Below, in pieces: positions 1-64,000 of a DNA stretch of 64,000 nt. The position numbers were made by a program, and so were the translations under genes. A model generated the notes under the pieces. It saw only the letters and a list, made by a program, of their open reading frames with translations. It was not told the origin of the DNA and made no database searches. Positions within the stretch are counted from its first letter, which is position 1. Each line of letters begins with the position of its first letter. The stretch spans positions 2,480,001 to 2,544,000 of the forward strand of contig NZ_CP069535.1 in NCBI RefSeq assembly GCF_016889805.1, in the 5' to 3' direction. Origin of the DNA: Rhodanobacter sp. FDAARGOS 1247 (GTDB taxonomy: Bacteria > Pseudomonadota > Gammaproteobacteria > Xanthomonadales > Rhodanobacteraceae).

Positions 1-375
1 CGGCTGCGGCGCCTCGCCGCCGGCCAGCATCCACACCGGCCGGCCGCTGCGCTTGGCCTCCAGATCCCACAGCGCGCAGTCGACCGCATTGCGCGCGCCG
101 CCGGCCGGCAGCAGCTGCAGCAGTTCCTGCCGCGTCAGGCCGCCCTCGATCCGTTCGCGCAGCGCCTCGACCTGCACCTGCATCGCGGCCGGCGTGTCGT
201 TGCGGTAGTAGACGCCCAGCGCCTCGCCACGACCGAACCGGTCGCCCTCGTGCAGGGTCACCACCAGCGCCTCGAACTCGTCGAAGGTGTAGCCGGTGAT
301 GTGGAACGGCTCCTTCAACGCCCACTTCTCGAGCCGCGTGTGCAACTGCAGCCGTGCGTGTCCCTCGGTACCCAT
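1..375 (-). CDS. Dipeptide epimerase (enolase superfamily), N-terminal part
   Basis: The reading frame starts at the ATG on the minus strand at 375 and runs off the left edge, so only about 125 N-terminal residues are present. They match the capping domain of the mandelate racemase/muconate lactonizing enzyme group, including the segment ARNAVDCALWDLEAKRSGRP that is typical of L-Ala-D/L-Glu epimerases and DgcA-type N-acyl amino acid racemases. Such enzymes epimerise dipeptides released from peptidoglycan. The catalytic lysines and metal ligands lie outside the window, so substrate cannot be judged. It is followed upstream on the same strand by a serine hydrolase gene 40 bp away, possibly co-transcribed. 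Confidence 0.8.
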   Translation of the reverse strand, partial: MGTEGHARLQLHTRLEKWALKEPFHITGYTFDEFEALVVTLHEGDRFGRGEALGVYYRNDTPAAMQVQVEALRERIEGGLTRQELLQLLPAGGARNAVDCALWDLEAKRSGRPVWMLAGGEAPQP

Positions 376-415
376 GATCTCTCCTGCCTGATTGATGTCG
401 ATGCGCAGCGGTCCG

Positions 416-2443
416 TCAGAACCTCACGTTGAAACTGACCAGCCCGAACGCCACGATGAACCAGGCCAGGTAAATCGCCGCCAGCGCCAGCAGCGTTTCG
501 CCGGCGAGCACCCAGCGGCCGCGCCGCGGCACCATCCATGCGCGCACCGCATGCACCAGCACCGCCAGCGCACCGAGCAGGCCGAACACGCCCAGCACGT
601 AGAGCAGGCACAGCCAGCCCGTGCCCGAGCCGTCCAGCAGCTTCGACTCGTCGGCCGAGGTCACCGCGATGAAGGTCAGCCAGCCCAGCACCACCACCAG
701 CAACGCCAGCACGCCGAGATGCGACAGCAGGCGCGTGCGCAGCTGGAGTGCCGTCAGCTGCAGCGGTCGCCGGTAATGCCGGCGCACCCAGCCGCCGACG
801 AACCAGCTCAGCAGCGTTGCCAGCAGGACCGCCACCGACGCGCCCAGCAGCGGGCCGACCGTGCCCAGGCTGCGGGCCGCGGACACGCGCTGGAACAGGA
901 ACACCGGCACCTCGGCATCGGTGGCCCAGTAACGGATGCCGCCGTTCGCATCGGCGACGAAGGCCAGCTGCGACTTGCCGTTCACTTCGCGGTAGTGCAG
1001 CGGCCCGGTCTCGTGCCACTGCAGCGGCTTGCCCGCGTAGTCGGTGAGCATCGACACCGCCAGCGTGCCGTCGGGTTTCGCCGCCACGTTGACCTGGCCG
1101 AACAGATACAGCATGCGCAGCGCGCTGTCGTTGCGGCGGCTGGCCTGGTACCAGCCAGTCACGCGCGCGGCATCGGCCTTGGCCGTGGCCACCGTTGCGG
1201 GTGCCGGCGCTTCCCTGGGGAAATAGCGATCGAGGAAGGCCTGGAAGATCGCCTTGCGGATCACGTGCGCGGCACCCGCGTCGCCGGCGCTGTTGAACGA
1301 CATGAAGATGCCCACGTTCGCATCCAGCAGCAGGTGCAGATCACTGTGGAACACGATCGTGTCGCCGCCGTGGCCGATGATGCGCTGGCCGTTGCGATCC
1401 TCCTGGTAGAAGCCCAGGTCGAAGCCGTTCAGGCCCGGCGCCGCGGTGTACTGCGGGCTGTGCATCAGCTCGGCGGTGGCCTGCTTGAGGATGCGGGTGT
1501 CGCCGAAGCGGCCGCCCTGCAGCTGGGCGATCATGAAGTTCGCCATGTCGGTCGCGCTGCTGCTCAGCGCCCCGGCCGGCGCGGGATCGACCAGTTCGAA
1601 CGGCTGCGGCTTGCCGTCGGACGCGCTCTTGTAGCCCTTGGCCATCAGCGGTGCCAGCTGCGGCGGCAGCGGCATCGCGAAGCTCGAGTGATGCATGTCC
1701 AGCGGGTCGAGGATGTGCTGCCGGATGTAATCCTCGAAGCGCTCGCCGGAGACGCGCTGCACGATGTAGCCGGCCAGTCCGCAACCGTAGTTGGAGTACG
1801 CCACGATCTCGCCCGGCGGATAGATCCGCGCGGGGATGTGCGTCTTCAGGTAACGCTCCAGATCGACGTCCTCGGGCTTCGTCGGCAACAGTCCGCGGGC
1901 GGTGTCCTCGAAGCCGGCGGTGTGCGTCATCAGCTGGCGCAGCGTCACCGGCTTGCCGTCGCGCGCCGGGATGGTGAAGTCGAGGTATTCGTTGACGTCG
2001 TGGTCGAGGTCCAGCTTGCCCTGCTCCACCTGCTGCATCACCGCCGTCCAGGTGAACAGCTTGGAGGTCGAGCCGGGACGGAACAACGTGGTCTCGGGCG
2101 ACACCGGCGTGCGCCTGGCCAGGTCGGCGTAACCGTAGCCGCGGGCGAACAGCAGCTGGCCGTCCTTGACCACCGAGATCACCCCGCCGGCGACGTCGCC
2201 GCGCTGGATCATGTACGGCACCATGCCGTCGAGGAAGGTGGCCAGGTCGTCGGCGGTCAATGCATGCGCGACGCCGACCGGCGGCGCCGGCGCCGCGGCT
2301 GGCGTGGCGGCGACGGGCACGGCCGGCACCGGCAGGATCGAGCTGGCGGGCGCGGGGTTCGGCGACGATGGCACCTGCGCCATCGCGATGCCGGCGGCAC
2401 AGGTGATCGCGAATGCCGCGGCGAATTTCGCATAGCGGTTCAT
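416..2443 (-). CDS. Beta-lactamase-family serine hydrolase with C-terminal membrane domain
   Basis: A 675-residue protein with an N-terminal signal sequence, a Pro/Ala-rich linker (about 25-58), and a class C beta-lactamase/penicillin-binding-protein-like domain. The catalytic Ser-x-x-Lys is STSK at about 125-128, the Tyr-x-Asn motif is YSN at about 216-218, and HGG near 358-360 replaces the usual KTG. The last 150 residues hold about four hydrophobic helices, so the catalytic domain is probably anchored at the inner membrane facing the periplasm. Proteins of this form are esterases, D-aminopeptidases or peptidoglycan hydrolases rather than resistance enzymes. It follows the TonB receptor gene on the same strand after 37 bp, so co-expression is likely. 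True substrate unknown. Confidence 0.85.
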   Translation of the reverse strand: MNRYAKFAAAFAITCAAGIAMAQVPSSPNPAPASSILPVPAVPVAATPAAAPAPPVGVAHALTADDLATFLDGMVPYMIQRGDVAGGVISVVKDGQLLFARGYGYADLARRTPVSPETTLFRPGSTSKLFTWTAVMQQVEQGKLDLDHDVNEYLDFTIPARDGKPVTLRQLMTHTAGFEDTARGLLPTKPEDVDLERYLKTHIPARIYPPGEIVAYSNYGCGLAGYIVQRVSGERFEDYIRQHILDPLDMHHSSFAMPLPPQLAPLMAKGYKSASDGKPQPFELVDPAPAGALSSSATDMANFMIAQLQGGRFGDTRILKQATAELMHSPQYTAAPGLNGFDLGFYQEDRNGQRIIGHGGDTIVFHSDLHLLLDANVGIFMSFNSAGDAGAAHVIRKAIFQAFLDRYFPREAPAPATVATAKADAARVTGWYQASRRNDSALRMLYLFGQVNVAAKPDGTLAVSMLTDYAGKPLQWHETGPLHYREVNGKSQLAFVADANGGIRYWATDAEVPVFLFQRVSAARSLGTVGPLLGASVAVLLATLLSWFVGGWVRRHYRRPLQLTALQLRTRLLSHLGVLALLVVVLGWLTFIAVTSADESKLLDGSGTGWLCLLYVLGVFGLLGALAVLVHAVRAWMVPRRGRWVLAGETLLALAAIYLAWFIVAFGLVSFNVRF

Positions 2444-2480
2444 GGACGCACTCCGGATACGGTTCGGTGGAAGGGCATGC

Positions 2481-4814
2481 TCAGAAATCGACGCTGGCGG
2501 ACAGGCCCACCGTGCGCGGCATCACGTAGACGGCGGCGAAAGGACTGGCGTGGGGATCGGTGGTTTCCGACCCCAGCGAGGTGATGCCGCGTTCGTTGGT
2601 CAGGTTCTTGACGTAGGCCTTGACCGTCCAGTTGCCGAAGTTGACGCCGGCGCGCAGGTCGATGCCGTCGTAGTCGGGCACGTCGCGGCGCGGGCCCGGC
2701 GCGGCGACGAAGTCGGTCTTGCGCTCGCCCACGTAGCGATAGCCCGCGCCGACGAAGCCGGACCAGCCGCTGGCCAGCGGAAAGTCGTAGTCCACGCCGA
2801 CGCTGGCGTTCCACTTCGGCACGTAGGGCAGCCGATCGCCCTTGTAGCCGAACAGGCCCGGTGGCGTGTCCGCGTCCAGCTTCGCGTCGGTCCAGCTGGC
2901 ATTGGCCGACAGCAGCAGGCCCCGCACCGGTGCGTACTGCCAGGCCGCCTCGACGCCCTGGCTGCTGGCCTTGCCGCCATTGCCCATGAAGCCGATGCCG
3001 CCGGAGACGACGGTGAGCTGGATCTGGCTCCAGTCGATGTAGAAGGCGGACACGTCGAAGGTCATGCGCCGCTGCATCGTGGTGGCCTTCAGGCCCAGCT
3101 CGTAGCTCACCAGCTTGTCCGGCCCGAACGTCAGCGGCGCGCCCAGCCCCGGCGGCACGCCGACATTCGGGCCGCCCGGACGGAAGCCGGAGGCGATGCG
3201 TCCATAAACCATCAGGTCGTCGCTGAAGCGGAAACTGGGATTGAGCAGATACGTGGTCGGGTTGTCCGATCCGCGGATGGTGAATTGAGTGGGCCCGAGG
3301 ATCAGCCCGTCACCGGTTTGCGCGTAGGTGGTGCGGTCGCTGCTGTAGCGCGCGCCCACCAGCACGCTGAAACGCGAGGTGGCGTGCCAGGTCACGTCGC
3401 CATAGGCGGCCCACTCGGTGAAGATCGCCGGCCCCATCGAAAGGTCGGCCAGCGTCGGCAGTGCGATCGGTTCGCCAGTGCTGGCATCGAAGCTCAGGAT
3501 GTTCTGGTGGGCGGTGGTCTTTTCGCGCGTGTAGAACACGCCGGCGCGCCATTCCACGGTCTGCGTCTCCGGCGACTGCAGGCGCAATTCCTGGGTGAAC
3601 TTGTCCAGCGTCATCGGGTTGACCAGCGAATAGCCACCGTTGGGCAGGCCGAACAGCGGGTTCAGCAATGGCCCGTAAGCCGCCGTGATGTCGGCGTTGG
3701 AGTTCATGTCCAGCGTGCCGTAGCTGGTCGACGAAAACAGTTTCGCCCCGCCGAAGTCCGCATTGAGCGACGCGTCGTAGAGCCGGTACTTCAGCCGGAA
3801 CTGGCCGGTGCCCGGCGAGCGCACCTGCTGCAGGTCGCCGTGGATCGGCTGCAGCGTCAGCGCATCGACGTCGACGCCGCCATCGACCAGGCCGGCACCG
3901 TCGCTGCCCAGGTTCTGCGCCAGCGCCGACAGGCGCAGCGAAACCGTGTCGCTCGGCGTCCACAGCAACTGCGCGCGCGTGCCGCTCACCTTGGCGCGGT
4001 TGACGTCGTGCTTGCCGGTGAGGACGTTGTCGACATAGCCGGGATCGTGGCGTTCATACGCATTGATCCGCAAGGCCAGTTTGTCCGCAGCCAGCGGCAC
4101 GTTGAACATCGCATGCACGTCCGAACCGGTGCCGCCATCCTCGACGCTGCTGACGCCGGCACGCAGGCGACCGTAGGCGCGGGTGGCGTCCGGCGGCGTG
4201 GTGACGAACTTGACCAGCCCGCCCAGCGTGTTCGATCCATACAGCGTGCCCTGCGGCCCGCGCAACACCTCGACGCGCTCCAGGTCGGCCGGATCGATGT
4301 CCGGCGTCAGCACGCTGCCGGCGGCATACACGGTGCTGGAGCCGAACGGCACGTCGTCGATGTAGGTACCCACCGTCGAGTTCGGCTGGCCGCTACCGGA
4401 AGTGATGCCGCGCAGCACCAGTTGGGTCCTGCCCTGCCCGCTGGAAATCACGTTGAGCCCGGGCACCCGCGTGGCGTAGTCGGCAAAGTTGACCGCGCTC
4501 TCGCGTTCGAGCTGCAAGCCCTGCAGCGCCGACACCGCCATCGGCACATCCTGCAAGCGTTCGCTGCGCTTGTTCGCGGTCACGATGACCGTGCCCAGGT
4601 CGGTGGGTGCCGAGCTGGCGGAGGCCGGTGACGATTGCGGACCCGCCCCGGCGCCCGACGCATCCTCCGGCGGGGTGCTGCCGGACGCCGGCGCGCCGGC
4701 ATCGGAACCGCCCGGCGACGATGGCTGCGCCGCGATGCCCAGCGGCGACCACAGGGCCACCGCGATGGCAACGCAGATTCCCCGACGAGCATGCTGCAGA
4801 TAGCGAAAATCCAT
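2481..4814 (-). CDS. TonB-dependent outer membrane receptor
   Basis: A 777-residue outer-membrane receptor. After the signal peptide and a Ser/Gly/Pro-rich spacer (about 30-70) comes a plug domain beginning near the TonB-box-like LGTVIVTANKRSERLQDVPMAVSAL. Plug motifs such as VEVLRGPQGTLYGSNTLGG are present, and a 22-strand barrel ends in a terminal Phe (SASVDF), the usual C-terminal signal for Bam insertion. The composition matches the large iron-complex/polyphenol/sterol receptor group of Xanthomonadales and sphingomonads; the ligand cannot be read from sequence. It is transcribed away from the MarR regulator at 5038 across an AT-rich intergenic region with two palindromes, suggesting repression by MarR. 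The downstream serine hydrolase may process the imported or surface ligand. Confidence 0.92.
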   Translation of the reverse strand: MDFRYLQHARRGICVAIAVALWSPLGIAAQPSSPGGSDAGAPASGSTPPEDASGAGAGPQSSPASASSAPTDLGTVIVTANKRSERLQDVPMAVSALQGLQLERESAVNFADYATRVPGLNVISSGQGRTQLVLRGITSGSGQPNSTVGTYIDDVPFGSSTVYAAGSVLTPDIDPADLERVEVLRGPQGTLYGSNTLGGLVKFVTTPPDATRAYGRLRAGVSSVEDGGTGSDVHAMFNVPLAADKLALRINAYERHDPGYVDNVLTGKHDVNRAKVSGTRAQLLWTPSDTVSLRLSALAQNLGSDGAGLVDGGVDVDALTLQPIHGDLQQVRSPGTGQFRLKYRLYDASLNADFGGAKLFSSTSYGTLDMNSNADITAAYGPLLNPLFGLPNGGYSLVNPMTLDKFTQELRLQSPETQTVEWRAGVFYTREKTTAHQNILSFDASTGEPIALPTLADLSMGPAIFTEWAAYGDVTWHATSRFSVLVGARYSSDRTTYAQTGDGLILGPTQFTIRGSDNPTTYLLNPSFRFSDDLMVYGRIASGFRPGGPNVGVPPGLGAPLTFGPDKLVSYELGLKATTMQRRMTFDVSAFYIDWSQIQLTVVSGGIGFMGNGGKASSQGVEAAWQYAPVRGLLLSANASWTDAKLDADTPPGLFGYKGDRLPYVPKWNASVGVDYDFPLASGWSGFVGAGYRYVGERKTDFVAAPGPRRDVPDYDGIDLRAGVNFGNWTVKAYVKNLTNERGITSLGSETTDPHASPFAAVYVMPRTVGLSASVDF

Positions 4815-4860
4815 GACTCTCTCCCCCGAGATGGTCGCGTGGACAGCCCACGATCTGCAG

Positions 4861-4876
4861 TGTTATTCTATTAACA
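4861..4876. promoter_or_regulatory. Palindromic operator candidate 1 (MarR/TonB-receptor intergenic region)
   Basis: TGTTA-N6-TAACA, a 16-bp inverted repeat in an unusually AT-rich stretch of otherwise high-GC DNA between the divergent receptor (start 4814) and marR-type (start 5038) genes. MarR dimers bind 16-20 bp inverted repeats, so this is a plausible operator. Function is inferred. Confidence 0.5.
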
Positions 4877-4888
4877 TCATCGTGTCAA

Positions 4889-4904
4889 TGATATTTTCAT
4901 ATCA
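4889..4904. promoter_or_regulatory. Palindromic operator candidate 2 (MarR/TonB-receptor intergenic region)
   Basis: TGATAT-N4-ATATCA, a second 16-bp inverted repeat whose centre is 28 bp from that of the first. The two share length and AT-rich character but not sequence, so they may serve one or two regulators, or one may cover promoter elements of the receptor gene. Function is inferred. Confidence 0.5.
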
Positions 4905-5037
4905 AAGAGGCTTCCCGCCACCTGCCGGACGCCGATGGCCAGGGTCATCCACGGCGGCCCCGAACCGGTCGATCGACCACCTTTCATTCATGAAGTTTGC
5001 CTTTGTAGTTTGGCTTTCCATCTGACAGACTGCGCGG

Positions 5038-5490
5038 ATGAACAAGCCATCCGTCAATCCGGCGGCGGCCGATACCATGGCGACGGCCGTCGAGCTGCGC
5101 GTGCTGGTGGGCAAGCTGCGGCGGCGCCTGCGCGAACAGATCAACCTGGGCGGCCTGCCGTGGTCGCAGGTGTCGGTGATCGGTCACCTGGAGCGCGACG
5201 GGCCCGCCACCGTCACCGCGCTCGCCCACGCCGAAGGCATGCGCCCGCAATCCATGGGAGCCAACGTCGCGGCACTGCTGGAAGCCGGGCTGGTACGAGG
5301 CACGCCCGATCCCGCCGACGGGCGTCGAACCCTGCTGTCGCTGACCCCCGCCTGCCGCAAGCTGGTCAAGGCCAGCCGCGCGGCGCGGGAGGACTGGCTG
5401 TTCCACGCCATCCAGACCAGGCTGGCGCCGAAGGAGCAGGCCCAGCTCGCCCGCGCCGTCGACCTGCTCAAGCGTCTCGTCGAGCCGTGA
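5038..5490 (+). CDS. MarR-family transcriptional regulator
   Basis: A 150-residue winged-helix protein. The central part (about 45-115) reads SQVSVIGHLERDGPATVTALAHAEGMRPQSMGANVAALLEAGLV...DPADGRRTLLSLTP, the classic MarR recognition helix followed by the beta-wing with its DGRR motif. Flanking helices give the dimer interface. It probably represses itself and the divergent TonB receptor through the palindromes at 4861-4904, and may also control the isochorismatase-like and DoxX genes downstream on the same strand. A second ATG at 5077 is possible but the first gives the usual family length. No conserved cysteine sensor is evident, so a small-molecule ligand is more likely than redox control. 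Confidence 0.88.
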   Translation: MNKPSVNPAAADTMATAVELRVLVGKLRRRLREQINLGGLPWSQVSVIGHLERDGPATVTALAHAEGMRPQSMGANVAALLEAGLVRGTPDPADGRRTLLSLTPACRKLVKASRAAREDWLFHAIQTRLAPKEQAQLARAVDLLKRLVEP

Positions 5491-5554
5491 CGGCAAGGCC
5501 GCAGCACATCTCCCCTGCGCGAAACGTACGCCCGCTTTCCCCAAGGACACCCCC

Positions 5555-6115
5555 ATGGCCATCACCACGCTCGACCCGATCACTGCCCTGATCGTCATCG
5601 ACTTGCAGAAAGGCATCGTTGCCTATCCCACCGCTCATCCGACCGCCGAGGTGGTGACCCGTGCCCGCGCGCTGTCCGAGGCGTTTCGCCGCCACCAACT
5701 ACCGGTCATCCTGGTCAACGTGAGCGGCGGCGCGCCGGGCCGGACCGAACGCCCGCGCAACCTGAATGATCTGCCTGCCGACTGGGCCGAGCTGGTGCCC
5801 GAACTGGATCGGCAGCCGCAGGATCACGTGGTGACCAAGCACACCTGGGGCGCATTCACCGGCACCGGCCTCGACACGTACCTGAAAGCGCAGGGCGTCA
5901 CCCAGATCGTGCTCGCCGGCATCGCCACCAGCATCGGGGTCGAATCCACTGCACGCCAGGCGCACGAACTGGGTTACCACGTCACCATCGCCGTCGACGC
6001 GATGACCGACATGAGTGCCGAGGCCCACGCCAACAGCATCGCCCGCATCTTTCCGCGGTTGGGCGAAACCGGCAGCACCGGCGAAATCATCGGCCTGCTC
6101 GGCACGCACGGGTAA
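5555..6115 (+). CDS. Isochorismatase-like cysteine hydrolase family protein
   Basis: A 186-residue alpha/beta protein of the isochorismatase/nicotinamidase fold. The N-terminal TALIVIDLQKGIV segment supplies the catalytic Asp (about 18), and KHTWGAF near 108 supplies the Lys. At the nucleophile position the sequence reads GIATSIGVESTARQA, with Gly where catalytic Cys is expected. Members with this change are found in YcaC/YecD-like groups, but catalysis by the normal thioester route would not be possible. It lies 65 bp after the MarR gene and before a DoxX gene, a grouping often seen in electrophile or quinone-response clusters. Function beyond the fold is uncertain. Confidence 0.85.
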   Translation: MAITTLDPITALIVIDLQKGIVAYPTAHPTAEVVTRARALSEAFRRHQLPVILVNVSGGAPGRTERPRNLNDLPADWAELVPELDRQPQDHVVTKHTWGAFTGTGLDTYLKAQGVTQIVLAGIATSIGVESTARQAHELGYHVTIAVDAMTDMSAEAHANSIARIFPRLGETGSTGEIIGLLGTHG

Positions 6116-6187
6116 CCGGGGCGGGGTCCGCAGCGAACCCCGGTGGAAGCCTGCCGCTCCGGCGGGCGTCTGCCCGGAATCCAGACC

Positions 6188-6649
6188 ATGAACAATCCGC
6201 TGATCGCCCGCTGGGCGCCCCTTCCGCTGCGCCTGATCGTCGGCTACGGATTCATGGAACACGGGTTCGCCAAGATCATCCACGGTCCGGCGGGATTCGC
6301 CGCCATCCTGCAGGCGCTGGGCGTGCCGGCACCGCACCTGATGGCATGGCTCACGATCCTGGTCGAAGTGTTCGGCGGCCTGGCGATCCTCCTTGGCGCC
6401 TTCGTGGCGCTGGCAAGCCTGCCGATGGCGGTGGTGCTGCTGGTGGCCATCTTTACCGTGCACGTGCCGTACGGCTTCAGCTCGATCAAGCTGCTGGCGG
6501 TCACCGCAACGGGCGCGCATTTCGGCCAACCGGGATACGAGTGCGACCTGTTGTACCTGGCCGGCCTGGCCGCGCTGGTACTGGGTGGTTCCGGCCCCTG
6601 GTCGATCGACGGGTTCATCCGGAAACGTCGACAGGCCGCACTTCGCTAG
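6188..6649 (+). CDS. DoxX family membrane protein
   Basis: A 153-residue inner-membrane protein with four predicted hydrophobic helices and the DoxX signature near the N-terminus (RLIVGYGFMEHGFAKIIHGPAGFAAIL). The start at 6188 was chosen because MNNPLIARW begins the conserved domain; an upstream in-frame ATG at 6143 would add 15 unconserved residues. DoxX proteins are loosely linked to redox and thiol stress and often follow MarR or isochorismatase-like genes, as here. Its stop codon overlaps by two bases the stop of a small convergent reading frame. Exact role unknown. Confidence 0.85.
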   Translation: MNNPLIARWAPLPLRLIVGYGFMEHGFAKIIHGPAGFAAILQALGVPAPHLMAWLTILVEVFGGLAILLGAFVALASLPMAVVLLVAIFTVHVPYGFSSIKLLAVTATGAHFGQPGYECDLLYLAGLAALVLGGSGPWSIDGFIRKRRQAALR

Positions 6650-6836
6650 TCGGGAGCGGCCTCCGTGCACTCGCCCCGGATGAGTGCCTGCACGATCAGG
6701 CTCGCGCCGATGACGACCAGCCCGAGATGGATGCAGCGCAGGCGGCTCGGCAGCGAGTACGGGGAAAACGCCGCGATCAGCACGACCAGCGGCGCGATCA
6801 CGCCAGAAACAGCACGGCCATCACTTGCAGTATCAT
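6646..6836 (-). pseudogene. Small membrane protein gene, apparently frameshifted
   Basis: On the minus strand an ATG at 6836 opens MILQVMAVLFLA and then stops. In the next frame the sequence continues as a coherent hydrophobic protein, IAPLVVLIAAFSPYSLPSRLRCIHLGLVVIGASLIVQALIRG, to a stop at 6646. Joined by one frame change near 6801 this gives a two-helix membrane protein of about 62 residues. Alternatively translation may start at the GTG at 6801, giving an intact 51-residue peptide. No family is recognised. A sequencing error would give the same picture. Confidence 0.35.
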
Positions 6837-6847
6837 TCCGTCCGCGG

Positions 6848-7654
6848 TCACCGGCCGGTGAACAGGGCCTGCAGCTGCGGATACGGCATCGCGCCTTCGG
6901 CCATCGATTCGGAGCGACCGCTGTCGAGGAAATCCTGCGCCAGCTTCCCCGCCTGCCCCCACAGCATCTGCGCAATGCCCGAGCCCGCGCTCAATCGCCG
7001 CACGCCCAACCGCTCCAGCTCGGCCGCCGGCGCCAGCCCCGGGTACGCCATCACGTTGACCGGCAAGCCGGCGCCTTCCACCACGGCGGCGATCTCGCCG
7101 GCAGCGCGAAGACCCGGCACGAACAGGCTGTCGGCGCCGGCCGCGCGATAGGTCGCACCACGCGACAGCGTTTCCCCGACCCGCTGCGGCGCGTCGACCA
7201 GGCTGGCCAGGAAGACGTCCGTGCGGGCATTGATGAAGATGTCCGCGCCGGCGTTCGCGGCAGCGTTCCGGATGGCTTCGATCTTCGCGGCAAGCTTGGC
7301 CGGCGCATCGCGACCGTCCTCGATGTTGATGCCGGCAATGCCCGCGTCGATCAGGCGTCGGACGGTTTCACCCACCGTCTTTGCGTCGTCCGAATAACCG
7401 TTTTCCATGTCGACCGACAACGGCACGCGCAACAACCGCGCCATGTTGACGGCGGCGCCGATCGCCACATCGGCCGGCATCTTTCCGCCGTCGGGGTAGC
7501 CCAGCGCCCACGCCACGCCCGCACTGGTGGTGGCGATGGCCCGTGCGCCTAGGCTCTCGAACAGGCGGGCGCTGCCGGCATCCCAGGCATTGGGAAAGCG
7601 CAGGAGTCCGGGGCCGCCATGCATCTGGCGGAAGGTGGTGGCGTGCTGTGACAT
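6848..7654 (-). CDS. Isocitrate lyase/phosphoenolpyruvate mutase family protein
   Basis: A 268-residue TIM-barrel enzyme. Family landmarks are FPNAWDAGSARLFESLGARAIATTSAGVAWALGYPDG near residue 20-55, the metal-binding acidic strand PLSVDMENGYSD near 80-90, INIEDG near 120 and ARTDVF near 150. The KCGH-type catalytic loop of true isocitrate lyases is absent, which places it with the PEP mutase/oxaloacetate-hydrolase-like group that cleaves or rearranges alpha-keto acid C-C or C-P bonds. The start at 7654 is preceded by GGAG at suitable distance; an upstream ATG at 7732 would add 26 unconserved residues. It is divergent from a broken monooxygenase gene. Substrate unknown. Confidence 0.82.
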   Translation of the reverse strand: MSQHATTFRQMHGGPGLLRFPNAWDAGSARLFESLGARAIATTSAGVAWALGYPDGGKMPADVAIGAAVNMARLLRVPLSVDMENGYSDDAKTVGETVRRLIDAGIAGINIEDGRDAPAKLAAKIEAIRNAAANAGADIFINARTDVFLASLVDAPQRVGETLSRGATYRAAGADSLFVPGLRAAGEIAAVVEGAGLPVNVMAYPGLAPAAELERLGVRRLSAGSGIAQMLWGQAGKLAQDFLDSGRSESMAEGAMPYPQLQALFTGR

Positions 7655-7809
7655 GGGGGGTCTCCGTGACTGGGCCTTGGGGAAGTCGAAGGGTAACGCC
7701 AGATGCCCGCATTCGTGATTCCGCGACCTCAACGCCGCACGCGAGTCAGCGAGGAAGCTGACAGAATGCCTCCGTCGACAACCACCGCGCCTGGAACGGA
7801 TACGCAGCC

Positions 7810-8587
7810 ATGCCTGATGCAGACGCCATCATCGTCGGCGCCGGCCCCGCCGGCCTCGCCTGCGCCGCAGCCATGCGCGAGCGTGGCCTGCGCGTTGGAA
7901 AAGGCCGCCACGGTCGCTTCCGTCTGGCGAGGCCACTACGACCGGCTGCACCTGCATACCGACCGCGGCCACTCCAGCCTGCCGGGCATGCCGATGCCGC
8001 GCGGCTATCCACGCTACCCGTCGCGGGCGCAGGTGGGTCCGGTGCAGATCCTGCCCCGCGAACTGCTCGGCCTGCCGATCCTCACCTGGGCGATCGCGCA
8101 GGCACGCCTGCCCGCGCGCTTGGCGGACTTCATCAATGCGCCGGCGATCCGCCTGGCCGTGGGCTCGCTGAAGAAACTCGGCCTGAAGACTCCGGCCAAG
8201 GGACCGCGTCGCATGATCGAGGAAGACCATCGCGTGCCGCTGCTCGACGTGGGCACGCTGGCGCGGATCAGGGACGGCTCGATCGCCGTGCGCGGCGGCA
8301 TCAAACGGTTCACCCCCGACGGCGTGGCCTTCGTCGATTCACCAGCCGAACCGTTCGACGACGTCATCCTTGCCACCGGCTTTCGCCCCGACCTGCGCGC
8401 GCTGCTGCCGGATGTCGGCGGCGTGTTCGACGAACGCGGCATGCCGCTGGCAACAGGCCAGGCCACGCAAGAGCCCGGCCTGTTCTTCTGCGGTCTCGTT
8501 GCCTCGCCTACCGGCCAGTTGCGCGAGATCGGCCTCGAGGCCGTGCGCATCGCGCAGCTGGCCGCCGGGATTCGGGCATCACGCTGA
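7810..8587 (+). pseudogene. Flavin-containing monooxygenase-like gene, broken
   Basis: The frame opening at 7810 gives an FAD-binding Rossmann start (DADAIIVGAGPAGLACAAAMRERGL). Near 7890-7896 the homology jumps to the next frame, which continues ALEKAATVASVWRGHYDRLHLHTDRGHSSLPGMPMPRGYPRYPSRAQ. Directly after that, the middle of the protein, which should hold the second (NADPH) GxGxxG domain, is missing. Sequence resumes with a C-terminal part (GPVQILPRELLGLPILTW ... DDVILATGFRPDLRALLP ... GLFFCG) ending at 8587. So there is one frameshift and an internal in-frame loss of roughly 120-150 residues. An intact relative would be a Baeyer-Villiger/FMO-type oxidase. It is unlikely to be functional. 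Confidence 0.8.
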
Positions 8588-8663
8588 AGACACGGGAGCG
8601 CTCCGCATCGCCCGCGAAAGGAATACGCTTCGCGAACCGCTGCATCCACCCGGGGAAAGCCGC

Positions 8664-9584
8664 ATGAACAGCCGTTCGATCCGCACGCTGCTGGCCGCCT
8701 GCCTTGTCGCTGGCGTGGCATGGAGCCCGTGCCACGCACAGGCTGCCCCGAAGCACGCCGACACCCCGCTGGAATCCGCCGCGCCAGCCAACACGCGGGC
8801 GACGATGGAGACGATGCAGATCCCCAGCCACGGCGCCCTGATGAATGCGCTGGTCTACGTCGCCGCCGGTACCGGCCCGCATCCGGCGGTGATCCTGCTG
8901 CACGGCTTCCCCGGCAACGAACGCAACCTCGACCTGGCGCAGGACATGCGCCGCGCCGGCTGGGACGTTCTCTACTTCAACTACCGCGGCTCCTGGGGCA
9001 CGCCGGGCGACTTCTCGTTTTCGCAGGGCATCGAGGACACCGCCGCGGCGCTGGCTTACCTGCGCCAGCCCGAGGTGGCCAGGAAGCTGCGGCTCGATCC
9101 CGCGCGCATCGTGCTGATCGGCCACAGCATGGGCGGCTTCATGACCGTGCAGGCCGCCGCGGCCGATCCCGCGATCAAGGCCTTCGCCACGCTTTCCGCA
9201 GCGGACATGGCGGGGCACGCCACCCGGCTCGTGCGCAAGGACGGCGAAAGCGCGGGCCTCAAGGCCATGGCCAGCGGCCTCGCCAACGAAGGCATGGCGC
9301 CGCTGAGCGGCTGCACCCCGGACGGCCTGGCGCGCGAACTGGTCGATCACGCAGCGGGCTGGGCTTTCCCCGCGAAGGTCGCCGCGCTGAAGGACCGTAC
9401 CGCCCTCATCGTGACCTCCGACGACGGCCTCGCCCCGGAAAACCAGGCGTTCGCCGCCGATCTGCGCAAGGCCGGCGACAGCCACGTCACCACCGTGCAC
9501 CTTTCCACCGACCACGCCTATTCCGACCGGCGCATCGAACTTTCGAAAGCCGTGCTCGCGTGGCTGGCGTCGCTGCCGAAGTAG
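8664..9584 (+). CDS. Exported alpha/beta hydrolase
   Basis: A 306-residue protein with a signal peptide (cleavage near HAQA, about 25) and an alpha/beta-hydrolase fold. The oxyanion segment is LLHGFPGNERN, the nucleophile elbow GHSMGG lies near 155, the acid is probably Asp in TSDDGLAPE, and the catalytic His is in STDHAYSD near the end. The start at 8664 was chosen because it begins the signal sequence. It resembles dienelactone-hydrolase/acyl-peptidase-like esterases of the periplasm. It stands alone between the broken monooxygenase and a secreted hypothetical gene. Substrate unknown. Confidence 0.82.
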   Translation: MNSRSIRTLLAACLVAGVAWSPCHAQAAPKHADTPLESAAPANTRATMETMQIPSHGALMNALVYVAAGTGPHPAVILLHGFPGNERNLDLAQDMRRAGWDVLYFNYRGSWGTPGDFSFSQGIEDTAAALAYLRQPEVARKLRLDPARIVLIGHSMGGFMTVQAAAADPAIKAFATLSAADMAGHATRLVRKDGESAGLKAMASGLANEGMAPLSGCTPDGLARELVDHAAGWAFPAKVAALKDRTALIVTSDDGLAPENQAFAADLRKAGDSHVTTVHLSTDHAYSDRRIELSKAVLAWLASLPK

Positions 9585-9690
9585 CCGGGTTGCCGTTGTC
9601 GTCACGCCCCGGAGCTTGACTCTTTCGGGCGCCGGGGGCACCGTCGCGGTGACAACAGAAGCAGCACCAGGCTGCTTCAGCGAGGGCACC

Positions 9691-10248
9691 ATGAAATCGA
9701 TACCACGATCCGCCGTTTTTGGCGCCCTGCTGGCCTGCTCCGGCGTGGCCACCGCCGGGTCCGCCTCGCTCAACGAGTTTCCGCCCAAGGTGATGCCGGT
9801 GCTGGTGCAGGTGAATTCGCACGGCAAGGTGACCGGTGCCTCGCCGGCCATCGAGCTCTCGCCCAAGGTCAATCGACTGCTCCGCGCGAACCTGGACGAG
9901 ATGATCACCAAACCCGCGGTCGACAAGCACGGGCGCCCGGTTTCCAGCCAGTTCGTGATCAACCTGGTCCTGCAGGCATCGCCGCTGGACAACGGCAACT
10001 ACAACGCGCACTTCACCTACCTGTCGACCGCACCCGTGCCGGCGGGCTCCTGGTACTGGGTGCACATCGATGGCCATCGACTCGCCCTGGCCGAACGCGA
10101 ACCCCTGTTCCGCCGGTCACCGCGCTTCTACCACCACGATCGCTATCAGCCCGCCTATCAGCGCAGCCAGCACGTATCGCCGACGCCACCCATCAGCAAC
10201 ACCACGCGCAACTCGCCCGCTCCGTCGCCTCCGGTGCGCGGCAGGTAA
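9691..10248 (+). CDS. Secreted hypothetical protein
   Basis: A 185-residue protein with a signal peptide (MKSIPRSAVFGALLACSGVATA) preceded by GAGGG as ribosome site. The mature part has a segment KVNRLLRANLDEMI...GRPVSSQFVINLVLQASP that resembles the two-strand C-terminal domain of TonB-like proteins, then a Tyr/Pro/Asn/Ser-rich low-complexity tail. No catalytic motif is visible. A strong hairpin terminator follows directly. It is a single-gene transcription unit by appearance. Function unknown. Confidence 0.65.
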   Translation: MKSIPRSAVFGALLACSGVATAGSASLNEFPPKVMPVLVQVNSHGKVTGASPAIELSPKVNRLLRANLDEMITKPAVDKHGRPVSSQFVINLVLQASPLDNGNYNAHFTYLSTAPVPAGSWYWVHIDGHRLALAEREPLFRRSPRFYHHDRYQPAYQRSQHVSPTPPISNTTRNSPAPSPPVRGR

Positions 10249-10254
10249 GTACGG

Positions 10255-10278
10255 AAGCCCGCCCATCGGCGGGCTTTT
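10255..10278 (+). terminator. Rho-independent terminator
   Basis: AAGCCCGCC, a four-base loop (CATC) and GGCGGGCTTTT form a GC stem followed by a T-run, six bases after the stop of the secreted hypothetical gene. The same stem sequence recurs at 20276-20304 after htpG. Confidence 0.85.
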
Positions 10279-10351
10279 CATCTCGGCGACAGGCACGCCC
10301 GCTTTCGGCCAGAATACGAACCCTTCTGACCAGTGGCAGCAATCACCCACC

Positions 10352-11812
10352 ATGTCCCTGACACGCAACCTGCTGCTTGCCGCACTGCTCCTCGGCGCCA
10401 CGACGCCGGCACCCACACCCGCGGCCGAGCTGAAGCCCGCACAGATCGCCGCCATCGATCGCTATGTCACCGCCGAGATGGCGCGCCAGCATGTTCCCGG
10501 TGCCGAAGTGGGCGTCTATCGCGATGGCCACGCGCTGCTGGTGAAAGGCTACGGCCTGGCCAACATCGAATGGCAGGCGCCGGTCACGCCGACCACGCTG
10601 ATGCAGTCCGGCTCGGTCGGCAAGCAGTTCGCCGCCACCGCGGTGATGATGCTGGTGGAACAGGGCAAGGTGAGCCTGGACGACAGCATCACCCGATACT
10701 TCACCGGTGCGCCGGCGAGCTGGAAGCCGATCAGGGTGAAGAACCTGCTGTCGCACACCTCCGGCCTGGCCGAGTACGAAGATCCCTCGCGCACGCAGCC
10801 CGGAGGCCTGTTCGACCCGCGCAAGGACTTCACCGAAGACGAGCTGGTGAAGAAGATCGAAACCCTGCCGATCGAATTCAGGCCGGGCGAGCGCTGGGAC
10901 TACCGCAACACCAACTACGCCCTGCTCGGCGTGCTGATCCACAAGGTCACCGGCCAGGACTACCGCGACTTCATGCATCAGCGGATCTTCGCGCCGCTGG
11001 GCATGGTCTCCACCCGCGGCATCTCCGAGCGCGACATCATCCCCGGCCGCGCAGCCGGTTACCAGATCGTCGGTGGCCAGCTGAAGAACCAGACCTGGGT
11101 GTCGCCCAGCCTCAATTCCACCGCGGACGGCACGCTCTACTTCAACGTGGTCGACCTGGAGAAATGGGATCGCGCGCTGTACGGCACGCGCCTGCTCAGC
11201 AAGAAATCGCTGGACACGATGTGGACGCCCTTCGTGCTCAACGACGGCCAGCCCAACGCCAGCCACTACGGCTTCGGCTGGGCCAGCGACAGCATGAACG
11301 GCCATCGGGTGATCCAGCACAGCGGTGCGTGGCAGGGCTTCACCTGCACCATCAACCGCTACGTCGACGACAAGCTGACCGTGGTGGTGCTGACCAACCT
11401 GGACGCCGCTCACGCCAGCCCCGTCTACATGTCCCACGTCATCGCCGGCCTGGTGGAACCGGCGCTGATGCCGAAGCCGAATCCCGCGATCAAGGACGAC
11501 AAGCCCGAGATCGCCGCCCACGCCCGCGACGTGCTGCAACGCCTACTGGCCGGCGAGAACCTCGCCAGCGAGTTCGACCCCGACGCCGGTTACGCCTTCG
11601 ATCCCGACGACGCGATCGACATGCGCAGCCAGTTGCCCGCGAAGTGGGACGCCGCACCGCTGCGGCTGATCAAGCGTGGCGAACACGACGGCGCCGTGCG
11701 CTCGGTGTATCGCGTGGGGCCTGACGGCGATACGCGCATCGTGCTGGTCGAACTGGACGCCAGGGGAAAACTGCTGAACCTGGCGGTGAAGTCCGATCCG
11801 GACAACCGCTAG
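10352..11812 (+). CDS. Exported beta-lactamase-family serine hydrolase
   Basis: A 486-residue exported protein with signal peptide ending near PAAEL. It carries the class C serine-hydrolase triad: SVGK at about 88-91, YRNTNY near 188, and HSGAW near 321. After the catalytic domain a roughly 110-residue C-terminal region of mixed beta character follows, as in DD-peptidase/esterase EstB-type proteins. The start at 10352 begins the signal peptide; longer in-frame extensions overlap the preceding terminator. It is a distant paralogue of the protein at 416-2443 but without the membrane helices. It probably acts on a periplasmic peptide or ester. Confidence 0.87.
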   Translation: MSLTRNLLLAALLLGATTPAPTPAAELKPAQIAAIDRYVTAEMARQHVPGAEVGVYRDGHALLVKGYGLANIEWQAPVTPTTLMQSGSVGKQFAATAVMMLVEQGKVSLDDSITRYFTGAPASWKPIRVKNLLSHTSGLAEYEDPSRTQPGGLFDPRKDFTEDELVKKIETLPIEFRPGERWDYRNTNYALLGVLIHKVTGQDYRDFMHQRIFAPLGMVSTRGISERDIIPGRAAGYQIVGGQLKNQTWVSPSLNSTADGTLYFNVVDLEKWDRALYGTRLLSKKSLDTMWTPFVLNDGQPNASHYGFGWASDSMNGHRVIQHSGAWQGFTCTINRYVDDKLTVVVLTNLDAAHASPVYMSHVIAGLVEPALMPKPNPAIKDDKPEIAAHARDVLQRLLAGENLASEFDPDAGYAFDPDDAIDMRSQLPAKWDAAPLRLIKRGEHDGAVRSVYRVGPDGDTRIVLVELDARGKLLNLAVKSDPDNR

Positions 11813-11873
11813 CGCCGCGACACGAGGTGCCGCGGCGCATTCGTCCATGACGTGGCCAAGACCGGAAGCCGGA

Positions 11874-12743
11874 TCAGCCCCGACCGATGCCATCCAGTTC
11901 GGCCATCACCTCATCGCCCAGCCGCAGCCCGGCCGCCGCCAGGTTCTCCTGCAGATGGACGACCGACGACGTGCCGGGAATCAGCAGGACGTTGGGCGAC
12001 CGGGCCAGCAGCCACGCCAGCGCCACCTGCATCGGCGTGGCCTCCAGCCGTGCCGCCACCTCGGACAGCGTCCGCGACTGCAGCGGGCTGAAGCCGCCCA
12101 GCGGAAAGAACGGCACGTAGGCCACACCCTGACGGGCGAGCGCGTCGATGAAGTCGTCGTCGTCGCGATGCGCCAGGTTGTACTGGTTCTGCACGCAGAC
12201 CACCGGCGCGATGCGCTGCGCTTCGGCGACCTGGCTGGCGGTGGCATTGCTGAGGCCGAGGTGGCGGATCAGCCCCTGCTGGCGCAATTCCGCCAGCGCA
12301 CTGAACTGCGCTTCGATGCTGCCTTCGCTGGGCGCGTGCACGTCACCCATCACGCGCAGGTTGACCGCATCCAGCACATCCAGGCCGAGGTTGCGCAGGT
12401 TGTCGTGCACTGCCCGCACCAGTTCGGCTGGACTCTGCGCCGGACGCCAGGACGCATCGTCGCCGCGCAGCGCGCCGACCTTGGTCACGATCACCAGCTC
12501 GTCGGCATACGGGTGCAGCGCCTCGCGGATGATCCGGTTGGTGACGTGCGGTCCGTAGAAGTCGCTGGTGTCGATGTGATTGACGCCGGCCTCCACCGCG
12601 GCGCGCAGCACCGCCAGCGCCGCCGCGTGATCCTTCGGTGGGCCGAACACGCCCTTCCCTGCCAGCTGCATGGCGCCGTAACCCATGCGGTTGACCGTGC
12701 GGTCGCCGAGCGAAAACGTGCCTGCCTGTGCGAGCTTGCTCAT
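11874..12743 (-). CDS. Aldo/keto reductase, YdbC-like
   Basis: A 289-residue TIM-barrel NADPH-dependent oxidoreductase. Catalytic-tetrad positions visible are Asp in NHIDTSDFYGP, Tyr in the same segment, and Lys in IVTKVGA. The usual catalytic His in the LxLH strand is replaced: the strand reads DVLDAVNLRVMG. NADPH-phosphate contacts are in LIPGTSS near the C-terminus. The same substitution occurs in the YdbC subgroup (pyridoxal/aldehyde reductases), so activity is still plausible. It is divergent from a LysR-type gene that probably controls it, with 103 bp between the two starts. Confidence 0.87.
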   Translation of the reverse strand: MSKLAQAGTFSLGDRTVNRMGYGAMQLAGKGVFGPPKDHAAALAVLRAAVEAGVNHIDTSDFYGPHVTNRIIREALHPYADELVIVTKVGALRGDDASWRPAQSPAELVRAVHDNLRNLGLDVLDAVNLRVMGDVHAPSEGSIEAQFSALAELRQQGLIRHLGLSNATASQVAEAQRIAPVVCVQNQYNLAHRDDDDFIDALARQGVAYVPFFPLGGFSPLQSRTLSEVAARLEATPMQVALAWLLARSPNVLLIPGTSSVVHLQENLAAAGLRLGDEVMAELDGIGRG

Positions 12744-12846
12744 GATGTTTCTCCGGGGAGGATGAAGGGACGGGATGAACTATAGGAAGGCCACGCCCTC
12801 CTGATAATCCGCCACAATCCATACGGGTCGTGCGGAGAACGGGACA

Positions 12847-13743
12847 ATGGCGACAGAGCTGCAGGATCTCCAGGCGTTCCTCGCCGTGCTGCGAGCCGGC
12901 GGGTTTCGGCAGGCAGCGCGCAGCGGCGGCGACTCCGCCTCCAAGTTGAGCGAGGCAGTGCGTCGGCTGGAGAGCCGACTCGGTTTGCGCCTGCTCCATC
13001 GCACCACACGCAACGTCTCGCCCACCGAAGCCGGCGCGCGACTGGCCGAGCGGCTCGCGCCCGCCCTGGCCGAAGTGGAAGCGTCGCTGGACGTGGTCAA
13101 CCACTTCCGCGACCGCCCCGCCGGCACGCTGCGAATCAACGTGCCGGCGAACGTGGCGCGCACGGTATTGCCCGGCATCGTCACGCCCTTCCTCAAGCGC
13201 TACCCCGAGATCCGGCTGGAAGTGATCGTGGAAGACAGCTTCGTCGACCTGATGGCCAGCGGCTGCGATGCCGGCATCCGCTACGACGAGCGGCTGGCGC
13301 AGGACATGATCGCGCTGCCGATCGGCCCGCGCACGCAACGCCTGGTCACCGCCGCCGCGCCCGCTTACCTGCAAGCCCACGGCACGCCCGAACACCCGCG
13401 CGACCTGCTGCAACACGCCTGCCTGCGCGGCCAGTTTTCCGGTGGCGCCGTACCGCTGTGGGAGTTCGAGCGCGACGGCGAAATCGTGCGCGTCGACCCG
13501 TCCGGTCCGCTGCAGGTACGCACGGGCGCGGCCTTCGATCTGGCCGTGCAGGCCGCGCTCGACGGACTCGGCATCGTCCACCTGTTCGAGGATTGGCTGC
13601 AGCCGCATCTGGACAGCGGTGCACTGGTGCCGGTGCTGGAACCGTGGTGCCAGCGCTTCAGCGGGCCGTTGCTGTATTACGCAGGGCGGCGTCATTTGCC
13701 GTCGCCGCTAAGAGCGTTCGTCGACTTCATCCGGGAAGCCTGA
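12847..13743 (+). CDS. LysR-family transcriptional regulator
   Basis: A 298-residue LysR-type regulator. Residues 1-60 form the winged HTH (ELQDLQAFLAVLRAGGFRQAARSGGDSASKLSEAVRRLESRLGLRLLHRTTRNVSPTEAGARL), followed by a linker helix and the periplasmic-binding-like effector domain starting at GTLRINVPANVARTVLPGIVTPFLKRYPEI. It is transcribed away from the aldo/keto reductase, the usual arrangement for a LysR regulator and its target. Effector unknown. A small membrane-protein gene follows 31 bp downstream on the same strand. Confidence 0.9.
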   Translation: MATELQDLQAFLAVLRAGGFRQAARSGGDSASKLSEAVRRLESRLGLRLLHRTTRNVSPTEAGARLAERLAPALAEVEASLDVVNHFRDRPAGTLRINVPANVARTVLPGIVTPFLKRYPEIRLEVIVEDSFVDLMASGCDAGIRYDERLAQDMIALPIGPRTQRLVTAAAPAYLQAHGTPEHPRDLLQHACLRGQFSGGAVPLWEFERDGEIVRVDPSGPLQVRTGAAFDLAVQAALDGLGIVHLFEDWLQPHLDSGALVPVLEPWCQRFSGPLLYYAGRRHLPSPLRAFVDFIREA

Positions 13744-13774
13744 CGCGCATCACCCCACTCAAACCCGAGAGCCC

Positions 13775-14062
13775 ATGAGCAAGATCGGCACCGCCCTCTG
13801 CCTCACCTACCTGCTGGCCATCCTCGTCTGCCTGGGATTTGCCCTGACCGCCCACGGCGACCCCAAGGGTCAATTCGTCTTCGCGCAAATCCCGATCGCC
13901 CTGCAAGGCAGCCTCGCGGCTGGGCTGGGATTCGGTCCGGCGCTGGCCAGACTGTCGTGGCCGGAGGCTTATCTGTATCTGGCCGGGCCCACGTTCGTGT
14001 TGCTCTATGCCTTTGGTTGGTTGCTCACGCTAGTCCGGAAGCGCCTCTCAACCCGGCGTTGA
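13775..14062 (+). CDS. Small integral membrane protein, unknown
   Basis: A 95-residue protein with an N-terminal hydrophobic helix (about 5-25), a polar stretch (THGDPKGQFVF), and further helices around 38-55 and 62-88, ending in a basic tail RKRLSTRR. GAGAG lies upstream of the ATG. No family recognised. It could be co-transcribed with the LysR gene. The 119 bp that follow hold no recognisable gene and lead into a region of lower GC. Confidence 0.6.
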   Translation: MSKIGTALCLTYLLAILVCLGFALTAHGDPKGQFVFAQIPIALQGSLAAGLGFGPALARLSWPEAYLYLAGPTFVLLYAFGWLLTLVRKRLSTRR

Positions 14063-14181
14063 GACGAGGGTCCCGCTTCACCTGCACGTGGCAATGCAAA
14101 CCTCATTACGAAAAACGCACCCCACGTTCCGTTTTGCCCTAACCTGGCCGCACATCAAATGGGCATGGCGGGAGCCGAGGC

Positions 14182-15036
14182 ATGGCAACGGGTGAAGACT
14201 GGTCGCGATTGGAGGTAGAGAGTTGTGTAGCCGACTACCTGCATATGCTCGCACTTGAACTCAACGGGCAGCAGTTCAACAAGTCCAATCGCATCCACGA
14301 GTTAGTGCAGCGGCTGGATGGCAGAAGCAAATCATCCGTTGAATACAAGTTTCGTAACATCAGCGCGGTCATGAATGAACTTGGCTGGCCAACGGTCACG
14401 GGTTACAAAAGCTTGGCGAACTACCAACTATTGCTGATGGAAGTGGTGGAATCCCAGCTTCAGAGCAATATCGCCCTGCAGGAAGCAGTACAAGCTGCCG
14501 TCGAACGTCCCGCGACTGTCGCGTCCATTGAAAACCCGACAGCCATCTGGGTTCCCATACCAAAAGCGGCAACCCAAGTAAGGGAATCGCCCGCAGGCTA
14601 CGCGGCTCGCTTTTCTCCGGCCAAACGTGACTATCTGGCGCAAGAAGCACGCAATCGTTCATTGGGTCTCGCCGGCGAGCAGTTCGTGATGGAACTTGAA
14701 GCCCGGCGTCTATACGCAGCCGGCATGAAGTCGCTGAGCGAACGCGTCGAACACGTCTCAGCCACGCAGGGTGACGGCCTCGGCTACGACGTACTGTCCT
14801 TTGAGGAAAACGGTCGTGAGCGGTTGATCGAGGTAAAGACCACGTCTTTCGGCGAACTGACACCCTTCTTCGTCAGCCGAAACGAACTGGCACGTTCGGA
14901 GACCGATGCAGAATCCTATCGGCTGTATCGCCTTTTCGACTTCCGCGAGCGCCCCCGCCTCTTCGACCTGCCTGGCGCCATCGCCGTACATTGCCAACTA
15001 GACCCGGTGTCCTATCTAGCGCAGCTGACCAGCTAG
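14182..15036 (+). CDS. DUF3883 domain protein with PD-(D/E)xK-like nuclease fold
   Basis: A 284-residue protein in two parts. Residues about 1-140 are helical and include SNRIHELVQRLDGRSKSSVEYKFRNISAVMNELGWP, a segment found as the N-terminal module of HNH and other mobile-element or restriction-linked proteins. Residues about 165-284 form DUF3883, containing SLGLAGEQFVMELEARRL, then GYDVLSFEENGRERLIEVKTTSFGE. The GYD...EVKTT arrangement fits the D...ExK core of PD-(D/E)xK nucleases. The gene is less GC-rich and has different codon use from its neighbours, and sits beside repeats and a gene remnant. A role in DNA defence or restriction is inferred, not shown. Confidence 0.75.
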   Translation: MATGEDWSRLEVESCVADYLHMLALELNGQQFNKSNRIHELVQRLDGRSKSSVEYKFRNISAVMNELGWPTVTGYKSLANYQLLLMEVVESQLQSNIALQEAVQAAVERPATVASIENPTAIWVPIPKAATQVRESPAGYAARFSPAKRDYLAQEARNRSLGLAGEQFVMELEARRLYAAGMKSLSERVEHVSATQGDGLGYDVLSFEENGRERLIEVKTTSFGELTPFFVSRNELARSETDAESYRLYRLFDFRERPRLFDLPGAIAVHCQLDPVSYLAQLTS

Positions 15037-15165
15037 TCGCGGGCAAAGCATCAACAGTGCACCAGGCCCCTTGTTTGCCTGAGTCTTGCGACGCATTGGG
15101 CTACCGACTCCAGCGAAATGCAAACCTAGAGCGCGTTTAACTTCCTTCGTTCCAGCCCCACCGCG

Positions 15166-15480
15166 GCACGCCGAGCTGGCAAATCCGAAGGGCAAAGAAA
15201 GAACTCGAACTTCGGCGTTACTTGTTCGGAGCGCCGAGAACAAAGCTCAATCGGTAGAGAAAACAACTCGGCGGTTCGAGAAAATAGCCCGGCACACCGA
15301 GCACTTGAATTCGACGCGTCGAGCAAAAAGCTCGGGACACGGAGCTATTTGCCCGGGCTGCGGAGGAAAAAGCTCGACCGACCGAACGGGCGAACTCGAC
15401 GCACCGAGTAAAAAGCTCGGGCTGCGGAGTTATTTGCTTGGGCCGCGGAGAAGAAAGCCCGGCGTGCCGAGAAGGATGCC
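15166..15480. repeat. Tandem array of degenerate 21-bp palindromic repeats
   Basis: About 14 units can be read by eye. The common pattern is a 14-bp inverted repeat CTCGG-N4-CCGAG followed by a 7-bp A/T-rich spacer (for example AAAAAG-, TTATTTG or AAAATAG-type). Most units are exactly 21 bp; at least two are 22 bp. Well-preserved units lie at 15318-15480. Flanking DNA from 15037 to 15165 holds no recognisable gene. Read on the minus strand the unit is seven codons and would give heptads such as LFSRTAE and LFSLPIE, but the 22-bp units change frame and no long frame crosses the array. It could be a binding-site array, a structured element, or a decayed heptad-repeat gene. Confidence 0.75.
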
Positions 15481-15493
15481 GACCAGCAATGGT

Positions 15494-16147
15494 TCATTCC
15501 TCATGTGCAGCTTCGATCAGGAGCGCCTCATAGGCATCCCAGCGCGTACTCAGCCCCACCAGCCACCACGAGAGAAGATAGGCCAGAAAAAGCGCCCACA
15601 GCAGCAGGCCGCCAACCACATGTACCTGCGCTAGTGCCTGCCAATCGCCAAAGCGCCAGTCCTTGAGCTGCAGGTAGAGAATCGCCAATAGCGGCAAGAT
15701 GCCTAAGCGGTTCACACTGCCTGTGAAGAGCCCCATCCGATAGGAAAGGGACGACTTTCGTGCGCTCAAGTAGCGAAGTCGACGCGCCAGCTCGGCCCTT
15801 GGGAAATGCCTCATATCAGCCACCAGTATTCGCCACTGGTCATAGTCCCGATCCAGCTCGCGAGATAACTTGTCGTGCCTGCGGTGGAACGTCCGCCACT
15901 CACGTTGGACAAAACAATACACGCCGACTCCCAGCACGACCAGCAAGATCACAGTGCATGCACCAAGGGCAAACGCCGCAGTCCGAGACTTCGCAAATTG
16001 GGTTGCAACCAGCAATGGTAGCCACGACACCATCGTCGTTCCCAACGCCAAACGCTCCACCAAGCCCGGCTTGTCATCCCTGACGTCCTTGGCGTACTGA
16101 TCGATCTCTTTTTCAATCAGTGCATACGTAAGTGATTCGTTCGTCAT
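15494..16147 (-). CDS. Four-helix membrane protein of unknown function
   Basis: A 217-residue protein starting MTNESLTYALIEKEIDQYAKDVRDDKPG. Two hydrophobic helices lie around 38-80 (SWLPLLVATQF, FALGACTVILLVVLGVGVYCFV), then a charged helical region (about 82-135), then two more helices around 145-165 and 175-200. The layout, two hairpin helix pairs with a cytoplasmic charged middle, is reminiscent of SLATT-type effectors but the similarity is not strong enough to assign. In-frame ATGs at 16180 and 16183 would extend it by 11-12 residues. It sits in the accessory patch, ending just beside the 21-bp repeat array. Unknown function. Confidence 0.6.
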   Translation of the reverse strand: MTNESLTYALIEKEIDQYAKDVRDDKPGLVERLALGTTMVSWLPLLVATQFAKSRTAAFALGACTVILLVVLGVGVYCFVQREWRTFHRRHDKLSRELDRDYDQWRILVADMRHFPRAELARRLRYLSARKSSLSYRMGLFTGSVNRLGILPLLAILYLQLKDWRFGDWQALAQVHVVGGLLLWALFLAYLLSWWLVGLSTRWDAYEALLIEAAHEE

Positions 16148-16191
16148 ATGCGTCCCTGCAGGAAATTTCGGCGATCCCATCATGGCGCAAC

Positions 16192-16404
16192 GTCCGGTAC
16201 ACCGCGAGAGCAGATCACGCTACTCCCTGTATCGACTTTATTCAGTTGGCCGATCTTTTCATTGGCAGCCTCAACCGCCACCTCAATCACGACCCTGATC
16301 GCACGAGTGACAAGCCTAAGGACCGATTCGCTCGTGCCTTTCTTGAAAGGTTTGGCACCCAAAGCGATCAGATCGAGGACATGGTTATCGTTGATCGCTT
16401 GTAA
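16192..16404 (+). pseudogene. Remnant resembling the C-terminus of a DUF3800 protein
   Basis: The plus-strand frame contains CIDFIQLADLFIGSLNRHL followed by a charged helix and a short ending MVIVDRL. The IQLADL..G...R segment is characteristic of the C-terminal end of DUF3800 proteins, which often occur in mobile and defence regions. The expected N-terminal two thirds, with its RNase H-like acidic residues, is absent; upstream sequence belongs to the start of the minus-strand membrane-protein gene. A minus-strand frame of 88 codons (16180-16446) covers the same DNA but looks less protein-like. Similarity judged by eye, so moderate confidence. Confidence 0.35.
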
Positions 16405-16807
16405 GCACCCGGGCGGCAATAGCGAACGGAGATAGTTCTTCGACACTGCGTTGCGAGTCGGGATGGCCCGCCACCGCTCTACCCGGGGCCACTGTGCGGC
16501 GGGGAGTCGGGGCGACAGGCCGCGTAGCGAGAGTCAACAGGATGTCGGCTCCTGCCAGAGTTGAAGCAACGCAGGAGCGGTTACCCGATGCCTGCCGAAG
16601 GCGGACGAAAACTTCTCGCCATGAACAGCAGAGGCGAGTGCGGTCCCGGCCTTCGCCGGGATGACGATCCGGGAAGTGGCGCGATCTCTGCATTCTCCGG
16701 AATGACGATGAGGAAAGATAGAACGATCCCGGCTCTCGCCGGGATCACAGCCAAGTATGAAAGGCCGCCGGAGCTAACTGAATCGCTACGGCTAGTGTCC
16801 TATCAGC
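16405..16807. other. Intergenic region without a supported gene
   Basis: About 400 bp between the DUF3800-like remnant and the S41 peptidase gene. Both strands have short open frames, but their translations are the arginine- and proline-rich kind produced by reading through REP sequence. Apart from the REP copies at 16641-16748 nothing is recognised. Confidence 0.6.
16641..16748. repeat. REP-like repeats, two full copies and one degenerate
   Basis: TCCCGGC-CTTC-GCCGGGA at 16644-16661 and TCCCGGC-TCTC-GCCGGGA at 16727-16744, in the same orientation, each followed by TGA/TCAC-type sequence. Between them, 16688-16706 is a degraded copy (TTCTCCGGAATGAC). This palindrome with the trailing GATGAC is a common extragenic repeat of high-GC gammaproteobacteria. 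Confidence 0.7.
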
Positions 16808-17896
16808 TCACTCCAACTCCCCCAACCGCTCCTTCAACCTCCGCCGCCAATCCTCATCCTTCTCCCCCGCGATCAACGCCTTCAGCGCGGCCACCTGCGC
16901 GAGGTCCAGCGCCTTCTTCGCCGAAGAATGGACGTCCGGCACCACACCAACATTTTCCCAGTCGGTGTGCGTGACCGGGCTGATCGGGCGTCCGGAGGGA
17001 ACGAACATCATGAAGTGCGCAGCCAGCCGGTGTGGTCCGCCGCCATGAGCGCCGCCGCCGGTGGTTTCGCCGATCAGGGTGGCGCGCTGGTTGTTCTTCA
17101 GCGCATAGGCGAAATCCTCGCAGCCGGAGAACGTGTCGCTGCTGGTGAGCAGGTAGACCTTGCGCGACTGGCCATAGCGGGGGCCGGGAACGGTGGCCGT
17201 GGTCCAGCGCTGCTCGGTGCGGTTTTCGTCGCGCCAGTAGACGTCGTTGAGATGGGTCGGCTTGTCGTACAGGTAGCTGGCAAACAGCATCACGCTTTCC
17301 GGATCGCCGCCGCCGCAGTGGCGCAGGTCGATGATCAGGGCACCGGTGTCGCTCATCAGGGTCATGGCGGCGGCGATGCGCGTGGCGACCATCGCCGGCC
17401 GGCCGAACTGATGCAGGTCGATGTAGCCGATGTCGCCCTGCAGGCGATCGACGCCGTTGATGCCGAAGTTGAAATGCTTGCCTTCGGCCAGCTCGGCGGC
17501 CTTGTTCTCGGCGGAGTCGGACTGGTCGTCGCCCTGGGCGATCGCGTGTTCGAAGTAACGCACCTCAAGGTGCTTGTCGTTGCTGTCGTGTTGCAGTGTC
17601 TCGGTCAACTTGTCGGCGAGCTTGTCGGCGCTGGTGATAGCATCAAAGTCGCCGTGCTGCAGCTGGGCGCGCAGGCTCTTCCCCATCGCGGCGGCCTTGT
17701 CCGGAAAGACGTAGGACTGATTCAGGTTGGCGATGATGCTTTCCACCACCTCGCTGCGCATGGCCTTGTCGACCGTCATGTCTTTCTGTGGCGGCCCGGA
17801 CTGCGCGTGGCCGGGCATGCCGAACAGCACCAGCCCGGCTCCGGTCAGTGCGACGGCGCCGGCCAGCGCGGCGATCCGTTTCATCTTCTTGCTCAT
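16808..17896 (-). CDS. Exported S41-family (C-terminal processing-type) peptidase
   Basis: A 362-residue protein with a signal peptide (cleavage near GHAQ, about 32). The family core is visible: IIDLRHCGGGDPESVMLFASYL near 195, the nucleophile region LLTSSDTFSGCEDFAYALKN near 255 with the catalytic Ser in TFSG, and GETTGGGAHGGGPHRL near 285. The N-terminal part (about 45-120) is a helical S41 cap as in interphotoreceptor-retinoid-binding-like members; no PDZ domain is seen. It probably cleaves unfolded or tail-exposed proteins in the periplasm. The C-terminal residues EKDEDWRRRLKERLGELE are charged. It is followed in the reverse direction by REP sequence and stands as its own unit. Confidence 0.85.
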   Translation of the reverse strand: MSKKMKRIAALAGAVALTGAGLVLFGMPGHAQSGPPQKDMTVDKAMRSEVVESIIANLNQSYVFPDKAAAMGKSLRAQLQHGDFDAITSADKLADKLTETLQHDSNDKHLEVRYFEHAIAQGDDQSDSAENKAAELAEGKHFNFGINGVDRLQGDIGYIDLHQFGRPAMVATRIAAAMTLMSDTGALIIDLRHCGGGDPESVMLFASYLYDKPTHLNDVYWRDENRTEQRWTTATVPGPRYGQSRKVYLLTSSDTFSGCEDFAYALKNNQRATLIGETTGGGAHGGGPHRLAAHFMMFVPSGRPISPVTHTDWENVGVVPDVHSSAKKALDLAQVAALKALIAGEKDEDWRRRLKERLGELE

Positions 17897-17980
17897 CTCT
17901 GCATTCCTCGTCAGGTTCGTCGGTGATCGACGGGCGCAGGGTGGCGAAGGAATGTGGAGGGATTATGGAAGCGGCTCGGA

Positions 17981-18130
17981 GCCTGTGAAGAAAACCACTT
18001 CCTGTGGTTTTCTTCCATCGCACGTCCGGTACACGCCCGGACGTACTCACGCGAATCAGTCACTTGCGTGACTGCTCCGCGCCCGGCAATCCATGGCCGG
18101 CCTGAGAGGTTGAAAAATCACAACCTCTCA
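17981..18130. repeat. 150-bp multi-hairpin dispersed element, copy A
   Basis: Nearly the same sequence occurs at 59151-59301. On the plus strand it holds five inverted repeats in order: GAAGAAAACCAC-N5-GTGGTTTTCTTC (17987-18015); ACGTCCGG-N6-CCGGACGT; CAGTCAC-TTGC-GTGACTG inside a short outer pair; CCGGC-N8-GCCGG; and GAGAGGTTG-N8-CAACCTCTC. The last hairpin overlaps the TGA stop of the response-regulator gene on the minus strand, so the element forms its 3' flank. It contains no coding potential. Differences from copy B include a compensatory A-T to G-C swap in the second stem. Confidence 0.85.
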
Positions 18131-18793
18131 GAGCTCCAGCCGATAGCCGAGCCCGTAGACGGAATGGATCACGTCGACCTCCGGCAGGTGCACGGCGAGC
18201 TTGCGGCGCAGGTTCTTGATGTGGCTGTCGATTGCGCGATCGGTGACTTCAAGATTGTCGCGGCTGACCAGGTCGAGCAGTTGCGCACGCGAGAAGATCG
18301 TGCCCGGGCGTTTGGCCATCGCAGCCAGCAGGCTGAACTCGGTCGGCGTCAGCTCCAGCGGTTGGGCGTGGATACGCGCCGTGCGCGAATCGGCATCGAG
18401 GTCGAGCAGTGGCGTGCGTGCCGCTGCCGGACCCGAGCGACGCAACACGGCCTTGATCCGCGCGACCAGTTCGCGCGGGCTGAAGGGCTTGCACAGGTAA
18501 TCGTCGGCGCCGGTTTCCAGGCCGAGCAGCCGGTCGATCTCCTGCACCTGCGCGGTGACCATGATGATCGGCACCGCGGAAAACCCGCGCACCGTCCTGC
18601 ACAGCGACAGACCGTCGAGGCCCGGCAGCATGAGGTCCAGCACGATCAGGTCGGGCACGTGATGCCGGATACTGGCCAGTGCGACGCTGCCATCGCCGAT
18701 CACCTGCGCCTGGTAGCCGGCCGCGCTGACGTAGTCGGCCACGATCGCGGCGAGTTCGCTTTCGTCTTCGACGATGAGGATGGTGGCGCTCAT
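18128..18793 (-). CDS. OmpR-family response regulator, BaeR-like
   Basis: A 221-residue two-domain regulator. The receiver domain (about 1-118) has acidic residues in VEDE, the phospho-acceptor Asp in LIVLDLMLPG near 52, the Thr of MVTAQ near 80 and Lys of LCKPF near 102. The winged-helix domain (about 125-221) ends VIHSVYGLGYRLEL. The stretch VTAQVQEIDRLLGLETGADDYLCKPFSPRELVARIKAVLRR is very close to BaeR, regulator of envelope stress and efflux in enterobacteria. Its start overlaps the stop of the sensor gene by one base (TAATG), so both are translated from one message. Its stop codon lies inside the dispersed hairpin element. Confidence 0.9.
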   Translation of the reverse strand: MSATILIVEDESELAAIVADYVSAAGYQAQVIGDGSVALASIRHHVPDLIVLDLMLPGLDGLSLCRTVRGFSAVPIIMVTAQVQEIDRLLGLETGADDYLCKPFSPRELVARIKAVLRRSGPAAARTPLLDLDADSRTARIHAQPLELTPTEFSLLAAMAKRPGTIFSRAQLLDLVSRDNLEVTDRAIDSHIKNLRRKLAVHLPEVDVIHSVYGLGYRLEL

Positions 18794-20190
18794 TAACCTT
18801 CCAGCGGCAGCACGATGATGACGCGCAGGCCGCCGAGCGCGGAGGCGGCGAAGCTCAGGCGCCCGCCGTGCGCTTCGACGATGTGTCGGCTCAACGCAAG
18901 GCCCAGGCCGGTGCCGCCGAACTGCCGGTTGCGCGATGGCTCGACGCGGAAGAAACGTTCACCCAGATGCTCGACAAGGTTGGCCGGAACGGCGGGTGCC
19001 GAGTCGTCGATGATGATGCGCAACTCGTGTTCGAACCGCTCGCCACGGACTTCGATGCGCCCACCCGCGTCGGTGTAGCGCACGCTGTTTTCGAACAGGT
19101 TGACGAGCACCTGGCGCAGCCGCGTCGCATCCGCGAGCACGGTTGACGACGACGGCGCGGCACCGATGGACGCGGTGAGCCCGGCCGCCCGAAATTTCTC
19201 GCCGAAGCTCGCGAACACGTCCGTCACCACGGCCCAGGCATCCACCGTCGCCTTGTCGTACTGGAGCTGGCCCTGGTCGGCCCGCGCCAGTTCATGCAGG
19301 TCATCGACCAGCGCGGTCAGCGACAGCACCTGCTGCAACATCAGCGCAACGGTGTCGGGCGTGGCGGCGCGGATGCCGTCCTGCAGCGCCTCCAGCTGCG
19401 CACGCAGCACCGAAAGCGGCGTGCGCAGTTCGTGCGAGGTGTCGGCCACCCATTGCTGGCGCCAGCGTTCGGTGTTCTTCAACCTGGCGGCGACCCGGTT
19501 GAACGTGGCTGCCAGCTCGCCCAGTTCGTCGCTGCGCCGGGTCGGCAGCTGCACGTCGAAATGCCCCTGGCCCAGCCGGCGCGTGCCGTCGACCAGTTGC
19601 CGGATCGGCTTGCGGAAATGCGCTGCCAGCAAGGCGGCAGCAAGCGCGCTCAACAACACGCCGATGGCGGCGATGAGCAGCAGGTTTTTCTGTTGCTCCA
19701 GCAGAAACGCGATGGCCAGGTCGTCGTCCGGGTTCTGCGATCTGGCCACGACGAGATAGCCCACCTCGACGCCGTCGACGACGACCGATCGCTGCACGGT
19801 ATCGATCGAGGCGATCGCCACCAGTGCCGGACTCGCGATGACCCCGGCGAGACGGCGCCGGCGAACGTCCAGCAAACCGATGCGGTAGTCGAGGTTGGGG
19901 GATGCCCGGTCACGGGCGACCGATGTGCCATCCGCCTCGGCGCCCATCGCGCGGTCGAGGAACCAGCGTCGGCGCTGGTCGGGGCTGGCCGGCAGAAACG
20001 ACCAGTCGCCGTGCTTCCGATAGCGGGCGGACAGCTGCTCCACCAGCCCACTGACCTCCTGCATATCGGTCGAGGGACGTGGCGCGCGGTTCGACAATTT
20101 CCAGCGCACCAGCTCCACGCCGATCCCCGCCACCACGAGGAAGGCCAGCAGTACCGCGAAGAACAGCCGTTTGCCGATCGACACTTTCAC
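18793..20190 (-). CDS. Membrane sensor histidine kinase, BaeS-like
   Basis: A 465-residue kinase with an N-terminal membrane helix (about 7-28), a periplasmic sensor region of about 140 residues, a second helix (about 170-192), a HAMP domain (about 192-245), the HisKA domain with phospho-accepting His in DTSHELRTPLSVLRAQLEAL near 252, and a HATPase domain with N-box LVNLFENSVRYTD, and G boxes GTGLGLALSRHIVEAHGG. It phosphorylates the response regulator encoded immediately downstream. By similarity with BaeS, envelope damage or toxic-compound stress is the likely signal; that is inference. Confidence 0.9.
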   Translation of the reverse strand: MKVSIGKRLFFAVLLAFLVVAGIGVELVRWKLSNRAPRPSTDMQEVSGLVEQLSARYRKHGDWSFLPASPDQRRRWFLDRAMGAEADGTSVARDRASPNLDYRIGLLDVRRRRLAGVIASPALVAIASIDTVQRSVVVDGVEVGYLVVARSQNPDDDLAIAFLLEQQKNLLLIAAIGVLLSALAAALLAAHFRKPIRQLVDGTRRLGQGHFDVQLPTRRSDELGELAATFNRVAARLKNTERWRQQWVADTSHELRTPLSVLRAQLEALQDGIRAATPDTVALMLQQVLSLTALVDDLHELARADQGQLQYDKATVDAWAVVTDVFASFGEKFRAAGLTASIGAAPSSSTVLADATRLRQVLVNLFENSVRYTDAGGRIEVRGERFEHELRIIIDDSAPAVPANLVEHLGERFFRVEPSRNRQFGGTGLGLALSRHIVEAHGGRLSFAASALGGLRVIIVLPLEG

Positions 20191-20275
20191 CGCTTGATCC
20201 CCGAGACCGTCGGCGCACGCTAGGGGAGAACGGGGATGGAGGCAAGGTGCCCGGTTGCGCCGGGGTTTCCGCCAA

Positions 20276-20304
20276 AGAAAAGCCCGCCGATGGGCGGGCT
20301 TTTC
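20276..20304 (-). terminator. Rho-independent terminator after htpG
   Basis: AAAAGCCCGCC, a three-base loop and GGGCGGGCTTTT, bracketed by A and T runs, so it would work in both directions. On the minus strand it lies 21 bp past the htpG stop codon and separates htpG from the two-component genes. Confidence 0.85.
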
Positions 20305-20324
20305 TCGGCAAGATGCAGCGCGCC

Positions 20325-22193
20325 TTAGCCCAGCAACACCCGGTTCATCCGCTGCACGAAGGCCGCCGGGTCGGGCAGCTGCGCGCCGGCGGAAATCTCC
20401 GCCTGCTCCAGCAGCAGGGTGGCCAGATCACGGGCCTTGGCTTCGTCGGCTTCCGTCTCGACGCGCTTGACCAGTGCGTGCTGCGGGTTGATCTCCAGGG
20501 TGGGCTTGGACTCCGGCATGTCCTGGCCGGCTTCGCGCAGCAGGCGGGCCAGGTGCGGGGCCATTTCGTAATCGGAAAGGGCCAGGCAGGACGGCGAATC
20601 GGTGAGGCGCGCCGACACCTTCACTTCGCCCACGCGGTCGCCCAGCAGCTGCTTGAGCTTCTTCAGCAGCGGCTCGGCTTCCTTGGTGGCCTCCTCCTGC
20701 TTCTTCTTGTCCGCTTCGTCCAGCGGCACGTCGCCCTTGGCCACGCTCTTGAGCTTCTTGCCTTCGTACTCGCTCAAGCTGCCGATCATCCACTCGTCGA
20801 TGCGGTCGGACATCAGCAGCACTTCGATGCCCTTGGCCTTGAACGCTTCCAGCTGCGGGCTGCCGGCAGCGGCGGCGTAGCTGTCGGCGGTGATGTACCA
20901 GATCGCGTCCTGGCCCACGGCCATGCGGCCGATGTAGTCGTCCAGCGAAACGTTCTGCGCGGTGCCTTCGCCCTTGGTGCTGGCGAAGCGCAGCAGCTTG
21001 GCGATGCGCTCGCGGTTGTTGGCGTCTTCGCTGATGCCTTCCTTGAGCGTGTTGCCGAAGGCCTTGTAGAAGGTGGCGAATTTTTCCGGCTCGTCCTTCG
21101 CCAGCTTCTCGATCAGGTCGAGCACGCGCTTCACGCAGGCGGCCTTGATGCGGTCGAGCTGGCGGTTGTGCTGCAGGATTTCGCGGCTGACGTTGAGCGG
21201 CAGGTCGTCGGCGTCGACCACGCCGCGCACGAAGCGCAGGTAGTTCGGCAGCAGTTCTTCGGCGGCGTCCATGATAAAGACGCGCTTGATGTAGAGCTTG
21301 AGCCCCTTGCGCTCGTCGCGGCCGCCCATCATCAGGTCGAACGGCGGCTGCGACGGCAGGTACAGCAAGGTGGTGAAGCTCTGGCTACCTTCGACGCGGT
21401 TGTGCGTCCACGCCAGCGCGTCGTTGAAGTCGTGGCCGAGCGACTTGTAGAAGCTCTGGTAGTCCTCGTCGCTGATCTCGGATTTCGGCTTGGTCCACAG
21501 CGCCGAGGCGGCGTTGATGGTTTCGAATTCGTCGGTGGGCTTGTCGTCCTTCTCCTTGGGCATGCGGATCGGGAAGGCGACGTGGTCGGAGTAGCGGGTG
21601 ATCAGCGAGCGCAGCTGCCAGCGCTTGAGGAATTCGTCTTCGTCGGCCTTCAGGTGCAGGATGACGGAGGTGCCGCGATCGGCCTGCTCGACCTGTTCCA
21701 GCGAATACTCGCCCTTGCCGTCGCTCTCCCACTTCACGCCCTCGCCTGCCGGCGCGTCGGCGCGGCGGGTGATCACGGTGACCTTGTCGGCCACCACGAA
21801 GGCGGAATAGAAGCCCACGCCAAACTGGCCGATCAGCCGCGCGTCGGCTTTCTGCTCGCCGCTCATCGCTTCCAGGAAGCGGCGCGTGCCGGAGCTGGCG
21901 ATGGTGCCGATATTGGCCACGACTTCATCGCGGGTCATGCCGATGCCGTTGTCGCGCACGGTGACGGTGCGCGCGTCCGGATCCCAGCTGACGTCGATGT
22001 GCAGTTCGCTGTCGCCGGCCGACAACGCCGGGTTGGCGATCGACTCGAAGCGCAGCTTGTCGCAGGCGTCGGAGGCGTTGGAGATCAGCTCGCGCAGGAA
22101 GATTTCCTTGTGCGAGTACAGCGAGTGCGTGACCAGGTGCAGGACCTGGGCGACTTCGGCTTCGAACTTGCGGGTTTCGGCGGGTGCGTTCAT
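20325..22193 (-). CDS. htpG: Molecular chaperone HtpG (bacterial Hsp90)
   Basis: A 622-residue Hsp90 of normal bacterial length. The N-terminal ATPase domain shows the GHKL motifs ELISNASDACDKLRFES (about 35), VRDNGIGMTRDEV (about 80), and GQFGVGFYSAFVVADKV (about 120). The middle domain contains RRVFIMD-type KRVFIMDAAEELLPNYLRFVRGVVDADDLPLNVSREILQ and the C-terminal dimerisation domain ends NRVLLG. It refolds and stabilises client proteins in the cytoplasm. A hairpin terminator follows the gene and a BIME lies upstream between it and htpX. Heat-shock promoter not resolved by eye. Confidence 0.98.
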   Translation of the reverse strand: MNAPAETRKFEAEVAQVLHLVTHSLYSHKEIFLRELISNASDACDKLRFESIANPALSAGDSELHIDVSWDPDARTVTVRDNGIGMTRDEVVANIGTIASSGTRRFLEAMSGEQKADARLIGQFGVGFYSAFVVADKVTVITRRADAPAGEGVKWESDGKGEYSLEQVEQADRGTSVILHLKADEDEFLKRWQLRSLITRYSDHVAFPIRMPKEKDDKPTDEFETINAASALWTKPKSEISDEDYQSFYKSLGHDFNDALAWTHNRVEGSQSFTTLLYLPSQPPFDLMMGGRDERKGLKLYIKRVFIMDAAEELLPNYLRFVRGVVDADDLPLNVSREILQHNRQLDRIKAACVKRVLDLIEKLAKDEPEKFATFYKAFGNTLKEGISEDANNRERIAKLLRFASTKGEGTAQNVSLDDYIGRMAVGQDAIWYITADSYAAAAGSPQLEAFKAKGIEVLLMSDRIDEWMIGSLSEYEGKKLKSVAKGDVPLDEADKKKQEEATKEAEPLLKKLKQLLGDRVGEVKVSARLTDSPSCLALSDYEMAPHLARLLREAGQDMPESKPTLEINPQHALVKRVETEADEAKARDLATLLLEQAEISAGAQLPDPAAFVQRMNRVLLG

Positions 22194-22229
22194 GCGTGGA
22201 TGTTCCAGAGTTGCGTTGACGATGGAAGT

Positions 22230-22346
22230 GATTCCTCCCCCTGCTTGCAGGGGGAGGTCAGGAGGGGGTAGCTCTTGATTTTAGGCCCTCCGGACAAACT
22301 CAAGAGCACCCCACCCCAGCCCTCCCCTGCAAGCAGGGGAGGGAGT
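22230..22346. repeat. BIME: two REP palindromes in inverted arrangement
   Basis: A 24-bp palindrome (arms CCTCCCCCTGC / GCAGGGGGAGG) at 22234-22257 and another (arms CCCTCCCCTGC / GCAGGGGAGGG) at 22320-22343, joined by a linker that itself has inverted arms (CTCTTGA ... TCAAGAG and GGGGGT ... ACCCC). A further copy of the palindrome is at 38267-38290. It lies between htpG and htpX, both on the minus strand. Confidence 0.85.
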
Positions 22347-22356
22347 AAAGCTGCAA

Positions 22357-23244
22357 TCAGCCGGCCTTCTGCAGCGCGGCGATGCGCTCGTCCAGCGGCG
22401 GGTGGCTCATGAACAGTTTCCTGAAGCCTTCCCCCAGCGGGCCGGAGATGCCGAACGCGGCGATGGTGTTGGGCAGCGTGCTTTCACCGTGGTTGACCTT
22501 GAGCCGCTGCAGCGCGGAGATCATCGCGCCGCGGCCGGCGAACTGCGCGCCGGCCTGGTCGGCGCGGAACTCGCGCCAGCGCGAGAACGCGGCCACGATC
22601 ATCGAGGCGAACAGGCCGAACACCACCTGCAGCACCATCACCACCACGAAGTAGCCGATGCCGCCGCCACGGTTGTCGCGACCGCCGCTCATCCAGCTGT
22701 CCACCGCGCGGCCGACGATGCGGGCGGCCAGGATCACCAGCGTGTTCAGCACGCCCTGGATCAGGGTCAGGGTAACCATGTCACCGTTGGCGACGTGGCC
22801 GATCTCGTGGCCGAGCACGGCGCCGACCTGTTCGCGATCCATCTGCTGCAGCAGGCCGGAGCTCACCGCCACCAACGAGCTGTTCTTCGTCATGCCGGTG
22901 GCGAACGCGTTCATCTCCGGCGCGTCGTAGATCGCCACCTCGGGCATGCCGATGCCCGCGTTCTGCGCGTGGCGACGCACGGTGTCGACCAGCCAGCGCT
23001 CGGTCTCGTTCTGCGGCTGCTCGATCACCCGGGCGCCGGTGGACCACTTGGCGATCATCTTGGACATCGCCAGCGAAATGAAGGCGCCGCCCATGCCGAA
23101 CACGGCGGCGAAGGCCAGCAGGCCGCCCATGCCGCCGTAGCCGCGGGCGGCGGCCATCTGGTCGATGCCGAACAGGCGGCAGACGATGCTCAGCAGGAGC
23201 AGGACGGCAAGGTTGGTGGCGATGAATAGCGCGATGCGGCGCAT
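22357..23244 (-). CDS. htpX: Membrane zinc metalloprotease HtpX
   Basis: A 295-residue M48 protease. N-terminal membrane helices lie at about 5-25 and 33-55, the zinc motif HEIGH in AVLGHEIGHVANGDM is near 140, further helices follow around 160-215, and the third zinc ligand region is EFRADQAGAQF. The C-terminus has MSHPPLDERIAALQ. The start at 23244 (MRRIALFIATN) matches family length; an in-frame ATG upstream would add non-conserved residues. It degrades damaged or misassembled inner-membrane proteins together with FtsH. Its proximity to htpG fits a stress-related neighbourhood. Confidence 0.96.
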   Translation of the reverse strand: MRRIALFIATNLAVLLLLSIVCRLFGIDQMAAARGYGGMGGLLAFAAVFGMGGAFISLAMSKMIAKWSTGARVIEQPQNETERWLVDTVRRHAQNAGIGMPEVAIYDAPEMNAFATGMTKNSSLVAVSSGLLQQMDREQVGAVLGHEIGHVANGDMVTLTLIQGVLNTLVILAARIVGRAVDSWMSGGRDNRGGGIGYFVVVMVLQVVFGLFASMIVAAFSRWREFRADQAGAQFAGRGAMISALQRLKVNHGESTLPNTIAAFGISGPLGEGFRKLFMSHPPLDERIAALQKAG

Positions 23245-23349
23245 GGCTGTCTCTCTTGTGGCAGTCATGAAGGGGAATGGTGGATGGTCGAAGATTCGGG
23301 GCGGCAAGGCGCGCTTTCAAGGGTCCGGAGCGGCATTTAAGATGCGCCG

Positions 23350-24216
23350 ATGACTTATCGCGGCCGCTTTGCCCCCTCGCCCACCGGACAACTGCACTTC
23401 GGCTCGCTGGTCGCCGCGCTGGGCAGCTGGCTGTGCGCGCGGCATGCCGGCGGCGAATGGCTGGTCCGGGTGGAGGACATCGATCCGCCGCGCGAGGTTG
23501 CCGGTTCGGCGGCAGGCATCCTGGCGGCGCTGCCCGCGTTCGGCCTGGTCGCCGACGGGCCGGCGCTGTTCCAGTCGACGCGAACGGAAGCGTACGCGGC
23601 GGCGATCGGGCAACTGCGTGCCGCCAACGCGCTGTTTCCCTGCTGGTGCAGCCGCAGTGAACTGGCGCGCGGCGACGGCCTTCATCGCGATGCCTGCTGC
23701 GTTGCTTCGCCGCAGGCCGATCATCCGCCGGCCTGGCGCTTGCGCGCGCCGGACCTCGACGTCGCGTTCGAGGATGCCTTGCAGGGCCCGCAGCGGCAGA
23801 ACCTGCGCAACGAGGTGGGCGACTTCGTGCTGCGCCGGGCCGACGGCCTGTACAGCTATCAGTTGGCCTGCGTGGTGGACGACGCCTTCCAGGGCATTAC
23901 CGAGGTGGTGCGCGGACTGGACCTGCTCGATTCCACGCCGCGCCAGATCTGGCTGCAGCGCTGCCTGGGCCTGCCGACACCGGCGTATCGCCACCTGCCG
24001 CTGGTGCTGGACAGGGACGGCACCAAGCTGTCGAAGTCCGCACAGGCGTTCCCGGTCGACCCGTCCGACCCCGTGCCGGCACTGCGACGCGCCCTCGTCT
24101 TCCTGCAGTTGCCGCTGCCGCACGCCGCGTGCGGGGTGGACGATTTGCTGCAGCATGCACTGGCGCATTTCGATCCGGCGCATTTGCCGCATTGCAGCGG
24201 TCACTCTGTCGGCTGA
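23350..24216 (+). CDS. gluQ: Glutamyl-Q tRNA(Asp) synthetase
   Basis: A 288-residue truncated paralogue of glutamyl-tRNA synthetase, lacking the anticodon-binding domain. The adenylation motif of HIGH type is in FAPSPTGQLHFGSLVAALGSWL, the zinc-binding cysteines are in FPCWCSRSEL and HRDACC, and the KMSKS-like loop is GTKLSKSAQAFPV near 235. The enzyme attaches glutamate to the queuosine base at position 34 of tRNA(Asp). Divergent from htpX, with 105 bp between starts. The gene is usually near dksA in other gammaproteobacteria but not here. Confidence 0.95.
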   Translation: MTYRGRFAPSPTGQLHFGSLVAALGSWLCARHAGGEWLVRVEDIDPPREVAGSAAGILAALPAFGLVADGPALFQSTRTEAYAAAIGQLRAANALFPCWCSRSELARGDGLHRDACCVASPQADHPPAWRLRAPDLDVAFEDALQGPQRQNLRNEVGDFVLRRADGLYSYQLACVVDDAFQGITEVVRGLDLLDSTPRQIWLQRCLGLPTPAYRHLPLVLDRDGTKLSKSAQAFPVDPSDPVPALRRALVFLQLPLPHAACGVDDLLQHALAHFDPAHLPHCSGHSVG

Positions 24217-24327
24217 ACGGCTATAACTACGCAACGCGTCGAGGCAACCAGGGGACGGCTGAAACATGCGCCTGCCATGCTTCGGCGCGATCGCATTCGC
24301 GCCTAACCGAACAGGAGATTCAGGGAA

Positions 24328-25068
24328 ATGACTCAGCGTACGGCATTGGTCACAGGCGGTACCGGCGGCATCGGCAGCGCAATCGTCCGCTACCTGGCCA
24401 GGCAGGGGCACCGGGTGGCCAGCAATTACCGTGACCCGGACAAGGCCGAGGCCTGGCGCCAGGCGATGGCGGCCGAGGGCATCGATGTCTGCCTGGTCGC
24501 CGGCGATGTCACCGACCCGGACGCCTGCACGGCGATGGTGCGTGCGATTGAGGAGAAGTGCGGCCCGGTCGAGATCCTGGTCAACAACGCCGGCATCACC
24601 CGCGACACCACCTTCCACAAGATGAATTACCAGCAGTGGACGGACGTGATCAACACCAACCTCAACGCCTGCTTCAATGTCACCCGCGCGGTGATCGACG
24701 GCATGCGTGCGCGCAAGTGGGGCCGCATCGTGCAGATCAGCTCGATCAACGGCCAGAAGGGCCAGTACGGCCAGGCCAACTACGCGGCGGCCAAGGCCGG
24801 CATGCACGGCTTCACCATCTCGCTGGCGCAGGAGAACGCGAAGTTCGGCATCACCGTCAACACGGTATCGCCCGGCTACGTCGCCACCGACATGGTGATG
24901 GCCGTGCCGGAAGAAGTGCGCGCCAAGATCGAGGCGCAGATCCCGCTGGGCCGCCTGGGCAAGCCCGAAGAGATCGCCCACGCCGTGGCCTTTCTCACCG
25001 GCGAGGAAACCTGCTGGATGACCGGCGCCAACCTGGCGATCAACGGCGGGCAGTACATGGGCTGGTGA
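24328..25068 (+). CDS. phaB: Acetoacetyl-CoA reductase (SDR family)
   Basis: A 246-residue short-chain dehydrogenase with TGGTGGIG cofactor loop near 10, NNAG near 90, catalytic Ser in QISSINGQ near 140 and YAAAKAG near 153. The segments FHKMNYQQWTDVINTNLNACFNVTRAVIDGM and INGQKGQYGQANYAAAKAGMHGF are characteristic of PhaB, which makes (R)-3-hydroxybutyryl-CoA for polyhydroxyalkanoate. AGGAG precedes the ATG. No phaA or phaC lies nearby, so a FabG-like role remains possible. It ends just before a repeat-containing convergent region. Confidence 0.88.
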   Translation: MTQRTALVTGGTGGIGSAIVRYLARQGHRVASNYRDPDKAEAWRQAMAAEGIDVCLVAGDVTDPDACTAMVRAIEEKCGPVEILVNNAGITRDTTFHKMNYQQWTDVINTNLNACFNVTRAVIDGMRARKWGRIVQISSINGQKGQYGQANYAAAKAGMHGFTISLAQENAKFGITVNTVSPGYVATDMVMAVPEEVRAKIEAQIPLGRLGKPEEIAHAVAFLTGEETCWMTGANLAINGGQYMGW

Positions 25069-25077
25069 CGGAGCAGG

Positions 25078-25157
25078 AGTGAGTGAAGAGGAGTGAGAAA
25101 AGGGAGAAAGCAGGCTCTTCACTCACTTCTCGCCCATCTTCACTCACTTCTCGCTTT
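25078..25157. repeat. Inverted/direct repeat element at gene ends
   Basis: GGAGTGAGTGAAGAGGAGTGAG-like sequence on the left is answered by two direct copies of TCTTCACTCACTTCTCGC at about 25117-25134 and 25138-25155. The arms GAGTGAGTGAAGAG and CTCTTCACTCACT can pair into a long hairpin. It sits between the convergent phaB-like and tcdA genes and the last copy overlaps the tcdA stop codon region, so it may act as a bidirectional terminator. Confidence 0.6.
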
Positions 25158-25938
25158 TCCCCAGCAGCTTCTCGATCACCTTGCCCACCGCCGCGAAGGC
25201 GAATGCGCCGGTGATGTGGGTGGCCGCGCCCAGGCCGCCGCCGCAGGCCAGGTTCAGCGAATCGCCGCCCGGCGGGCGGGTGCCGCACACGGTGCCGTCC
25301 GGTTGCGGGTATTGCACGTTCTGCAGCGAATAGACGGCTGAAACGCCGAAGTAGCGGCTGGCGTTGCGGGGGAAGTTGAAGTCGGCGCGGAGCTTCTTGC
25401 GGATCAGGCTGAACATCGCGTCGTGCTCGGTGCGCGACAGGTCGCGCACGCGGATCTGGGTGGGGTCGGTGCGCCCGCCGGCCGAACCCACGCTGACGAT
25501 CGGCAGCTTGCGCCGGCGGCACCAGGCGATGGTTTCCAGCTTCACCCGGAACGCATCGCAGGCATCCAGCACCACGTCGTAGCCGCGGTCGAGCAGTTCG
25601 TCCAGGGTCGAGGTGGTGAGGAAACGCTCGACCGCCTCCAGCCGGATGGTCGGGTTGATCGCATGGGCGCGGGCAGCCATCACGCCCACCTTGGTCTTGC
25701 CGTACTCGCCATCCAGTGCGTGCAGCTGGCGGTTGGTGTTGGATACGCAGACCTCGTCGGCGTCGATCAGGGTGAGCCGGCCCACGCCGCTGCGCGCCAG
25801 CGCCTCGACCGCCCACGAACCGACACCACCGATGCCGATCACGCACACATGGGCCTGCGCCAGCGTGGCCACGCTGCCGTTGCCGTACAGGCGCTCGACG
25901 CCGGCAAAGCGTTCGGCCGGGAAGTTCGGCTCGCTCAT
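25144..25938 (-). CDS. tcdA: tRNA threonylcarbamoyladenosine dehydratase
   Basis: A 264-residue E1-like enzyme (CsdL/TcdA). The nucleotide-binding loop is VCVIGIGGVGSWAVEALARSGVGRLTLIDADEV (about 28-60), followed by SNTNRQLHAL and the conserved VVLDACDAFRVK. The C-terminal part has VGSAGGRTDPTQIRVRDLSRTEHD. It cyclises t6A37 to ct6A37 in tRNAs that read ANN codons. The start at 25938 (MSEPNFPAERF) was chosen; an ATG seven codons upstream is possible. Ends in charged KSEK within a repeat element. Confidence 0.94.
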   Translation of the reverse strand: MSEPNFPAERFAGVERLYGNGSVATLAQAHVCVIGIGGVGSWAVEALARSGVGRLTLIDADEVCVSNTNRQLHALDGEYGKTKVGVMAARAHAINPTIRLEAVERFLTTSTLDELLDRGYDVVLDACDAFRVKLETIAWCRRRKLPIVSVGSAGGRTDPTQIRVRDLSRTEHDAMFSLIRKKLRADFNFPRNASRYFGVSAVYSLQNVQYPQPDGTVCGTRPPGGDSLNLACGGGLGAATHITGAFAFAAVGKVIEKLLGKSEK

Positions 25939-26088
25939 CGCGGGCCGCCGTTGCGGCATCGGGTCATCGTTGGACGGATCACGGGCGGGCCTTGCTGTGG
26001 GGAGCGGACATTTTATCGTGGACGGTGGCTACGGGTGCGTCGGCGCAGGGTATCCTTGGCTTTCCCTTCATGATCGGAACCTCAATCC

Positions 26089-26478
26089 ATGCGCGCAGCC
26101 CTGATGATCCTGCTTGGCCTGGTGATCGGCGTGATCGGCACCGTCAACGTGATGAACGCGCTGAGCGCACGCAATCCCATGCCGAAGGCGGTCATGGATA
26201 CCATGGGTTATCACGTGGGCGAACTGAAAAACGCGATCAAGGCGAAGCAGTGCGAGCCGGCCAGGGTGCAGCACCACCTGGAACGCCTCGCCTCAACCGC
26301 CAGCGACATCACGCCGGTGTTCGGCATCAGCGAGAAGACCTTCACCGACGACGCCGGCAAACTGCAGACCCAGCTGCAGCAGGCGGTGCAGGCCGCGCCA
26401 GCCAGTTGCGAGGCGCTGGTGGCCGCCATCAAGCCGGTGGGCGAAACCTGCAAGAGCTGCCATCAGCAGTATCGCTGA
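26089..26478 (+). CDS. Cytochrome c'/c-556-like heme protein
   Basis: A 129-residue exported protein with a short hydrophobic N-terminus (MRAALMILLGLVIGVIGTVNVMNAL) acting as signal or anchor, then a helical body, and a C-terminal heme-attachment motif CKSCH seven residues from the end (CKSCHQQYR). A C-terminal CxxCH in a four-helix bundle is the hallmark of the cytochrome c'/c-556 family. These act in periplasmic electron transfer or bind nitric oxide. Two further cysteines (about 60 and 106) may form a disulfide. Single gene, partner not evident. Confidence 0.85.
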   Translation: MRAALMILLGLVIGVIGTVNVMNALSARNPMPKAVMDTMGYHVGELKNAIKAKQCEPARVQHHLERLASTASDITPVFGISEKTFTDDAGKLQTQLQQAVQAAPASCEALVAAIKPVGETCKSCHQQYR

Positions 26479-26494
26479 GGTTGAAGAGCGACCC

Positions 26495-26556
26495 CACCCC
26501 GGCCCGCCCTGCGACCGAAGGAAGTCCCTTTAGGGGCACGCAGGGGGAGGGCGAAA
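26495..26556. repeat. REP-like inverted sequence
   Basis: CCCCACCCC...CCGCCCTGCG on the left and CGCAGGGGGAGGG on the right, flanking AGTCCCTTTAGGGGCA. It resembles a degraded half of the BIME at 22230-22346 and lies between convergent genes. Confidence 0.45.
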
Positions 26557-26557
26557 A

Positions 26558-26860
26558 TCAAAACGGGATCTTGCCGCGCAGCATCTGGGCGTACATCACC
26601 CAGTCGCCGGCCAGGCTGTACAGCGGATGCCTGAAGGTCGCCGGGCGGTTCTTCTCGAACACGTAGTGGCCGATCCAGGCGAAGCCGTAGCCGCACAGCG
26701 GTACCAGCCACAACCAGCGCCACTGCCCGCTGGACACGGCAAGCACGACCACCGCGATCACCAGGCTGCTGCCGATGAAATGCATCCGGCGGCAGCGGCG
26801 GTTGCCGTGCTCGCCGAGGTAGAACGGATAGAACTCGGCAAAACTGCTGTAGCCGGACAT
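26558..26860 (-). CDS. DUF962 (Mpo1-like) membrane protein
   Basis: A 100-residue protein matching the DUF962/YGL010w family: FAEFYPFYLGEHGNRRCRRMHFIGSSLVI at the N-terminus with the conserved His residues, then two hydrophobic helices (about 30-62) and a second conserved GHYVFEKNRPATFRHPLYSLAGDWVMYAQML. The yeast relative Mpo1 is an iron-dependent dioxygenase that alpha-oxidises 2-hydroxy fatty acids; the His residues suggest the bacterial members bind metal too. Whether the reaction is the same here is not known. Confidence 0.88.
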   Translation of the reverse strand: MSGYSSFAEFYPFYLGEHGNRRCRRMHFIGSSLVIAVVVLAVSSGQWRWLWLVPLCGYGFAWIGHYVFEKNRPATFRHPLYSLAGDWVMYAQMLRGKIPF

Positions 26861-26917
26861 GGCGAGGCTCCGCGGTGTGGACGGCCCGATTCTGCCGCAT
26901 CCTTGCGGGATACGGGC

Positions 26918-27796
26918 CTACGCCGGCAACGGAATGAATTCGTCCTCGTCGCCGGGCACGGTGGGAAAGCGCCCTTCGCTCCAGTCCGCCTTGGCCTGCT
27001 CGATGCGCTCGCGGGTGCTGGCCACGAAGTTCCACCACAGGTGGCGCTCGCCATCCAGCGGCGCACCGCCGAACAGGATCAACCGGCTTGGTTCGCTGGC
27101 ACGCAACGGAGGCGGCTGGTCGCCGGCCTGCACCGCCATCTGGTGTTTGGCGATCTTCAGTTCGCCCCAGCTCACGGAGCCTTCGATCACATGCACGCCG
27201 CGCTCGGCGTGCCCGGCCGGCAAGGCCAGCTCGGCGCCGGCCTGCAGGCTTGCTTCCAGCATGAACATCGGCGCGAACACCTTCACTGGTGAACGCTGAC
27301 CGTAGGCATTGCCTGCGATCAGCACGCCTTCCACGCCCGGCCCGCTGATCCGCGGCAAGGCCTCGCGATCATGGTGGTGGAATTCCGGCGACACCTCGGC
27401 ATCGGCCTGCGGCAGGGCGACCCAGACCTGGATGCCGTGCAGCTTCTGGCCTGCGGCACGCTCATCTGGCGGCGTGCGCTCGGAGTGGGTGATGCCGCGA
27501 CCGGAGGTCATCCAGTTGACCTCGCCTGGGCGGATGTCGGCCAGGCTGCCCAGGCTGTCGCGATGGCGGATCGCCCCGTCGAACAGCCAGGTCACCGTGG
27601 CCAGGCCGATGTGCGGGTGCGGGCGCACGTCCATGCCCTTGCCCGCCGGGAAACTCGCCGGCCCCATGTGATCGAAGAACACGAACGGACCGACGTGGCG
27701 CGCCTGCAGCACCGGCAGCATGCGACGCACGACGAAGCCGTCGCCGAGGTCGTGCTCGCGGGCGTCGGCGATCAACTGGGGACGACTTTCCATCAT
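26918..27796 (-). CDS. Pirin family bicupin protein
   Basis: A 292-residue protein with two cupin domains. The N-terminal one has the iron ligands in VRPHPHIGLATVTWLFDGAIRHRDSLG (about 58-85) and the Glu/His at MTSGRGITHSERT near 100. The C-terminal cupin carries AERGVHVIEGSVSWGE. Pirins include quercetin 2,3-dioxygenases and redox-sensing regulators; function here is unassigned. The gene begins 7 bp after the stop of the old-yellow-enzyme gene, so the two form an operon on the minus strand. Confidence 0.92.
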   Translation of the reverse strand: MMESRPQLIADAREHDLGDGFVVRRMLPVLQARHVGPFVFFDHMGPASFPAGKGMDVRPHPHIGLATVTWLFDGAIRHRDSLGSLADIRPGEVNWMTSGRGITHSERTPPDERAAGQKLHGIQVWVALPQADAEVSPEFHHHDREALPRISGPGVEGVLIAGNAYGQRSPVKVFAPMFMLEASLQAGAELALPAGHAERGVHVIEGSVSWGELKIAKHQMAVQAGDQPPPLRASEPSRLILFGGAPLDGERHLWWNFVASTRERIEQAKADWSEGRFPTVPGDEDEFIPLPA

Positions 27797-27803
27797 GTGC
27801 TCC

Positions 27804-28865
27804 TTACCAGGCCCGCTGATATTGCGCCGGCGCGACGATTTTTGCGCCCAGTTGCTGTGCCGCCCGCCGCGGGAAGTAGGGGTCGCGCAGGCTTTCGCGG
27901 GCGATCAGCACCAGGTCCGCCTCGCCATCGGCGATGATCCGGTCGGCCTGTTCGGCCTCGGTGATCAGGCCCACGGCGCCGGTGGCGATGTCGGCCTCGC
28001 GGCGAATCTGCGCGGCGAACGGCACCTGGTAACCCGGCCCCAGCGGGATCTTCACGTGGGGCAGCAGGCCGCCGCTGGAAACGTCGATCAGGTCGACGCC
28101 CAGGGGCTTCACCATGCGCGCCAGTTCCACGCTCTGCGCCGCGTCCCAGCCGCCTTCGTCGGCCCAGTCGGTCGCCGACACGCGCAGCCACAACGGCAAC
28201 TCGTCCGGCCACACCTCGCGCACGGCGGCCACGACTTCACGGGTCAGCCGGGTGCGGTTTTCGAAGCTGCCGCCGTAACGGTCGTCGCGCCGGTTGCTCA
28301 GCGGCGACAGGAACTGGTGCAGCAGGTAACCGTGCGCCGCATGCACCTCGACCAGCTGGAAGCCGGCCTCCAGCGCGCGTGCCGCCGCGGCGCGGAAATC
28401 GGCGATCACCGCCTGGATGCCGGCCTCGTCCAAGGCCAGCGGCACGTTCCAGCCGGTGTCGAACGGCAGCGCCGAGGGCGCCACGACGGGCCAGTCACCC
28501 TGCCCGGCCGGCACCGGACCATGCCCGTCCCAGGGACGCAAGGTGCTGGCCTTGCGCCCGGCATGGGCCAGCTGGATGCCGGCGATCGCCCCGTGTGCGC
28601 CGATGAAGCGGGTGATCGGTTGCCACGCCTGCAACTGGGCCTGGTTCCACAGGCCGGCGTCCTGCGGCGAGATGCGTCCCTGCGCCGAAACCGCCGATGC
28701 CTCGGCGATCACCACGGCGGCGCCGCCTACCGCGCGACTGCCCAGGTGCACCAGGTGCCAGTCGTTCGGCACGCCATCGGTGGCCGAGTATTCGCACATC
28801 GGCGAAACCACCAGCCGGTTGCGCAAGGTCAGGCTGCGTTGCTGGAACGGATCGAACAGGTTCAT
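27804..28865 (-). CDS. NADH:flavin oxidoreductase, old yellow enzyme family (YqjM-like)
   Basis: A 353-residue FMN-binding TIM barrel. FMN and active-site segments include VVSPMCEYSATDGVPNDWHLVHLG near 20-45 (Cys that tunes FMN and Tyr), GIQLAHAGRKAS near 98, and EVHAAHGYLLHQFLSPLSNRRDDRYGGSFENR near 170, with the substrate-binding HxxH pair. The C-terminal part has LVLIARESLRDPYFPRRAA. It reduces alpha,beta-unsaturated carbonyls and other electrophiles. Start 28865 chosen at MNLFDPF; four residues earlier is another ATG. Lies in an operon with pirin and a hydrolase. Confidence 0.93.
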   Translation of the reverse strand: MNLFDPFQQRSLTLRNRLVVSPMCEYSATDGVPNDWHLVHLGSRAVGGAAVVIAEASAVSAQGRISPQDAGLWNQAQLQAWQPITRFIGAHGAIAGIQLAHAGRKASTLRPWDGHGPVPAGQGDWPVVAPSALPFDTGWNVPLALDEAGIQAVIADFRAAAARALEAGFQLVEVHAAHGYLLHQFLSPLSNRRDDRYGGSFENRTRLTREVVAAVREVWPDELPLWLRVSATDWADEGGWDAAQSVELARMVKPLGVDLIDVSSGGLLPHVKIPLGPGYQVPFAAQIRREADIATGAVGLITEAEQADRIIADGEADLVLIARESLRDPYFPRRAAQQLGAKIVAPAQYQRAW

Positions 28866-28917
28866 CGGGGCATCCATCGGATCGAAAGGGTCGACATCCG
28901 GGCGACGGCGCCGGGAA

Positions 28918-29832
28918 TCAAGCCGTCGACCGGGCGTGTTCGGCGAACAGCGCATCTTCCACGGCGAACCATTCGGCCATCCGCGCCGCGATCGGCGCCG
29001 GCGTTTTCATCCAGCCGAAGTGGTCGGCCGGCTTGCCACCCAGATCATCACGGCTGATCACCTCGATCTGCCGGATGCCCGCACCCAGCTTGCCCAGCAG
29101 CCATTCCAGCGAGGCCTGCGGACCGAGCCAGTCCTCCTTCAGGCGCAGCGCCAGCACCGGCAGTTGCAGGGCGGCGAGTTGCGCCTCGAAGTCCTGCGAC
29201 ATGCCCGTGGCGGCATAGCGACCGCTGCGGCCGCTGCGCGCCCAGTCGTCGATCACGCCACGCGCCTCGTTGCCGCCGAAGCCGATGCGCCGGCCCGGCA
29301 GATGGCCCCTCAGTCGTGCCAGCCACGGCGCCAGCGCATAGGCCGCGGCGATCAGCCAGCCATGCCGGAAGCGCCGCCAGTACGGGGAGCCGCTGGCCAC
29401 CAGCAACAGCCCGGCGAACACCGACGGATGCAGGCTCGCGTAGAGCAGCGCCAGCTGGCCGCCCAGGCTGTGACCACCCAGCCATTTGCGCGCCTGCGGC
29501 CAGCGCGCTTCCAGCAGCGCCATGCCGGCAGGCAGGTCATCCTGCAGCAGCTGGCGATAGGCCCAGTCGCAGCGGCGACCGGCGCGGCGATCGCTGGAAC
29601 CGATGCCGCGCCATTCGTGCAGCACCACGGCGACACCGCGTTCGGCCAGCGCCTGGGCCAGCGGCAGATAGTGACGGGCCGGAATGCCCATCGCCGGCAG
29701 CCAGTACAGCAGCCGCTGGCAGGGACCGGACGGCAACACCGCCAGCAATTCGAAGTGCGCGCCGTCGGCGGCGGTGACCGGGATCACCAGCGGGGTGACC
29801 GCGGAAGCGTCGTCAAAAGAAGGATTGGACAT
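28918..29832 (-). CDS. Alpha/beta hydrolase
   Basis: A 304-residue serine hydrolase. The oxyanion region is LLYWLPAMGIPARHYLPLAQALAERGVAVVLHEWRGIGSSDRR, the nucleophile elbow is LGGHSLGGQLALLYASLHP near 125, and the C-terminal His is probably DHFGWMK. It belongs to the COG4757-type predicted esterases in this order. Starting at MSNPSF (29832) rather than two codons earlier. It is first gene of the minus-strand run with the old-yellow-enzyme and pirin genes; substrate unknown. Confidence 0.82.
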   Translation of the reverse strand: MSNPSFDDASAVTPLVIPVTAADGAHFELLAVLPSGPCQRLLYWLPAMGIPARHYLPLAQALAERGVAVVLHEWRGIGSSDRRAGRRCDWAYRQLLQDDLPAGMALLEARWPQARKWLGGHSLGGQLALLYASLHPSVFAGLLLVASGSPYWRRFRHGWLIAAAYALAPWLARLRGHLPGRRIGFGGNEARGVIDDWARSGRSGRYAATGMSQDFEAQLAALQLPVLALRLKEDWLGPQASLEWLLGKLGAGIRQIEVISRDDLGGKPADHFGWMKTPAPIAARMAEWFAVEDALFAEHARSTA

Positions 29833-29865
29833 TCCCACAGGCTAACCAATCGCCGCGTCGACCAC

Positions 29866-29893
29866 AAAAAAGGGCCGGCTTGCGCCGGCCCTT
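29866..29893 (-). terminator. Rho-independent terminator of the cold-shock gene
   Basis: Stem arms AGGGCCGGC / GCCGGCCCT with loop TTGC, followed on the minus strand by six T. It lies 22 bp past the stop codon of the cold-shock protein gene. Confidence 0.9.
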
Positions 29894-29915
29894 CATACAG
29901 GTTCCGCTACCGCGA

Positions 29916-30125
29916 TCAAACGGGGGTAACGTCTTCGGCCTGCAAGCCCTTCTGCCCGTCCACGACATTGAAGCTCACTTTCTGACCTTCCTGCAGGCTC
30001 TTGAAACCCGAGCCGGTGATGGCGCGAAAATGCACGAACACGTCAGGGCCATTATCGCGGCTGATAAAGCCGAAACCCTTGGCGTCATTGAACCACTTCA
30101 CAGTACCTACTTCACGATCCGCCAT
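29916..30125 (-). CDS. CspA-family cold-shock protein
   Basis: A 69-residue OB-fold protein with both RNA-binding motifs: KGFGFI (about 16-21) and VFVHF (about 29-33). Size and sequence ([19 protein letters not shown]...[20 protein letters not shown]) are standard for the family. It binds single-stranded RNA and prevents secondary structure. A long leader upstream (about 150-180 bp before the next recognisable sequence) is in keeping with csp messages that are controlled post-transcriptionally, but the promoter was not resolved: a TTGACA at 30303-30308 (minus) has no correctly spaced -10. Confidence 0.97.
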
Positions 30126-30732
30126 GACTCACTCCGATCCTAATCCGAACGCTGAGACAAACCGGCCCCAACGGGCCGACGGTTTTACTGAGCATGCAGG
30201 GTCCGGTGCAACAGTCGGATTCAGGAAATCCCTACCGGGCACTCTTGTAGCCAAGCAGACGCAGCGCGCCAAGCATAACGGATTTTTTGCCGGCAAGTGA
30301 TTTGTCAAGCGGCGCCGCAGGAGGATATTTCCTGAAGGGAAAACCGGACATCCCTGCGCGGTTTTCCTGTCATGGCCAGCATTAGTACCGACAGGTTCCC
30401 CGGCCCGGCGATTCGTTTCGCCGGGTCGGATCGACAAATCAATCTGCCCGCCCTGTTGCACGCCGTGGAAAAGCCCCGGTCCGGCATGGCGCCGGAAAAT
30501 GCCGGATTCCCGTCGCGGACCAACCGAAGCGCAAGCCCCCCGGATTGCCCATCCGATGGCGCCATGCATGGCGCCATCGGGCACGCGAATCACGTCCGCA
30601 TGCATGGGTGCCGATGCGATGGCAGCTGGAAATTCAGGTTTTCTTGACTGGCCGCGCGGTCTAGTAGCCGGAGCCGGCCGGTTCCCTGCGTGCATGGAAC
30701 CGCCCACGACCCAGACACCCGAGGAGACCGAC
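30126..30732. other. Intergenic region with csp leader and two inverted repeats
   Basis: About 600 bp without a supported gene. The right part of the csp leader occupies 30126-30290. An inverted repeat with arms GGAAAACCG / CGGTTTTCC is at 30338-30367, and a perfect 28-bp palindrome at 30553-30580. Remaining sequence shows only short frames with no protein-like character. Confidence 0.6.
30553..30580. repeat. Perfect 28-bp palindrome
   Basis: Half-site CCGATGGCGCCATG is followed immediately by its exact reverse complement with no loop. It contains nested GGCGCC and ATGCAT palindromes. It is 150 bp upstream of the lipoprotein start at 30733 and could be an operator or an extragenic palindrome. 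Confidence 0.8.
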
Positions 30733-31185
30733 ATGCCCAATCTGCCCCGCCCGATCCTGGTTGGCGCGCTTGCCGGCCTGTTGCTGGCCGGCTGCGCCGA
30801 ACACCCGACCACCCGGGCCACCGGCACCACCGGCACGAGCGCCGTCACGCCCGCGCCGGCCAGCCGCGCCCGGCACCAGAACACGTCCGGCACCTCCAGC
30901 GCGGGCAGCGATCAGGCAGAGTCGACGGGCGAGACCGGGATTCCCGCCTGCGACGATTACCTGTCGAGTTATCTTGCCTGCCATCGCGCCGCGGACATCT
31001 ATGCGCCGGACCAGTTGCAGTCGCGTTACGAAGCGATGCGCAGCAGCCTGCTGCGCGATTCGAGGAACCCGTCCATCCGGCCACAACTCGCGGCGCGCTG
31101 CAATTCGCTGTCCACTCAATTGCGCCAGGCACTGGACGGGAAGTCCTGCGCGGAAAATCCCGCACCTGCGGCCAGCACACCGTAA
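30733..31185 (+). CDS. Small lipoprotein, unknown
   Basis: A 150-residue lipoprotein: signal MPNLPRPILVGALAGLLLAGC with lipobox LAGC, so Cys21 would be acylated. A Thr/Ser/Ala-rich linker (about 22-70) follows, then a compact domain of about 65 residues with four cysteines (ACDDYLSSYLACHRAADIY ... ARCNSLSTQLRQALDGKSC) likely forming two disulfides. GAGGAG lies 6 bp before the ATG. The Cys pattern recurs in small envelope proteins of Xanthomonadales but no function is known to me. Confidence 0.72.
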   Translation: MPNLPRPILVGALAGLLLAGCAEHPTTRATGTTGTSAVTPAPASRARHQNTSGTSSAGSDQAESTGETGIPACDDYLSSYLACHRAADIYAPDQLQSRYEAMRSSLLRDSRNPSIRPQLAARCNSLSTQLRQALDGKSCAENPAPAASTP

Positions 31186-31192
31186 GAACCGC

Positions 31193-32449
31193 TCAGCCCG
31201 GATCGGCAAGCTTCACCTGGGCGGCTCGCCACTGCGCACGCAGCAGCCGCGCCAGCGACGCGGGTTGGGTGGTTCCCAGCCTGATCCTTTCCGTGCCGTG
31301 CCATGCCGCGGTGGCCGCGATGGCCCTGGCCACGGCACTCACCAGCGTCGGTTCGGCCTTTGCGTCCGGCTCGAGGAACAAGGCCTTGACCTCGAACACG
31401 CCGGTGGCGCGATGCGCCTTGGCGTCCAGCCGGCCGACCAGGCGTCCCCGATGCAGGATCGGCAGCACGAAGTAGCCATAGCGACGCTTCGCGGCCGGCG
31501 TGTAGCACTCGATCGTGTATTCGAAGCCGAACATCGCCAGCGCGCGGCTGCGATCCCAGACCAGCGGATCGAACGGCGACAACAGCGTGGTAAGGGTGGC
31601 GCGCAGCTTCCCGGCGAGCGCCTTGTCCAGCCATTGGGCATGCTCGCGGTGCACATAACCGGGCGTGCTCCAGCCTTCGACCGGCACCGCCAGCAATTCG
31701 CCGCTTTCCACCAGCGGAGCCAGTTCACGATCGCTGACCCGGGGCTTGAGCCGAAAGTAATCGGCAATCCACCCCGCCGGCGTCACGCCCAGCGCCCGCA
31801 CGGTTTCGAGGATGAAATGCCGGCGCTGTTGCGCCGCCGAGAAGGCGAGCGCGGCGTCGAACGGCGGGTCGAGCCCGGCCAGCACCCTTTCGGCGAGATC
31901 GTAGACGCGCTGGAACCTGTCGCGCCGGGCCACCATCAGTTCGCCCAGGGCAAACCATGCCTCCAGCCAGCGCTTCTCCGGCTTCCACTCCCACCACCCC
32001 GACGGGGCGGCGGCGCCGCGGCGCTCGAAATCCGCGGCGCGAACCGGGCCGGAGGCGCGGATGCCCGCGAGCAATGCATCCATGTCCTTGCGGTGCTCGC
32101 GATGAACGCGCTGCGCATTGCGATGCGCCCAATGATGGCTGCGATGATCCTGCCCGCCCCGATGCCAGGCGATGTCGGCGGCACTGACGAAACACGCCTC
32201 GTGCGCCCAGCACTCGGCCAGTTGTCCCTGTGCCAGCGCCTCGTCCAGCCACGCCATCGGGTAATCGCCCAGGCGCGAATGCAGGACGAAGTACGGGCTG
32301 CGTGCCACCACGTGGATGGTATCGATCTGCAGCATCCGCATGCGCTCGATGGCAGCCACCAGGTCTGCCCGTCGCGGCCGCCGCTTCGGCGGCTGCAACA
32401 GGCCCTGGGCGGCCAGCTGCATGGCTCTGGCCTGGGTCAGCTTCAACAT
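31193..32449 (-). CDS. YcaQ/AlkX-type winged-helix DNA glycosylase
   Basis: A 418-residue protein of the HTH_42 (AlkZ/YcaQ) family. The catalytic Q-x-D motif is in MRMLQIDTIHVVARSPYFVLHSRLGDY near 38-40, and a winged-helix region covers ADFERRGAAAPSGWWEWKPEKRWLEAWFALGELMVARRDRFQRVYDLAERVL. The C-terminal part has LLSPFDPLVWDRSRALAMFGFEYTIECYTPAAKRRYGYFVLPIL. Relatives unhook DNA interstrand crosslinks by cutting the glycosidic bond. It is convergent with the lipoprotein gene (7 bp apart). Start 32449 chosen at MLKLTQARAM. Confidence 0.9.
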   Translation of the reverse strand: MLKLTQARAMQLAAQGLLQPPKRRPRRADLVAAIERMRMLQIDTIHVVARSPYFVLHSRLGDYPMAWLDEALAQGQLAECWAHEACFVSAADIAWHRGGQDHRSHHWAHRNAQRVHREHRKDMDALLAGIRASGPVRAADFERRGAAAPSGWWEWKPEKRWLEAWFALGELMVARRDRFQRVYDLAERVLAGLDPPFDAALAFSAAQQRRHFILETVRALGVTPAGWIADYFRLKPRVSDRELAPLVESGELLAVPVEGWSTPGYVHREHAQWLDKALAGKLRATLTTLLSPFDPLVWDRSRALAMFGFEYTIECYTPAAKRRYGYFVLPILHRGRLVGRLDAKAHRATGVFEVKALFLEPDAKAEPTLVSAVARAIAATAAWHGTERIRLGTTQPASLARLLRAQWRAAQVKLADPG

Positions 32450-32617
32450 GTGGCGGCTTGCTGAAGCGCTGCCCAACGGCTCCGATTCTTCACGCCTTCG
32501 TGACTGAAACCTTGAGACGGCATTTACAAATCCCCTGCTAGCGTGGACTTCGTTCGATCGCTGCGGGCGCTTCCGGCACCCGCCAACTTCACCCGATCAT
32601 TTTGGCATGGAGTTCCG

Positions 32618-33034
32618 ATGATGAAATATCGCAAACCACTGTTGACCGCCCTTGCCGCCTCGGCCCTGATGCTGGCGGGCCAGGTGATCGCCCAGGACAC
32701 GACGCCCCAAGACACGACACCTCAGAGCACGACTCCCCAAGACACGACAACCCAAGGCACGATGCCCCAGGACACCGCGCCCATGCCCGCCGACCAGACC
32801 ACCGCCACCATGAATACGCCGAGCGGCGAGCTGACCGTGCATTCGAGCATGCCGACGCCGCCACCGGCCGGGCCGGCGCCCTCGTTCGAGCAGTTGTCCG
32901 ACGGCGCCCGCTACATCACCGAGGATCAGGCCTCAGCCTATCCCCTGCTGGCCAACGACTTCATCTACGCCGACCACAACCGCAACGGCCGCATCAGCAA
33001 GGACGAGTACCAGCGCTGGACGGCGCAGAAATAA
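32618..33034 (+). CDS. Exported protein with PQDTT repeats and an EF-hand
   Basis: A 138-residue exported protein. Signal peptide MMKYRKPLLTALAASALMLAGQVIAQ is followed by a five-residue repeat tract (QDTTP, QDTTP, QSTTP, QDTTT, QGTMP, QDTAP; about 27-55) and then a single C-terminal EF-hand loop DHNRNGRISKDE with ligands at positions 1, 3, 5, 9 and 12. Similar small EF-hand proteins are frequent in this order. GGAG precedes the two consecutive ATGs (32618, 32621). The DNA of the tract is a 15-bp tandem repeat, so its length may vary between strains. Role unknown; calcium binding inferred. Confidence 0.78.
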   Translation: MMKYRKPLLTALAASALMLAGQVIAQDTTPQDTTPQSTTPQDTTTQGTMPQDTAPMPADQTTATMNTPSGELTVHSSMPTPPPAGPAPSFEQLSDGARYITEDQASAYPLLANDFIYADHNRNGRISKDEYQRWTAQK

Positions 33035-33151
33035 GTTTGCAGCGAAGGCGCCGGCCGCCCGGGCCGGCGCCGGTCATGCCCGCTCGCCCCTCATCCACAG
33101 TCGACACCGGCTCCGCTAGACTGCTGCGCCCCATCCAGGAATCCGCTCCAC

Positions 33152-34246
33152 ATGAAGCCATTGATGGCGGCCGCGGCCGTAACCCTGGGCGGCTTCTGCG
33201 CCGCCGCTTCCGTGCATGCACAGAATCCGGACCCCACCGACATCCGCGGCTGCACGGCGATCGAGAGCGATGCGCAACGCCTCGCCTGCTACGACCACGC
33301 CACCGGACGCGTCAACCTGCCGGTGGCCCGCAAGCGCGTGGATGCAAGCACCCGGACGCCGGAGATATTCGGCCGCGACGACAAGCGGGCGTCTGCCGAC
33401 GAGCCGGGCAACAGCGAGGTGGCGCAGCCGTTGTCATTGCTGGACAGCCGCTGGGAGCTGTCGCCGGAGAGCAAGCTGGGCACCTTCAACATCCGCGGCT
33501 ACAACCCGGTCTACGTGATGCCGGCGTTCATGACCAGCCACCAGAACAACCAGCCGCACAGCCCGAGCCCCGACAACACGGTCAGTGGCACCAGCGAGCA
33601 ATTGCAGAACGTCGAGGCGAAATTCCAGCTCAGCCTGAAGGCGAAGGTATGGCAAGGCGTGTTCGGTGACGCCGGCGACCTGTGGGTGGGTTACACCCAG
33701 TCATCGCGCTGGCAGGTCTACAACTCGACCCTGTCGCGCCCGTTCCGCGAGACCGATTACGAACCCGAGGCGATGCTGGTGTTCGACACCCATTACCAGG
33801 TGTTCGGCTGGACGGGCCGCCTGCTGGGCATTGGCGTGGACCACCAGTCGAACGGCCGCGGCGACCCGCTGTCGCGCAGCTGGAACCGGGTGATCGCCGA
33901 TGTCGGTTTCGAACGCGACGGCTGGACGGTGATGCTGCGTCCGTGGTGGCGCATCCCGGAATCGCGCAGCGACGACGACAACCCCGACATCAGCGATTAC
34001 ATGGGGCGCGGCGAAGTGCAGATCGTGCATGAATGGCGCGGCCAGGAATTCGGCATGATGCTGCGCCACTCGATGCGCGGCGGCAGCCGCAGCCATGGCG
34101 CGGCGCGGTTCAGCTGGAGCTTCCCGATGGCCGGCAACCTGCGCGGCTACATGGAAGTGTTCAAGGGCTATGGCGAAAGCCTGATCGACTACAACCACAA
34201 CGCCACCTACCTCGGCGTGGGCATTTCGCTGCTCGACTGGTACTGA
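33152..34246 (+). CDS. pldA: Outer membrane phospholipase A
   Basis: A 364-residue OMPLA-type protein. After the signal peptide a 70-residue soluble extension with a Cys pair (RGCTAIESDAQRLACYDHA) precedes the 12-strand barrel. The catalytic triad fits H231-S233-N245 in VDHQSNGRGDPLSRSWNRV, matching the His142/Ser144/Asn156 spacing of Escherichia coli PldA. Calcium-ligand neighbourhood GRGDPLS is intact, and the C-terminus ends in aromatic WY. It hydrolyses outer-membrane phospholipids when asymmetry is lost. The N-terminal CYD-containing extension is longer than in E. coli. A terminator follows at once. Confidence 0.95.
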   Translation: MKPLMAAAAVTLGGFCAAASVHAQNPDPTDIRGCTAIESDAQRLACYDHATGRVNLPVARKRVDASTRTPEIFGRDDKRASADEPGNSEVAQPLSLLDSRWELSPESKLGTFNIRGYNPVYVMPAFMTSHQNNQPHSPSPDNTVSGTSEQLQNVEAKFQLSLKAKVWQGVFGDAGDLWVGYTQSSRWQVYNSTLSRPFRETDYEPEAMLVFDTHYQVFGWTGRLLGIGVDHQSNGRGDPLSRSWNRVIADVGFERDGWTVMLRPWWRIPESRSDDDNPDISDYMGRGEVQIVHEWRGQEFGMMLRHSMRGGSRSHGAARFSWSFPMAGNLRGYMEVFKGYGESLIDYNHNATYLGVGISLLDWY

Positions 34247-34252
34247 AGACGA

Positions 34253-34281
34253 CGAAGGCCCGGCGAGCTGCCGGGCCTTCG
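34253..34281. terminator. Hairpin terminator between pldA and slyD
   Basis: Arms GAAGGCCCGGC / GCCGGGCCTTC with a five-base loop, lying seven bases past the pldA stop and 32 bp from the slyD stop; probably serves both convergent genes. T-run weak. Confidence 0.7.
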
Positions 34282-34313
34282 TTCATCGGTGCCGCGTCGC
34301 GACTGGCGCAAAC

Positions 34314-34796
34314 TCAGTGGTGATGGCCACCGGCGCCGTGCACGTGACCGTGCTGCAGCTCTTCGGCGGTGGCGTCGCGCACGTCGGTCACCTCGATCGC
34401 GAAGTGCAGGGTCTTGCCCGCCAGCGGATGGTTCGCATCGATGAACACCACGCCGTTCTCGACCTTGCTCACGGTGACGTTGATCTGGCCTTCCGGACCG
34501 TTGCCCTGGAATTGCATGCCGGGCTGGATGTCCTCGACGCCCTGGAACGCCTCGCGCGGAACCTGCTGCATCAGCTCGGCGTGATGCACGCCGTAACCTT
34601 CCTCGGGCGCCACGTGGGCGTCGAACTTGTCGCCCACCGAACGGCCTTCCATCTGCTTTTCCAGGCCCGGCACGATATGGCCCTGGCCATGCAGGTAGGT
34701 CAGCGGCTCGCGACCGGCGGAGCTGTCGATGACCTGGCCTTCGTCGTCGGTCAGCGTGTAATGGAAGGCGGCTACGGAGTTCTGGGCAATCTGCAT
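34314..34796 (-). CDS. slyD: SlyD-type FKBP peptidyl-prolyl isomerase
   Basis: A 160-residue protein with an FKBP domain interrupted by an insert-in-flap chaperone domain, as in SlyD. Key segments: VAAFHYTLTDDEGQVIDSSAGREPLTYLHGQGHIVPGLEKQMEGRSVGDKFDAHVAPEEGYG, then the IF domain to GNGPEGQINVTVSKVENG, then VVFIDANHPLAGKTLHFAIEVTDVRDA. The tail HGHVHGAGGHHH is a short His-rich metal site, reduced from the long tail of E. coli SlyD. It assists folding and nickel delivery. Start 34796 has GCGAG six bases ahead; 34802 is an alternative start. Confidence 0.95.
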   Translation of the reverse strand: MQIAQNSVAAFHYTLTDDEGQVIDSSAGREPLTYLHGQGHIVPGLEKQMEGRSVGDKFDAHVAPEEGYGVHHAELMQQVPREAFQGVEDIQPGMQFQGNGPEGQINVTVSKVENGVVFIDANHPLAGKTLHFAIEVTDVRDATAEELQHGHVHGAGGHHH

Positions 34797-34955
34797 GGTC
34801 ATCTCGCGATCGGGTTCGGGTTCGCCGGCCACATCGCCGACATGAACCACGCAGTTTAGCAGAGGCCGCCAAGGCGCCTGCGGTGGACCGGAACACGGGT
34901 CACGCGGGACCCGCGAATCCCGTGTTCCGTGGCCCGGGGCGGCCACTTCCGCCCA

Positions 34956-35441
34956 TCAGCCGCCGAGTCGTGCCAGGGTGTCCTTGCCGATCTTCTCCGG
35001 CGTATCGGTGGAGGCGTAGCGCCTGACCACCTGGCCTTCCGCATCGACCAGGAACTTGGTGAAGTTCCACTTGATCGATTCGCTGCCCAGGATGCCCTTG
35101 CCTTCGCTCTTCAGCCACTTGTACAGCGGATCGGCGTGCTCGCCGTTCACCTCGATCTTGGCGAACACCGGAAAGGTCACGTCGTACTGGGTGCTGCAGA
35201 AGTTGCGGATCTCGGCCTCGTCACCGGGTTCCTGGTGACCGAACTGGTCGCACGGAAAGCCCAGCACCACCAGCCCCTGGTCGCGCTGGTCCTGCCACAG
35301 TGTCTCCAGTCCCTTGTACTGCGGAGTGAAGCCGCACTTGGAGGCCACGTTGACGATCAGCAGCGTCTTGCCGCGCCACTCGGCCAGCGAGCGCGGCTGG
35401 CCCTCGATATCGCGAACGGTGAAATCGTAGACGCTGGACAT
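34956..35441 (-). CDS. Glutathione peroxidase (Cys type)
   Basis: A 161-residue thioredoxin-fold peroxidase. The peroxidatic Cys is in [18 protein letters not shown] near 36 (selenocysteine in animals), Gln in the [14 protein letters not shown] strand near 71 and Trp in [13 protein letters not shown] near 124. A Cys in the [16 protein letters not shown] helix is in position to resolve with thioredoxin, as in many bacterial members. It reduces hydrogen and lipid peroxides. GGAG lies 8 bp before the ATG. Divergent from metN with 101 bp between starts. Confidence 0.95.
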
Positions 35442-35542
35442 GGTCGGACTCCGTGTTGATGGGTCAATCCGGCAGCATACGCCATCGGTGGCCGGGCCCG
35501 TGGCATAGAATGCCGCATCCACCCGCTGGCCAGGCCCACGCC

Positions 35543-36553
35543 GTGATCCGTTTCGTCGATGTCCACAAGTCCTACCGCGTCGACGGCAGGGACATTCCTG
35601 CATTGCAGCCGTTCGATCTCGACATTGCCGATGGCGAAGTGTTCGGCATCATCGGTCTTTCCGGCGCCGGCAAATCGACGCTTATACGGCTGATCAACCT
35701 GCTCGAACGACCCAGCGGCGGGCGCATCTTCGTGAACGACACTGAGATGACCGCGCTGGCCGAGCCGGCACTGCGTGCGCAGCGACGCCGGATCGGCATG
35801 ATCTTCCAGCACTTCAACCTGCTCGCCTCGCAGACGGTGGCCGACAACGTGGCGTTCCCGCTGCGGCTGGCCGGAGAACGCGACGCGGCCGCATTGCAGG
35901 CCCGCGTGGACGAGCTGCTGACGCGGGTGGGCCTGAGCGACCACGCGGACAAATACCCGTCGCAGCTTTCCGGCGGCCAGAAGCAGCGCGTGGGCATCGC
36001 CCGCGCACTGGCCAACCGGCCGTCCATCCTGCTCTGCGACGAGGCCACCAGCGCGCTCGATCCGCAGACCACCGCCTCGGTGCTGGAGCTGCTGGCCGAG
36101 ATCAACCGCGAGCTGAAACTCACCATCGTGCTGATCACCCACGAGATGGACGTGGTGCGCCGCGTGTGCGATCGCGTGGCGGTGCTCGACGCCGGCGTGA
36201 TCGTCGAGCACGGCCCGGTGGCCGACGTGTTCCTGCACCCGCAGCACCCGACGACCCGGCGCTTCGTCAACGAGGCCTTGCCCGAGGAAGCGGCCAGCGA
36301 ACACACGCCATTCGCCCAGGTGTCCGGCCGCATCGTGCGCCTGAGCTTCCGCGGCGACGCCACGCTGACCCCGTCGCTGAGCCGGGTGGCGCGAGAAACC
36401 GGCGTGGAATTCAACATCCTGGCCGGGCGCATCGACCGCATCAAGGATCTGCCCTACGGTCAGCTCACCCTGGCGATGCGGGGCGAACAGGTGGAAATCG
36501 CACTGGCCGCGCTGCGCGATGCCGGCATCGAGATCGAGGAGCTGCCACGATGA
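35543..36553 (+). CDS. metN: Methionine ABC transporter, ATP-binding subunit MetN
   Basis: A 336-residue ATPase with Walker [10 protein letters not shown] near 38, Q-loop [15 protein letters not shown], signature [33 protein letters not shown] near 140, and H-loop ITHEMDVV. The C-terminal NIL/ACT-type domain (about 265-336) is the methionine-binding regulatory module that causes transinhibition. The start is taken as the GTG at 35543, where homology begins ([15 protein letters not shown]); no ATG occurs at that point. Its TGA overlaps the metI ATG (ATGA), so both are translated together. Confidence 0.95.
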
Positions 36554-37227
36554 GTCCGCTGCAGAAACTTTTCCCCAACATCGACGACTGGGGCGAGATC
36601 GGCCGCGCCTGCATCGACACCTTGCTGATGCTGGGCGGCTCGCTGGCGCTCACCGTGCTGATCGGCCTGCCGCTGGGCGTGTTGCTGTACCTCACCGGCA
36701 AGGGCCAGCTGCGGCCGATGCCGAAGCTCTACGCGGTGACCTCGCTGCTGGTGAACGTCCTGCGCTCGGTGCCGTTCATCATCCTGATGATCGTGCTGAT
36801 GCCGGTCACCTACGCCCTGGTCGGCACCAAACTGGGCATCCGCGGCGCGATCCCGCCACTGGTGATCGGCGCCGCGCCGTTCTTCGCGCGGCTGGTGGAA
36901 ACCGCGCTGCGCGAAGTGCAGCAAGGCGTGATCGAGGCCAGCCAGGCGATGGGCGCCAGCCTGTGGCAGATCGTCCGCCACGTGCTGTTGCCCGAAGCCC
37001 GCGGCGGCCTGTTCGCCGGCATCACGGTCACCGCGATCGCCCTGGTCGGCTACACCGCCATGGGTGGGGCGATCGGCTCCGGCGGCCTCGGCGACCTGGC
37101 CTACCGCTACGGCTATCTTAGCTACAAGTCCGACTACATGCTGGTCACCGTGGTGCTGCTGATCGTGCTGGTGCAGGTGCTGCAGATGATCGGCGACCGC
37201 ATCGTGCAGCGTTATAAGCAACGCTGA
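36550..37227 (+). CDS. metI: Methionine ABC transporter, permease MetI
   Basis: A 225-residue inner-membrane permease with five predicted helices and the EAA-loop [33 protein letters not shown] (about 135-165), which contacts Met[30 protein letters not shown] is strongly conserved in MetI. Overlaps metN by four bases. After it come 231 bp before metQ which include a separate promoter, so MetQ can be made at different levels from the membrane complex. Confidence 0.96.
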
Positions 37228-37402
37228 CTTGATCATTTGTGCCTGGCGCCATGGGCGGCCTACCTTCGTGGGCCGCTCATCGGAATCGCCGCCTTGGAAT
37301 TGCTGCTCGCCGCCCTCGCCGCCACCCTGGCCCTGCTCCTGCTGGCTGGCTACTGCTCCCGACCCAAGGTCTGACGCGTCCTCGTCGGCGCCATCGCACG
37401 AT

Positions 37403-37445
37403 TTGTGTTTGGCGGTATAGACGTCTATTATTGTGCATTGCACAA
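37403..37445 (+). promoter_or_regulatory. metQ promoter with two palindromes
   Basis: A -35-like TTGTGT (37403-37408) and a -10-like TATTAT (37426-37431) are 17 bp apart, 28 bp before the metQ ATG. Overlapping the spacer and -10 is ATAGACGTCTAT (37417-37428), whose core AGACGTCT equals the enterobacterial MetJ box. Directly after it is TTGTGCA-T-TGCACAA (37431-37445), a second perfect palindrome over the likely start site. Regulation by methionine or SAM level is inferred; which protein binds is unknown. Confidence 0.6.
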
Positions 37446-37458
37446 GCGAAGCTCCGCC

Positions 37459-38256
37459 ATGAAACTGCTGCACGTCTTCCTCGCCACGACCCTGATCCTG
37501 CTCTCGCTGACGGCCTGCTCCGCGCCGGAACAGGACGATCACGTCCTCACCGTGGCCGCCACCGCGGTTCCCCATGCCGAGATCCTCAAGCAGGTGAAAC
37601 CGCTGCTGGCGAAACAGGGCGTGGACCTGCAGATCAGGGTATTCGCCGACTACGTGCAGCCGAACACCCAGGTGGCCGAGAAAAACATCGACCTGAACTA
37701 CTTCCAGACCAGGCCGTACCTGGATGCGTTCAACCGCGAGCGCGGCACCAATCTGGTGACCATCGCCGGCGTGCACATCGAGCCGTTCGGCGCCTATTCG
37801 CGCAAGTACACGAGCATCGACCAGCTGCCCGACGGCGCCAGCGTCACCCTGCCCAACGACCCCAGCAACAACAGCCGCGCGCTGCTGTTGCTGGCCAGGC
37901 ACGGCCTGATCACGCTGAAGGACCCCAACGACGAGATGGCCACGCTGAAGGACATCACGGCGAATCCGAAGCAGCTGAAGTTCCGCGAGCTGGAAGCGGC
38001 GATGCTGCCCCGAACGCTGGACGAGGTGGATCTCTCCCTGATCAACACCAACTACGCGCTGGCTGCCGGGCTGAACCCCACCAGGGACGCGCTGCTGATC
38101 GAGGACAGGGACTCACCCTACGTGAACTACCTGGTCGGCCGCCCCGACAACCGGAACGACCCGCGCGTGCAGAAACTGGCCAAGGCACTGACCAGTCCCG
38201 AGATCAAGGCGTTCATCGAACAGAAGTACCACGGCGCCGTGCTGCCCGCGTTCTGA
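37459..38256 (+). CDS. metQ: Methionine-binding lipoprotein MetQ
   Basis: A 265-residue NlpA-family substrate-binding lipoprotein with signal ending SLTAC (Cys20 acylated). Ligand-binding landmarks include VAATAVPHAEILKQVKPLLAKQGVDLQIRVFADYVQPNTQVAEKNIDLNYFQTRPYLDAF, the GVHIEPFGAYSRKY strand, and LPNDPSNNSRALLLLARHGLI. It captures L- and D-methionine for MetNI. Gene order metN-metI-metQ is the usual one. A BIME lies just downstream. Confidence 0.95.
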   Translation: MKLLHVFLATTLILLSLTACSAPEQDDHVLTVAATAVPHAEILKQVKPLLAKQGVDLQIRVFADYVQPNTQVAEKNIDLNYFQTRPYLDAFNRERGTNLVTIAGVHIEPFGAYSRKYTSIDQLPDGASVTLPNDPSNNSRALLLLARHGLITLKDPNDEMATLKDITANPKQLKFRELEAAMLPRTLDEVDLSLINTNYALAAGLNPTRDALLIEDRDSPYVNYLVGRPDNRNDPRVQKLAKALTSPEIKAFIEQKYHGAVLPAF

Positions 38257-38266
38257 CCTTGGCACT

Positions 38267-38357
38267 CCCTCCCCTGCTTGCAGGGGAGGGTTGGGGTGGG
38301 GTGCTCCTGACCTTCCTCGCCCGCCCGAGCAACCCACACTCCTGCAAGCAGGGAGGA
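38267..38357. repeat. BIME: paired REP palindromes
   Basis: A 24-bp palindrome (arms CCCTCCCCTGC / GCAGGGGAGGG) at 38267-38290, followed by GGGGTGGGGTGCTC and, at 38341-38357, a degraded inverted copy (CTCCTGCAAGCAGGGAGG type). Same family as 22230-22346. Between the convergent metQ and pncB genes. Confidence 0.85.
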
Positions 38358-38367
38358 GAAACTCGCC

Positions 38368-39552
38368 TCACCCCTGCGATGCGGGGATGTCGAAGACCTG
38401 CCGCAGATACGCCACGTACTTCTCGTCCTCGCACATGTTCTTGCCGGGCGAGTCGCTGAGCTTGGCCACCGGCTGGCCGTTGCAGCGGATCATCTTGATC
38501 ACGATGTTGAGCGGCACCGGGCCCACGTCGTTGGTGAGGTTGGTGCCCACGCCGAACGCCAGCAGGCAGCGGCCGCGGAAGTGCTCGTACAGCTGCATCA
38601 CCTTGGGTATGTCCAGCCCGTCGCTGAACACCAGCACCTTGCCGCGGGGATCGACCCGGTTCGCGCAGTAGTGCGCCAGCACCTTGTCGCCCCAGGCGAA
38701 CGGATCGCCGGAATCATGGCGGGTGCCGTCGAACAGCTTGCAGAAGTACATGTCGAAGTCGCGCAGGAAGGCGTCCAGCCCGTACACGTCCGACAGCGCG
38801 ATGCCGAGGTCGCCCCGGTATTCCTTCGCCCAGGCCTCCAGCGCCGCCACCTGCGAATCGCGCAGGCGGGGGCCCAGCGCCTGGTGCGCCTGCAGGTATT
38901 CGTGCGCCAGCGTGCCCAGCGGCGTCAGGTCGAGCTTGCGCGCCAGCCACACGTTGCTGGTGCCGGCCAGCTGGGCGCCGAGTCCGTCGCGCAGCGCCGT
39001 CACCACTTCTTCCTGCCACACCCGCGAGTGGCGCCGGCGCGTGCCGTAGTCGGCGATCTTGCAACCGCCGTAATCCGGCGTGTCGCGCAGCAGGGCGATC
39101 TTCGCCTGCAGGCGCCGGCGCCCTTCGCCGAGGTCGAGGCCGGTGCTGGTGTTGCGGAAGTACACCTCGTTGACGATCGCCAGCAGCGGCACCTCGAACA
39201 GGATGGTGTGCAGCCACGGCCCGCGGATGCGTATCTCGATCTCGCCGTTGCCTGCGGCGGCCGGCGCGATGTCCACGTACTTCTCGTTGAGCTGGAACAG
39301 CCCCAGGAAATCGACGAAGTCGCTCTTGATGAAACGCCAGGTGCGCAGGTAGTCGAGCTCGTCCGGCCTGAAGCGAAGCTGGCACAGCGCCTTCAGTTCG
39401 CCGCGGATCTCGTCGATGTACGGCACCAGGTCGACGTTCGGCGTGCGGCACTTGAAGCGGTACTCGACCTGGGCCGCGGGATACTGGTGCAAGACCACCT
39501 GCATCATGGAAAACTTGTACAGGTCGGTGTCGAGCAGCGATTCGATGATCAT
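38368..39552 (-). CDS. pncB: Nicotinate phosphoribosyltransferase
   Basis: A 394-residue type II phosphoribosyltransferase barrel. N-terminal [31 protein letters not shown], the active-site histidine region [17 protein letters not shown] near 185, [11 protein letters not shown], and [19 protein letters not shown] near 285 with phosphate-loop [11 protein letters not shown] and GVGTNLTND. Starts at MIIESLLD (39552); an ATG 13 codons earlier is unlikely. It converts nicotinate, PRPP and ATP to NAMN in NAD salvage. Confidence 0.97.
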
Positions 39553-39885
39553 CAGTGGCCCAGCGGCGAACGGGAATGGTCCATTATCCATGCCGCAGCC
39601 GCGCCCATGCGATGGACAAAAAAAACCCCATCAGCCAGGGGAGGACTGATGGGGCTTGTCAGGTGGCATCCAGGGGAGGAAATGCCGACCCCTCAGTGAT
39701 GCGATGAGCTGCCTCACTTTTTGTCGCCATCACGGCGATACACAGGCTTAGTGTGGGTGAGCCCATGTGAGTTCAATGTGCATGACGGGTTTCGTTCAGC
39801 TGGGCGACAGGCTGTCCGAAACGCGCGCTGTCGCCACGGGGCATCCCTTGTGTTCTACGATCGCCGCTTCCCGTCGGAGTCCACC
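39553..39885. other. Intergenic region between pncB and the cytochrome gene
   Basis: About 330 bp without a protein-coding gene. It contains the sX13-like sRNA on the minus strand at 39618-39742 and, between 39743 and 39885, the likely promoter area for both the sRNA and the cytochrome gene. Nothing else recognised. Confidence 0.6.
39618..39742 (-). ncRNA. sX13-like small RNA with two C-rich loops
   Basis: On the minus strand three stem-loops can be drawn. The 5' one is TCGCC-N5-GGCGA (39724-39738). The middle one is GGCAT / ATGCC (39665-39686) presenting the loop TTCCTCCCCTGG. The 3' one is a terminator, CCCCATCAG / CTGATGGGG (39626-39654), whose loop is TCCTCCCCTGG, followed by eight T. 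The two loops share 11 identical bases, and CCUCCCC is complementary to a Shine-Dalgarno-like GGGGAGG. This matches the plan of Xanthomonas sX13, a C-rich-loop sRNA of about 115 nt. The 5' end is approximate; a TTGAAC upstream could be the -35. Identification from memory of the family, not a search. Confidence 0.72.
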
Positions 39886-40695
39886 ATGAAACTGCTGATC
39901 GCCGGCCTGTTCGCCCTGAACCTGTTGCTGCCGGCCACCGCCGCCGAACTGAAAATCGATCTCGGCCACGGCCCGACCACCTGGCAAACCGAAGCGCTGC
40001 TGAAACGCGGCGACGTGCGCACGATCAACGTGCCTGACGACGTGGCCTTCGGCCGACCGATGCGCTATCGCGCGGTGCCGCTGAACGATCTGCTGCAAGG
40101 GCTCGACGCCGGCGACCACCTGCAGTTCGTGGCCAGCGACGGCTTTGCCGCCGAAATCCCCGCTGCCCTGCTGCTGAACGGGAAAGGCAGCACGGCCTGG
40201 CTGGCGATCGAGGACCCGGCGCAACCGTGGCCCCGACTGCCTCGCGACAAGGGCAGCGCGGGACCGTTCTACGTGGTCTGGACCCGGCCACAGGCCGCTC
40301 ATGTGGGCCCGGAACAATGGCCATACCAGCTGGCCGCCATCCGCAAGCTGGCCGGGGTCGCCGCGCGCTTCCCTGCCCTGCAGCCCGACCCGTCGCTGCC
40401 CTCCGACAGCCAGGTGCGACAGGGCTTCGTGGTGTTCCAGCACACCTGCCTGGCCTGCCATACGCTCAACGGCCAGGGCGACGCGAAACTCGGCCCGGAT
40501 CTGAACCTGCCGCACAATCCCACCGAATACCTGCGCGGCGACCTGCTGCGCGCCTTCATTCGCGACCCGCAGTCGCTGCGGCGGTGGCCGCAGGCGAAGA
40601 TGCCCGGCTTCGACCGCAGCGCGCTTTCCGACGCGGACCTGGACGCCGTGCTGGGCTATTTGCGGCACATGGCCGGACGCAAGTCCACGCCGTGA
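39886..40695 (+). CDS. Exported molybdopterin-like domain fused to cytochrome c
   Basis: A 269-residue exported protein. After the signal peptide (MKLLIAGLFALNLLLPATA) residues about 20-160 resemble the small oxidoreductase molybdopterin-binding fold seen in YedY-like and related proteins (RAVPLNDLLQGLDAGDHLQFVASDGFAAEIPAALLL ... GPFYVVWTRP). Residues about 178-265 are a class I cytochrome c with heme site CLACH, distal Met in KMPGF and helix LSDADLDAVLGYLRHM. No cysteine ligand for molybdenum is seen in the first domain, so it may only bind or dock. Predicted periplasmic electron carrier; partner unknown. GGAG precedes the ATG. Confidence 0.8.
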   Translation: MKLLIAGLFALNLLLPATAAELKIDLGHGPTTWQTEALLKRGDVRTINVPDDVAFGRPMRYRAVPLNDLLQGLDAGDHLQFVASDGFAAEIPAALLLNGKGSTAWLAIEDPAQPWPRLPRDKGSAGPFYVVWTRPQAAHVGPEQWPYQLAAIRKLAGVAARFPALQPDPSLPSDSQVRQGFVVFQHTCLACHTLNGQGDAKLGPDLNLPHNPTEYLRGDLLRAFIRDPQSLRRWPQAKMPGFDRSALSDADLDAVLGYLRHMAGRKSTP

Positions 40696-40707
40696 CCGCC
40701 GTACGGC

Positions 40708-41091
40708 TCAGCTGCGGTCGACGATCCGGCTGATCCGCCCACCGGCGAACTCGAATTCCGACTCGCCCTGCAGCGTCAGCTCGGCGCCTGCACGCGGGCC
40801 GTCGGGCACGTCCGCGGCGAACACGCCGCGCCAGGCAATCGTCACCAGCACGGAAGCCGGCCGAAACTCCCAGGCGGTGATCGACTGCCGGCGCTCGGTG
40901 AACAGCGCCGTACCCTGCTCGGCCAGCTGGCGGAACTCGGTCGTGCCATGCGTGGCGACGTTGAGCTGGCCGTCCGCAATGTTCTCGAACAGGATGTCCG
41001 GCGTCAGCGTGGCCAGCATGCCGTCCACGTCGAAACGGTTGTAGGCCTCGACGTAGCGCTGGATCAGCTCCCGCTTTTCGGCATTGACCAT
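40708..41091 (-). CDS. NTF2-like (SnoaL-type) protein
   Basis: A 127-residue cone-fold protein of the nuclear transport factor 2 family: KRELIQRYVEAYNRFDVDGMLATLTPDILFENIADGQLNVATHGTTEFRQLAEQG. It has no signal peptide. Members bind small hydrophobic ligands or act as isomerases/hydrolases; nothing in the sequence fixes a substrate. It lies 24 bp after the aminopeptidase gene on the same strand, so it may be co-transcribed. Confidence 0.82.
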   Translation of the reverse strand: MVNAEKRELIQRYVEAYNRFDVDGMLATLTPDILFENIADGQLNVATHGTTEFRQLAEQGTALFTERRQSITAWEFRPASVLVTIAWRGVFAADVPDGPRAGAELTLQGESEFEFAGGRISRIVDRS

Positions 41092-41115
41092 GGCGACACT
41101 CCGGCGATCGGGGCT

Positions 41116-42201
41116 TCAGTCTGCCCCGGAACAGGCACCGTTGCACAGCTGGCGCAGCGCAGCGTCGCGTTCGGCCTTCGGCTTGCGAGCCAACTGCCGA
41201 ACCTCAGCGTAGAAAGCGGGCCAGCTGCGCTCCGATTGCGCGAACAGTGCGGCGAACGCGGGCGTCCATTGCCCGTACAGGCCGAACGGAAGCAGGCGGG
41301 CGTTGTTGATCGGCGCGGCAACCCAGGCGTCATACCGGTGCTCATCCGGCCATTGGCTGTCGCGCCACTGCGCATAGCGGACACGGAACGCCGCCAGCTC
41401 GCGCTGCTTGCCCGCCTCCATCGTCGCCTGATCGCCACCGTCCGCGTAGACGATGCTCAGCCGGTTGCGCAGGTCGAGCACCAGCCGGGTGAAGCCATCT
41501 TCCATCGCCTGGCGGCGGCCATCCGCGGGCGGCAGTCCGCGCGAGCGGCGCCACTGGCGCAGGCCTTCCTGCTGCACGAAGCTGGCAAACGATTCATTGA
41601 ACGTCGTGTCGCCCTTCACGTAGACCAGCTGGTGGGCCAGCTCATGGAAGATCGTGCCGTCCAGTTCGTCGTCGTCCCAGCGCAGCATGCTCGACAGGAT
41701 CGGATCGTCGAACCAGCCCAGGGTCGAATAGGCCGGCACGCCCCCGACCCACACGTCGTCGCCGCGGGCGCGCAGCCGCGCCGCATCCTGCTGCGCGGCG
41801 GCCTCGCTGAACCAGCCCCGGTAGGCGACGCAGCCGGCGATCGGAAAGCACTGCGGCACCGCCTGCACCGAGTAGCGCGGCGTGGCGAACACGTTCCACA
41901 CCACGTACGGGCGGTCCAGCGAAACATAGGTCGCATAGCTGCGATTGTCGGGCAGCGCGAGATGCCTGCTGGCGAACGCCCGCGCCTGCTGCGCCAGGCG
42001 CAGCCGCGTGGCCAGGGACGCCGGCGTGGCGGGATCAGCGATCACCTTGTCCAGCGCACGCCGATGGAAAACCAGGCTGCCCTGTCCGTGCACGGCCTGC
42101 GCGTAGTAGCGAAGACTGTTGCAGCCACACGACAAGAGGCTCACCGCAATGACTGCGATGAGCCTCGGCAACAGCCCGCATGCAGAACCGGCAGCGCGCA
42201 T
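41116..42201 (-). CDS. Predicted zinc aminopeptidase lipoprotein
   Basis: A 361-residue protein matching the predicted aminopeptidase family (COG4324). A lipoprotein-type signal ends in SLLSCGC. The zinc motif HELAHQ (in TIFHELAHQLVYVKGDTTFNESFASFVQQEGL) lies near 185, with a downstream Glu in FNESFASFVQQEG as third ligand. Upstream YVVWNVFATPRYSVQAVPQCFPIAGCVAYRGWF is also typical. It would act at the periplasmic face. Encoded 23 bp after the Gly/Tyr-rich lipoprotein gene; co-transcription possible. Peptide substrate unknown. Confidence 0.88.
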   Translation of the reverse strand: MRAAGSACGLLPRLIAVIAVSLLSCGCNSLRYYAQAVHGQGSLVFHRRALDKVIADPATPASLATRLRLAQQARAFASRHLALPDNRSYATYVSLDRPYVVWNVFATPRYSVQAVPQCFPIAGCVAYRGWFSEAAAQQDAARLRARGDDVWVGGVPAYSTLGWFDDPILSSMLRWDDDELDGTIFHELAHQLVYVKGDTTFNESFASFVQQEGLRQWRRSRGLPPADGRRQAMEDGFTRLVLDLRNRLSIVYADGGDQATMEAGKQRELAAFRVRYAQWRDSQWPDEHRYDAWVAAPINNARLLPFGLYGQWTPAFAALFAQSERSWPAFYAEVRQLARKPKAERDAALRQLCNGACSGAD

Positions 42202-42223
42202 TCCCTGCCGCTAGTGCCGGGCG

Positions 42224-42727
42224 TCAGTGGCGATCATTGCCACGGTCACGATGGCCGTGGCTGCCGCCATGCCCGCCTCCGCCACTGCCATGCGAACGCT
42301 GTCCGGAGCCGTGCGAGTCGGAACCCTGGGAACCCCGGCGATCACTGCCGTGGTATTCCCTGCCGCCGTCGCCTCGATGGCCGCCATCGGAACGCCCCTG
42401 CCAATGCCCGGCATGACGATCGTAGTCGCGGCGTCCACGGTAGTCGTCGCGCCGGTAGCGCGAACCGCCGTACCAGACGCTGCCCACGCCAACGCTCACA
42501 CCGGGTGCATAGCAGCAACCGTAGTAGCCGCCGCCGTAGCCGTAATAACCGTTGCCGTAGTAGCCACCGTAGTAGGACGGCGCCACATAGGTGGCGCCGC
42601 CGTCGCCATAGTAGGCATCGCCGGCGTCACCCGAACCACGCACGTAGCTGTAGCCCGGATCGTAGTAACAGCCCGACAGTGTCGCCGCGGCGACCACCAT
42701 GAGCAGACCGGATAGAACGCGTTTCAT
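42224..42727 (-). CDS. Gly/Tyr-rich lipoprotein with Ser/His/Gly/Arg tail
   Basis: A 167-residue lipoprotein: MKRVLSGLLMVVAAATLSGC lipobox LSGC. Residues 21-85 are dominated by Tyr and Gly (YYGGYYGNGYYGYGGGYYGCCY), and the last 70 residues are made of Gly, Ser, His, Arg and Asp in short irregular repeats (RGSQGSDSHGSGQRSHGSGGGGHGGSHGHRDRG split). Such tails are disordered and often bind metal or nucleic acid; no function is known. AGGTC precedes the ATG, spaced 2 bp, with GGGGACAGG as the ribosome site. Confidence 0.7.
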   Translation of the reverse strand: MKRVLSGLLMVVAAATLSGCYYDPGYSYVRGSGDAGDAYYGDGGATYVAPSYYGGYYGNGYYGYGGGYYGCCYAPGVSVGVGSVWYGGSRYRRDDYRGRRDYDRHAGHWQGRSDGGHRGDGGREYHGSDRRGSQGSDSHGSGQRSHGSGGGGHGGSHGHRDRGNDRH

Positions 42728-42879
42728 GACCTGTCCCCGCTGTGGATGTGCATCGCCAGACTGCGGCCAACCGCTTGAACGGGCGCTAAAAGCCACCTGC
42801 GCGAGAAACCGGCGTTCAACCGCCGGCCATGTCCGCTACCACACGCCGGCCATGAACCCTCCGGCCCGGCAGGTGCGAC

Positions 42880-43689
42880 TCAGCTGTTGCCGCGCTTGGC
42901 CTGCTCGCCACGTTGCGGTGCCAGCACGCGGCCATCGGAACCCTCGATCTCACCGGTTGCCGAAGGATGCAGCTCGGCATGACCGCCTCCCGGCTGGGCC
43001 GGGTTGGCATCCGGCCAGGTCGGTCCCTGACGCACCCGCTCGTTCTTCGCCTCCAGCAAGGCCTGGATCTTCGCCACGGCGTCTTCCTGGCTGATGTGCT
43101 CGATCGGCGCTTCCATCGGCGGCTTGCGGGTGGCGGCCGGCTTCCGCGGCGTGGCCGTCCGAACGGGAGACACGGCCGCGGGTTTCTTCGCGATCGGTTT
43201 CTTCGCGGCAGGTTTCCTGGCCATCGGCGCGGGGGCAGCGGCTCGCTTCGCGACCGGCTTCCGGGCCACGGATTTCGCGCTCGCCGGCTTGCGGGCGGCC
43301 GCCTTCTTCGCGACGGGCCTTTTTGAAACCGCCTTCTTCACCGCGACTTTCCTGACCGGGGCCTTCTTCACCGCAGATTTTTTGGCCGGCGCCTTTTTCG
43401 CCACGGGCTTCTTGGCCGCCACCTTCCTGGCTGCGGGTTTCTTCACCGCCGCCTTCTTCGCGGCCGGAACCTTCTTCGTCACCGCCTTCCTGACCGCCGA
43501 CTTCCCGGCAACCGTCTTCTTCGCGACGGCCTTTTTAGTCACGCCGGTCTTCTTGCCGGGAGCTTTCTTCGCTGCGACCTTGCTGGCTGCCGCCTTGCGC
43601 GGAGCTGCCTTGGTGGAGGCGGCGGGTTTGCGGGAAACCGACTTCTTTGCCGCGGACTTCTTGGCAACCAACTTTCTGGACGTGGCCAT
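42880..43689 (-). CDS. Histone H1-like Lys/Ala/Pro-rich protein
   Basis: A 269-residue basic protein. Residues about 1-195 are a run of irregular AAKKP/KKAVA-type repeats (such as KKSAAKKSVSRKPAA, KKAPAKKSAVKKAPVRK) typical of eukaryotic H1 tails and bacterial AlgP/PhaF/Hc1-like DNA-binding tails. Residues about 200-269 are a different, non-repetitive part containing HISQEDAVAKIQALLEAKNERVRQGPTWPD, which may be a small folded or oligomerising module. It probably binds the nucleoid. The repeat DNA is prone to length variation. Convergent with the rhomboid gene upstream? No: both are on the minus strand, 92 bp apart. Confidence 0.78.
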   Translation of the reverse strand: MATSRKLVAKKSAAKKSVSRKPAASTKAAPRKAAASKVAAKKAPGKKTGVTKKAVAKKTVAGKSAVRKAVTKKVPAAKKAAVKKPAARKVAAKKPVAKKAPAKKSAVKKAPVRKVAVKKAVSKRPVAKKAAARKPASAKSVARKPVAKRAAAPAPMARKPAAKKPIAKKPAAVSPVRTATPRKPAATRKPPMEAPIEHISQEDAVAKIQALLEAKNERVRQGPTWPDANPAQPGGGHAELHPSATGEIEGSDGRVLAPQRGEQAKRGNS

Positions 43690-43781
43690 GCGTTAGTTCT
43701 CCTGCGGTGATCGATGACGTAGTGCGTCCCAGTATGCACGCCTCGGCCGCGCCGGGCATTTCGCAATGCAGAAACCGTTCA

Positions 43782-44390
43782 TCATCGGAAGGTCGGTTGC
43801 ATCAGCGCGTTGAGAAAATGTCCCAGCACGCGTGGCTCGACCAGCAGGGTGAACAACACGCCATAAGCCGCACCCCACAGGTGCGCGCTGTGATTGACGT
43901 TGCCCTGTCCGCGCCGATCCATGTAGATCGAATAACCGGTGTAGAGCACTGCATAGACGATCGCGGGCATCGGGATCACCAGCACGATGATGCGCGACCA
44001 CGGCGCCAGCAGGACGAAGGAGAACAGCACGGCCGACACCGCGCCGGAAGCGCCAAGGCTGCGATAGTTCGGATTGGCCCGGTTCTTCAGATAGGTCGGC
44101 AGGATCGATGCCACCAGGCCACCGATGTAGAACAGCGCAAAACCCAGCGTGCCCAGGCGCGCGGCGAAGAAACTCTCCATCGCCCGGCCGAAAAAGAACA
44201 GCGTGACCATGTTGAACAGCAGATGCATGGCATCCGCATGCACCACGCCGTAGGTCACCAGGCGGTGGTATTCACGCTGGCGGGTGATCGCCGGCGGCCA
44301 CAGGATCAGGTCGTTCATCAGGCGGCTGTTGTTGAACGCCATGAACGAGACGATGCAGGTGATGGCGATGATGAGCAGGGTGATCGGCAT
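43782..44390 (-). CDS. Rhomboid family intramembrane serine protease
   Basis: A 202-residue membrane protein with six hydrophobic helices. Rhomboid features: histidines in HRLVTYGVVHADAMHLLFNMVTLFFFG (about 48-70), the catalytic Ser in SLGASGAVSAVLF near 120 and the catalytic His in NHSAHLWGAAYG near 172. It cleaves single-pass proteins within the membrane. The start at 44390 (MPITLLIIAITC) is where the first helix begins; a longer frame would add Arg-rich residues. Substrate unknown. Confidence 0.92.
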   Translation of the reverse strand: MPITLLIIAITCIVSFMAFNNSRLMNDLILWPPAITRQREYHRLVTYGVVHADAMHLLFNMVTLFFFGRAMESFFAARLGTLGFALFYIGGLVASILPTYLKNRANPNYRSLGASGAVSAVLFSFVLLAPWSRIIVLVIPMPAIVYAVLYTGYSIYMDRRGQGNVNHSAHLWGAAYGVLFTLLVEPRVLGHFLNALMQPTFR

Positions 44391-44614
44391 GGACGGTTCC
44401 GCGTCGGGCAGCAAAAACACGCATCTTGGGGCCAGCGCCATGGCTTGTCGACTCGATGCGTGGCTTGCCACCGAGCGACGGAAAGCTTCCACCTCGCCAT
44501 GGCGCTTATGTGCCGTGCTTACACCGACATGACGAATCGTTACTGCCGCCGGGCGCGCGCGCCCGCTATCATTCGGCGCTTTACGCGGCGCCTGGCGCCC
44601 GGTGAACCGAGCTG

Positions 44615-45508
44615 ATGGATGCCATGACCCTGCTCCGCTACCTGCACCTGGACGTCTTCGCAGCCACCGCTGGCGGTGGCAATCATCTGGGCGTGGTGAT
44701 CGGCGCGGACACCTGGAGTACCGCGGCGATGCAGCGCTTCGCCCGCTGGACCGCCCTGGTCGAGACGACCTTCCTGCTGCCGCCGACCGATCCGAAGGCC
44801 AGCTATCGCGTGCGCATTTTCACGCCGCACAAGGAGATCCCGTTCGCCGGCCATCCCAGCATCGGCAGCGCCCATGCCGCACTGGCTTGCGGCCTGGTCG
44901 AGCCACGCGACGGGATGCTGTGGCAGGAATGCGGCGCCGGCGTGTTGCCGATCCGCATCGTGGGCCACGGCGAAACACGCGAGCTGCTGCTGCAATCGCC
45001 CGGCGAGCGCGTGCTGTCCACCGGACTGGATGCCCATCCCCTGCTACCCGCGGCGCTGGCCGGCATCCGGACCGGCCTGCTGCCGCCCGCCCTGGTCGAC
45101 GGTGGCCGGCGCTGGTGGCTGGCCGAGGTCGCCGATGAGGCCAGCCTGCGTGCATGGCAGCCGGAACACGCGGCAATCCTGGCGCTGGCCCAGGCGAGCG
45201 ACAGCATGGGCTTGTGCGCATTCGCTCGCGCCGACAGCGGGCGGCAACTGGTGGTGCGCGCCTTCCCGGCCGGTGTGGGCATCGTCGAAGATCCCGCGTC
45301 CGGCGCGGCCAACGGCCTGATCGCCGCCTACCTCGCCCACGCCGAACCGCACGGACTGCTCGCTCGCGGCTACGAAGTCAGCCAGGGCCGCGAGATCGGC
45401 CACGATGCGCGCCTGGTCGTGCACATCGACGCCGATGCGATCTGGGTCGGCGGCTGCAGCCGCACCGTGGTCGACGGCAACCTGCACTGGGAAACTTCGC
45501 TCTCCTAG
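44615..45508 (+). CDS. PhzF-family isomerase
   Basis: A 297-residue two-domain protein of the PhzF/diaminopimelate-epimerase fold. The usual GNP loop reads GGGNHLGVVIG near 22, the catalytic Glu is in LVETTFLLPP near 50, FTPHKEIPFAGHPSIGSAHAAL follows, and the second-domain loop is VEDPASGAANGLIAAYL near 225. Such enzymes isomerise small acids; PhzF itself acts on dihydro-hydroxyanthranilate in phenazine synthesis, but no other phz gene is present, so the role is general and unknown. A second ATG three codons later is possible. Confidence 0.88.
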   Translation: MDAMTLLRYLHLDVFAATAGGGNHLGVVIGADTWSTAAMQRFARWTALVETTFLLPPTDPKASYRVRIFTPHKEIPFAGHPSIGSAHAALACGLVEPRDGMLWQECGAGVLPIRIVGHGETRELLLQSPGERVLSTGLDAHPLLPAALAGIRTGLLPPALVDGGRRWWLAEVADEASLRAWQPEHAAILALAQASDSMGLCAFARADSGRQLVVRAFPAGVGIVEDPASGAANGLIAAYLAHAEPHGLLARGYEVSQGREIGHDARLVVHIDADAIWVGGCSRTVVDGNLHWETSLS

Positions 45509-45542
45509 AAGCGCAGCGTTCTCAACGCGAAGCGCAGCGTTT

Positions 45543-46424
45543 TCAGCGCTCGTCCAGATGCGCGCGGCGAGCCGCCACCAGGGCCAGTGCCGACCAGTCG
45601 AGTTCCTCGTCGCCGGCAGCCAGCGCCTCCAGCAGGCTGTCGCGCAACACGCCGGCAAACGGCAGCGGCACCCGCGCCGCATCACCCGCCGCCAGCGCCA
45701 GCCCCACGTCCTTGTAGCCCAGCGGCAGGGCGAACCCGGCCGGCTTGAAGCGCTGCTCGGCGATCAGCTGGCCGTAGCCCTGATACGCGGGCGCGGCGAA
45801 CAGCGTATGGGTCATCACCTCGAGGAAATCCGCCGCGCCCACGCCATAGGCACGGGTCAGCGCGGTGGCCTCGGCCATGCTTTCGATGGCGCTGGCGAGC
45901 ATGAAGTTGCCCGCGATCTTCGCCACGTTCGCACGCTCCGGCGCATCCCCCATCGGCCACACCTTGCTGCCCATCGCCTGCAGCAGCGGCTGCACCTTCT
46001 CGATCGCCGCGGTCGGACCCGCCGCGAGAATGTTGAGCTTCGCCGCCGCGGCCATGTCCGGCCGGCCGAACACCGGCGCGGCCACGTAGGCCAGCCCGCG
46101 CTCTTCGTGGGCCTGCGCCAGTTCCTGCGCCAGCGCCACCGAGATGGTGGCGTGGTTCACATGCACCATGCCCCGATCCATCGCATCGAGCAGGGCGTGT
46201 TCCAGGAACACCTCGCGCACGGCCTGGTCGTTGGCCAGCATGCTGCAGAGCACGTCGCCCTGGGCGGCGCGATCGGGCGTGCTGGCCACCTTGGCACCCA
46301 GTGATGCCAGCGGCGCGCAAGCCGCCTCGGAGCGATTCCACACCGTGACGCTGTGCCCCGCGGCAATCAGGTTGCTGGCCATCGCGCTGCCCATGGCACC
46401 GAGACCGATGAATCCGACTTTCAT
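45543..46424 (-). CDS. NAD(P)-dependent oxidoreductase, 3-hydroxyisobutyrate dehydrogenase-like
   Basis: A 293-residue beta-hydroxyacid dehydrogenase. Rossmann loop GFIGLGAMGSAMASNL at 4-19, NRSEAACA after the second strand (Arg suggests NADP preference), substrate loop AAPVFGRPDMAAAAKL near 125, and catalytic Lys in VAKIAGNFMLASAIESMAEA near 175. The same motif set marks GarR/MmsB/GLYR-type enzymes. GGAAGG precedes the ATG. Two GAAGCGCAGCGTT direct repeats lie between it and PhzF (45510-45540). Substrate not determined. Confidence 0.88.
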   Translation of the reverse strand: MKVGFIGLGAMGSAMASNLIAAGHSVTVWNRSEAACAPLASLGAKVASTPDRAAQGDVLCSMLANDQAVREVFLEHALLDAMDRGMVHVNHATISVALAQELAQAHEERGLAYVAAPVFGRPDMAAAAKLNILAAGPTAAIEKVQPLLQAMGSKVWPMGDAPERANVAKIAGNFMLASAIESMAEATALTRAYGVGAADFLEVMTHTLFAAPAYQGYGQLIAEQRFKPAGFALPLGYKDVGLALAAGDAARVPLPFAGVLRDSLLEALAAGDEELDWSALALVAARRAHLDER

Positions 46425-46516
46425 GAAACCTTCCTCGACATGAACCAGCACGCAGTCAAGCACGCGTCGCGTTCAGGTATCGCGAAGCGCCGCCGCGGAT
46501 CGTCGCGCGCGGCGGG

Positions 46517-46912
46517 CTACTGCAGGCCGGGCAGCGCGTCCAGGCAGCGTTGCCGGCACAGGTAACGCTTGTTGAGGCCGTGGCTGTCGGACAGGTAGGC
46601 CGCGCCGCCGGCGAAGATCTGCCACTGCCGCAACTGCCCCGACATTTTGATCGAACCGCTGTAGCTGCACGGCAGGATCATCGCCTCGTCGTGGAAGGTC
46701 TGGCCATCGACTTCGTCGGCCAGCCGGAAATAGGTCGCCACGTCGGCGCGGGTCAGGGTCAGCGAGCTGCACATGTCGTGGTCGGGCCGCGACGTGTCGA
46801 TCTGCCGCGCCAGCGAAGCCACCTCGACCGCATCGTCGTGGCGCACCGGCGCGCAGGCGATCAGGGCGATGCCCAGCAGCGACGCGACCACCACCGTCTG
46901 CAACACGCTCAT
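46517..46912 (-). CDS. Small lipoprotein overlapping the amidase gene; possible immunity protein
   Basis: A 131-residue lipoprotein: MSVLQTVVVASLLGIALIAC, Cys20 in lipobox LIAC. The mature part has four further cysteines (MCSSL, LPCSYSG, YLCRQRC) that could form two disulfides, and beta-like character. Its ATG overlaps the TGA of the amidase gene (ATGA), which shows translational coupling. No known family recognised. A periplasmic lipoprotein directly coupled to a signal-less peptidoglycan amidase is the layout of a toxin-immunity pair; it could instead be an unrelated envelope protein. Confidence 0.7.
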   Translation of the reverse strand: MSVLQTVVVASLLGIALIACAPVRHDDAVEVASLARQIDTSRPDHDMCSSLTLTRADVATYFRLADEVDGQTFHDEAMILPCSYSGSIKMSGQLRQWQIFAGGAAYLSDSHGLNKRYLCRQRCLDALPGLQ

Positions 46913-47547
46913 GGCTTGGCTCCAGTCAGCAGCGACTGCAGCAGTTGGGCACCCTCGGAGACTTCCTTGCGGGCGATCGCGCCGTGGGCGTAGACGTCGC
47001 TGAGCAGGTTGAGCTTGAACTGGGCGACCAGGATGTCCACCAGGTATTTCACCGACTTCAGCTGCTCCGGCGTCGGCAGCTCGAACGCCTTGTCAGCGGC
47101 CACGAATTTCCCCACCACCTCGATGCCCAGCGAGTCGCTGTTGGCCGGATACCGCTGCGGATAGGTCTTGGCCACTTCATGGCGCGAAAGGTTCTTCGCC
47201 CGCGTGCTGAACGACAGGCCTTTCTCGTGGAGCAGCGCGGTGATCGTCTTCAGCTCCTGGGGATCGCAGTTGCTTTCCGCCTGGCAGCGCGCCACCAGGA
47301 TGCCCACGTGCCAGCACACCTGGTCGACGCGGGCGGTCTGGTAGATCTTGCCCAACTTGTCGATCAGGAAATGCGCGCCGGTGGTCTTGCCGCCTTCGTA
47401 GGCGCTCAGGGTGCCGGTGGCCGACGAGGAATCGGTACGGTGCAGCACGATCGAGGCGACCGACGTCAGGGCACCATGCTCGATCGACGTGTAGAGCTTC
47501 ACTTCGACTTCCGGGTCGATCAGCTTGCCGTTTTCCACCGTGGCCAT
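46909..47547 (-). CDS. N-acetylmuramoyl-L-alanine amidase (PGRP/Amidase_2 fold), no signal peptide
   Basis: A 212-residue protein with the Amidase_2 fold. Zinc-site residues: His in SIVLHRTDSSSA near 38, His in QTARVDQVCWHVGIL near 80, with the following strand LGIEVVGKF (Glu) near 150. Also TGAHFLIDKLGKIYQTARVDQ, a standard PGRP strand. There is no signal peptide or lipobox, so export would need another route, or the enzyme recycles peptidoglycan fragments in the cytoplasm as AmpD does. The loop YPANSDSLGIEVVGKF and the C-terminal helices differ from AmpD. Translationally coupled with the lipoprotein at 46517. Confidence 0.85.
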   Translation of the reverse strand: MATVENGKLIDPEVEVKLYTSIEHGALTSVASIVLHRTDSSSATGTLSAYEGGKTTGAHFLIDKLGKIYQTARVDQVCWHVGILVARCQAESNCDPQELKTITALLHEKGLSFSTRAKNLSRHEVAKTYPQRYPANSDSLGIEVVGKFVAADKAFELPTPEQLKSVKYLVDILVAQFKLNLLSDVYAHGAIARKEVSEGAQLLQSLLTGAKP

Positions 47548-47677
47548 GGCCTGCTTCCCTTGGATGAAGAGCCTGCGTTCCCGGGCATCCAGCGAGCCGC
47601 GCCGGGAGATCCTGTCCGGCGATGCTGCGGCCGCGGACCGGGGGCGTCAAGTGACTTGTGCCGAGCGGATCAGGACC

Positions 47678-48856
47678 CTAGGCCATGGCGCCGGCTGCCT
47701 GGCCCGAAGCCCACGCCCACTGGAAGTTGTAGCCACCCAGCCAGCCGGTGACGTCGACCACCTCGCCGATGAAGTACAGCCCCGGCACCAGCTTCGACTG
47801 CATGGTGCTGGAGGAGATGCCGTCGGTGTCGACGCCGCCCAGGGTGACCTCGGCGGTGCGGTAGCCCTCGGTGCCGCTGGCGGTGATCGGCCAGGCGTTG
47901 AGCTGCGCGCCAACCTGCACCAGCTCGGCGTCGCGGTACTGGCGCATCGGCCGATTCTCAAACCACTGCTCGCACAGGCGTTGCGCCAGGCGCTTCGGCA
48001 GCAGCTCGCCCAGCACGGTCTTCAGTTCGGCCAGCGGTCGCGCCGCCCGCTGTTCGACCAGGTGCGCGCCGACATCGCTGTCCGGCAGCAGGTCGATGCG
48101 CAGGTCGTCGCCGGGTTGCCAGTAGGAAGAAATCTGCAGGATCGCCGGCCCGCTGATGCCGCGATGGGTGAACAGCAGGCCGGCGCGAAAACCCTGCCTG
48201 CCCACGCGGCTTTCCACGACCGGCAAGGCCACGCCGGCCAGGTCCTGGTAATGCTCCTGATGCTTGCCGCTCAAGGTCAGCGGCACCAGGCCGGCGCGCA
48301 CGGGCAAGACCTGATGGCCGAACTGTCGCGCCAGTTCGTAGCCGAAACCGCTGGCGCCCATGCTGGGAATCGACAGGCCGCCGGAAGCCACCACCAGCGA
48401 TTCGGCATGCACCTCGCCGCGCGCGGTGTGCACGCTGAAACCCTCCGGCGTCTTGCGCACGCGCTGCACGCCGCAGCTCGCCTCCACCGTGACGCCAGCG
48501 GCAGCGCATTCGTCCAGCAGCATGCGCACGATCTGTTTCGACGAATCGTCGCAGAACAGCTGGCCCAGTTCCTTCTCGTGGTACGCGATGCGGTGCTTCT
48601 CGACTAGGGCGATGAAATCCCACGGCGTGTAACGCGCCAGCGCCGACTTGGCGAAGTGCGGATTGGCCGACAGGTAGTTGGCCGGCGTGGTACCCATGTT
48701 GGTGAAATTGCAGCGCCCGCCGCCAGACATCAGGATCTTCTTGCCGACCTTGTTCGCGTGGTCGACCACCAGCACGCGGCGGCCGCGCTGCCCCGCGGCG
48801 ATCGCGCACATCAGGCCGGCGGCGCCGGCGCCGATGATCAACACGTCCACTTTCAC
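47678..48856 (-). CDS. HI0933-family FAD-dependent oxidoreductase (YhiN-like)
   Basis: A 392-residue flavoprotein. Dinucleotide-binding start DVLIIGAGAAGLMCAIAAGQRGRRVLVVDHANKVGKKILMSGGGRCNFTN (about 4-55) is the HI0933 signature; GLFF-like GLYFIGEVVDVTGWLGGYNFQWAWASGQ closes FAD binding at the C-terminus. SGPAILQISSYWQPGDDLRIDL is the middle domain. Physiological substrate of this family is not established. It is divergent from yajQ with 90 bp between starts. Confidence 0.93.
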   Translation of the reverse strand: MKVDVLIIGAGAAGLMCAIAAGQRGRRVLVVDHANKVGKKILMSGGGRCNFTNMGTTPANYLSANPHFAKSALARYTPWDFIALVEKHRIAYHEKELGQLFCDDSSKQIVRMLLDECAAAGVTVEASCGVQRVRKTPEGFSVHTARGEVHAESLVVASGGLSIPSMGASGFGYELARQFGHQVLPVRAGLVPLTLSGKHQEHYQDLAGVALPVVESRVGRQGFRAGLLFTHRGISGPAILQISSYWQPGDDLRIDLLPDSDVGAHLVEQRAARPLAELKTVLGELLPKRLAQRLCEQWFENRPMRQYRDAELVQVGAQLNAWPITASGTEGYRTAEVTLGGVDTDGISSSTMQSKLVPGLYFIGEVVDVTGWLGGYNFQWAWASGQAAGAMA

Positions 48857-48946
48857 GAATAAGGGTTCCCGCCCGCTGCTGGTCGCGCATTATCGCCCAG
48901 TCGCATCGCTTACACTTCCAGGCCTGTTCCCCAGCGAGCCACCGCC

Positions 48947-49429
48947 ATGCCTTCCTTTGACGTGATCTCCGAAGTCGACAAGCACGAACTGACCAATGCG
49001 ATCGACCAGGCCAACCGCGAGCTGGGCACCCGCTTCGACTTCAAGGGCGTGGACGCGAAGTACGTGCTGGACGATTCGGTGATCACCCAGAGCGCGCCCA
49101 GCGACTTCCAGCTGCAGCAGATGCTGGACATCCTGCGCGGTCGCCTGGCCGCCCGGAAGATCGACATCCGCGCGCTGGACATGGGCGAGCCGGAAGTGAA
49201 CCTGGGCGGTGCCCGGCAGAAGATCACCGTCAAGCAGGGCATCGAGCAACCGGTGGCAAAGAAGCTGGTGGCCACGCTGAAGGCGGCCAAGCTCAAGGTC
49301 GAGGCGCAGATCAACGGCGACAAGCTGCGCGTCAGCGGCAAGAAGCGCGACGACCTGCAGGAAGCGATGGCCGTGCTGCGCAAGGCGGACGTGGAACTGC
49401 CGCTGCAGTTCGACAACTTCCGGGATTGA
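48947..49429 (+). CDS. yajQ: YajQ family cyclic di-GMP-binding protein
   Basis: A 160-residue two-domain protein of normal length, with the DFKGVDAKYVLDD and FDVISEVDKHELTNAIDQANRELGTRFDFKG segments at the N-terminus, KVEAQINGDKLRVSGKKRDDLQEAMAVLRK near the end, terminating DFRD-like NFRD. In Xanthomonas the YajQ homologue binds cyclic di-GMP and affects virulence gene expression with a LysR partner. Stand-alone gene. Confidence 0.96.
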   Translation: MPSFDVISEVDKHELTNAIDQANRELGTRFDFKGVDAKYVLDDSVITQSAPSDFQLQQMLDILRGRLAARKIDIRALDMGEPEVNLGGARQKITVKQGIEQPVAKKLVATLKAAKLKVEAQINGDKLRVSGKKRDDLQEAMAVLRKADVELPLQFDNFRD

Positions 49430-49438
49430 ACGGAATCC

Positions 49439-50092
49439 CTACGCCTTCGACAACAGGCGTCCGCCCATCGCCGCATTGACGGCCACCACGAAGGCCACCG
49501 CCGCCGCGTGGGTCAGCAGGTCGGTGGCGGCCGAATCGTAGGCGTGGCAGATCTCCAGCAGGCTGGCCGAGGCGGCCGCGCTGGCCAGGCCGATCATCAC
49601 CGCGGTGCGCACCGGTCGCAGCGGACAGGCGCGGCGCAACAGGATCACCAGCAACGCCGACAGTGGCACCGAGAAGCTGATGATGAACAGCAGGCAGTCG
49701 GCCGACTGATGCAGGCCGGCCACCTCGGTACCCGGCGCGATCCACGTGCGCAGGCAACCCAGTCCGCTGGCGCCGATCCACAACACCGCCGCGGGCAGCG
49801 GCAGCCATGCCCAGGCGCGGCTGCGCCCCGGCACGCCCAGCGTGAACGCCGCCCACGCGCCACTGATCGCCGTCGCCACCGCGCCAAGGCCGGCCCACGC
49901 CAGGTCGGGGGTTGCCGCCCAGCGCAGGCGCATCGGCTGGATGCCGTAATGCATCACCAGCAACGCCGCGATCGCCACCACCGTCAGCAGCCACCCCGCC
50001 GTGCGCTGCCACGGCGGCAGCAGGCGTCGCACCGGCACCAGTTCGGTGCCGAGCCGGTCGATCAGTGCCTCATGCGGTCGCAGCTCGGACAT
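49439..50092 (-). CDS. nrsF: NrsF/DUF1109 anti-sigma factor, membrane protein
   Basis: A 217-residue protein with a short cytoplasmic N-terminus (MSELRPHEALIDRLGTELVPVRRLLPPWQRT) and six hydrophobic helices, the DUF1109/NrsF topology. Conserved Cys in the helix GASGLGCLRTWIAPGTEVAGLHQSADCLLF (about 110-135) fits the Cys pair that senses oxidative damage in Caulobacter NrsF. It holds the cognate sigma inactive at the membrane. The start at 50092 leaves 4 bp from the sigma stop; an earlier ATG at 50110 would overlap it by 14 bp. Co-transcribed with the sigma gene. Confidence 0.88.
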   Translation of the reverse strand: MSELRPHEALIDRLGTELVPVRRLLPPWQRTAGWLLTVVAIAALLVMHYGIQPMRLRWAATPDLAWAGLGAVATAISGAWAAFTLGVPGRSRAWAWLPLPAAVLWIGASGLGCLRTWIAPGTEVAGLHQSADCLLFIISFSVPLSALLVILLRRACPLRPVRTAVMIGLASAAASASLLEICHAYDSAATDLLTHAAAVAFVVAVNAAMGGRLLSKA

Positions 50093-50096
50093 GGCC

Positions 50097-50762
50097 TCAG
50101 GATTCTCCATGGAAACGTTCGCGCAACGCCTTCAGCGCGCGATGCAGGTTCACTTTCAGCGCGCCGGTGTTGCGCCCGGTCAGCTCGGCCGCCTCGCTGA
50201 GCGAGCGTTCGCGCAGGCCCAGTTGCTCGATGGCCTCGCGCTGGCCCGGCGGCAACTCGGCGATCGCGTCGCGCAGGCGCTGCGCGCGCTCGTCGCTCTC
50301 GCTGGCGGAGCTGGCATCGCCTTCGTCGGCATGGCTGTCGAAGGCGTACTCGTCGTGCACCTCGCGACTGTCGCGCCGACCGCGGCTGCGCAGGGCGTCG
50401 ATCGCGCGGCGACTGGCGATCGCGGTCAGCCAGGCGTCGTACGAGCGCGCCGGGTCGTAGGTATGGCGCACCCGATGCACGGTGATCAGGGTTTCCTGCA
50501 CCACGTCATCCAGATGGTCCGGCGCCACGCCCTGGCGCCGCGCGGCGGCGCGGATCAATGCCACCGAGTCGGCCAGCAGCTTCTCGTAGGCACGCCGGTC
50601 GCCGGCCTGGGCAGCCGCCATCCAGGCCGCCCGACGCTGGTCGGGCGACTCGCTGTCGCGGGCTTCGGTAAAGTCGACTGGCACGATCCGGCGGGGACCC
50701 GTCCGCAAACAAAGTCCGCTATCTAGGCCCAACAGGCCGTTGGCAGTCAAGGCTTGCGACAT
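50097..50762 (-). CDS. sigF: ECF RNA polymerase sigma factor, SigF type
   Basis: A 221-residue ECF sigma factor. Region 2 is in AYEKLLADSVALIRAAARRQGVAPDHLDDVVQETLITVHRVRHTYDPARSYDAWLTAIASRRAIDALR (about 55-125), region 4 in RLRDAIAELPPGQREAIEQLGLRERSLSEAAELTGRNTGALKVNLHRALKALR (about 160-215). An Asp/Ser-rich linker joins them. It is followed by the NrsF-type anti-sigma gene and preceded by its own GTAACC-N16-CGAA promoter, so it is autoregulated. Expected targets: the divergent dipZ and msrB genes, for repair of oxidised methionine in the envelope. Confidence 0.93.
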   Translation of the reverse strand: MSQALTANGLLGLDSGLCLRTGPRRIVPVDFTEARDSESPDQRRAAWMAAAQAGDRRAYEKLLADSVALIRAAARRQGVAPDHLDDVVQETLITVHRVRHTYDPARSYDAWLTAIASRRAIDALRSRGRRDSREVHDEYAFDSHADEGDASSASESDERAQRLRDAIAELPPGQREAIEQLGLRERSLSEAAELTGRNTGALKVNLHRALKALRERFHGES

Positions 50763-50792
50763 GCGTGTTCCATCGTGTGACCCTCACCCTGT

Positions 50793-50818
50793 TTCGCCGC
50801 ATCCGCCGCCCGGGTTAC
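50793..50818 (-). promoter_or_regulatory. SigF-type promoter for sigF-nrsF
   Basis: On the minus strand GTAACC (50813-50818) and CGAA (50793-50796) are separated by exactly 16 bp. This equals the SigF promoter consensus known from Caulobacter (GTAACC-N16-CGAA). The expected start of transcription is about 7 bp further, some 20-25 bp before the sigF ATG. Confidence 0.85.
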
Positions 50819-50832
50819 CTCGTAAACCTCGG

Positions 50833-50858
50833 GTAACCGGCGACGGTCCCCCGGCGAA
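50833..50858 (+). promoter_or_regulatory. SigF-type promoter for dipZ-msrB
   Basis: GTAACC (50833-50838) and CGAA (50855-50858), again separated by exactly 16 bp, on the plus strand, 32 bp before the dipZ ATG. Back-to-back with the minus-strand copy, so the two -35 elements are only 14 bp apart. Confidence 0.87.
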
Positions 50859-50889
50859 AGACCAGACAACCACCCACGGATGACATCCC

Positions 50890-52611
50890 ATGCTCGTGTT
50901 GATCCTCGCCTATCTCGGCGGCGTCCTGACCATCCTCAGCCCCTGCATCCTGCCGGTGCTGCCGTTCGTGTTCGCCCGATCGGACAAGCCGTTCATGCGC
51001 AACGGCTTCCCGATGCTGCTGGGCATGGCGATCACCTTCGCCGGCGTGGCCACGCTGGCGGCGCTGGGCGGCGGCTGGGCGGTGCACGCGAACCAGTACG
51101 GCCGGATCATCGCGCTGGTGGTGCTGGCCTTCCTGGGCCTGACCCTGCTGTCCACCCACCTGGCCGAATGGATCACCCGCCCGTTCGTGGCGCTGGGCAA
51201 TCGCCTGTCGCAACGTTCCGCCACCGACGGCGATTCCATCTGGGGCTCTGCCGGTCTGGGCGTGGCCACCGGCCTGCTGTGGGCGCCGTGCGCGGGGCCG
51301 ATCCTCGGCCTGCTGCTGACCGGCGCGGCGCTGAACGGCGCCAGCGTGCAGACCACCCTGCTGCTGCTCACCTACGCCGCTGGCGCGGCGACCTCGCTGG
51401 GCTTGGCGCTGCTGATCGGCGGCAAGGTGTTCGCCCTGATGAAGCGCTCGCTGGGTGCCGGCGAATGGGTACGCCGGGCGCTGGGCGCGCTGGTGCTGTG
51501 CGGCGTGGCCGCGATCGCGCTGGGCCTGGACACCGGCCTGCTCACCCGCGTGTCGCTGGCCAGCACCGGCGGCATCGAACAGAAACTGATCAACGCCGTG
51601 CGCCCCGCACCTGCTCCCCAGCCGGTGCTGAAGGCCGGTGAACCGCTGCCGGTGGAAGGCACGATGCCGTCGCTGGCCGGCGCCACGCAGTGGCTCAACA
51701 GCGCGCCGCTGAGCACCGAATCGCTGCGCGGCAAGGTAGTGCTGGTCGATTTCTGGACCTACTCCTGCATCAACTGCATCCGCTCGCTGCCCTACGTGCG
51801 CGGCTGGGCCGACAAGTACAAGGACCACGGCCTGGTGGTGATCGGCGTGCACGCGCCGGAGTTCGCCTTCGAGAAGGACCCGGCCAACGTGGCCAAGGCG
51901 GTGAAGGGCCTGGGCGTCGACTACCCGGTCGCGCTGGACAACGACTACGCGATCTGGAAAGGCTTCAACAACGAGTACTGGCCCGCGCATTACTTCATCG
52001 ACACGCAGGGGCAGATCCGCCATCACCACTTCGGCGAAGGCGAGTACCGGCAAAGCGAGGACGTGATCCGCCAGTTGCTCACCGAGGCGGGCCAGAAGAA
52101 CCTGCCCGGCGGTTACGTCAGCGACGACCATCGTGGCGTCGAGGCGGCCGCGTCGGACGATCCCACCCGTTCGCCGGAAACCTATGTCGGCTACGCCCGC
52201 GCCCGCAACTTCGTCGGCGGCCGGGTCGCGCACGACGACGCGCATGACTATCACGCACCGAGCGCGCTGGCGGCCAACCAGTGGTCGCTCGACGGCCGCT
52301 GGACGGTACGCGACGAGAATGCCCGGCTTGAACAAGCCGGCGGCGCCATCGTCTACCGCTTCCGCGGTCGCGACCTGCACCTGGTGCTGGGCCCGGCGGC
52401 GGACGGCAAGCCGGTCCGCTTCCGCGTCACCATCGACGGCAAGCCGCCCGGCGCCGACCACGGCATGGATACCGATGCCGACGGCAACGGCACGATCGAC
52501 AGCCAGCGTCTCTACCAGCTGGTGCGCCAGGCCAACGGCAGTGGCGAGCGGCTGTTCGAAATCACCTTCCTCGACCCGGGCGTGCAGGCCTTCGCCTTCA
52601 CCTTCGGCTGA
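50890..52611 (+). CDS. dipZ: DipZ: CcdA-like membrane domain, thioredoxin domain and C-terminal binding domain
   Basis: A 573-residue fusion. Residues about 1-225 are a CcdA/DsbD-like membrane domain with six helices and redox cysteines in GVLTILSPCILPVLPFVF (about 19) and GLLWAPCAGPILG (about 136). Residues about 245-385 are a thioredoxin-like domain with CxxC in TYSCINCIRSLPYVRGW (C293, C296). Residues about 420-573 form the beta-rich C-terminal DipZ domain (QWSLDGRWTVRDENARLEQAGGAIVYRFRGRDLHLVL). It would pass reducing power from the cytoplasm to the periplasm, here presumably to MsrB. Transcribed from a SigF-type promoter. Confidence 0.94.
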   Translation: MLVLILAYLGGVLTILSPCILPVLPFVFARSDKPFMRNGFPMLLGMAITFAGVATLAALGGGWAVHANQYGRIIALVVLAFLGLTLLSTHLAEWITRPFVALGNRLSQRSATDGDSIWGSAGLGVATGLLWAPCAGPILGLLLTGAALNGASVQTTLLLLTYAAGAATSLGLALLIGGKVFALMKRSLGAGEWVRRALGALVLCGVAAIALGLDTGLLTRVSLASTGGIEQKLINAVRPAPAPQPVLKAGEPLPVEGTMPSLAGATQWLNSAPLSTESLRGKVVLVDFWTYSCINCIRSLPYVRGWADKYKDHGLVVIGVHAPEFAFEKDPANVAKAVKGLGVDYPVALDNDYAIWKGFNNEYWPAHYFIDTQGQIRHHHFGEGEYRQSEDVIRQLLTEAGQKNLPGGYVSDDHRGVEAAASDDPTRSPETYVGYARARNFVGGRVAHDDAHDYHAPSALAANQWSLDGRWTVRDENARLEQAGGAIVYRFRGRDLHLVLGPAADGKPVRFRVTIDGKPPGADHGMDTDADGNGTIDSQRLYQLVRQANGSGERLFEITFLDPGVQAFAFTFG

Positions 52612-52639
52612 TTCCCCACCCACCGTTCCGGAGGTTGCC

Positions 52640-53242
52640 ATGTCACGACTTGAACAAACCCTCGCGATGGATCGCCGCCGCTTCCTGCGCGCCGCGCTCG
52701 GCGGTGGTGCCGTGCTGCTGGCCGGCGGCGGCCTGCTCGCCTCGCGCGTGCGCGCCGCGGCCAGCACGCCGGTCGGCCAGCCCGGCAAGGTGCTGGTGGA
52801 AATCTTCGACGACCACGGCCGCGATCTGGGCCCCCGCGAAATACCGCGACTGGTGCTGACCGACGCCCAGTGGCAGCAGCGCCTGCCGCCGGCGTCCTAC
52901 GACATCATGCGGCGCGACGGCACCGAACGCGCGTTCAGCGGCGAGCACGAGCGCCCCGCCGTGGCCGGCCTGTTCCGCTGCAGGGCGTGCGACACCGCGT
53001 TGTACGACGCCGCCGCCGAATTCGATTCGGGCACCGGCTGGCCCAGCTTCTGGCAGCCGATCGCCGCGCGCAACGTGATCGAGCAGAGCGACCACCTGTT
53101 CGGCATGACCCGCACCGCGATCAGCTGCAAGGGCTGCGACAGCCACCTCGGCCATGTCTTCGACGATGGCCCCGCACCGACCGGCCTGCGCTACTGCATG
53201 AACTCGGTGGCGTTGCGTTTCGTTGCGCGCACGGCAAGTTGA
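52640..53242 (+). CDS. msrB: Tat-exported peptide-methionine (R)-S-oxide reductase
   Basis: A 200-residue MsrB with an N-terminal twin-arginine signal (MDRRRFLRAALGGGAVLLAGGGLLA). The catalytic domain has two zinc CxxC pairs (CRAC about 113, CKGC about 163), GTGWPSFWQPI near 135, HLGHVFDDGP near 175 and the catalytic Cys in RYCMNSVALRF near 186. GGAGG is 6 bp ahead of the ATG. It reduces R-methionine sulfoxide in periplasmic proteins; electrons likely come from DipZ, encoded 28 bp upstream. No msrA partner is next to it, unlike in many related clusters. Confidence 0.94.
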   Translation: MSRLEQTLAMDRRRFLRAALGGGAVLLAGGGLLASRVRAAASTPVGQPGKVLVEIFDDHGRDLGPREIPRLVLTDAQWQQRLPPASYDIMRRDGTERAFSGEHERPAVAGLFRCRACDTALYDAAAEFDSGTGWPSFWQPIAARNVIEQSDHLFGMTRTAISCKGCDSHLGHVFDDGPAPTGLRYCMNSVALRFVARTAS

Positions 53243-53344
53243 GTCAAGCGCGATGTACCGCAGATAACCTGCCGTCGTTTCACCGACGATGCCGTCACGT
53301 GGCCCGCGCATACTGCAGGCGACATCCACCTGCGGGAGATCGCC

Positions 53345-54160
53345 ATGAAACGCCTGGCCCGATTTGCGCTTGCATCATTGTCGCTGGCGTCGTTGTCGCT
53401 GGCCGTACCGGCGCTGGCACACGCCGAGGATGGCTACGTCACCGGCAACGTCAATCTTCGCGCCGGCCCCGATCCGGGCTATCCGCTGATCGACGTGATT
53501 CCCGCGGGCACCGAGGTCAACGTGCAAGGCTGCACCGAGGGCTGGGAATGGTGCGACGTGATCGTCTACGGCAACCGCGGCTGGGTGGCCGGCAACTACG
53601 TCGAATACGAATATCGGGACGGGCCCGTGCTGCTGCCGGCGTACGGAGCACGGATCGGCATTCCGATCATCACCTTCGTGATCGGCACCTATTGGGACAA
53701 CTACTACCGCAGCCGTCCGTTCTATCGCGAGCGCGATCACTGGTATCACCGCCGCATCGTGCATCGACCGCCGCCGCCACCGATGCGCCACCCTTACAGA
53801 CCACCGGTGCATGGTGCGCCCGGCTACGGACGTCCGCCGATCCACCGGCCGCCGGCGGCGGCGCGGCCGGTGCTGCCTCGTCCTGGCCAGTCTCCGCACC
53901 CAAGCGGCGACCACCGGCCTGCGCAGGACAACGCACCTCGGCCGACCCGGCCGCCCGTCTCGCGGCCGCCGCAGCATGCGACGCCACGGCCGACGCCGTC
54001 CGGTCGACCGGTGCAGTCCAGCCGTCCCGCACCGCAGAATCGAGCGCCGACGCAGCACTCCACGCAAGCAGCCGGCCATGCTTCACCGGCTCGATCGGAT
54101 CACGGCAAGCCGAAGCAGAAACAGTCAGACCACCGCAAGGACGAACACCCGGGCCACTGA
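53345..54160 (+). CDS. Exported SH3-domain protein with Pro/His/Arg-rich tail
   Basis: A 271-residue exported protein. Signal peptide to about 27 with internal repeat SLASLSLA, then an SH3b domain (about 28-95: EDGYVTGNVNLRAGPDPGYPLIDVIPAGTEVNVQGCTEGWEWCDVIVYGNRGWVAGNYV) with a Cys pair, a Tyr/Arg segment (YWDNYYRSRPFYRERDHWYHRR), and a 130-residue low-complexity tail of Pro, Arg, His, Ser and Ala. Bacterial SH3 domains often bind cell wall peptide; the tail is probably disordered. Function unknown. Confidence 0.85.
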   Translation: MKRLARFALASLSLASLSLAVPALAHAEDGYVTGNVNLRAGPDPGYPLIDVIPAGTEVNVQGCTEGWEWCDVIVYGNRGWVAGNYVEYEYRDGPVLLPAYGARIGIPIITFVIGTYWDNYYRSRPFYRERDHWYHRRIVHRPPPPPMRHPYRPPVHGAPGYGRPPIHRPPAAARPVLPRPGQSPHPSGDHRPAQDNAPRPTRPPVSRPPQHATPRPTPSGRPVQSSRPAPQNRAPTQHSTQAAGHASPARSDHGKPKQKQSDHRKDEHPGH

Positions 54161-54309
54161 ATCGTCGTGCGGGAACGCGATTCACCCCTGGACATGGGCG
54201 GAGGCCTGCAATCTTCCGCCCGTTTCCCCTCGAGCTTTCCCGTGCCGCGCGATCGCAGCCCTGCCACGCCCGTCCACGGGCGGGTTCGGACTGCACGCGT
54301 CACCGGCTG

Positions 54310-54807
54310 TCACGCACTCCATGGCCACCAACCGCGGCCATGGAGTGCGTAACGATCCGCCGCGCGCTCGAACGGATTGCGTACGCTGATCCCGCCGCAC
54401 ACCAGGTAAGCCGGCAGGAACAGGGGCCCCAGCAGCATGTACTGATAGACGTGCGCGCGTTCGTGGTCGGCCAGCGAGATCGCCGGCTCCACGCATCGGC
54501 CGGCGCGATGGGCATAGGTGACGCACGCCACATCCAGTTGCGGCCCGGTGTGCACGATCACATTGCCCAGCGTCAGCGCGCCGCCCGCGCCCCACGGCCA
54601 GCTTCGCACCACCACCGCCCGCTCCCGCCGCTGCCAGCGCATCCGCGCGCCGAACGGCAGCGCGATGCAGCCGAGCAACAGTCCCGCCGCGCTGTTGGGC
54701 AAAGTCCACAGCATGCCCAGCGCAAGCAGTCCGATGCGCAGCAGCGAGGTTCCGGGCTTGTGGACTCGACTTGGATTCACGCTGGCCAGCCGCCATCTGA
54801 TCGGCAT
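54310..54807 (-). CDS. Predicted membrane protein with HExxH-like DHERAHVYQ motif
   Basis: A 165-residue protein. The N-terminal helix pair (LLRIGLLALGMLWTLPNSAAGLLLGCIAL, about 18-45) is followed by a soluble domain VVRSWPWGAGGALTLGNVIVHTGPQLDVACVTYAHRAGRCVEPAISLADHERAHVYQYMLLGPLFLPAYLVCGGI and NPFERAADRYALHG. The motif HERAHVYQ near 125 with the later ERAADRYA resembles the metal site of small metalloprotease-like proteins of this order, without proof of activity. Start 54807 chosen at MPIRWRLAS. A 15-bp hairpin lies at its 3' end, inside the last codons. Confidence 0.65.
   Translation of the reverse strand: MPIRWRLASVNPSRVHKPGTSLLRIGLLALGMLWTLPNSAAGLLLGCIALPFGARMRWQRRERAVVVRSWPWGAGGALTLGNVIVHTGPQLDVACVTYAHRAGRCVEPAISLADHERAHVYQYMLLGPLFLPAYLVCGGISVRNPFERAADRYALHGRGWWPWSA
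54312..54350. repeat. Perfect 15-bp-arm hairpin at gene end
   Basis: ACGCACTCCATGGCC (54312-54326), nine-base loop, GGCCATGGAGTGCGT (54336-54350). It overlaps the last codons and stop region of the minus-strand gene and may act as part of the transcript's end or as an mRNA-stabilising structure. Confidence 0.8.
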
Positions 54808-54842
54808 GGGCGCGCGGCGCCTGCCGGAGATCGGAGTTTGCC

Positions 54843-55286
54843 ATGAGTACACCGCTTGCCATTCCGTGCCCGCACTGCAGCGCCCTCAACCGCGTGCCGG
54901 CCGACCGCGTGGCCGAGCACCCGAACTGCGGCCGCTGCAAGCAGGCGCTGTTCGAGGGACATCCGGCGGAACTGACCGCGGCGAACTTCGACGCGATCGC
55001 CGGCCGCGGCGACCTGCCGGTGCTGGTGGATTTCTGGGCGCCGTGGTGCGGGCCGTGCGTCGGCTTCGCGCCGGTATTCGTGCAGGCCGCCGGCAAGTTC
55101 GAGCCGCGCCTGCGGCTGGCCAAGCTGGATACGGAGGCGCAACCGCAGATCGCAGCGCGCTTCAACATCCGCAGCATTCCCACCCTGATCATGTTCAGGC
55201 AGGGCCGCGAGATCGCGCGGCAGTCCGGCGCACTGAACGCAGCGCAGTTGCAGCAGTTCGTCGAGGGCGCGCTGGCGCGCGGCTGA
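54843..55286 (+). CDS. trxC: Thioredoxin 2
   Basis: A 147-residue TrxC: an N-terminal zinc domain with two CxxC pairs (IPCPHCSALNRVPADRVAEHPNCGRCKQALFEG, about 8-38) and a thioredoxin domain with active site WAPWCGPC near 66 and cis-Pro in RSIPTLIMFRQG. It reduces cytosolic disulfides under oxidative stress. Convergent with the following LysR gene, the stops being adjacent without a gap. Confidence 0.96.
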   Translation: MSTPLAIPCPHCSALNRVPADRVAEHPNCGRCKQALFEGHPAELTAANFDAIAGRGDLPVLVDFWAPWCGPCVGFAPVFVQAAGKFEPRLRLAKLDTEAQPQIAARFNIRSIPTLIMFRQGREIARQSGALNAAQLQQFVEGALARG

Positions 55287-56186
55287 TCAGCGCGCCACGG
55301 TGCCCACGGCCTGCCAGCGCAGCCAGTCGATCACCGCGGCCACCGCCGCGCGTGGTTTCGCCGGCGGTCGCACGATCCAGTACGAAGTTCCCAACGGCAC
55401 GCCGAGTTCGCCGAACGGACGCAGCAGGCTGCCATTCGTGACGTCGTCCGCGGCCAGCCGATGGCGCGCCAGCGCCACGCCCTGCCCCTGCATCGCCGCG
55501 CGCAGCACCAGGTCGGACGAGGTGTAGCGGGCGCCGCCCTGCAACGCGAGCTTCGCCGGTCCGTGCACGCTGCGCCACGCTTCCCACGACGCCTGCGGAT
55601 CGCGGTCGTGCAGCAGGCGCAGGCCAGCCAGTTGCGCCGGCTTCGATGGACGTCCGGACGTCTGCCACAGCGCCGGGCTCATCACCGGATACAGCGCATC
55701 GTCCATCAGCGCTTCGGCATGCAATCCCGGCCACGGCCCGGTGCCCATGCGGATCGCCAGGTCGATGCGGCCATCGTCCAGCGCGTCCAGCCGCTGCTCG
55801 ACCTGCACCGACAACTCGATCTTCGGGTGCGCCTTTTCCAGCGCGGGCAGGCGCGGCAGCAGCCAGCGGATCGCGAACGACGGCGAGGTGGACAGCGTCA
55901 CCGCGTGCGCCGGCCGGGTCTCGCGCAACGTGGCCACCGCCTGCTCGATGCCGCGCAGGCCGGCCAGCGTGGCGCGCCCCAGCGCCTCACCTTGCGGGGT
56001 GAACACCAGCGCGCCGCGACCGGCCGAGGCGCGCAGCAAGGGCACGCCCAGCCAGCGATCCAGTTCGGTCAGGTGCCGGCTTACCGAGGAGTGCGCCATG
56101 CCCAGCTCGCGCGCGGCGGCGCGCACGCCGCCATGGGCGTAGACCATGGCGAAGGCGCGCAGCGCATTCAGCGGAAGCTCGTTCAT
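55287..56186 (-). CDS. LysR-family regulator, GcvA-like
   Basis: A 299-residue LysR protein beginning MNELPLNALRAFAMVYAHGGVRAAARELGMAHSSVSRHLTELDRWLGVPLLRASAGRGALVFTPQGEAL, the HTH, followed by the effector domain. The start at 56186 matches the LysR N-terminus; longer frames upstream are unsupported. It is divergent from a LysE transporter gene (88 bp), the classical exporter-regulator pair, so it probably activates that exporter in response to its substrate. Confidence 0.92.
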   Translation of the reverse strand: MNELPLNALRAFAMVYAHGGVRAAARELGMAHSSVSRHLTELDRWLGVPLLRASAGRGALVFTPQGEALGRATLAGLRGIEQAVATLRETRPAHAVTLSTSPSFAIRWLLPRLPALEKAHPKIELSVQVEQRLDALDDGRIDLAIRMGTGPWPGLHAEALMDDALYPVMSPALWQTSGRPSKPAQLAGLRLLHDRDPQASWEAWRSVHGPAKLALQGGARYTSSDLVLRAAMQGQGVALARHRLAADDVTNGSLLRPFGELGVPLGTSYWIVRPPAKPRAAVAAVIDWLRWQAVGTVAR

Positions 56187-56274
56187 GGTCGCAATTCTAG
56201 ACCATAGATAGCGACTCATCGACCACCTGAATGGCCAATGATGGGTGACATTCGACCATTGCGGAGAACGACCC

Positions 56275-56871
56275 ATGGAGCAACTGCTCGCCGCCGCCGG
56301 CCTGCTGTGCGTGGCCGCGATCACGCCCGGTCCGAACAACCTGGTGATCCTGCGCGCGGCCGGCACCGTCGGCATGCGCCGCACGATGCCGATGATCGCC
56401 GGCATCGTGCTCGGCGGCCTGTTGTTGCTGGCGGTGACGGCGCTGGGCGCTGCGGCGGTCTTTGCGGCACTCCCGTCGCTGCGACGCTGGATCGCCCTGG
56501 CCGGGGCGCTGTATCTGGCCTGGCTCGGTGCTTCGCTGTGCGTCGCCGGGATGTCGCCACCAGGCGACACGACGACTTCGTCGCGTTTGCCTGCCGGCGC
56601 GCTGGGACTGGTCGGCTTCCAGTTCCTCAACCCGAAAAGCTGGCTGCTGGTGGTGACCGTGCTGGCCGCGATGCCGGCCTCCGATGCGCACGATTACCTG
56701 CTGCTGGTGGCGATGTTCGTGCTGATCCCCACGCTGTGCCTGTGGCTGTGGGCCGCGCTCGGCGCCTCGCTGGCGCGCTGGCTGGCCCGGCCGATCGCGC
56801 GACGCGGCGTGGACATCGTCAGCGGCGCCTTGCTGGTCGCCTGCGCCGCGCTGTTGCTGATCAAACCCTGA
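56275..56871 (+). CDS. LysE/RhtB-family amino acid exporter
   Basis: A 198-residue inner-membrane protein with five to six helices and the LysE signature AAITPGPNNLVILRAAGTVGMRR at 18-40, followed by FLNPKSWLLVVTVLAAMP near 120. Members export amino acids or related metabolites by proton antiport. GGAG lies before the ATG. Followed after 18 bp by an FMN reductase gene, so a two-gene operon under the divergent LysR regulator is likely. Substrate not determined. Confidence 0.9.
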   Translation: MEQLLAAAGLLCVAAITPGPNNLVILRAAGTVGMRRTMPMIAGIVLGGLLLLAVTALGAAAVFAALPSLRRWIALAGALYLAWLGASLCVAGMSPPGDTTTSSRLPAGALGLVGFQFLNPKSWLLVVTVLAAMPASDAHDYLLLVAMFVLIPTLCLWLWAALGASLARWLARPIARRGVDIVSGALLVACAALLLIKP

Positions 56872-56889
56872 CCTGACCGGAGACTTGCG

Positions 56890-57513
56890 ATGACCACCTT
56901 TCACCCCACTCCCGCCCGCCGCGTGCTTTGCCTCGCCGGCAGCCTGCGTCGCCAGTCCTGGAACCGTCGCCTGTTGCACGCCGCCGCACTGCAGGCGCCA
57001 GCGAGCCTGCAACTGGACGTCCATGACGCGCTAGCTGCCGTGCCCCTGTTCGACGAGGACCTGGAGTCGCACGATCCGGCCGGTCCGGCCGGCGTGCAGG
57101 CGTTGCGTGCCGCGGTGGCCGCCGCGGACGGCCTGGTCATCGCCACGCCCGAGTACAACCAGGCGATCCCCGGCGTGCTGAAGAACGCGCTGGACTGGCT
57201 GTCGCGCGAGAGTCCCATCGGCGAGGTGCTCGCCGGCAAGCCGGTCGCCGTGCTCGGCGCCAGCAGCGGCCCGTGGGGCACCCGGCTGGCGCAGGCCTCG
57301 CTGCGCCAGGTGCTGCACACCTGCGGCGCGCTGGTGATGCCGGCGCCGAGCCTGTTCGTGGCCCGCGCCGCCGAGCGCTTCGATGCCCAGGGCTGGCTCA
57401 CCGACACCGCCACGCTGCAGTCGCTGCAGTCCTTCCTGCTGGCCTTCGACGCATGGATGGAACGCGTGGCGCCGCCGGCTACGCTGGAGCAGCCGCGAGC
57501 CATGCCGGGCTGA
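56890..57513 (+). CDS. NADPH-dependent FMN reductase (flavodoxin-like)
   Basis: A 207-residue flavodoxin-fold enzyme. FMN-phosphate loop GSLRRQSWNRRLL at 18-30, and ATPEYNQAIPGVLKNALDWLSR near 83, which is the hallmark of NADPH-dependent FMN reductases such as ChrR/YieF. It reduces FMN, quinones or metal oxyanions by two electrons. Located directly downstream of the LysE gene, possibly same transcript. Some long C-terminal residues (about 185-207) extend beyond the fold. Confidence 0.9.
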   Translation: MTTFHPTPARRVLCLAGSLRRQSWNRRLLHAAALQAPASLQLDVHDALAAVPLFDEDLESHDPAGPAGVQALRAAVAAADGLVIATPEYNQAIPGVLKNALDWLSRESPIGEVLAGKPVAVLGASSGPWGTRLAQASLRQVLHTCGALVMPAPSLFVARAAERFDAQGWLTDTATLQSLQSFLLAFDAWMERVAPPATLEQPRAMPG

Positions 57514-57602
57514 GCCATGACTGCGCCCACCCATGCCTTTCAGCACACTCGGCGCAACTGCCGCGCGTTTAGGCTTCGGTCTTTACGCCCGAGGAGAGGC
57601 CT

Positions 57603-59108
57603 GTGCGCAAGTCCCTGCCGTTCGCCCTGATGGTCGCCCTGCTGTTGCCTGGATTCACCACCCCGGCCGCCGCGGCCGACAGCGACAAGCCGGCGGCGAG
57701 CGCCCAGGCGGCGGGCAAGGATGGCTTCCAGCTGCCGCCGTTCCCCGCCGACGCGCACGTGACGCAAACCGCCACGGTCGACGGCCGCACGCTCAAGTAC
57801 ACGGTCACCGTCGGCTCGCTGTCGGTGCGGGACGAGAAAGGCAAGACTACCGGCGAGGTGGTGTTCACCGCCTACACCATGGCCGGCAACGACCGGCCGG
57901 TGACGTTTGCGCTGAACGGCGGCCCGGGCGCCTCGTCGGTCTACCTCAACCTGGGCGCGATCGGCCCGAAGAAGGTGGACTTCGGCGTCGAGGGCGACTC
58001 GCCGTCCGAGCGCCCCACCCTGCACGACAACCCCGGCACCTGGCTGGGCTTCACCGACCTGGTCTTCATCGACCCGATCGGCACCGGCTACAGCCGCGCG
58101 CTGGTCGACGACAAGGAGGCGACAAAGCAGTTCTACAGCACCGACATCGACATCAAGTACCTGTCGCGGATCATGTACGACTGGCTGGTGAAGAACGGCC
58201 GCATGGATGCGCGCAAGTACTACGTGGGCGAAAGCTACGGCGGTTTCCGCGGCCCGCGCATCACCGAATACATGCAGACCCAGCTGGGCGTGGCGATGAG
58301 CGGCGTGACGCTGATCTCGCCGTATCTCGACCCCGGCGCATGGAGCGACGACACCGTCTCGCCGCTGCCGTGGATGACCACCCTGCCGTCGATCGCGGCG
58401 GCGCACCTGGAGCGCGAAGGCAAGCTCAGCGCCGAGACGATGGCGCCGGTCATCGCCTATACGCGCGGCGAGTACGCCACCACCCTGATGAAGGGTCGTT
58501 CCGACCCGGCCGCGACCGAAGCGATGATCCGCAAGGTCACCGACCTGACCGGACTGGACCCGCTGTTCGTCAAGCGCTCCGGCGGCCGCCTCGAAACCCA
58601 GGCCTACCTGCGCGAGGTGTATCGCGCCGAGGGCAAGCTGGGCAGCCGCTACGATTCCAACGTCACCGCGTGGGATCCGTTCCCGTACGCGCCGCGCCAG
58701 CAGACCGGCGACCCGATCCTCAACGGTATCATCGCGCCGACCACCACGGCGATGGTCCACTTCGTCACGCAGACCGTGGGCTGGAAGGTCGACGGCCGCT
58801 ACAACGCGCTCAGCTACGAAGTGAACCGCCTGTGGCACGAGGACGACGACGCACAGGAAGGCTCGGTGAAGGAACTGCGCCAGGCCGTGGCCAACGACCC
58901 CGGCCTGCGCGTGCTGATCGCCCACGGCTGGGACGACCTGTCCTGCCCGTTCATGGTCTCGGTGCTGGCCGTCGACCAGATGCCGGCGATGGGCGACCCG
59001 TCGCGCGTGCAGGTCAAGGAATATCCGGGCGGCCACATGTTCTACGCCCGGCCCGACAGCCAGGCCGCGCTGACCGCCGACGTGAAGCAGCTCTACGGCG
59101 CGAAGTGA
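57603..59108 (+). CDS. Exported S10-family serine carboxypeptidase
   Basis: A 501-residue exported peptidase. Start is a GTG at 57603 with GGAGAGG ahead. Signal peptide ends near AAAADS. S10 motifs: NGGPGASSVYLNLGAIGPKKVDF near 105, catalytic Ser in YVGESYGGFRGPRI near 218, Asp in LIAHGWDDLSCPF near 440 and His in YPGGHMFYARPDSQ near 480. S10 carboxypeptidases are rare in bacteria but occur in Xanthomonadales and act on peptides at acidic pH. A GC hairpin and the dispersed 150-bp element follow. Confidence 0.92.
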   Translation: MRKSLPFALMVALLLPGFTTPAAAADSDKPAASAQAAGKDGFQLPPFPADAHVTQTATVDGRTLKYTVTVGSLSVRDEKGKTTGEVVFTAYTMAGNDRPVTFALNGGPGASSVYLNLGAIGPKKVDFGVEGDSPSERPTLHDNPGTWLGFTDLVFIDPIGTGYSRALVDDKEATKQFYSTDIDIKYLSRIMYDWLVKNGRMDARKYYVGESYGGFRGPRITEYMQTQLGVAMSGVTLISPYLDPGAWSDDTVSPLPWMTTLPSIAAAHLEREGKLSAETMAPVIAYTRGEYATTLMKGRSDPAATEAMIRKVTDLTGLDPLFVKRSGGRLETQAYLREVYRAEGKLGSRYDSNVTAWDPFPYAPRQQTGDPILNGIIAPTTTAMVHFVTQTVGWKVDGRYNALSYEVNRLWHEDDDAQEGSVKELRQAVANDPGLRVLIAHGWDDLSCPFMVSVLAVDQMPAMGDPSRVQVKEYPGGHMFYARPDSQAALTADVKQLYGAK

Positions 59109-59116
59109 TCCCTGGA

Positions 59117-59137
59117 GGGCCGGCTTAGCGCCGGCCC
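59117..59137 (+). terminator. GC-rich hairpin after the S10 peptidase gene
   Basis: Arms GGGCCGGC / GCCGGCCC with a five-base loop, nine bases after the stop; no T-run, so a weak terminator alone. The next hairpin of the dispersed element (59157-59185) has a T-rich 3' arm. Confidence 0.55.
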
Positions 59138-59150
59138 GTCGCCGCTCAGC

Positions 59151-59301
59151 GCCTGTGAAGAAAACCACCTCCTGTGGTTTTCTTCTATCGCGCGTCCGGT
59201 ACATGCCCGGACGCGCTCACATGAAGCAGTCTCTAGCGTGACTCCTTCATGTCCGGCCATCCGTGGCCGGGCTTCGAGGTTGAAAGAATCACAATCTCTC
59301 A
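59151..59301. repeat. 150-bp multi-hairpin dispersed element, copy B
   Basis: Second copy of the element at 17981-18130. Stem 1 (GAAGAAAACCAC / GTGGTTTTCTTC) is identical except for the loop. Stem 2 is GCGTCCGG-N6-CCGGACGC, a compensatory change from ACGTCCGG/CCGGACGT in copy A. Stem 3 is rebuilt with arms ATGAAG / CTTCAT. Stem 4 is CCGGCC / GGCCGG. Stem 5 has one G-T pair when read on the plus strand. It ends on the TGA of egtD on the minus strand, as copy A ends on the TGA of the response regulator. Confidence 0.87.
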
Positions 59302-60288
59302 GCGCGCCACGGCGCTGGCGCGCACCAGGTATTGCACGCTGAACATCCGTTGCGGGTCCAGCCAGGTGCGCATCACCGCCAGCCCGGCCTTTTCGGCCAG
59401 GGCGGCGAAGTCTTCCAGCGAGTACTTGCAGCTGTATTCGACCTGGATCACTTCCTCGGCGCGGAAACCCACCTTGCTGCTGCCGATCTTCACCTGCTGC
59501 TCGCGGCTGCTGACGATATGCGTCTCGATGCGGCCGGCCATCGGGTTGTAGCGCGCGTGGTGGCGAAAGGCTGAAAGATCGAAATCGCTGCCGATCTCGC
59601 GGTTCAGCCGCGCCAGCATGTTCAGCGTGAACTCGGCGGTGACGCCGGTGCGATCGTTGTAGGCCGCTTCCATCTGCGCAACGTCCTTCTTCAGGTCCAC
59701 GCCGATCAGGATGCCGCCCGCGTCGCCCATCTCGTTGCGCATCTTGCGCAACAGGTCCACCGCGTCGCGCGCCTCGAAATTGCCGATGGTGGAACCGGGG
59801 AAATACAGCACCGTCCGGCGCGGTGCGCGCGGCGGGATCGGCAGGCGCAAGGGCTTGCTGAAATCCGCGCACAACGGCTGCAGCGGCAACTGCGGGAACT
59901 CCAGGGCGAGCCTGCGCACGCTCTCGTTCAGCGGCGCCGGCGAGATCTCGACGGGCACGTACGACACCGGGTCATGCATCTCGCGCAACAACATGCGGGT
60001 CTTCAAGCCGCTGCCGCTGCCGTATTCGACCAGCCGCACCTCGCTGCCCAGGCTGTCGGCGATGCTGGCGGCGTGCTCGTCCATCAGGGCGACTTCGCAG
60101 CGGGTCAGGTAATACTCGGGCTGCTCGCAGATCTGCTCGAACAGGGCCGAGCCGCGCTCGTCGTAGAACAGCCACGAAGGCAGGCGCTTGAGTTTCAGGC
60201 CCAGGCCGTGCCGGGCGATCGCCAGCAGGTCGTTCAGTGGCGGGCGGCGATCGTCGTCGCCGGTACTGCAGGGTTGTACGCTGCTCAT
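59299..60288 (-). CDS. egtD: L-histidine N-alpha-methyltransferase EgtD
   Basis: A 329-residue SAM-dependent enzyme. YDERGSALFEQICEQPEYYLTRCEVALMDEHAASI near 45 and the SAM loop LVEYGSGSGLKTRMLL near 85 are characteristic of EgtD, as are VLYFPGSTIGNFEARDAVDLLRKM near 160 and AAYNDRTGVTAEFTLNMLARLNREIGSDFD near 200. It trimethylates histidine to hercynine, the first step of ergothioneine synthesis. Its ATG overlaps the stop of egtB by four bases. Its stop codon lies at the end of the dispersed hairpin element. Confidence 0.96.
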   Translation of the reverse strand: MSSVQPCSTGDDDRRPPLNDLLAIARHGLGLKLKRLPSWLFYDERGSALFEQICEQPEYYLTRCEVALMDEHAASIADSLGSEVRLVEYGSGSGLKTRMLLREMHDPVSYVPVEISPAPLNESVRRLALEFPQLPLQPLCADFSKPLRLPIPPRAPRRTVLYFPGSTIGNFEARDAVDLLRKMRNEMGDAGGILIGVDLKKDVAQMEAAYNDRTGVTAEFTLNMLARLNREIGSDFDLSAFRHHARYNPMAGRIETHIVSSREQQVKIGSSKVGFRAEEVIQVEYSCKYSLEDFAALAEKAGLAVMRTWLDPQRMFSVQYLVRASAVAR

Positions 60289-61532
60289 CGATCCTGTCCC
60301 AGTCGCAGCCCGGCAAACTGCCAGCGGGCGTGTGGTGGAAAAAAATTGCGGTAGGTGGCGCGCAGATGGTCGCGCGGCGTGGCGCACGAACCGCCCCGCA
60401 GCACCCACTGCCCGCACATGAACTTGCCGTTGTATTCGCCCAGTGAACCGGGCAGCGGGCGAAAGCCCGGGTAACTGATATAGGGCGAGGCGGTCCACTC
60501 CCACACGTCGCCAAACATCTGCAGCAGACCCTCGCCAGCCACGGCTGGCTGCGGCTGGCAGCGCCCCTGGTCCTGCAGGTTGCCGTGCACCGGCAGGCCC
60601 TGCGCGGCCGACTCCCATTCCGCTTCCGTGGGCAGTCGTGCGCCGGCCCAGCGCGCGAACGCCTCGGCCTCGAAATAGCTCAGGTGACAGACCGGCTCCT
60701 GCGGATCGATCGCGCGCACGCCGGCCAGGGTGAACTCGCTGGCCAGGTCGTCCTGCCAGTAGATCGGATGCTGCCAGCCCTCGCGCTGCACCGTGGCCCA
60801 GCCTTCGGACAGCCACAGGCCGGGCTCGCGATAACCGCCTTCGCGCACGAACACCAGGTACTCGGCATTGGTCACCAGCCGGTTGGCCAGCGCATGCGGC
60901 TGCAGCAGGGTCCGGTGGCGCGGGGTTTCGTTGTCGAAGGCGAAACCCTCGCCGCGATGGCCGATCTCGACGATGCCCTCGCCGCCATCGATGTAGCGCA
61001 GCGGCACGGCCTTCGCGCCAGCCTCGGCGAGGATCGGCGCGCGATACGCCGGCTGCAGCGGATTGCACCAGAACGCGTGCTTGATGTCGGTCAGCAGGAG
61101 TTCCTGGTGCTGCTGCTCGTGATGCAGGCCCAGCTCGACCAGCGAGGACAGTTCGGCGTCGTCCTCGCGGGCCAGCAGGTCGGCCACCATGTCGTCGATG
61201 CGCCTGCGGTAGTCGCGCACCTCGTCCAGCGAGGGGCGCGACAGCAGCCCGCGTTGCGGTCGCGCATGCATCGGCCCGACCGACTGGTAGTAGGAATTGA
61301 ACAGGTAATGCCACGCCGGATCACGGGGCCGATAAGCCGGGTCGCGCCCCAGCACGAACTGTTCGAAAAACCAGGTCGTGTGGGCCAGGTGCCATTTGCC
61401 GGGGCTGGCATCGGGCATCGATTGCAGCTGCAGGTCTTCGGCGCTGAGGTTGGCGCAAAGTTCCAGGCTGCGCCCGCGCACCTTGCCGAAGCGGCTGCCG
61501 ATGTCTTCCGCCGCCAGCGTTCGCGAGGCCAT
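60285..61532 (-). CDS. egtB: Hercynine oxygenase (ergothioneine sulfoxide synthase) EgtB
   Basis: A 415-residue non-heme iron enzyme. The N-terminal DinB-like domain gives iron ligands in KWHLAHTTWFFEQFVL near 47 and ELGLHHEQQHQELLLTDIKHAF near 135 (H-x3-H-x-E). The C-terminal FGE-sulfatase domain (about 195-415) ends LRGGSCATPRDHLRATYRNFFPPHARWQFAGLRLGQD. It joins hercynine to a thiol (gamma-glutamylcysteine or cysteine) by a sulfoxide. First gene of egtB-egtD; a C-S lyase (EgtE) is not in the window. Start 61532 with GGAAGG upstream. Confidence 0.95.
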   Translation of the reverse strand: MASRTLAAEDIGSRFGKVRGRSLELCANLSAEDLQLQSMPDASPGKWHLAHTTWFFEQFVLGRDPAYRPRDPAWHYLFNSYYQSVGPMHARPQRGLLSRPSLDEVRDYRRRIDDMVADLLAREDDAELSSLVELGLHHEQQHQELLLTDIKHAFWCNPLQPAYRAPILAEAGAKAVPLRYIDGGEGIVEIGHRGEGFAFDNETPRHRTLLQPHALANRLVTNAEYLVFVREGGYREPGLWLSEGWATVQREGWQHPIYWQDDLASEFTLAGVRAIDPQEPVCHLSYFEAEAFARWAGARLPTEAEWESAAQGLPVHGNLQDQGRCQPQPAVAGEGLLQMFGDVWEWTASPYISYPGFRPLPGSLGEYNGKFMCGQWVLRGGSCATPRDHLRATYRNFFPPHARWQFAGLRLGQDR

Positions 61533-61641
61533 CAGCCGGCCTTCCGGAACGACGTCCCGGTACCAGCGGGGAAACGGGAGTCGGTGATGTAGTCTCGGGT
61601 CACATGCATATTCCCCAGCATGGCGGATCAACCGTTCACTT

Positions 61642-61668
61642 CTTGTGACAAGAGTATCGCGGATACTC
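61642..61668. promoter_or_regulatory. Two adjacent palindromes upstream of egtBD
   Basis: CTTGT-G-ACAAG (61642-61652) and GAGTATC-GCG-GATACTC (61652-61668) share one base and lie between egtB (start 61532) and the small gene starting at 61760. Possible operator pair for either gene. Regulator unknown. Confidence 0.5.
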
Positions 61669-61759
61669 CGTCTGCTCTCCCCATGCCGGCACATCGCGGC
61701 ATGCAGCTGCCGTGGCTGGATCACGGTTCGCACCATCCCGAGAAAGCGAGGCACGTCCG

Positions 61760-62203
61760 ATGAAACTGATCCTTCCCCTGATGATGCTTGCCCTTGCCGC
61801 CTGCGCGGGTACCGCGCAGGCGGCCGACAAGGCGGCCCACCCGCCCCTGCCCGCCGGCGAGTGCATCGACACGACCCAGATCAACGAATGGCACATCGTG
61901 GATGCACGCACCGCAATCGTGCGCACGGGCCCGAAACGCTACCTGGTCGAATTGCGCCATGACTGCCCGCGGCTGGGCATGGTGCCAGCGGGACTGATGT
62001 TCCGCCCCAACCGCTCCAATGCCATCAACAATCGGGGGCGCATCTGCGGCGAGACGGGCGAGACCGTGCGCTCGCGCCAGCAGCCGCCGTGCGCGATCGA
62101 TTCGGTCAGCCGGATCGACAAGCAGCGCTTCGACGAGCTCAGCGCCAGGGCGAAGCGTCACGGCAGCGGCGCGGAACAGCCCACGACCCTGCCCGCCCAC
62201 TGA
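61760..62203 (+). CDS. DUF6491-type small exported protein
   Basis: A 147-residue exported protein. Signal MKLILPLMMLALAACAGTAQA could be cut at LAAC as lipoprotein or at AQA by signal peptidase I. The mature sequence has C-DTTQINEWHIVDARTAIVRTGPKRYLVELRHDCPRLGMV and GRICGETGETV, the conserved Cys pattern of DUF6491 (about four cysteines). No activity known. Divergent from egtB; a strong hairpin follows. Confidence 0.8.
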   Translation: MKLILPLMMLALAACAGTAQAADKAAHPPLPAGECIDTTQINEWHIVDARTAIVRTGPKRYLVELRHDCPRLGMVPAGLMFRPNRSNAINNRGRICGETGETVRSRQQPPCAIDSVSRIDKQRFDELSARAKRHGSGAEQPTTLPAH

Positions 62204-62224
62204 CTGAAGCATCCCGCAAAACGA

Positions 62225-62252
62225 CAGGGGCCCGGATGACCGGGCCCCTGTT
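62225..62252. terminator. Strong hairpin between convergent genes
   Basis: Arms CAGGGGCCCGG / CCGGGCCCCTG (11 bp) with loop ATGA, 21 bp past the stop of the DUF6491 gene and ahead of the convergent gene's end at 62278. Weak T-run on each side, so likely bidirectional. Confidence 0.75.
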
Positions 62253-62277
62253 CAAGTGTTTTCAGCGATGAGCGCGA

Positions 62278-62694
62278 TCAATCGTCACCGTAGCCATCGT
62301 CGCGGATGTAGCGCGTCTGGTACGGGTCGTCGTAGACCACGGTGCGCGTCTCCACCACGCGACGGGTGACCACCGGCTCCTCACGGTAGATCACGGTGCG
62401 CGGCTCGCGATAGACCGGCGCGTCGTAATACACCGGCGCCGGGCGCAAGGCGTTGTCGACCAGGCCGATCACGGCGCCGGTGACGATCGCGCCGGCGATC
62501 CAGCGACCGCCGCTCCAGTGACCACCGCCGTGACGGTAATAGCCACCGTGATAGCCGCCATGGTAGCCACCGTGATAACCGCCGCCATGGTAGCCATGTC
62601 CGCGCGCCGAGGCGCTCAGCGGCATCGCCACCGCCGCCGCAACCGCCAGGCCGATGGCCGCCAGCTTGCCTGCACCACTGAAACGTCGAGTCAT
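62278..62694 (-). CDS. Exported protein with GYHGG repeats and glycine-zipper-like segment
   Basis: A 138-residue exported protein. Signal to about 31 (LSASA), then a YHGG repeat block (HGYHGGGYHGGYHGGYHGGYY, about 33-54 split in units of 4), a hydrophobic segment WIAGAIVTGAVIGLVDNAL near 65, and a Tyr/Arg/Val/Asp-rich tail. Histidine-rich repeats may bind metals. The pattern recurs in small hypothetical proteins of this order. Not assignable further. Confidence 0.7.
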   Translation of the reverse strand: MTRRFSGAGKLAAIGLAVAAAVAMPLSASARGHGYHGGGYHGGYHGGYHGGYYRHGGGHWSGGRWIAGAIVTGAVIGLVDNALRPAPVYYDAPVYREPRTVIYREEPVVTRRVVETRTVVYDDPYQTRYIRDDGYGDD

Positions 62695-62755
62695 GAGTGT
62701 TCTCCGTTGTACGGGCAGATGCTCGTCGGATCAGGCTTAATGTGCACTGAAGGGT

Positions 62756-64000
62756 TCACTTTTTGATGCGGGCGCTGTCCCAGGGATTGATGCCCGGATC
62801 GGCCTTGCGTCGCCGCAACAGCCAGCAGCCGTGGATGTCCGCGCGGCGGGCGAAGTCGAACGGGATGCTGGGCGCGCTCCAGTCCTCGATCTCGAAGTGC
62901 GTTTCCAGCGCCTCCCGGTCCAGCTTGAAGCGGCGGAAGTTGTTGGAGAACACGATCACGCCGTCGCGGGTCAGCCGCTCGTTGCAGGCTTCCAGCAGCT
63001 TCACGTGATCGCGCTGCACGTCGAAATCCTCGGCGCGCTTGGAGTTCGAGAACGTGGGCGGGTCGACGAAGATCAGCCCGTAATGGCCGCGGTCGCGCTG
63101 CAGGAATTCCAGCGCGTCGAACTGCATCAGCCGGTGGTCGACACCGGTGAAACCGTTCAGCGCCAGGTTGCGCGAAGCCCACTCCAGATAAGTCGCCGAC
63201 AGGTCGACGCTGGTGGTTTCCAGCGCGCCGCCCGCCGCCGCATGGACGCTGGCGGTGGCGGTATAGGCGAACAGGTTGAGGAAGCACTTCCCGTGGGCCA
63301 GCTCGCGCACCTTGCCGCGCACCAGGCGGTGGTCGAGGAACAATCCCGTGTCGAGATAGTCGGTGAGGTTGACCAGCAGCTTCAGGCCGTCCTCCTCCAC
63401 TTCGATGAACTCGTTGCGCTGGTCCATCTGGCCGTATTTCGAACCGCCCTTGCCGCGCTCGCGGGTCTTCAGCGCGATGCGTTCGCGCGGCACGCCGAGC
63501 ACTTCGCCGGCGACCCGGGCGATCTCGCGCATGCGCAGGCGGGCCACGTCGGCGGGGACGTCAGCCGGCGCGCGGTACTCCTGGATGTGCAGGTGGTCGT
63601 CGCCATGCGTGTCGCCGTAGACGTCGATGGCGGCGGCGTACTCGGGCAGGTCCTGGTCGTAGGCGCGCCAGCAGTGGATGCCCTCGCGGGCCAGCCGCTT
63701 GCGCAGGTGTCTGACGTTCTTTTCCAGACGGTTCTTCAGCATCTGCGCGCCAGGCGACAGCGGCTTCGCTTCACGCGGCTGCTCGTCGCGCGGCTTCAGG
63801 TCGAACGTCAGCAGCACGGTTTCCAGCGCGCCGTTGTACAGCGCGTAGCGCTTGTCGGCATGCAGTTGCATCGCGCGGCCCAGTTCGACGTCGCCGGCCA
63901 GCACGGCGGCACGCCAGCCGCTGAAACGCTGGCGCAAGGTGTCGCCCAGCGCGCGGTACAGCTTCGGCATCTCGGCGCGATCGCCGAGGCGCTCGCCGTA
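62756..64000 (-). CDS. rlmL: RlmKL: bifunctional 23S rRNA methyltransferase, C-terminal part
   Basis: The gene runs off the right edge; 415 C-terminal residues are present. The first residues, YGERLGDRAEMPKLYRALGDTLRQRF, are the end of the RlmL domain (motif NPPYGERL continues outside). Then comes the RlmK domain: FIEVEEDGLKLLVNLTDYLDTGLFLDHRLVRGKVRELAHGKCFLNLFAYTATASVHAA (SAM loop FAYTATAS), FVDPPTFSNSKR, and DFDVQRDHVKLLEACNERL. It makes m2G2445 and m7G2069 in 23S rRNA. Ends KK. Confidence 0.95.
   Translation of the reverse strand, partial: YGERLGDRAEMPKLYRALGDTLRQRFSGWRAAVLAGDVELGRAMQLHADKRYALYNGALETVLLTFDLKPRDEQPREAKPLSPGAQMLKNRLEKNVRHLRKRLAREGIHCWRAYDQDLPEYAAAIDVYGDTHGDDHLHIQEYRAPADVPADVARLRMREIARVAGEVLGVPRERIALKTRERGKGGSKYGQMDQRNEFIEVEEDGLKLLVNLTDYLDTGLFLDHRLVRGKVRELAHGKCFLNLFAYTATASVHAAAGGALETTSVDLSATYLEWASRNLALNGFTGVDHRLMQFDALEFLQRDRGHYGLIFVDPPTFSNSKRAEDFDVQRDHVKLLEACNERLTRDGVIVFSNNFRRFKLDREALETHFEIEDWSAPSIPFDFARRADIHGCWLLRRRKADPGINPWDSARIKK

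Follow-up and report, generated by a model that had tools for sequence, protein, structure and literature searches.

A tandem array of palindromic DNA units was identified in the window, a stretch of 64,000 nucleotides from Rhodanobacter sp. FDAARGOS 1247. Together with a small helical protein that is encoded near related arrays in other bacteria, this array points to an unknown genetic system of two parts, of which the present genome lacks the protein. The protein, about 160 amino acids long and uncharacterised, is referred to by the working name AAP, which was coined here. The window array is genuine and lies far above chance expectation. It was found among the following features of the window:

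12847..13743, plus strand: gene which we take to encode a LysR-type regulator (named from sequence likeness)
14182..15036, plus strand: 284-aa protein with a NOV_C domain (PF13020, Pfam, E 1.7e-20), presumably the family formerly called DUF3883
15162..15471, minus strand (the strand with T-rich spacers): array of 15 units CTCGG-N4-CCGAG with spacers of 6-8 nt (chain finder, shuffles, covariance model)
15302..15309, minus strand: 8-nt spacer ttcaagtg of the window array, giving the second 22-bp step
15387..15394, minus strand: 8-nt spacer ttcgcccg of the window array, giving a 22-bp step
15494..16183, minus strand: gene of a 229-aa protein, the stop codon of which abuts the array (neighbour comparison)
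16808..17896, minus strand: gene presumably encoding an S41-type peptidase-like protein (orthologue near array L013)

The 15 near-palindromic units detected by the chain finder cover about 310 bp. The original prediction of a palindromic array was correct in kind, while its estimate of about 14 units at 15166-15480 had to be revised to 15 units at 15162-15471. Units of the form CTCGG-N4-CCGAG with a T-rich spacer are called type A in the following. The dyad-symmetric type-A unit and a period of 21 bp are both present in the window array, where successive steps are 21, 21, 21, 22, 21, 21, 21, 22, 21, 21, 21, 21, 20 and 22 bp (10 of 21 bp, three of 22 bp and one of 20 bp). Two 22-bp units had been claimed before; such units do exist, but there are three of these steps in addition to the 20-bp step. 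The spacers are mostly 7 nt in length, with four exceptions of 6 or 8 nt, and are T-rich on the minus strand (52 A against 18 T counted on the plus strand). The chain score was 61.5, whereas Markov shuffles scored no higher than 8 for the 64-kb window (20 shuffles) and no higher than 8.5 for the array alone (500 shuffles). The self-match of the array was 0.42 at lag 21 and 0.23-0.28 at lags 19, 20, 22 and 23. Matches of the covariance model were located on the minus strand at 15245-15302, 15330-15387 and 15415-15472. CRISPR arrays consist of near-identical direct repeats with unique spacers of a length similar to that of the repeat. This identity was rejected for the present arrays, in which the repeats are degenerate and the spacers 6-9 nt long.

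Arrays of Rhodanobacter (e.g. L009, L010, L017, L022 and L024; loci are numbered with L, genomes with G) are of near-uniform length, often with 15 units and 309-310 bp. In Rhodanobacter arrays with at least two 8-nt spacers, these spacers are mostly 4-6 units apart, and those that recur have similar sequences.

The distribution of such arrays was determined by BLAST and by a three-unit covariance model, which served as the detector. Strong BLAST matches of the window array (E 1e-10 or better) were obtained in three out of 40 relatives. The covariance model identified arrays in 9 of 45 genomes of the genus, the own genome included (E 1e-3), in 11 of 197 genomes and 5 of 26 genera of the family (E 1e-4) and in 5 of 200 genomes of the order, including a second family (E 1e-5). 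The relatives comprise Rhodanobacter sp. Soil772 (G022), R. glycinis S10 (G021), R. panaciterrae (G014), Rhodanobacter sp. DHG33 (G170) and Pseudoxanthomonas daejeonensis (G025). An exact two-unit pattern was found in 41 stretches over named genomes of Rhodanobacter, Stenotrophomonas, Lysobacter, another Lysobacteraceae genome, Pseudoxanthomonas, Ralstonia, an Ectothiorhodospiraceae MAG, Cyanobacteria, a Chloroflexaceae MAG and Hymenobacter. All 41 stretches sit within chains of 3 to 24 units, and the covariance model matched at E 1e-6 in each of the 19 exact-pattern genomes tested with it.

For the window's own genome, the covariance model yielded one array. A period scan of 1,264,000 of its 3,922,638 bases returned no second segment that was judged to be an array; on inspection by eye, the remaining segments at lag 21 resembled coding sequence. 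With 10 segments at lag 21, compared to 21, 11, 8 and 9 at lags 12, 15, 18 and 33, lag 21 is no commoner in these bases than other multiples of three.

The genes adjoining other arrays are often unrelated, and one small gene, that of AAP, recurred beside them; in Rhodanobacter sp. Soil772 it is located at L010:4466-4948. The AAP protein search, which was blind to the arrays, resulted in 29 loci in 16 of the 45 Rhodanobacter genomes. A period scan (12-63) over all fetched loci, a total of 808,777 bases chosen for arrays or AAP, placed lag 21 far ahead: 70 segments were found at lag 21, 44 at lag 42 and 9 at lag 63, with at most 6 at each of the other lags from 12 to 62. Most of the new lag-21 matches adjoin AAP and have unit sequences other than type A, for example CTCATCGATGAG plus spacer at L107 and L108, TGGCTCTCNGAGAGCCA at L128 and GAGGTTCGGAACCTC at L124.

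An AAP locus was scored as carrying an array at a z of at least 4 and a match of at least 0.38 within 700 bp. For loci picked by protein only, this was the case at 43 of the 56 distinct AAP places (46 of 59 rows, where L133, L134 and L158 repeat L109, L113 and L130); at the other 13 places no array was detected under this rule. The matches include L116, where the periodic stretch includes the start of the gene itself. The misses include L123, where the start of a like array is cut by masked bases, and L131, where the gene was misplaced by the script and periodic sequence does adjoin it. Gene calls made by script in high-GC sequence are rough, and the loci were partly chosen for arrays. An array was present in 23 of the 29 rows from the genus-wide AAP search of 45 genomes and in 23 of the 30 rows taken from genomes in which type-A arrays had been found before, and beside AAP at seven of nine cyanobacterial, two of two Hymenobacter and two of three Ralstonia loci. 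The array is on the 3′ side of the gene in 32 of the 46 rows and on the 5′ side in the other 14. Among the controls, none of the 114 random blocks and none of the 56 genes taken from the window away from its array scored, nor did any of 16 loci of other proteins. For distant controls, blocks of cyanobacterial, Hymenobacter and Ralstonia loci away from type-A arrays, the rate was 4 of 102; two of these four share locus L073 and one lies within about 1 kb of another 21-bp segment in L044. The linkage between AAP and the arrays is strong and replicated, and extends across phyla. A divergent AAP subgroup (L118, L119, L124-L127 and L129-L132), 27-30% identical to the first, has its own array types at the 3′ end of the gene beside most of its members.

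According to the family profile, AAP or a piece of it is present in 25 of 30 array-bearing genomes (in G053 as a fragment only), including cyanobacteria, Ralstonia and Hymenobacter. The profile found no AAP in the window's genome, G060, G150 and two MAGs. In the whole own genome no AAP was detected at E 1e-3, and the sole tblastn match within 12001-18000 of the window is at chance level (E 0.63) and about 2.3 kb away from the array. Since there is no AAP within 700 bp and none in its own genome, the window array is called an orphan. Across the 45 Rhodanobacter genomes the association between AAP and type A is borderline (6 of 16 compared to 3 of 29, p 0.05). Solitary type-A arrays outnumber those beside AAP in several genomes; for Ralstonia soli, one type-A site beside AAP and seven solitary ones were found among the eight sites listed. 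Arrays of genomes lacking AAP are not more decayed (p 0.64), which argues against a maintenance of the arrays by AAP.

The sequence of AAP gave no match above cut-off in Pfam (eight AAPs; best sub-threshold E 0.084), NCBIfam (five), PADLOC (three) or PHROGs (six), and a PDB sequence search returned nothing below E 0.08. The dN/dS ratio ranges between 0.10 and 0.20 in all seven pairs, hence AAP is under purifying selection. The protein is slightly acidic (e.g. 15 K+R and 18 D+E). Its conserved motif is L-x4-R...L-x-[KR]-[ML]-G-x-K-S-x2-F together with an invariant Tyr, the S being replaced by T in Hymenobacter. Two AlphaFold models (pLDDT 82 and 80, pTM 0.56 and 0.57) contain helices only, one of which is 53-55 residues long. 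A break resembling a helix-turn-helix is predicted in one of the models only, between helices 37-42 and 48-63, where the Hymenobacter model has a single putative helix 37-63 without such a break. Fold searches with the first model gave nothing significant.

The comparison of unit types covered 54 of the 59 loci, excluding L104, L116 and the three repeats; 38 unit profiles were kept, among them that of L161, which fails the array rule. In 29 of the 38 profiles the unit is more palindromic than its column permutations (10 or fewer of 200); the other nine are not clearly palindromic. Paralogues of AAP were found to carry different, mostly palindromic units with the same 21-bp period. The similarity of the units tracks the identity of the AAPs (Mantel r 0.50, 0 of 2000 permutations, 38 loci) and rises from 0.36 below 30% identity to 0.87 above 85%, where part of this correlation may reflect mere physical linkage. 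Below 60% AAP identity, r is only 0.22. Type A accompanies AAPs of Rhodanobacter, Lysobacter, Ralstonia, Leptolyngbya and Hymenobacter, and those from Hymenobacter, Ralstonia and Lysobacter are only 26-53% identical to those of Rhodanobacter. The specificity is therefore not tightly tied to the AAP sequence, and given also the low r, the unit type is no simple readout of overall protein likeness.

The neighbours of the window array were compared with those of its relatives. An orthologue of the lysR gene (84.6% identity) flanks array L013 in G014, with an S41 orthologue (76%) about 4.3 kb from that array, and at L009 in G022 a 67-aa fragment matches lysR. The gene of the 229-aa protein, a putative orphan membrane protein according to the original prediction and without a match in Pfam or NCBIfam, has an orthologue (79% identical) abutting type-A array L009 in G022. 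A further orthologue (79%) adjoins a 21-bp array of another unit type in G052 (L095), and beside a third (70%, L096 in G058) no array was found. The association of this neighbour with arrays noted in the window is thus repeated at L009 and L095 but not at L096. At this gene, type A occurs in two species and another 21-bp unit in G052, so that the period outlives the letters in one case. The degenerate array behind the G052 orthologue is located at L095:2250-2620. Judging from the lysR and S41 orthologues near the G014 array and the 229-aa gene at the G022 array, the place of the window array is old.

Distant homologues of the 229-aa protein (28% identity) are encoded near an AAP gene at L108 (G049) and L107 (G057), about 300 bp and about 1.6 kb away. 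The 229-aa protein may therefore belong to the array system after all; at the other five of the seven places of distant homologues, neither AAP nor an array was found. The DUF3883 (NOV_C) gene, which had been considered as the partner of the array, was absent from all 33 loci searched for it (L009-L041) and looks incidental.

Several known systems share features with the arrays. Iterons of plasmids and phages and centromere-like parS/parC clusters are tandem sites about two helical turns apart, which are read by an adjacently encoded protein. The present arrays have the same spacing and an adjacent protein gene, and would presumably be read by a protein as well. In contrast to these systems they are chromosomal, often several per genome, and composed of palindromic units; AAP has no recognised replication or partition domain, and two arrays were not found in the plasmid collection. 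REP elements are short dispersed extragenic palindromes of several phyla including Cyanobacteria, and those of the GTAG type are linked to a dedicated protein gene, the RAYT transposase, in REPtrons, as described in PMC3733652. The present arrays resemble them in these respects, but are tandem at a fixed 21-bp period, and AAP has no transposase match in the Pfam and NCBIfam scans. The unpaired tag at the palindrome end that marks REPs of the GTAG or CGTC kind is near-absent (GTAG or CTAC in 6 and CGTC or GACG in 7 of 639 spacers, the spacers only being searched), and by this mark the arrays fall outside the class. Heptamer GGGAATC repeats, which are associated with G-quadruplexes, are likewise intergenic and occur in Xanthomonas and Nostoc, taxa that overlap with those of the present arrays (PMC4692102). 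They differ in their 7-nt G-rich unit, and no partner protein is mentioned in the available part of that report.

Binding of AAP, or of a partner, to the array is considered the likeliest mechanism, to which we give about an even chance. The window array would then be an orphan of a family that spans several phyla and consists of tandem arrays, helically phased and mostly palindromic, with the putatively all-helical AAP, encoded within a few hundred bases, as their usual partner. The arrays would most likely serve as multi-site DNA platforms for AAP dimers, or for a partner of AAP, with all sites facing one side of the helix. The AAP gene and its array were presumably copied together, after which the unit sequence would have diversified while the 21-bp period and mostly also the dyad symmetry were retained. 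At several sites, arrays appear to have persisted with the AAP gene truncated, as beside one array of DHG33, or absent, as in the window's genome. Binding by AAP, dimerisation and the purpose are inferred; candidate purposes are local silencing, nucleoid organisation, segregation or self-maintenance. The prediction of a helically phased, apparently non-coding palindromic array of an unknown system is supported. The broader claim is tentative, though a serious possibility: that AAP and array form a previously unrecognised two-part system, present in Proteobacteria, Cyanobacteria and Bacteroidota at least. In this system a single family of helical proteins would work through arrays that keep the 21-bp phasing and mostly the dyad symmetry, with letters free to vary and paralogues having their own array types. 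If true, this would be a device for nucleoprotein addressing, silencing or self-propagation of an undescribed kind. If AAP reads the arrays, a protein family that the searched libraries leave unannotated could be tested, along with its DNA targets, in harmless culturable bacteria, a class of unexplained intergenic tandem repeats would gain a cause, and there would be a case of selection keeping helical phasing more than sequence.

Ranking next after binding by AAP, although unlikely, is a selfish or mobile repeat in which AAP and array behave like a REPtron, AAP or a host enzyme copies the arrays, and solitary arrays are non-autonomous remains. The array lies at two or more separate places in at least 13 of the 19 exact-pattern genomes (among the matches listed), with mixed neighbours and a patchy distribution, as would be expected for such an element. 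In Rhodanobacter sp. DHG33, the array and a 120-aa gene, once with AAP, are found in several copies that are 84-90% alike; four of the five copies of the 120-aa gene (L022-L026) have an array at a distance of about 40 bp, while for the fifth the distance is about 1.1 kb. In one copy of the array region, AAP is reduced to its last 37 aa, which share 95% identity with the intact protein. However, no transposase or nuclease family was recognised in AAP (other array neighbours were scanned in part), no ends or target duplications are defined, neither AAP nor the exact array pattern was found in viral contigs, and blastn of two arrays against the plasmid collection, with the low-complexity filter on, gave no match. 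Arrays are also kept at the same place in several species, so that movement would be slow at best. A neutral origin, in which slippage and gene conversion make 21-bp arrays that arose next to AAP and travelled along with it, is rather improbable. Super-repeats of 42, 84 and about 127 bp suggest block duplication, the units differ between paralogues, and arrays persist in genomes without AAP in no more decayed form. Such a process does not readily account for the period, and mostly the dyad symmetry, recurring with unrelated units beside AAP in distant phyla, nor for the arms being more conserved than the loops, as seen in 10 of 11 comparisons between related arrays (exception L011-L012; the comparisons are not independent).

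A transcribed array could also act as a row of RNA hairpins (terminator, 3′ protection of an mRNA or RNA decoy), and the unit could indeed fold into a stem of 5 bp that is U-rich on its 3′ side; a position directly 3′ of a gene, on the T-rich strand, is seen for several arrays (e.g. L009, L010, L017 and L038). The orientation to genes varies, however (L011, L013), and the window has no Rfam match above the gathering score. The Watson-Crick pairing of the arms in 695 units of 56 arrays was 0.87, 0.65, 0.77, 0.70 and 0.55 for the five pairs, which is close to the 0.87, 0.61, 0.77, 0.71 and 0.55 expected for independent columns, the largest excess being 0.65 compared to 0.61. Changes between related arrays are mostly one-sided, breaking or making pairs, and G-U and A-C mismatches on the T-rich strand are about equal in number. 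As the arms do not covary, selection for an RNA hairpin is not supported, and this explanation is improbable. A common degenerate half-site (CYCSR and its complement) is nevertheless retained in both arms, and a separate reading of the two half-sites on duplex DNA would fit these sequences better than a selected RNA stem; the independent variation of the arms would fit a reading by a dimer. A gene for a heptad-repeat protein, intact or decayed, is very improbable. It is suggested by the 21 bp, equal to seven codons, and by frequent stop-free frames: of the 56 arrays, 50 have one on the T-rich strand and 44 on the A-rich strand. In the window array, plus frame 2 is stop-free over all 102 codons, but the minus-strand heptad frame predicted earlier is interrupted by stops, as no minus frame is open throughout. 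Over all arrays the period of 21 bp is kept (589 of 639 steps, the others being 45 of 22 bp, 4 of 20 bp and one of 23 bp), whereas the reading frame is not: at least one step other than 21 bp, altering the heptads read, is present in 26 of 56 arrays. Among orthologous arrays the open strand differs, being the A-rich one alone in the window array but the T-rich one alone in L009 and L013, so that we read the stop-free frames as a by-product of a unit lacking stop codons in several frames rather than as coding. The variation is moreover symmetric about the dyad and not codon-like. Unrelated neighbours combined with open heptad frames had been named as the mark of a decayed repeat-protein gene or a generic repeat, and by the letter this combination was largely found, with neighbours often unrelated and the T-rich strand mostly free of stops.

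In the open-access literature, 21-bp palindromic arrays linked to a protein were not found; we do not claim that the arrays are undescribed. The 120-aa protein of DHG33 has no Pfam match, and its homologues form multi-copy families elsewhere in the family, with up to 14 matches per genome. Further tandem repeats with periods of 15/30 bp are located in the window at 32691-32775 and 43294-43461.
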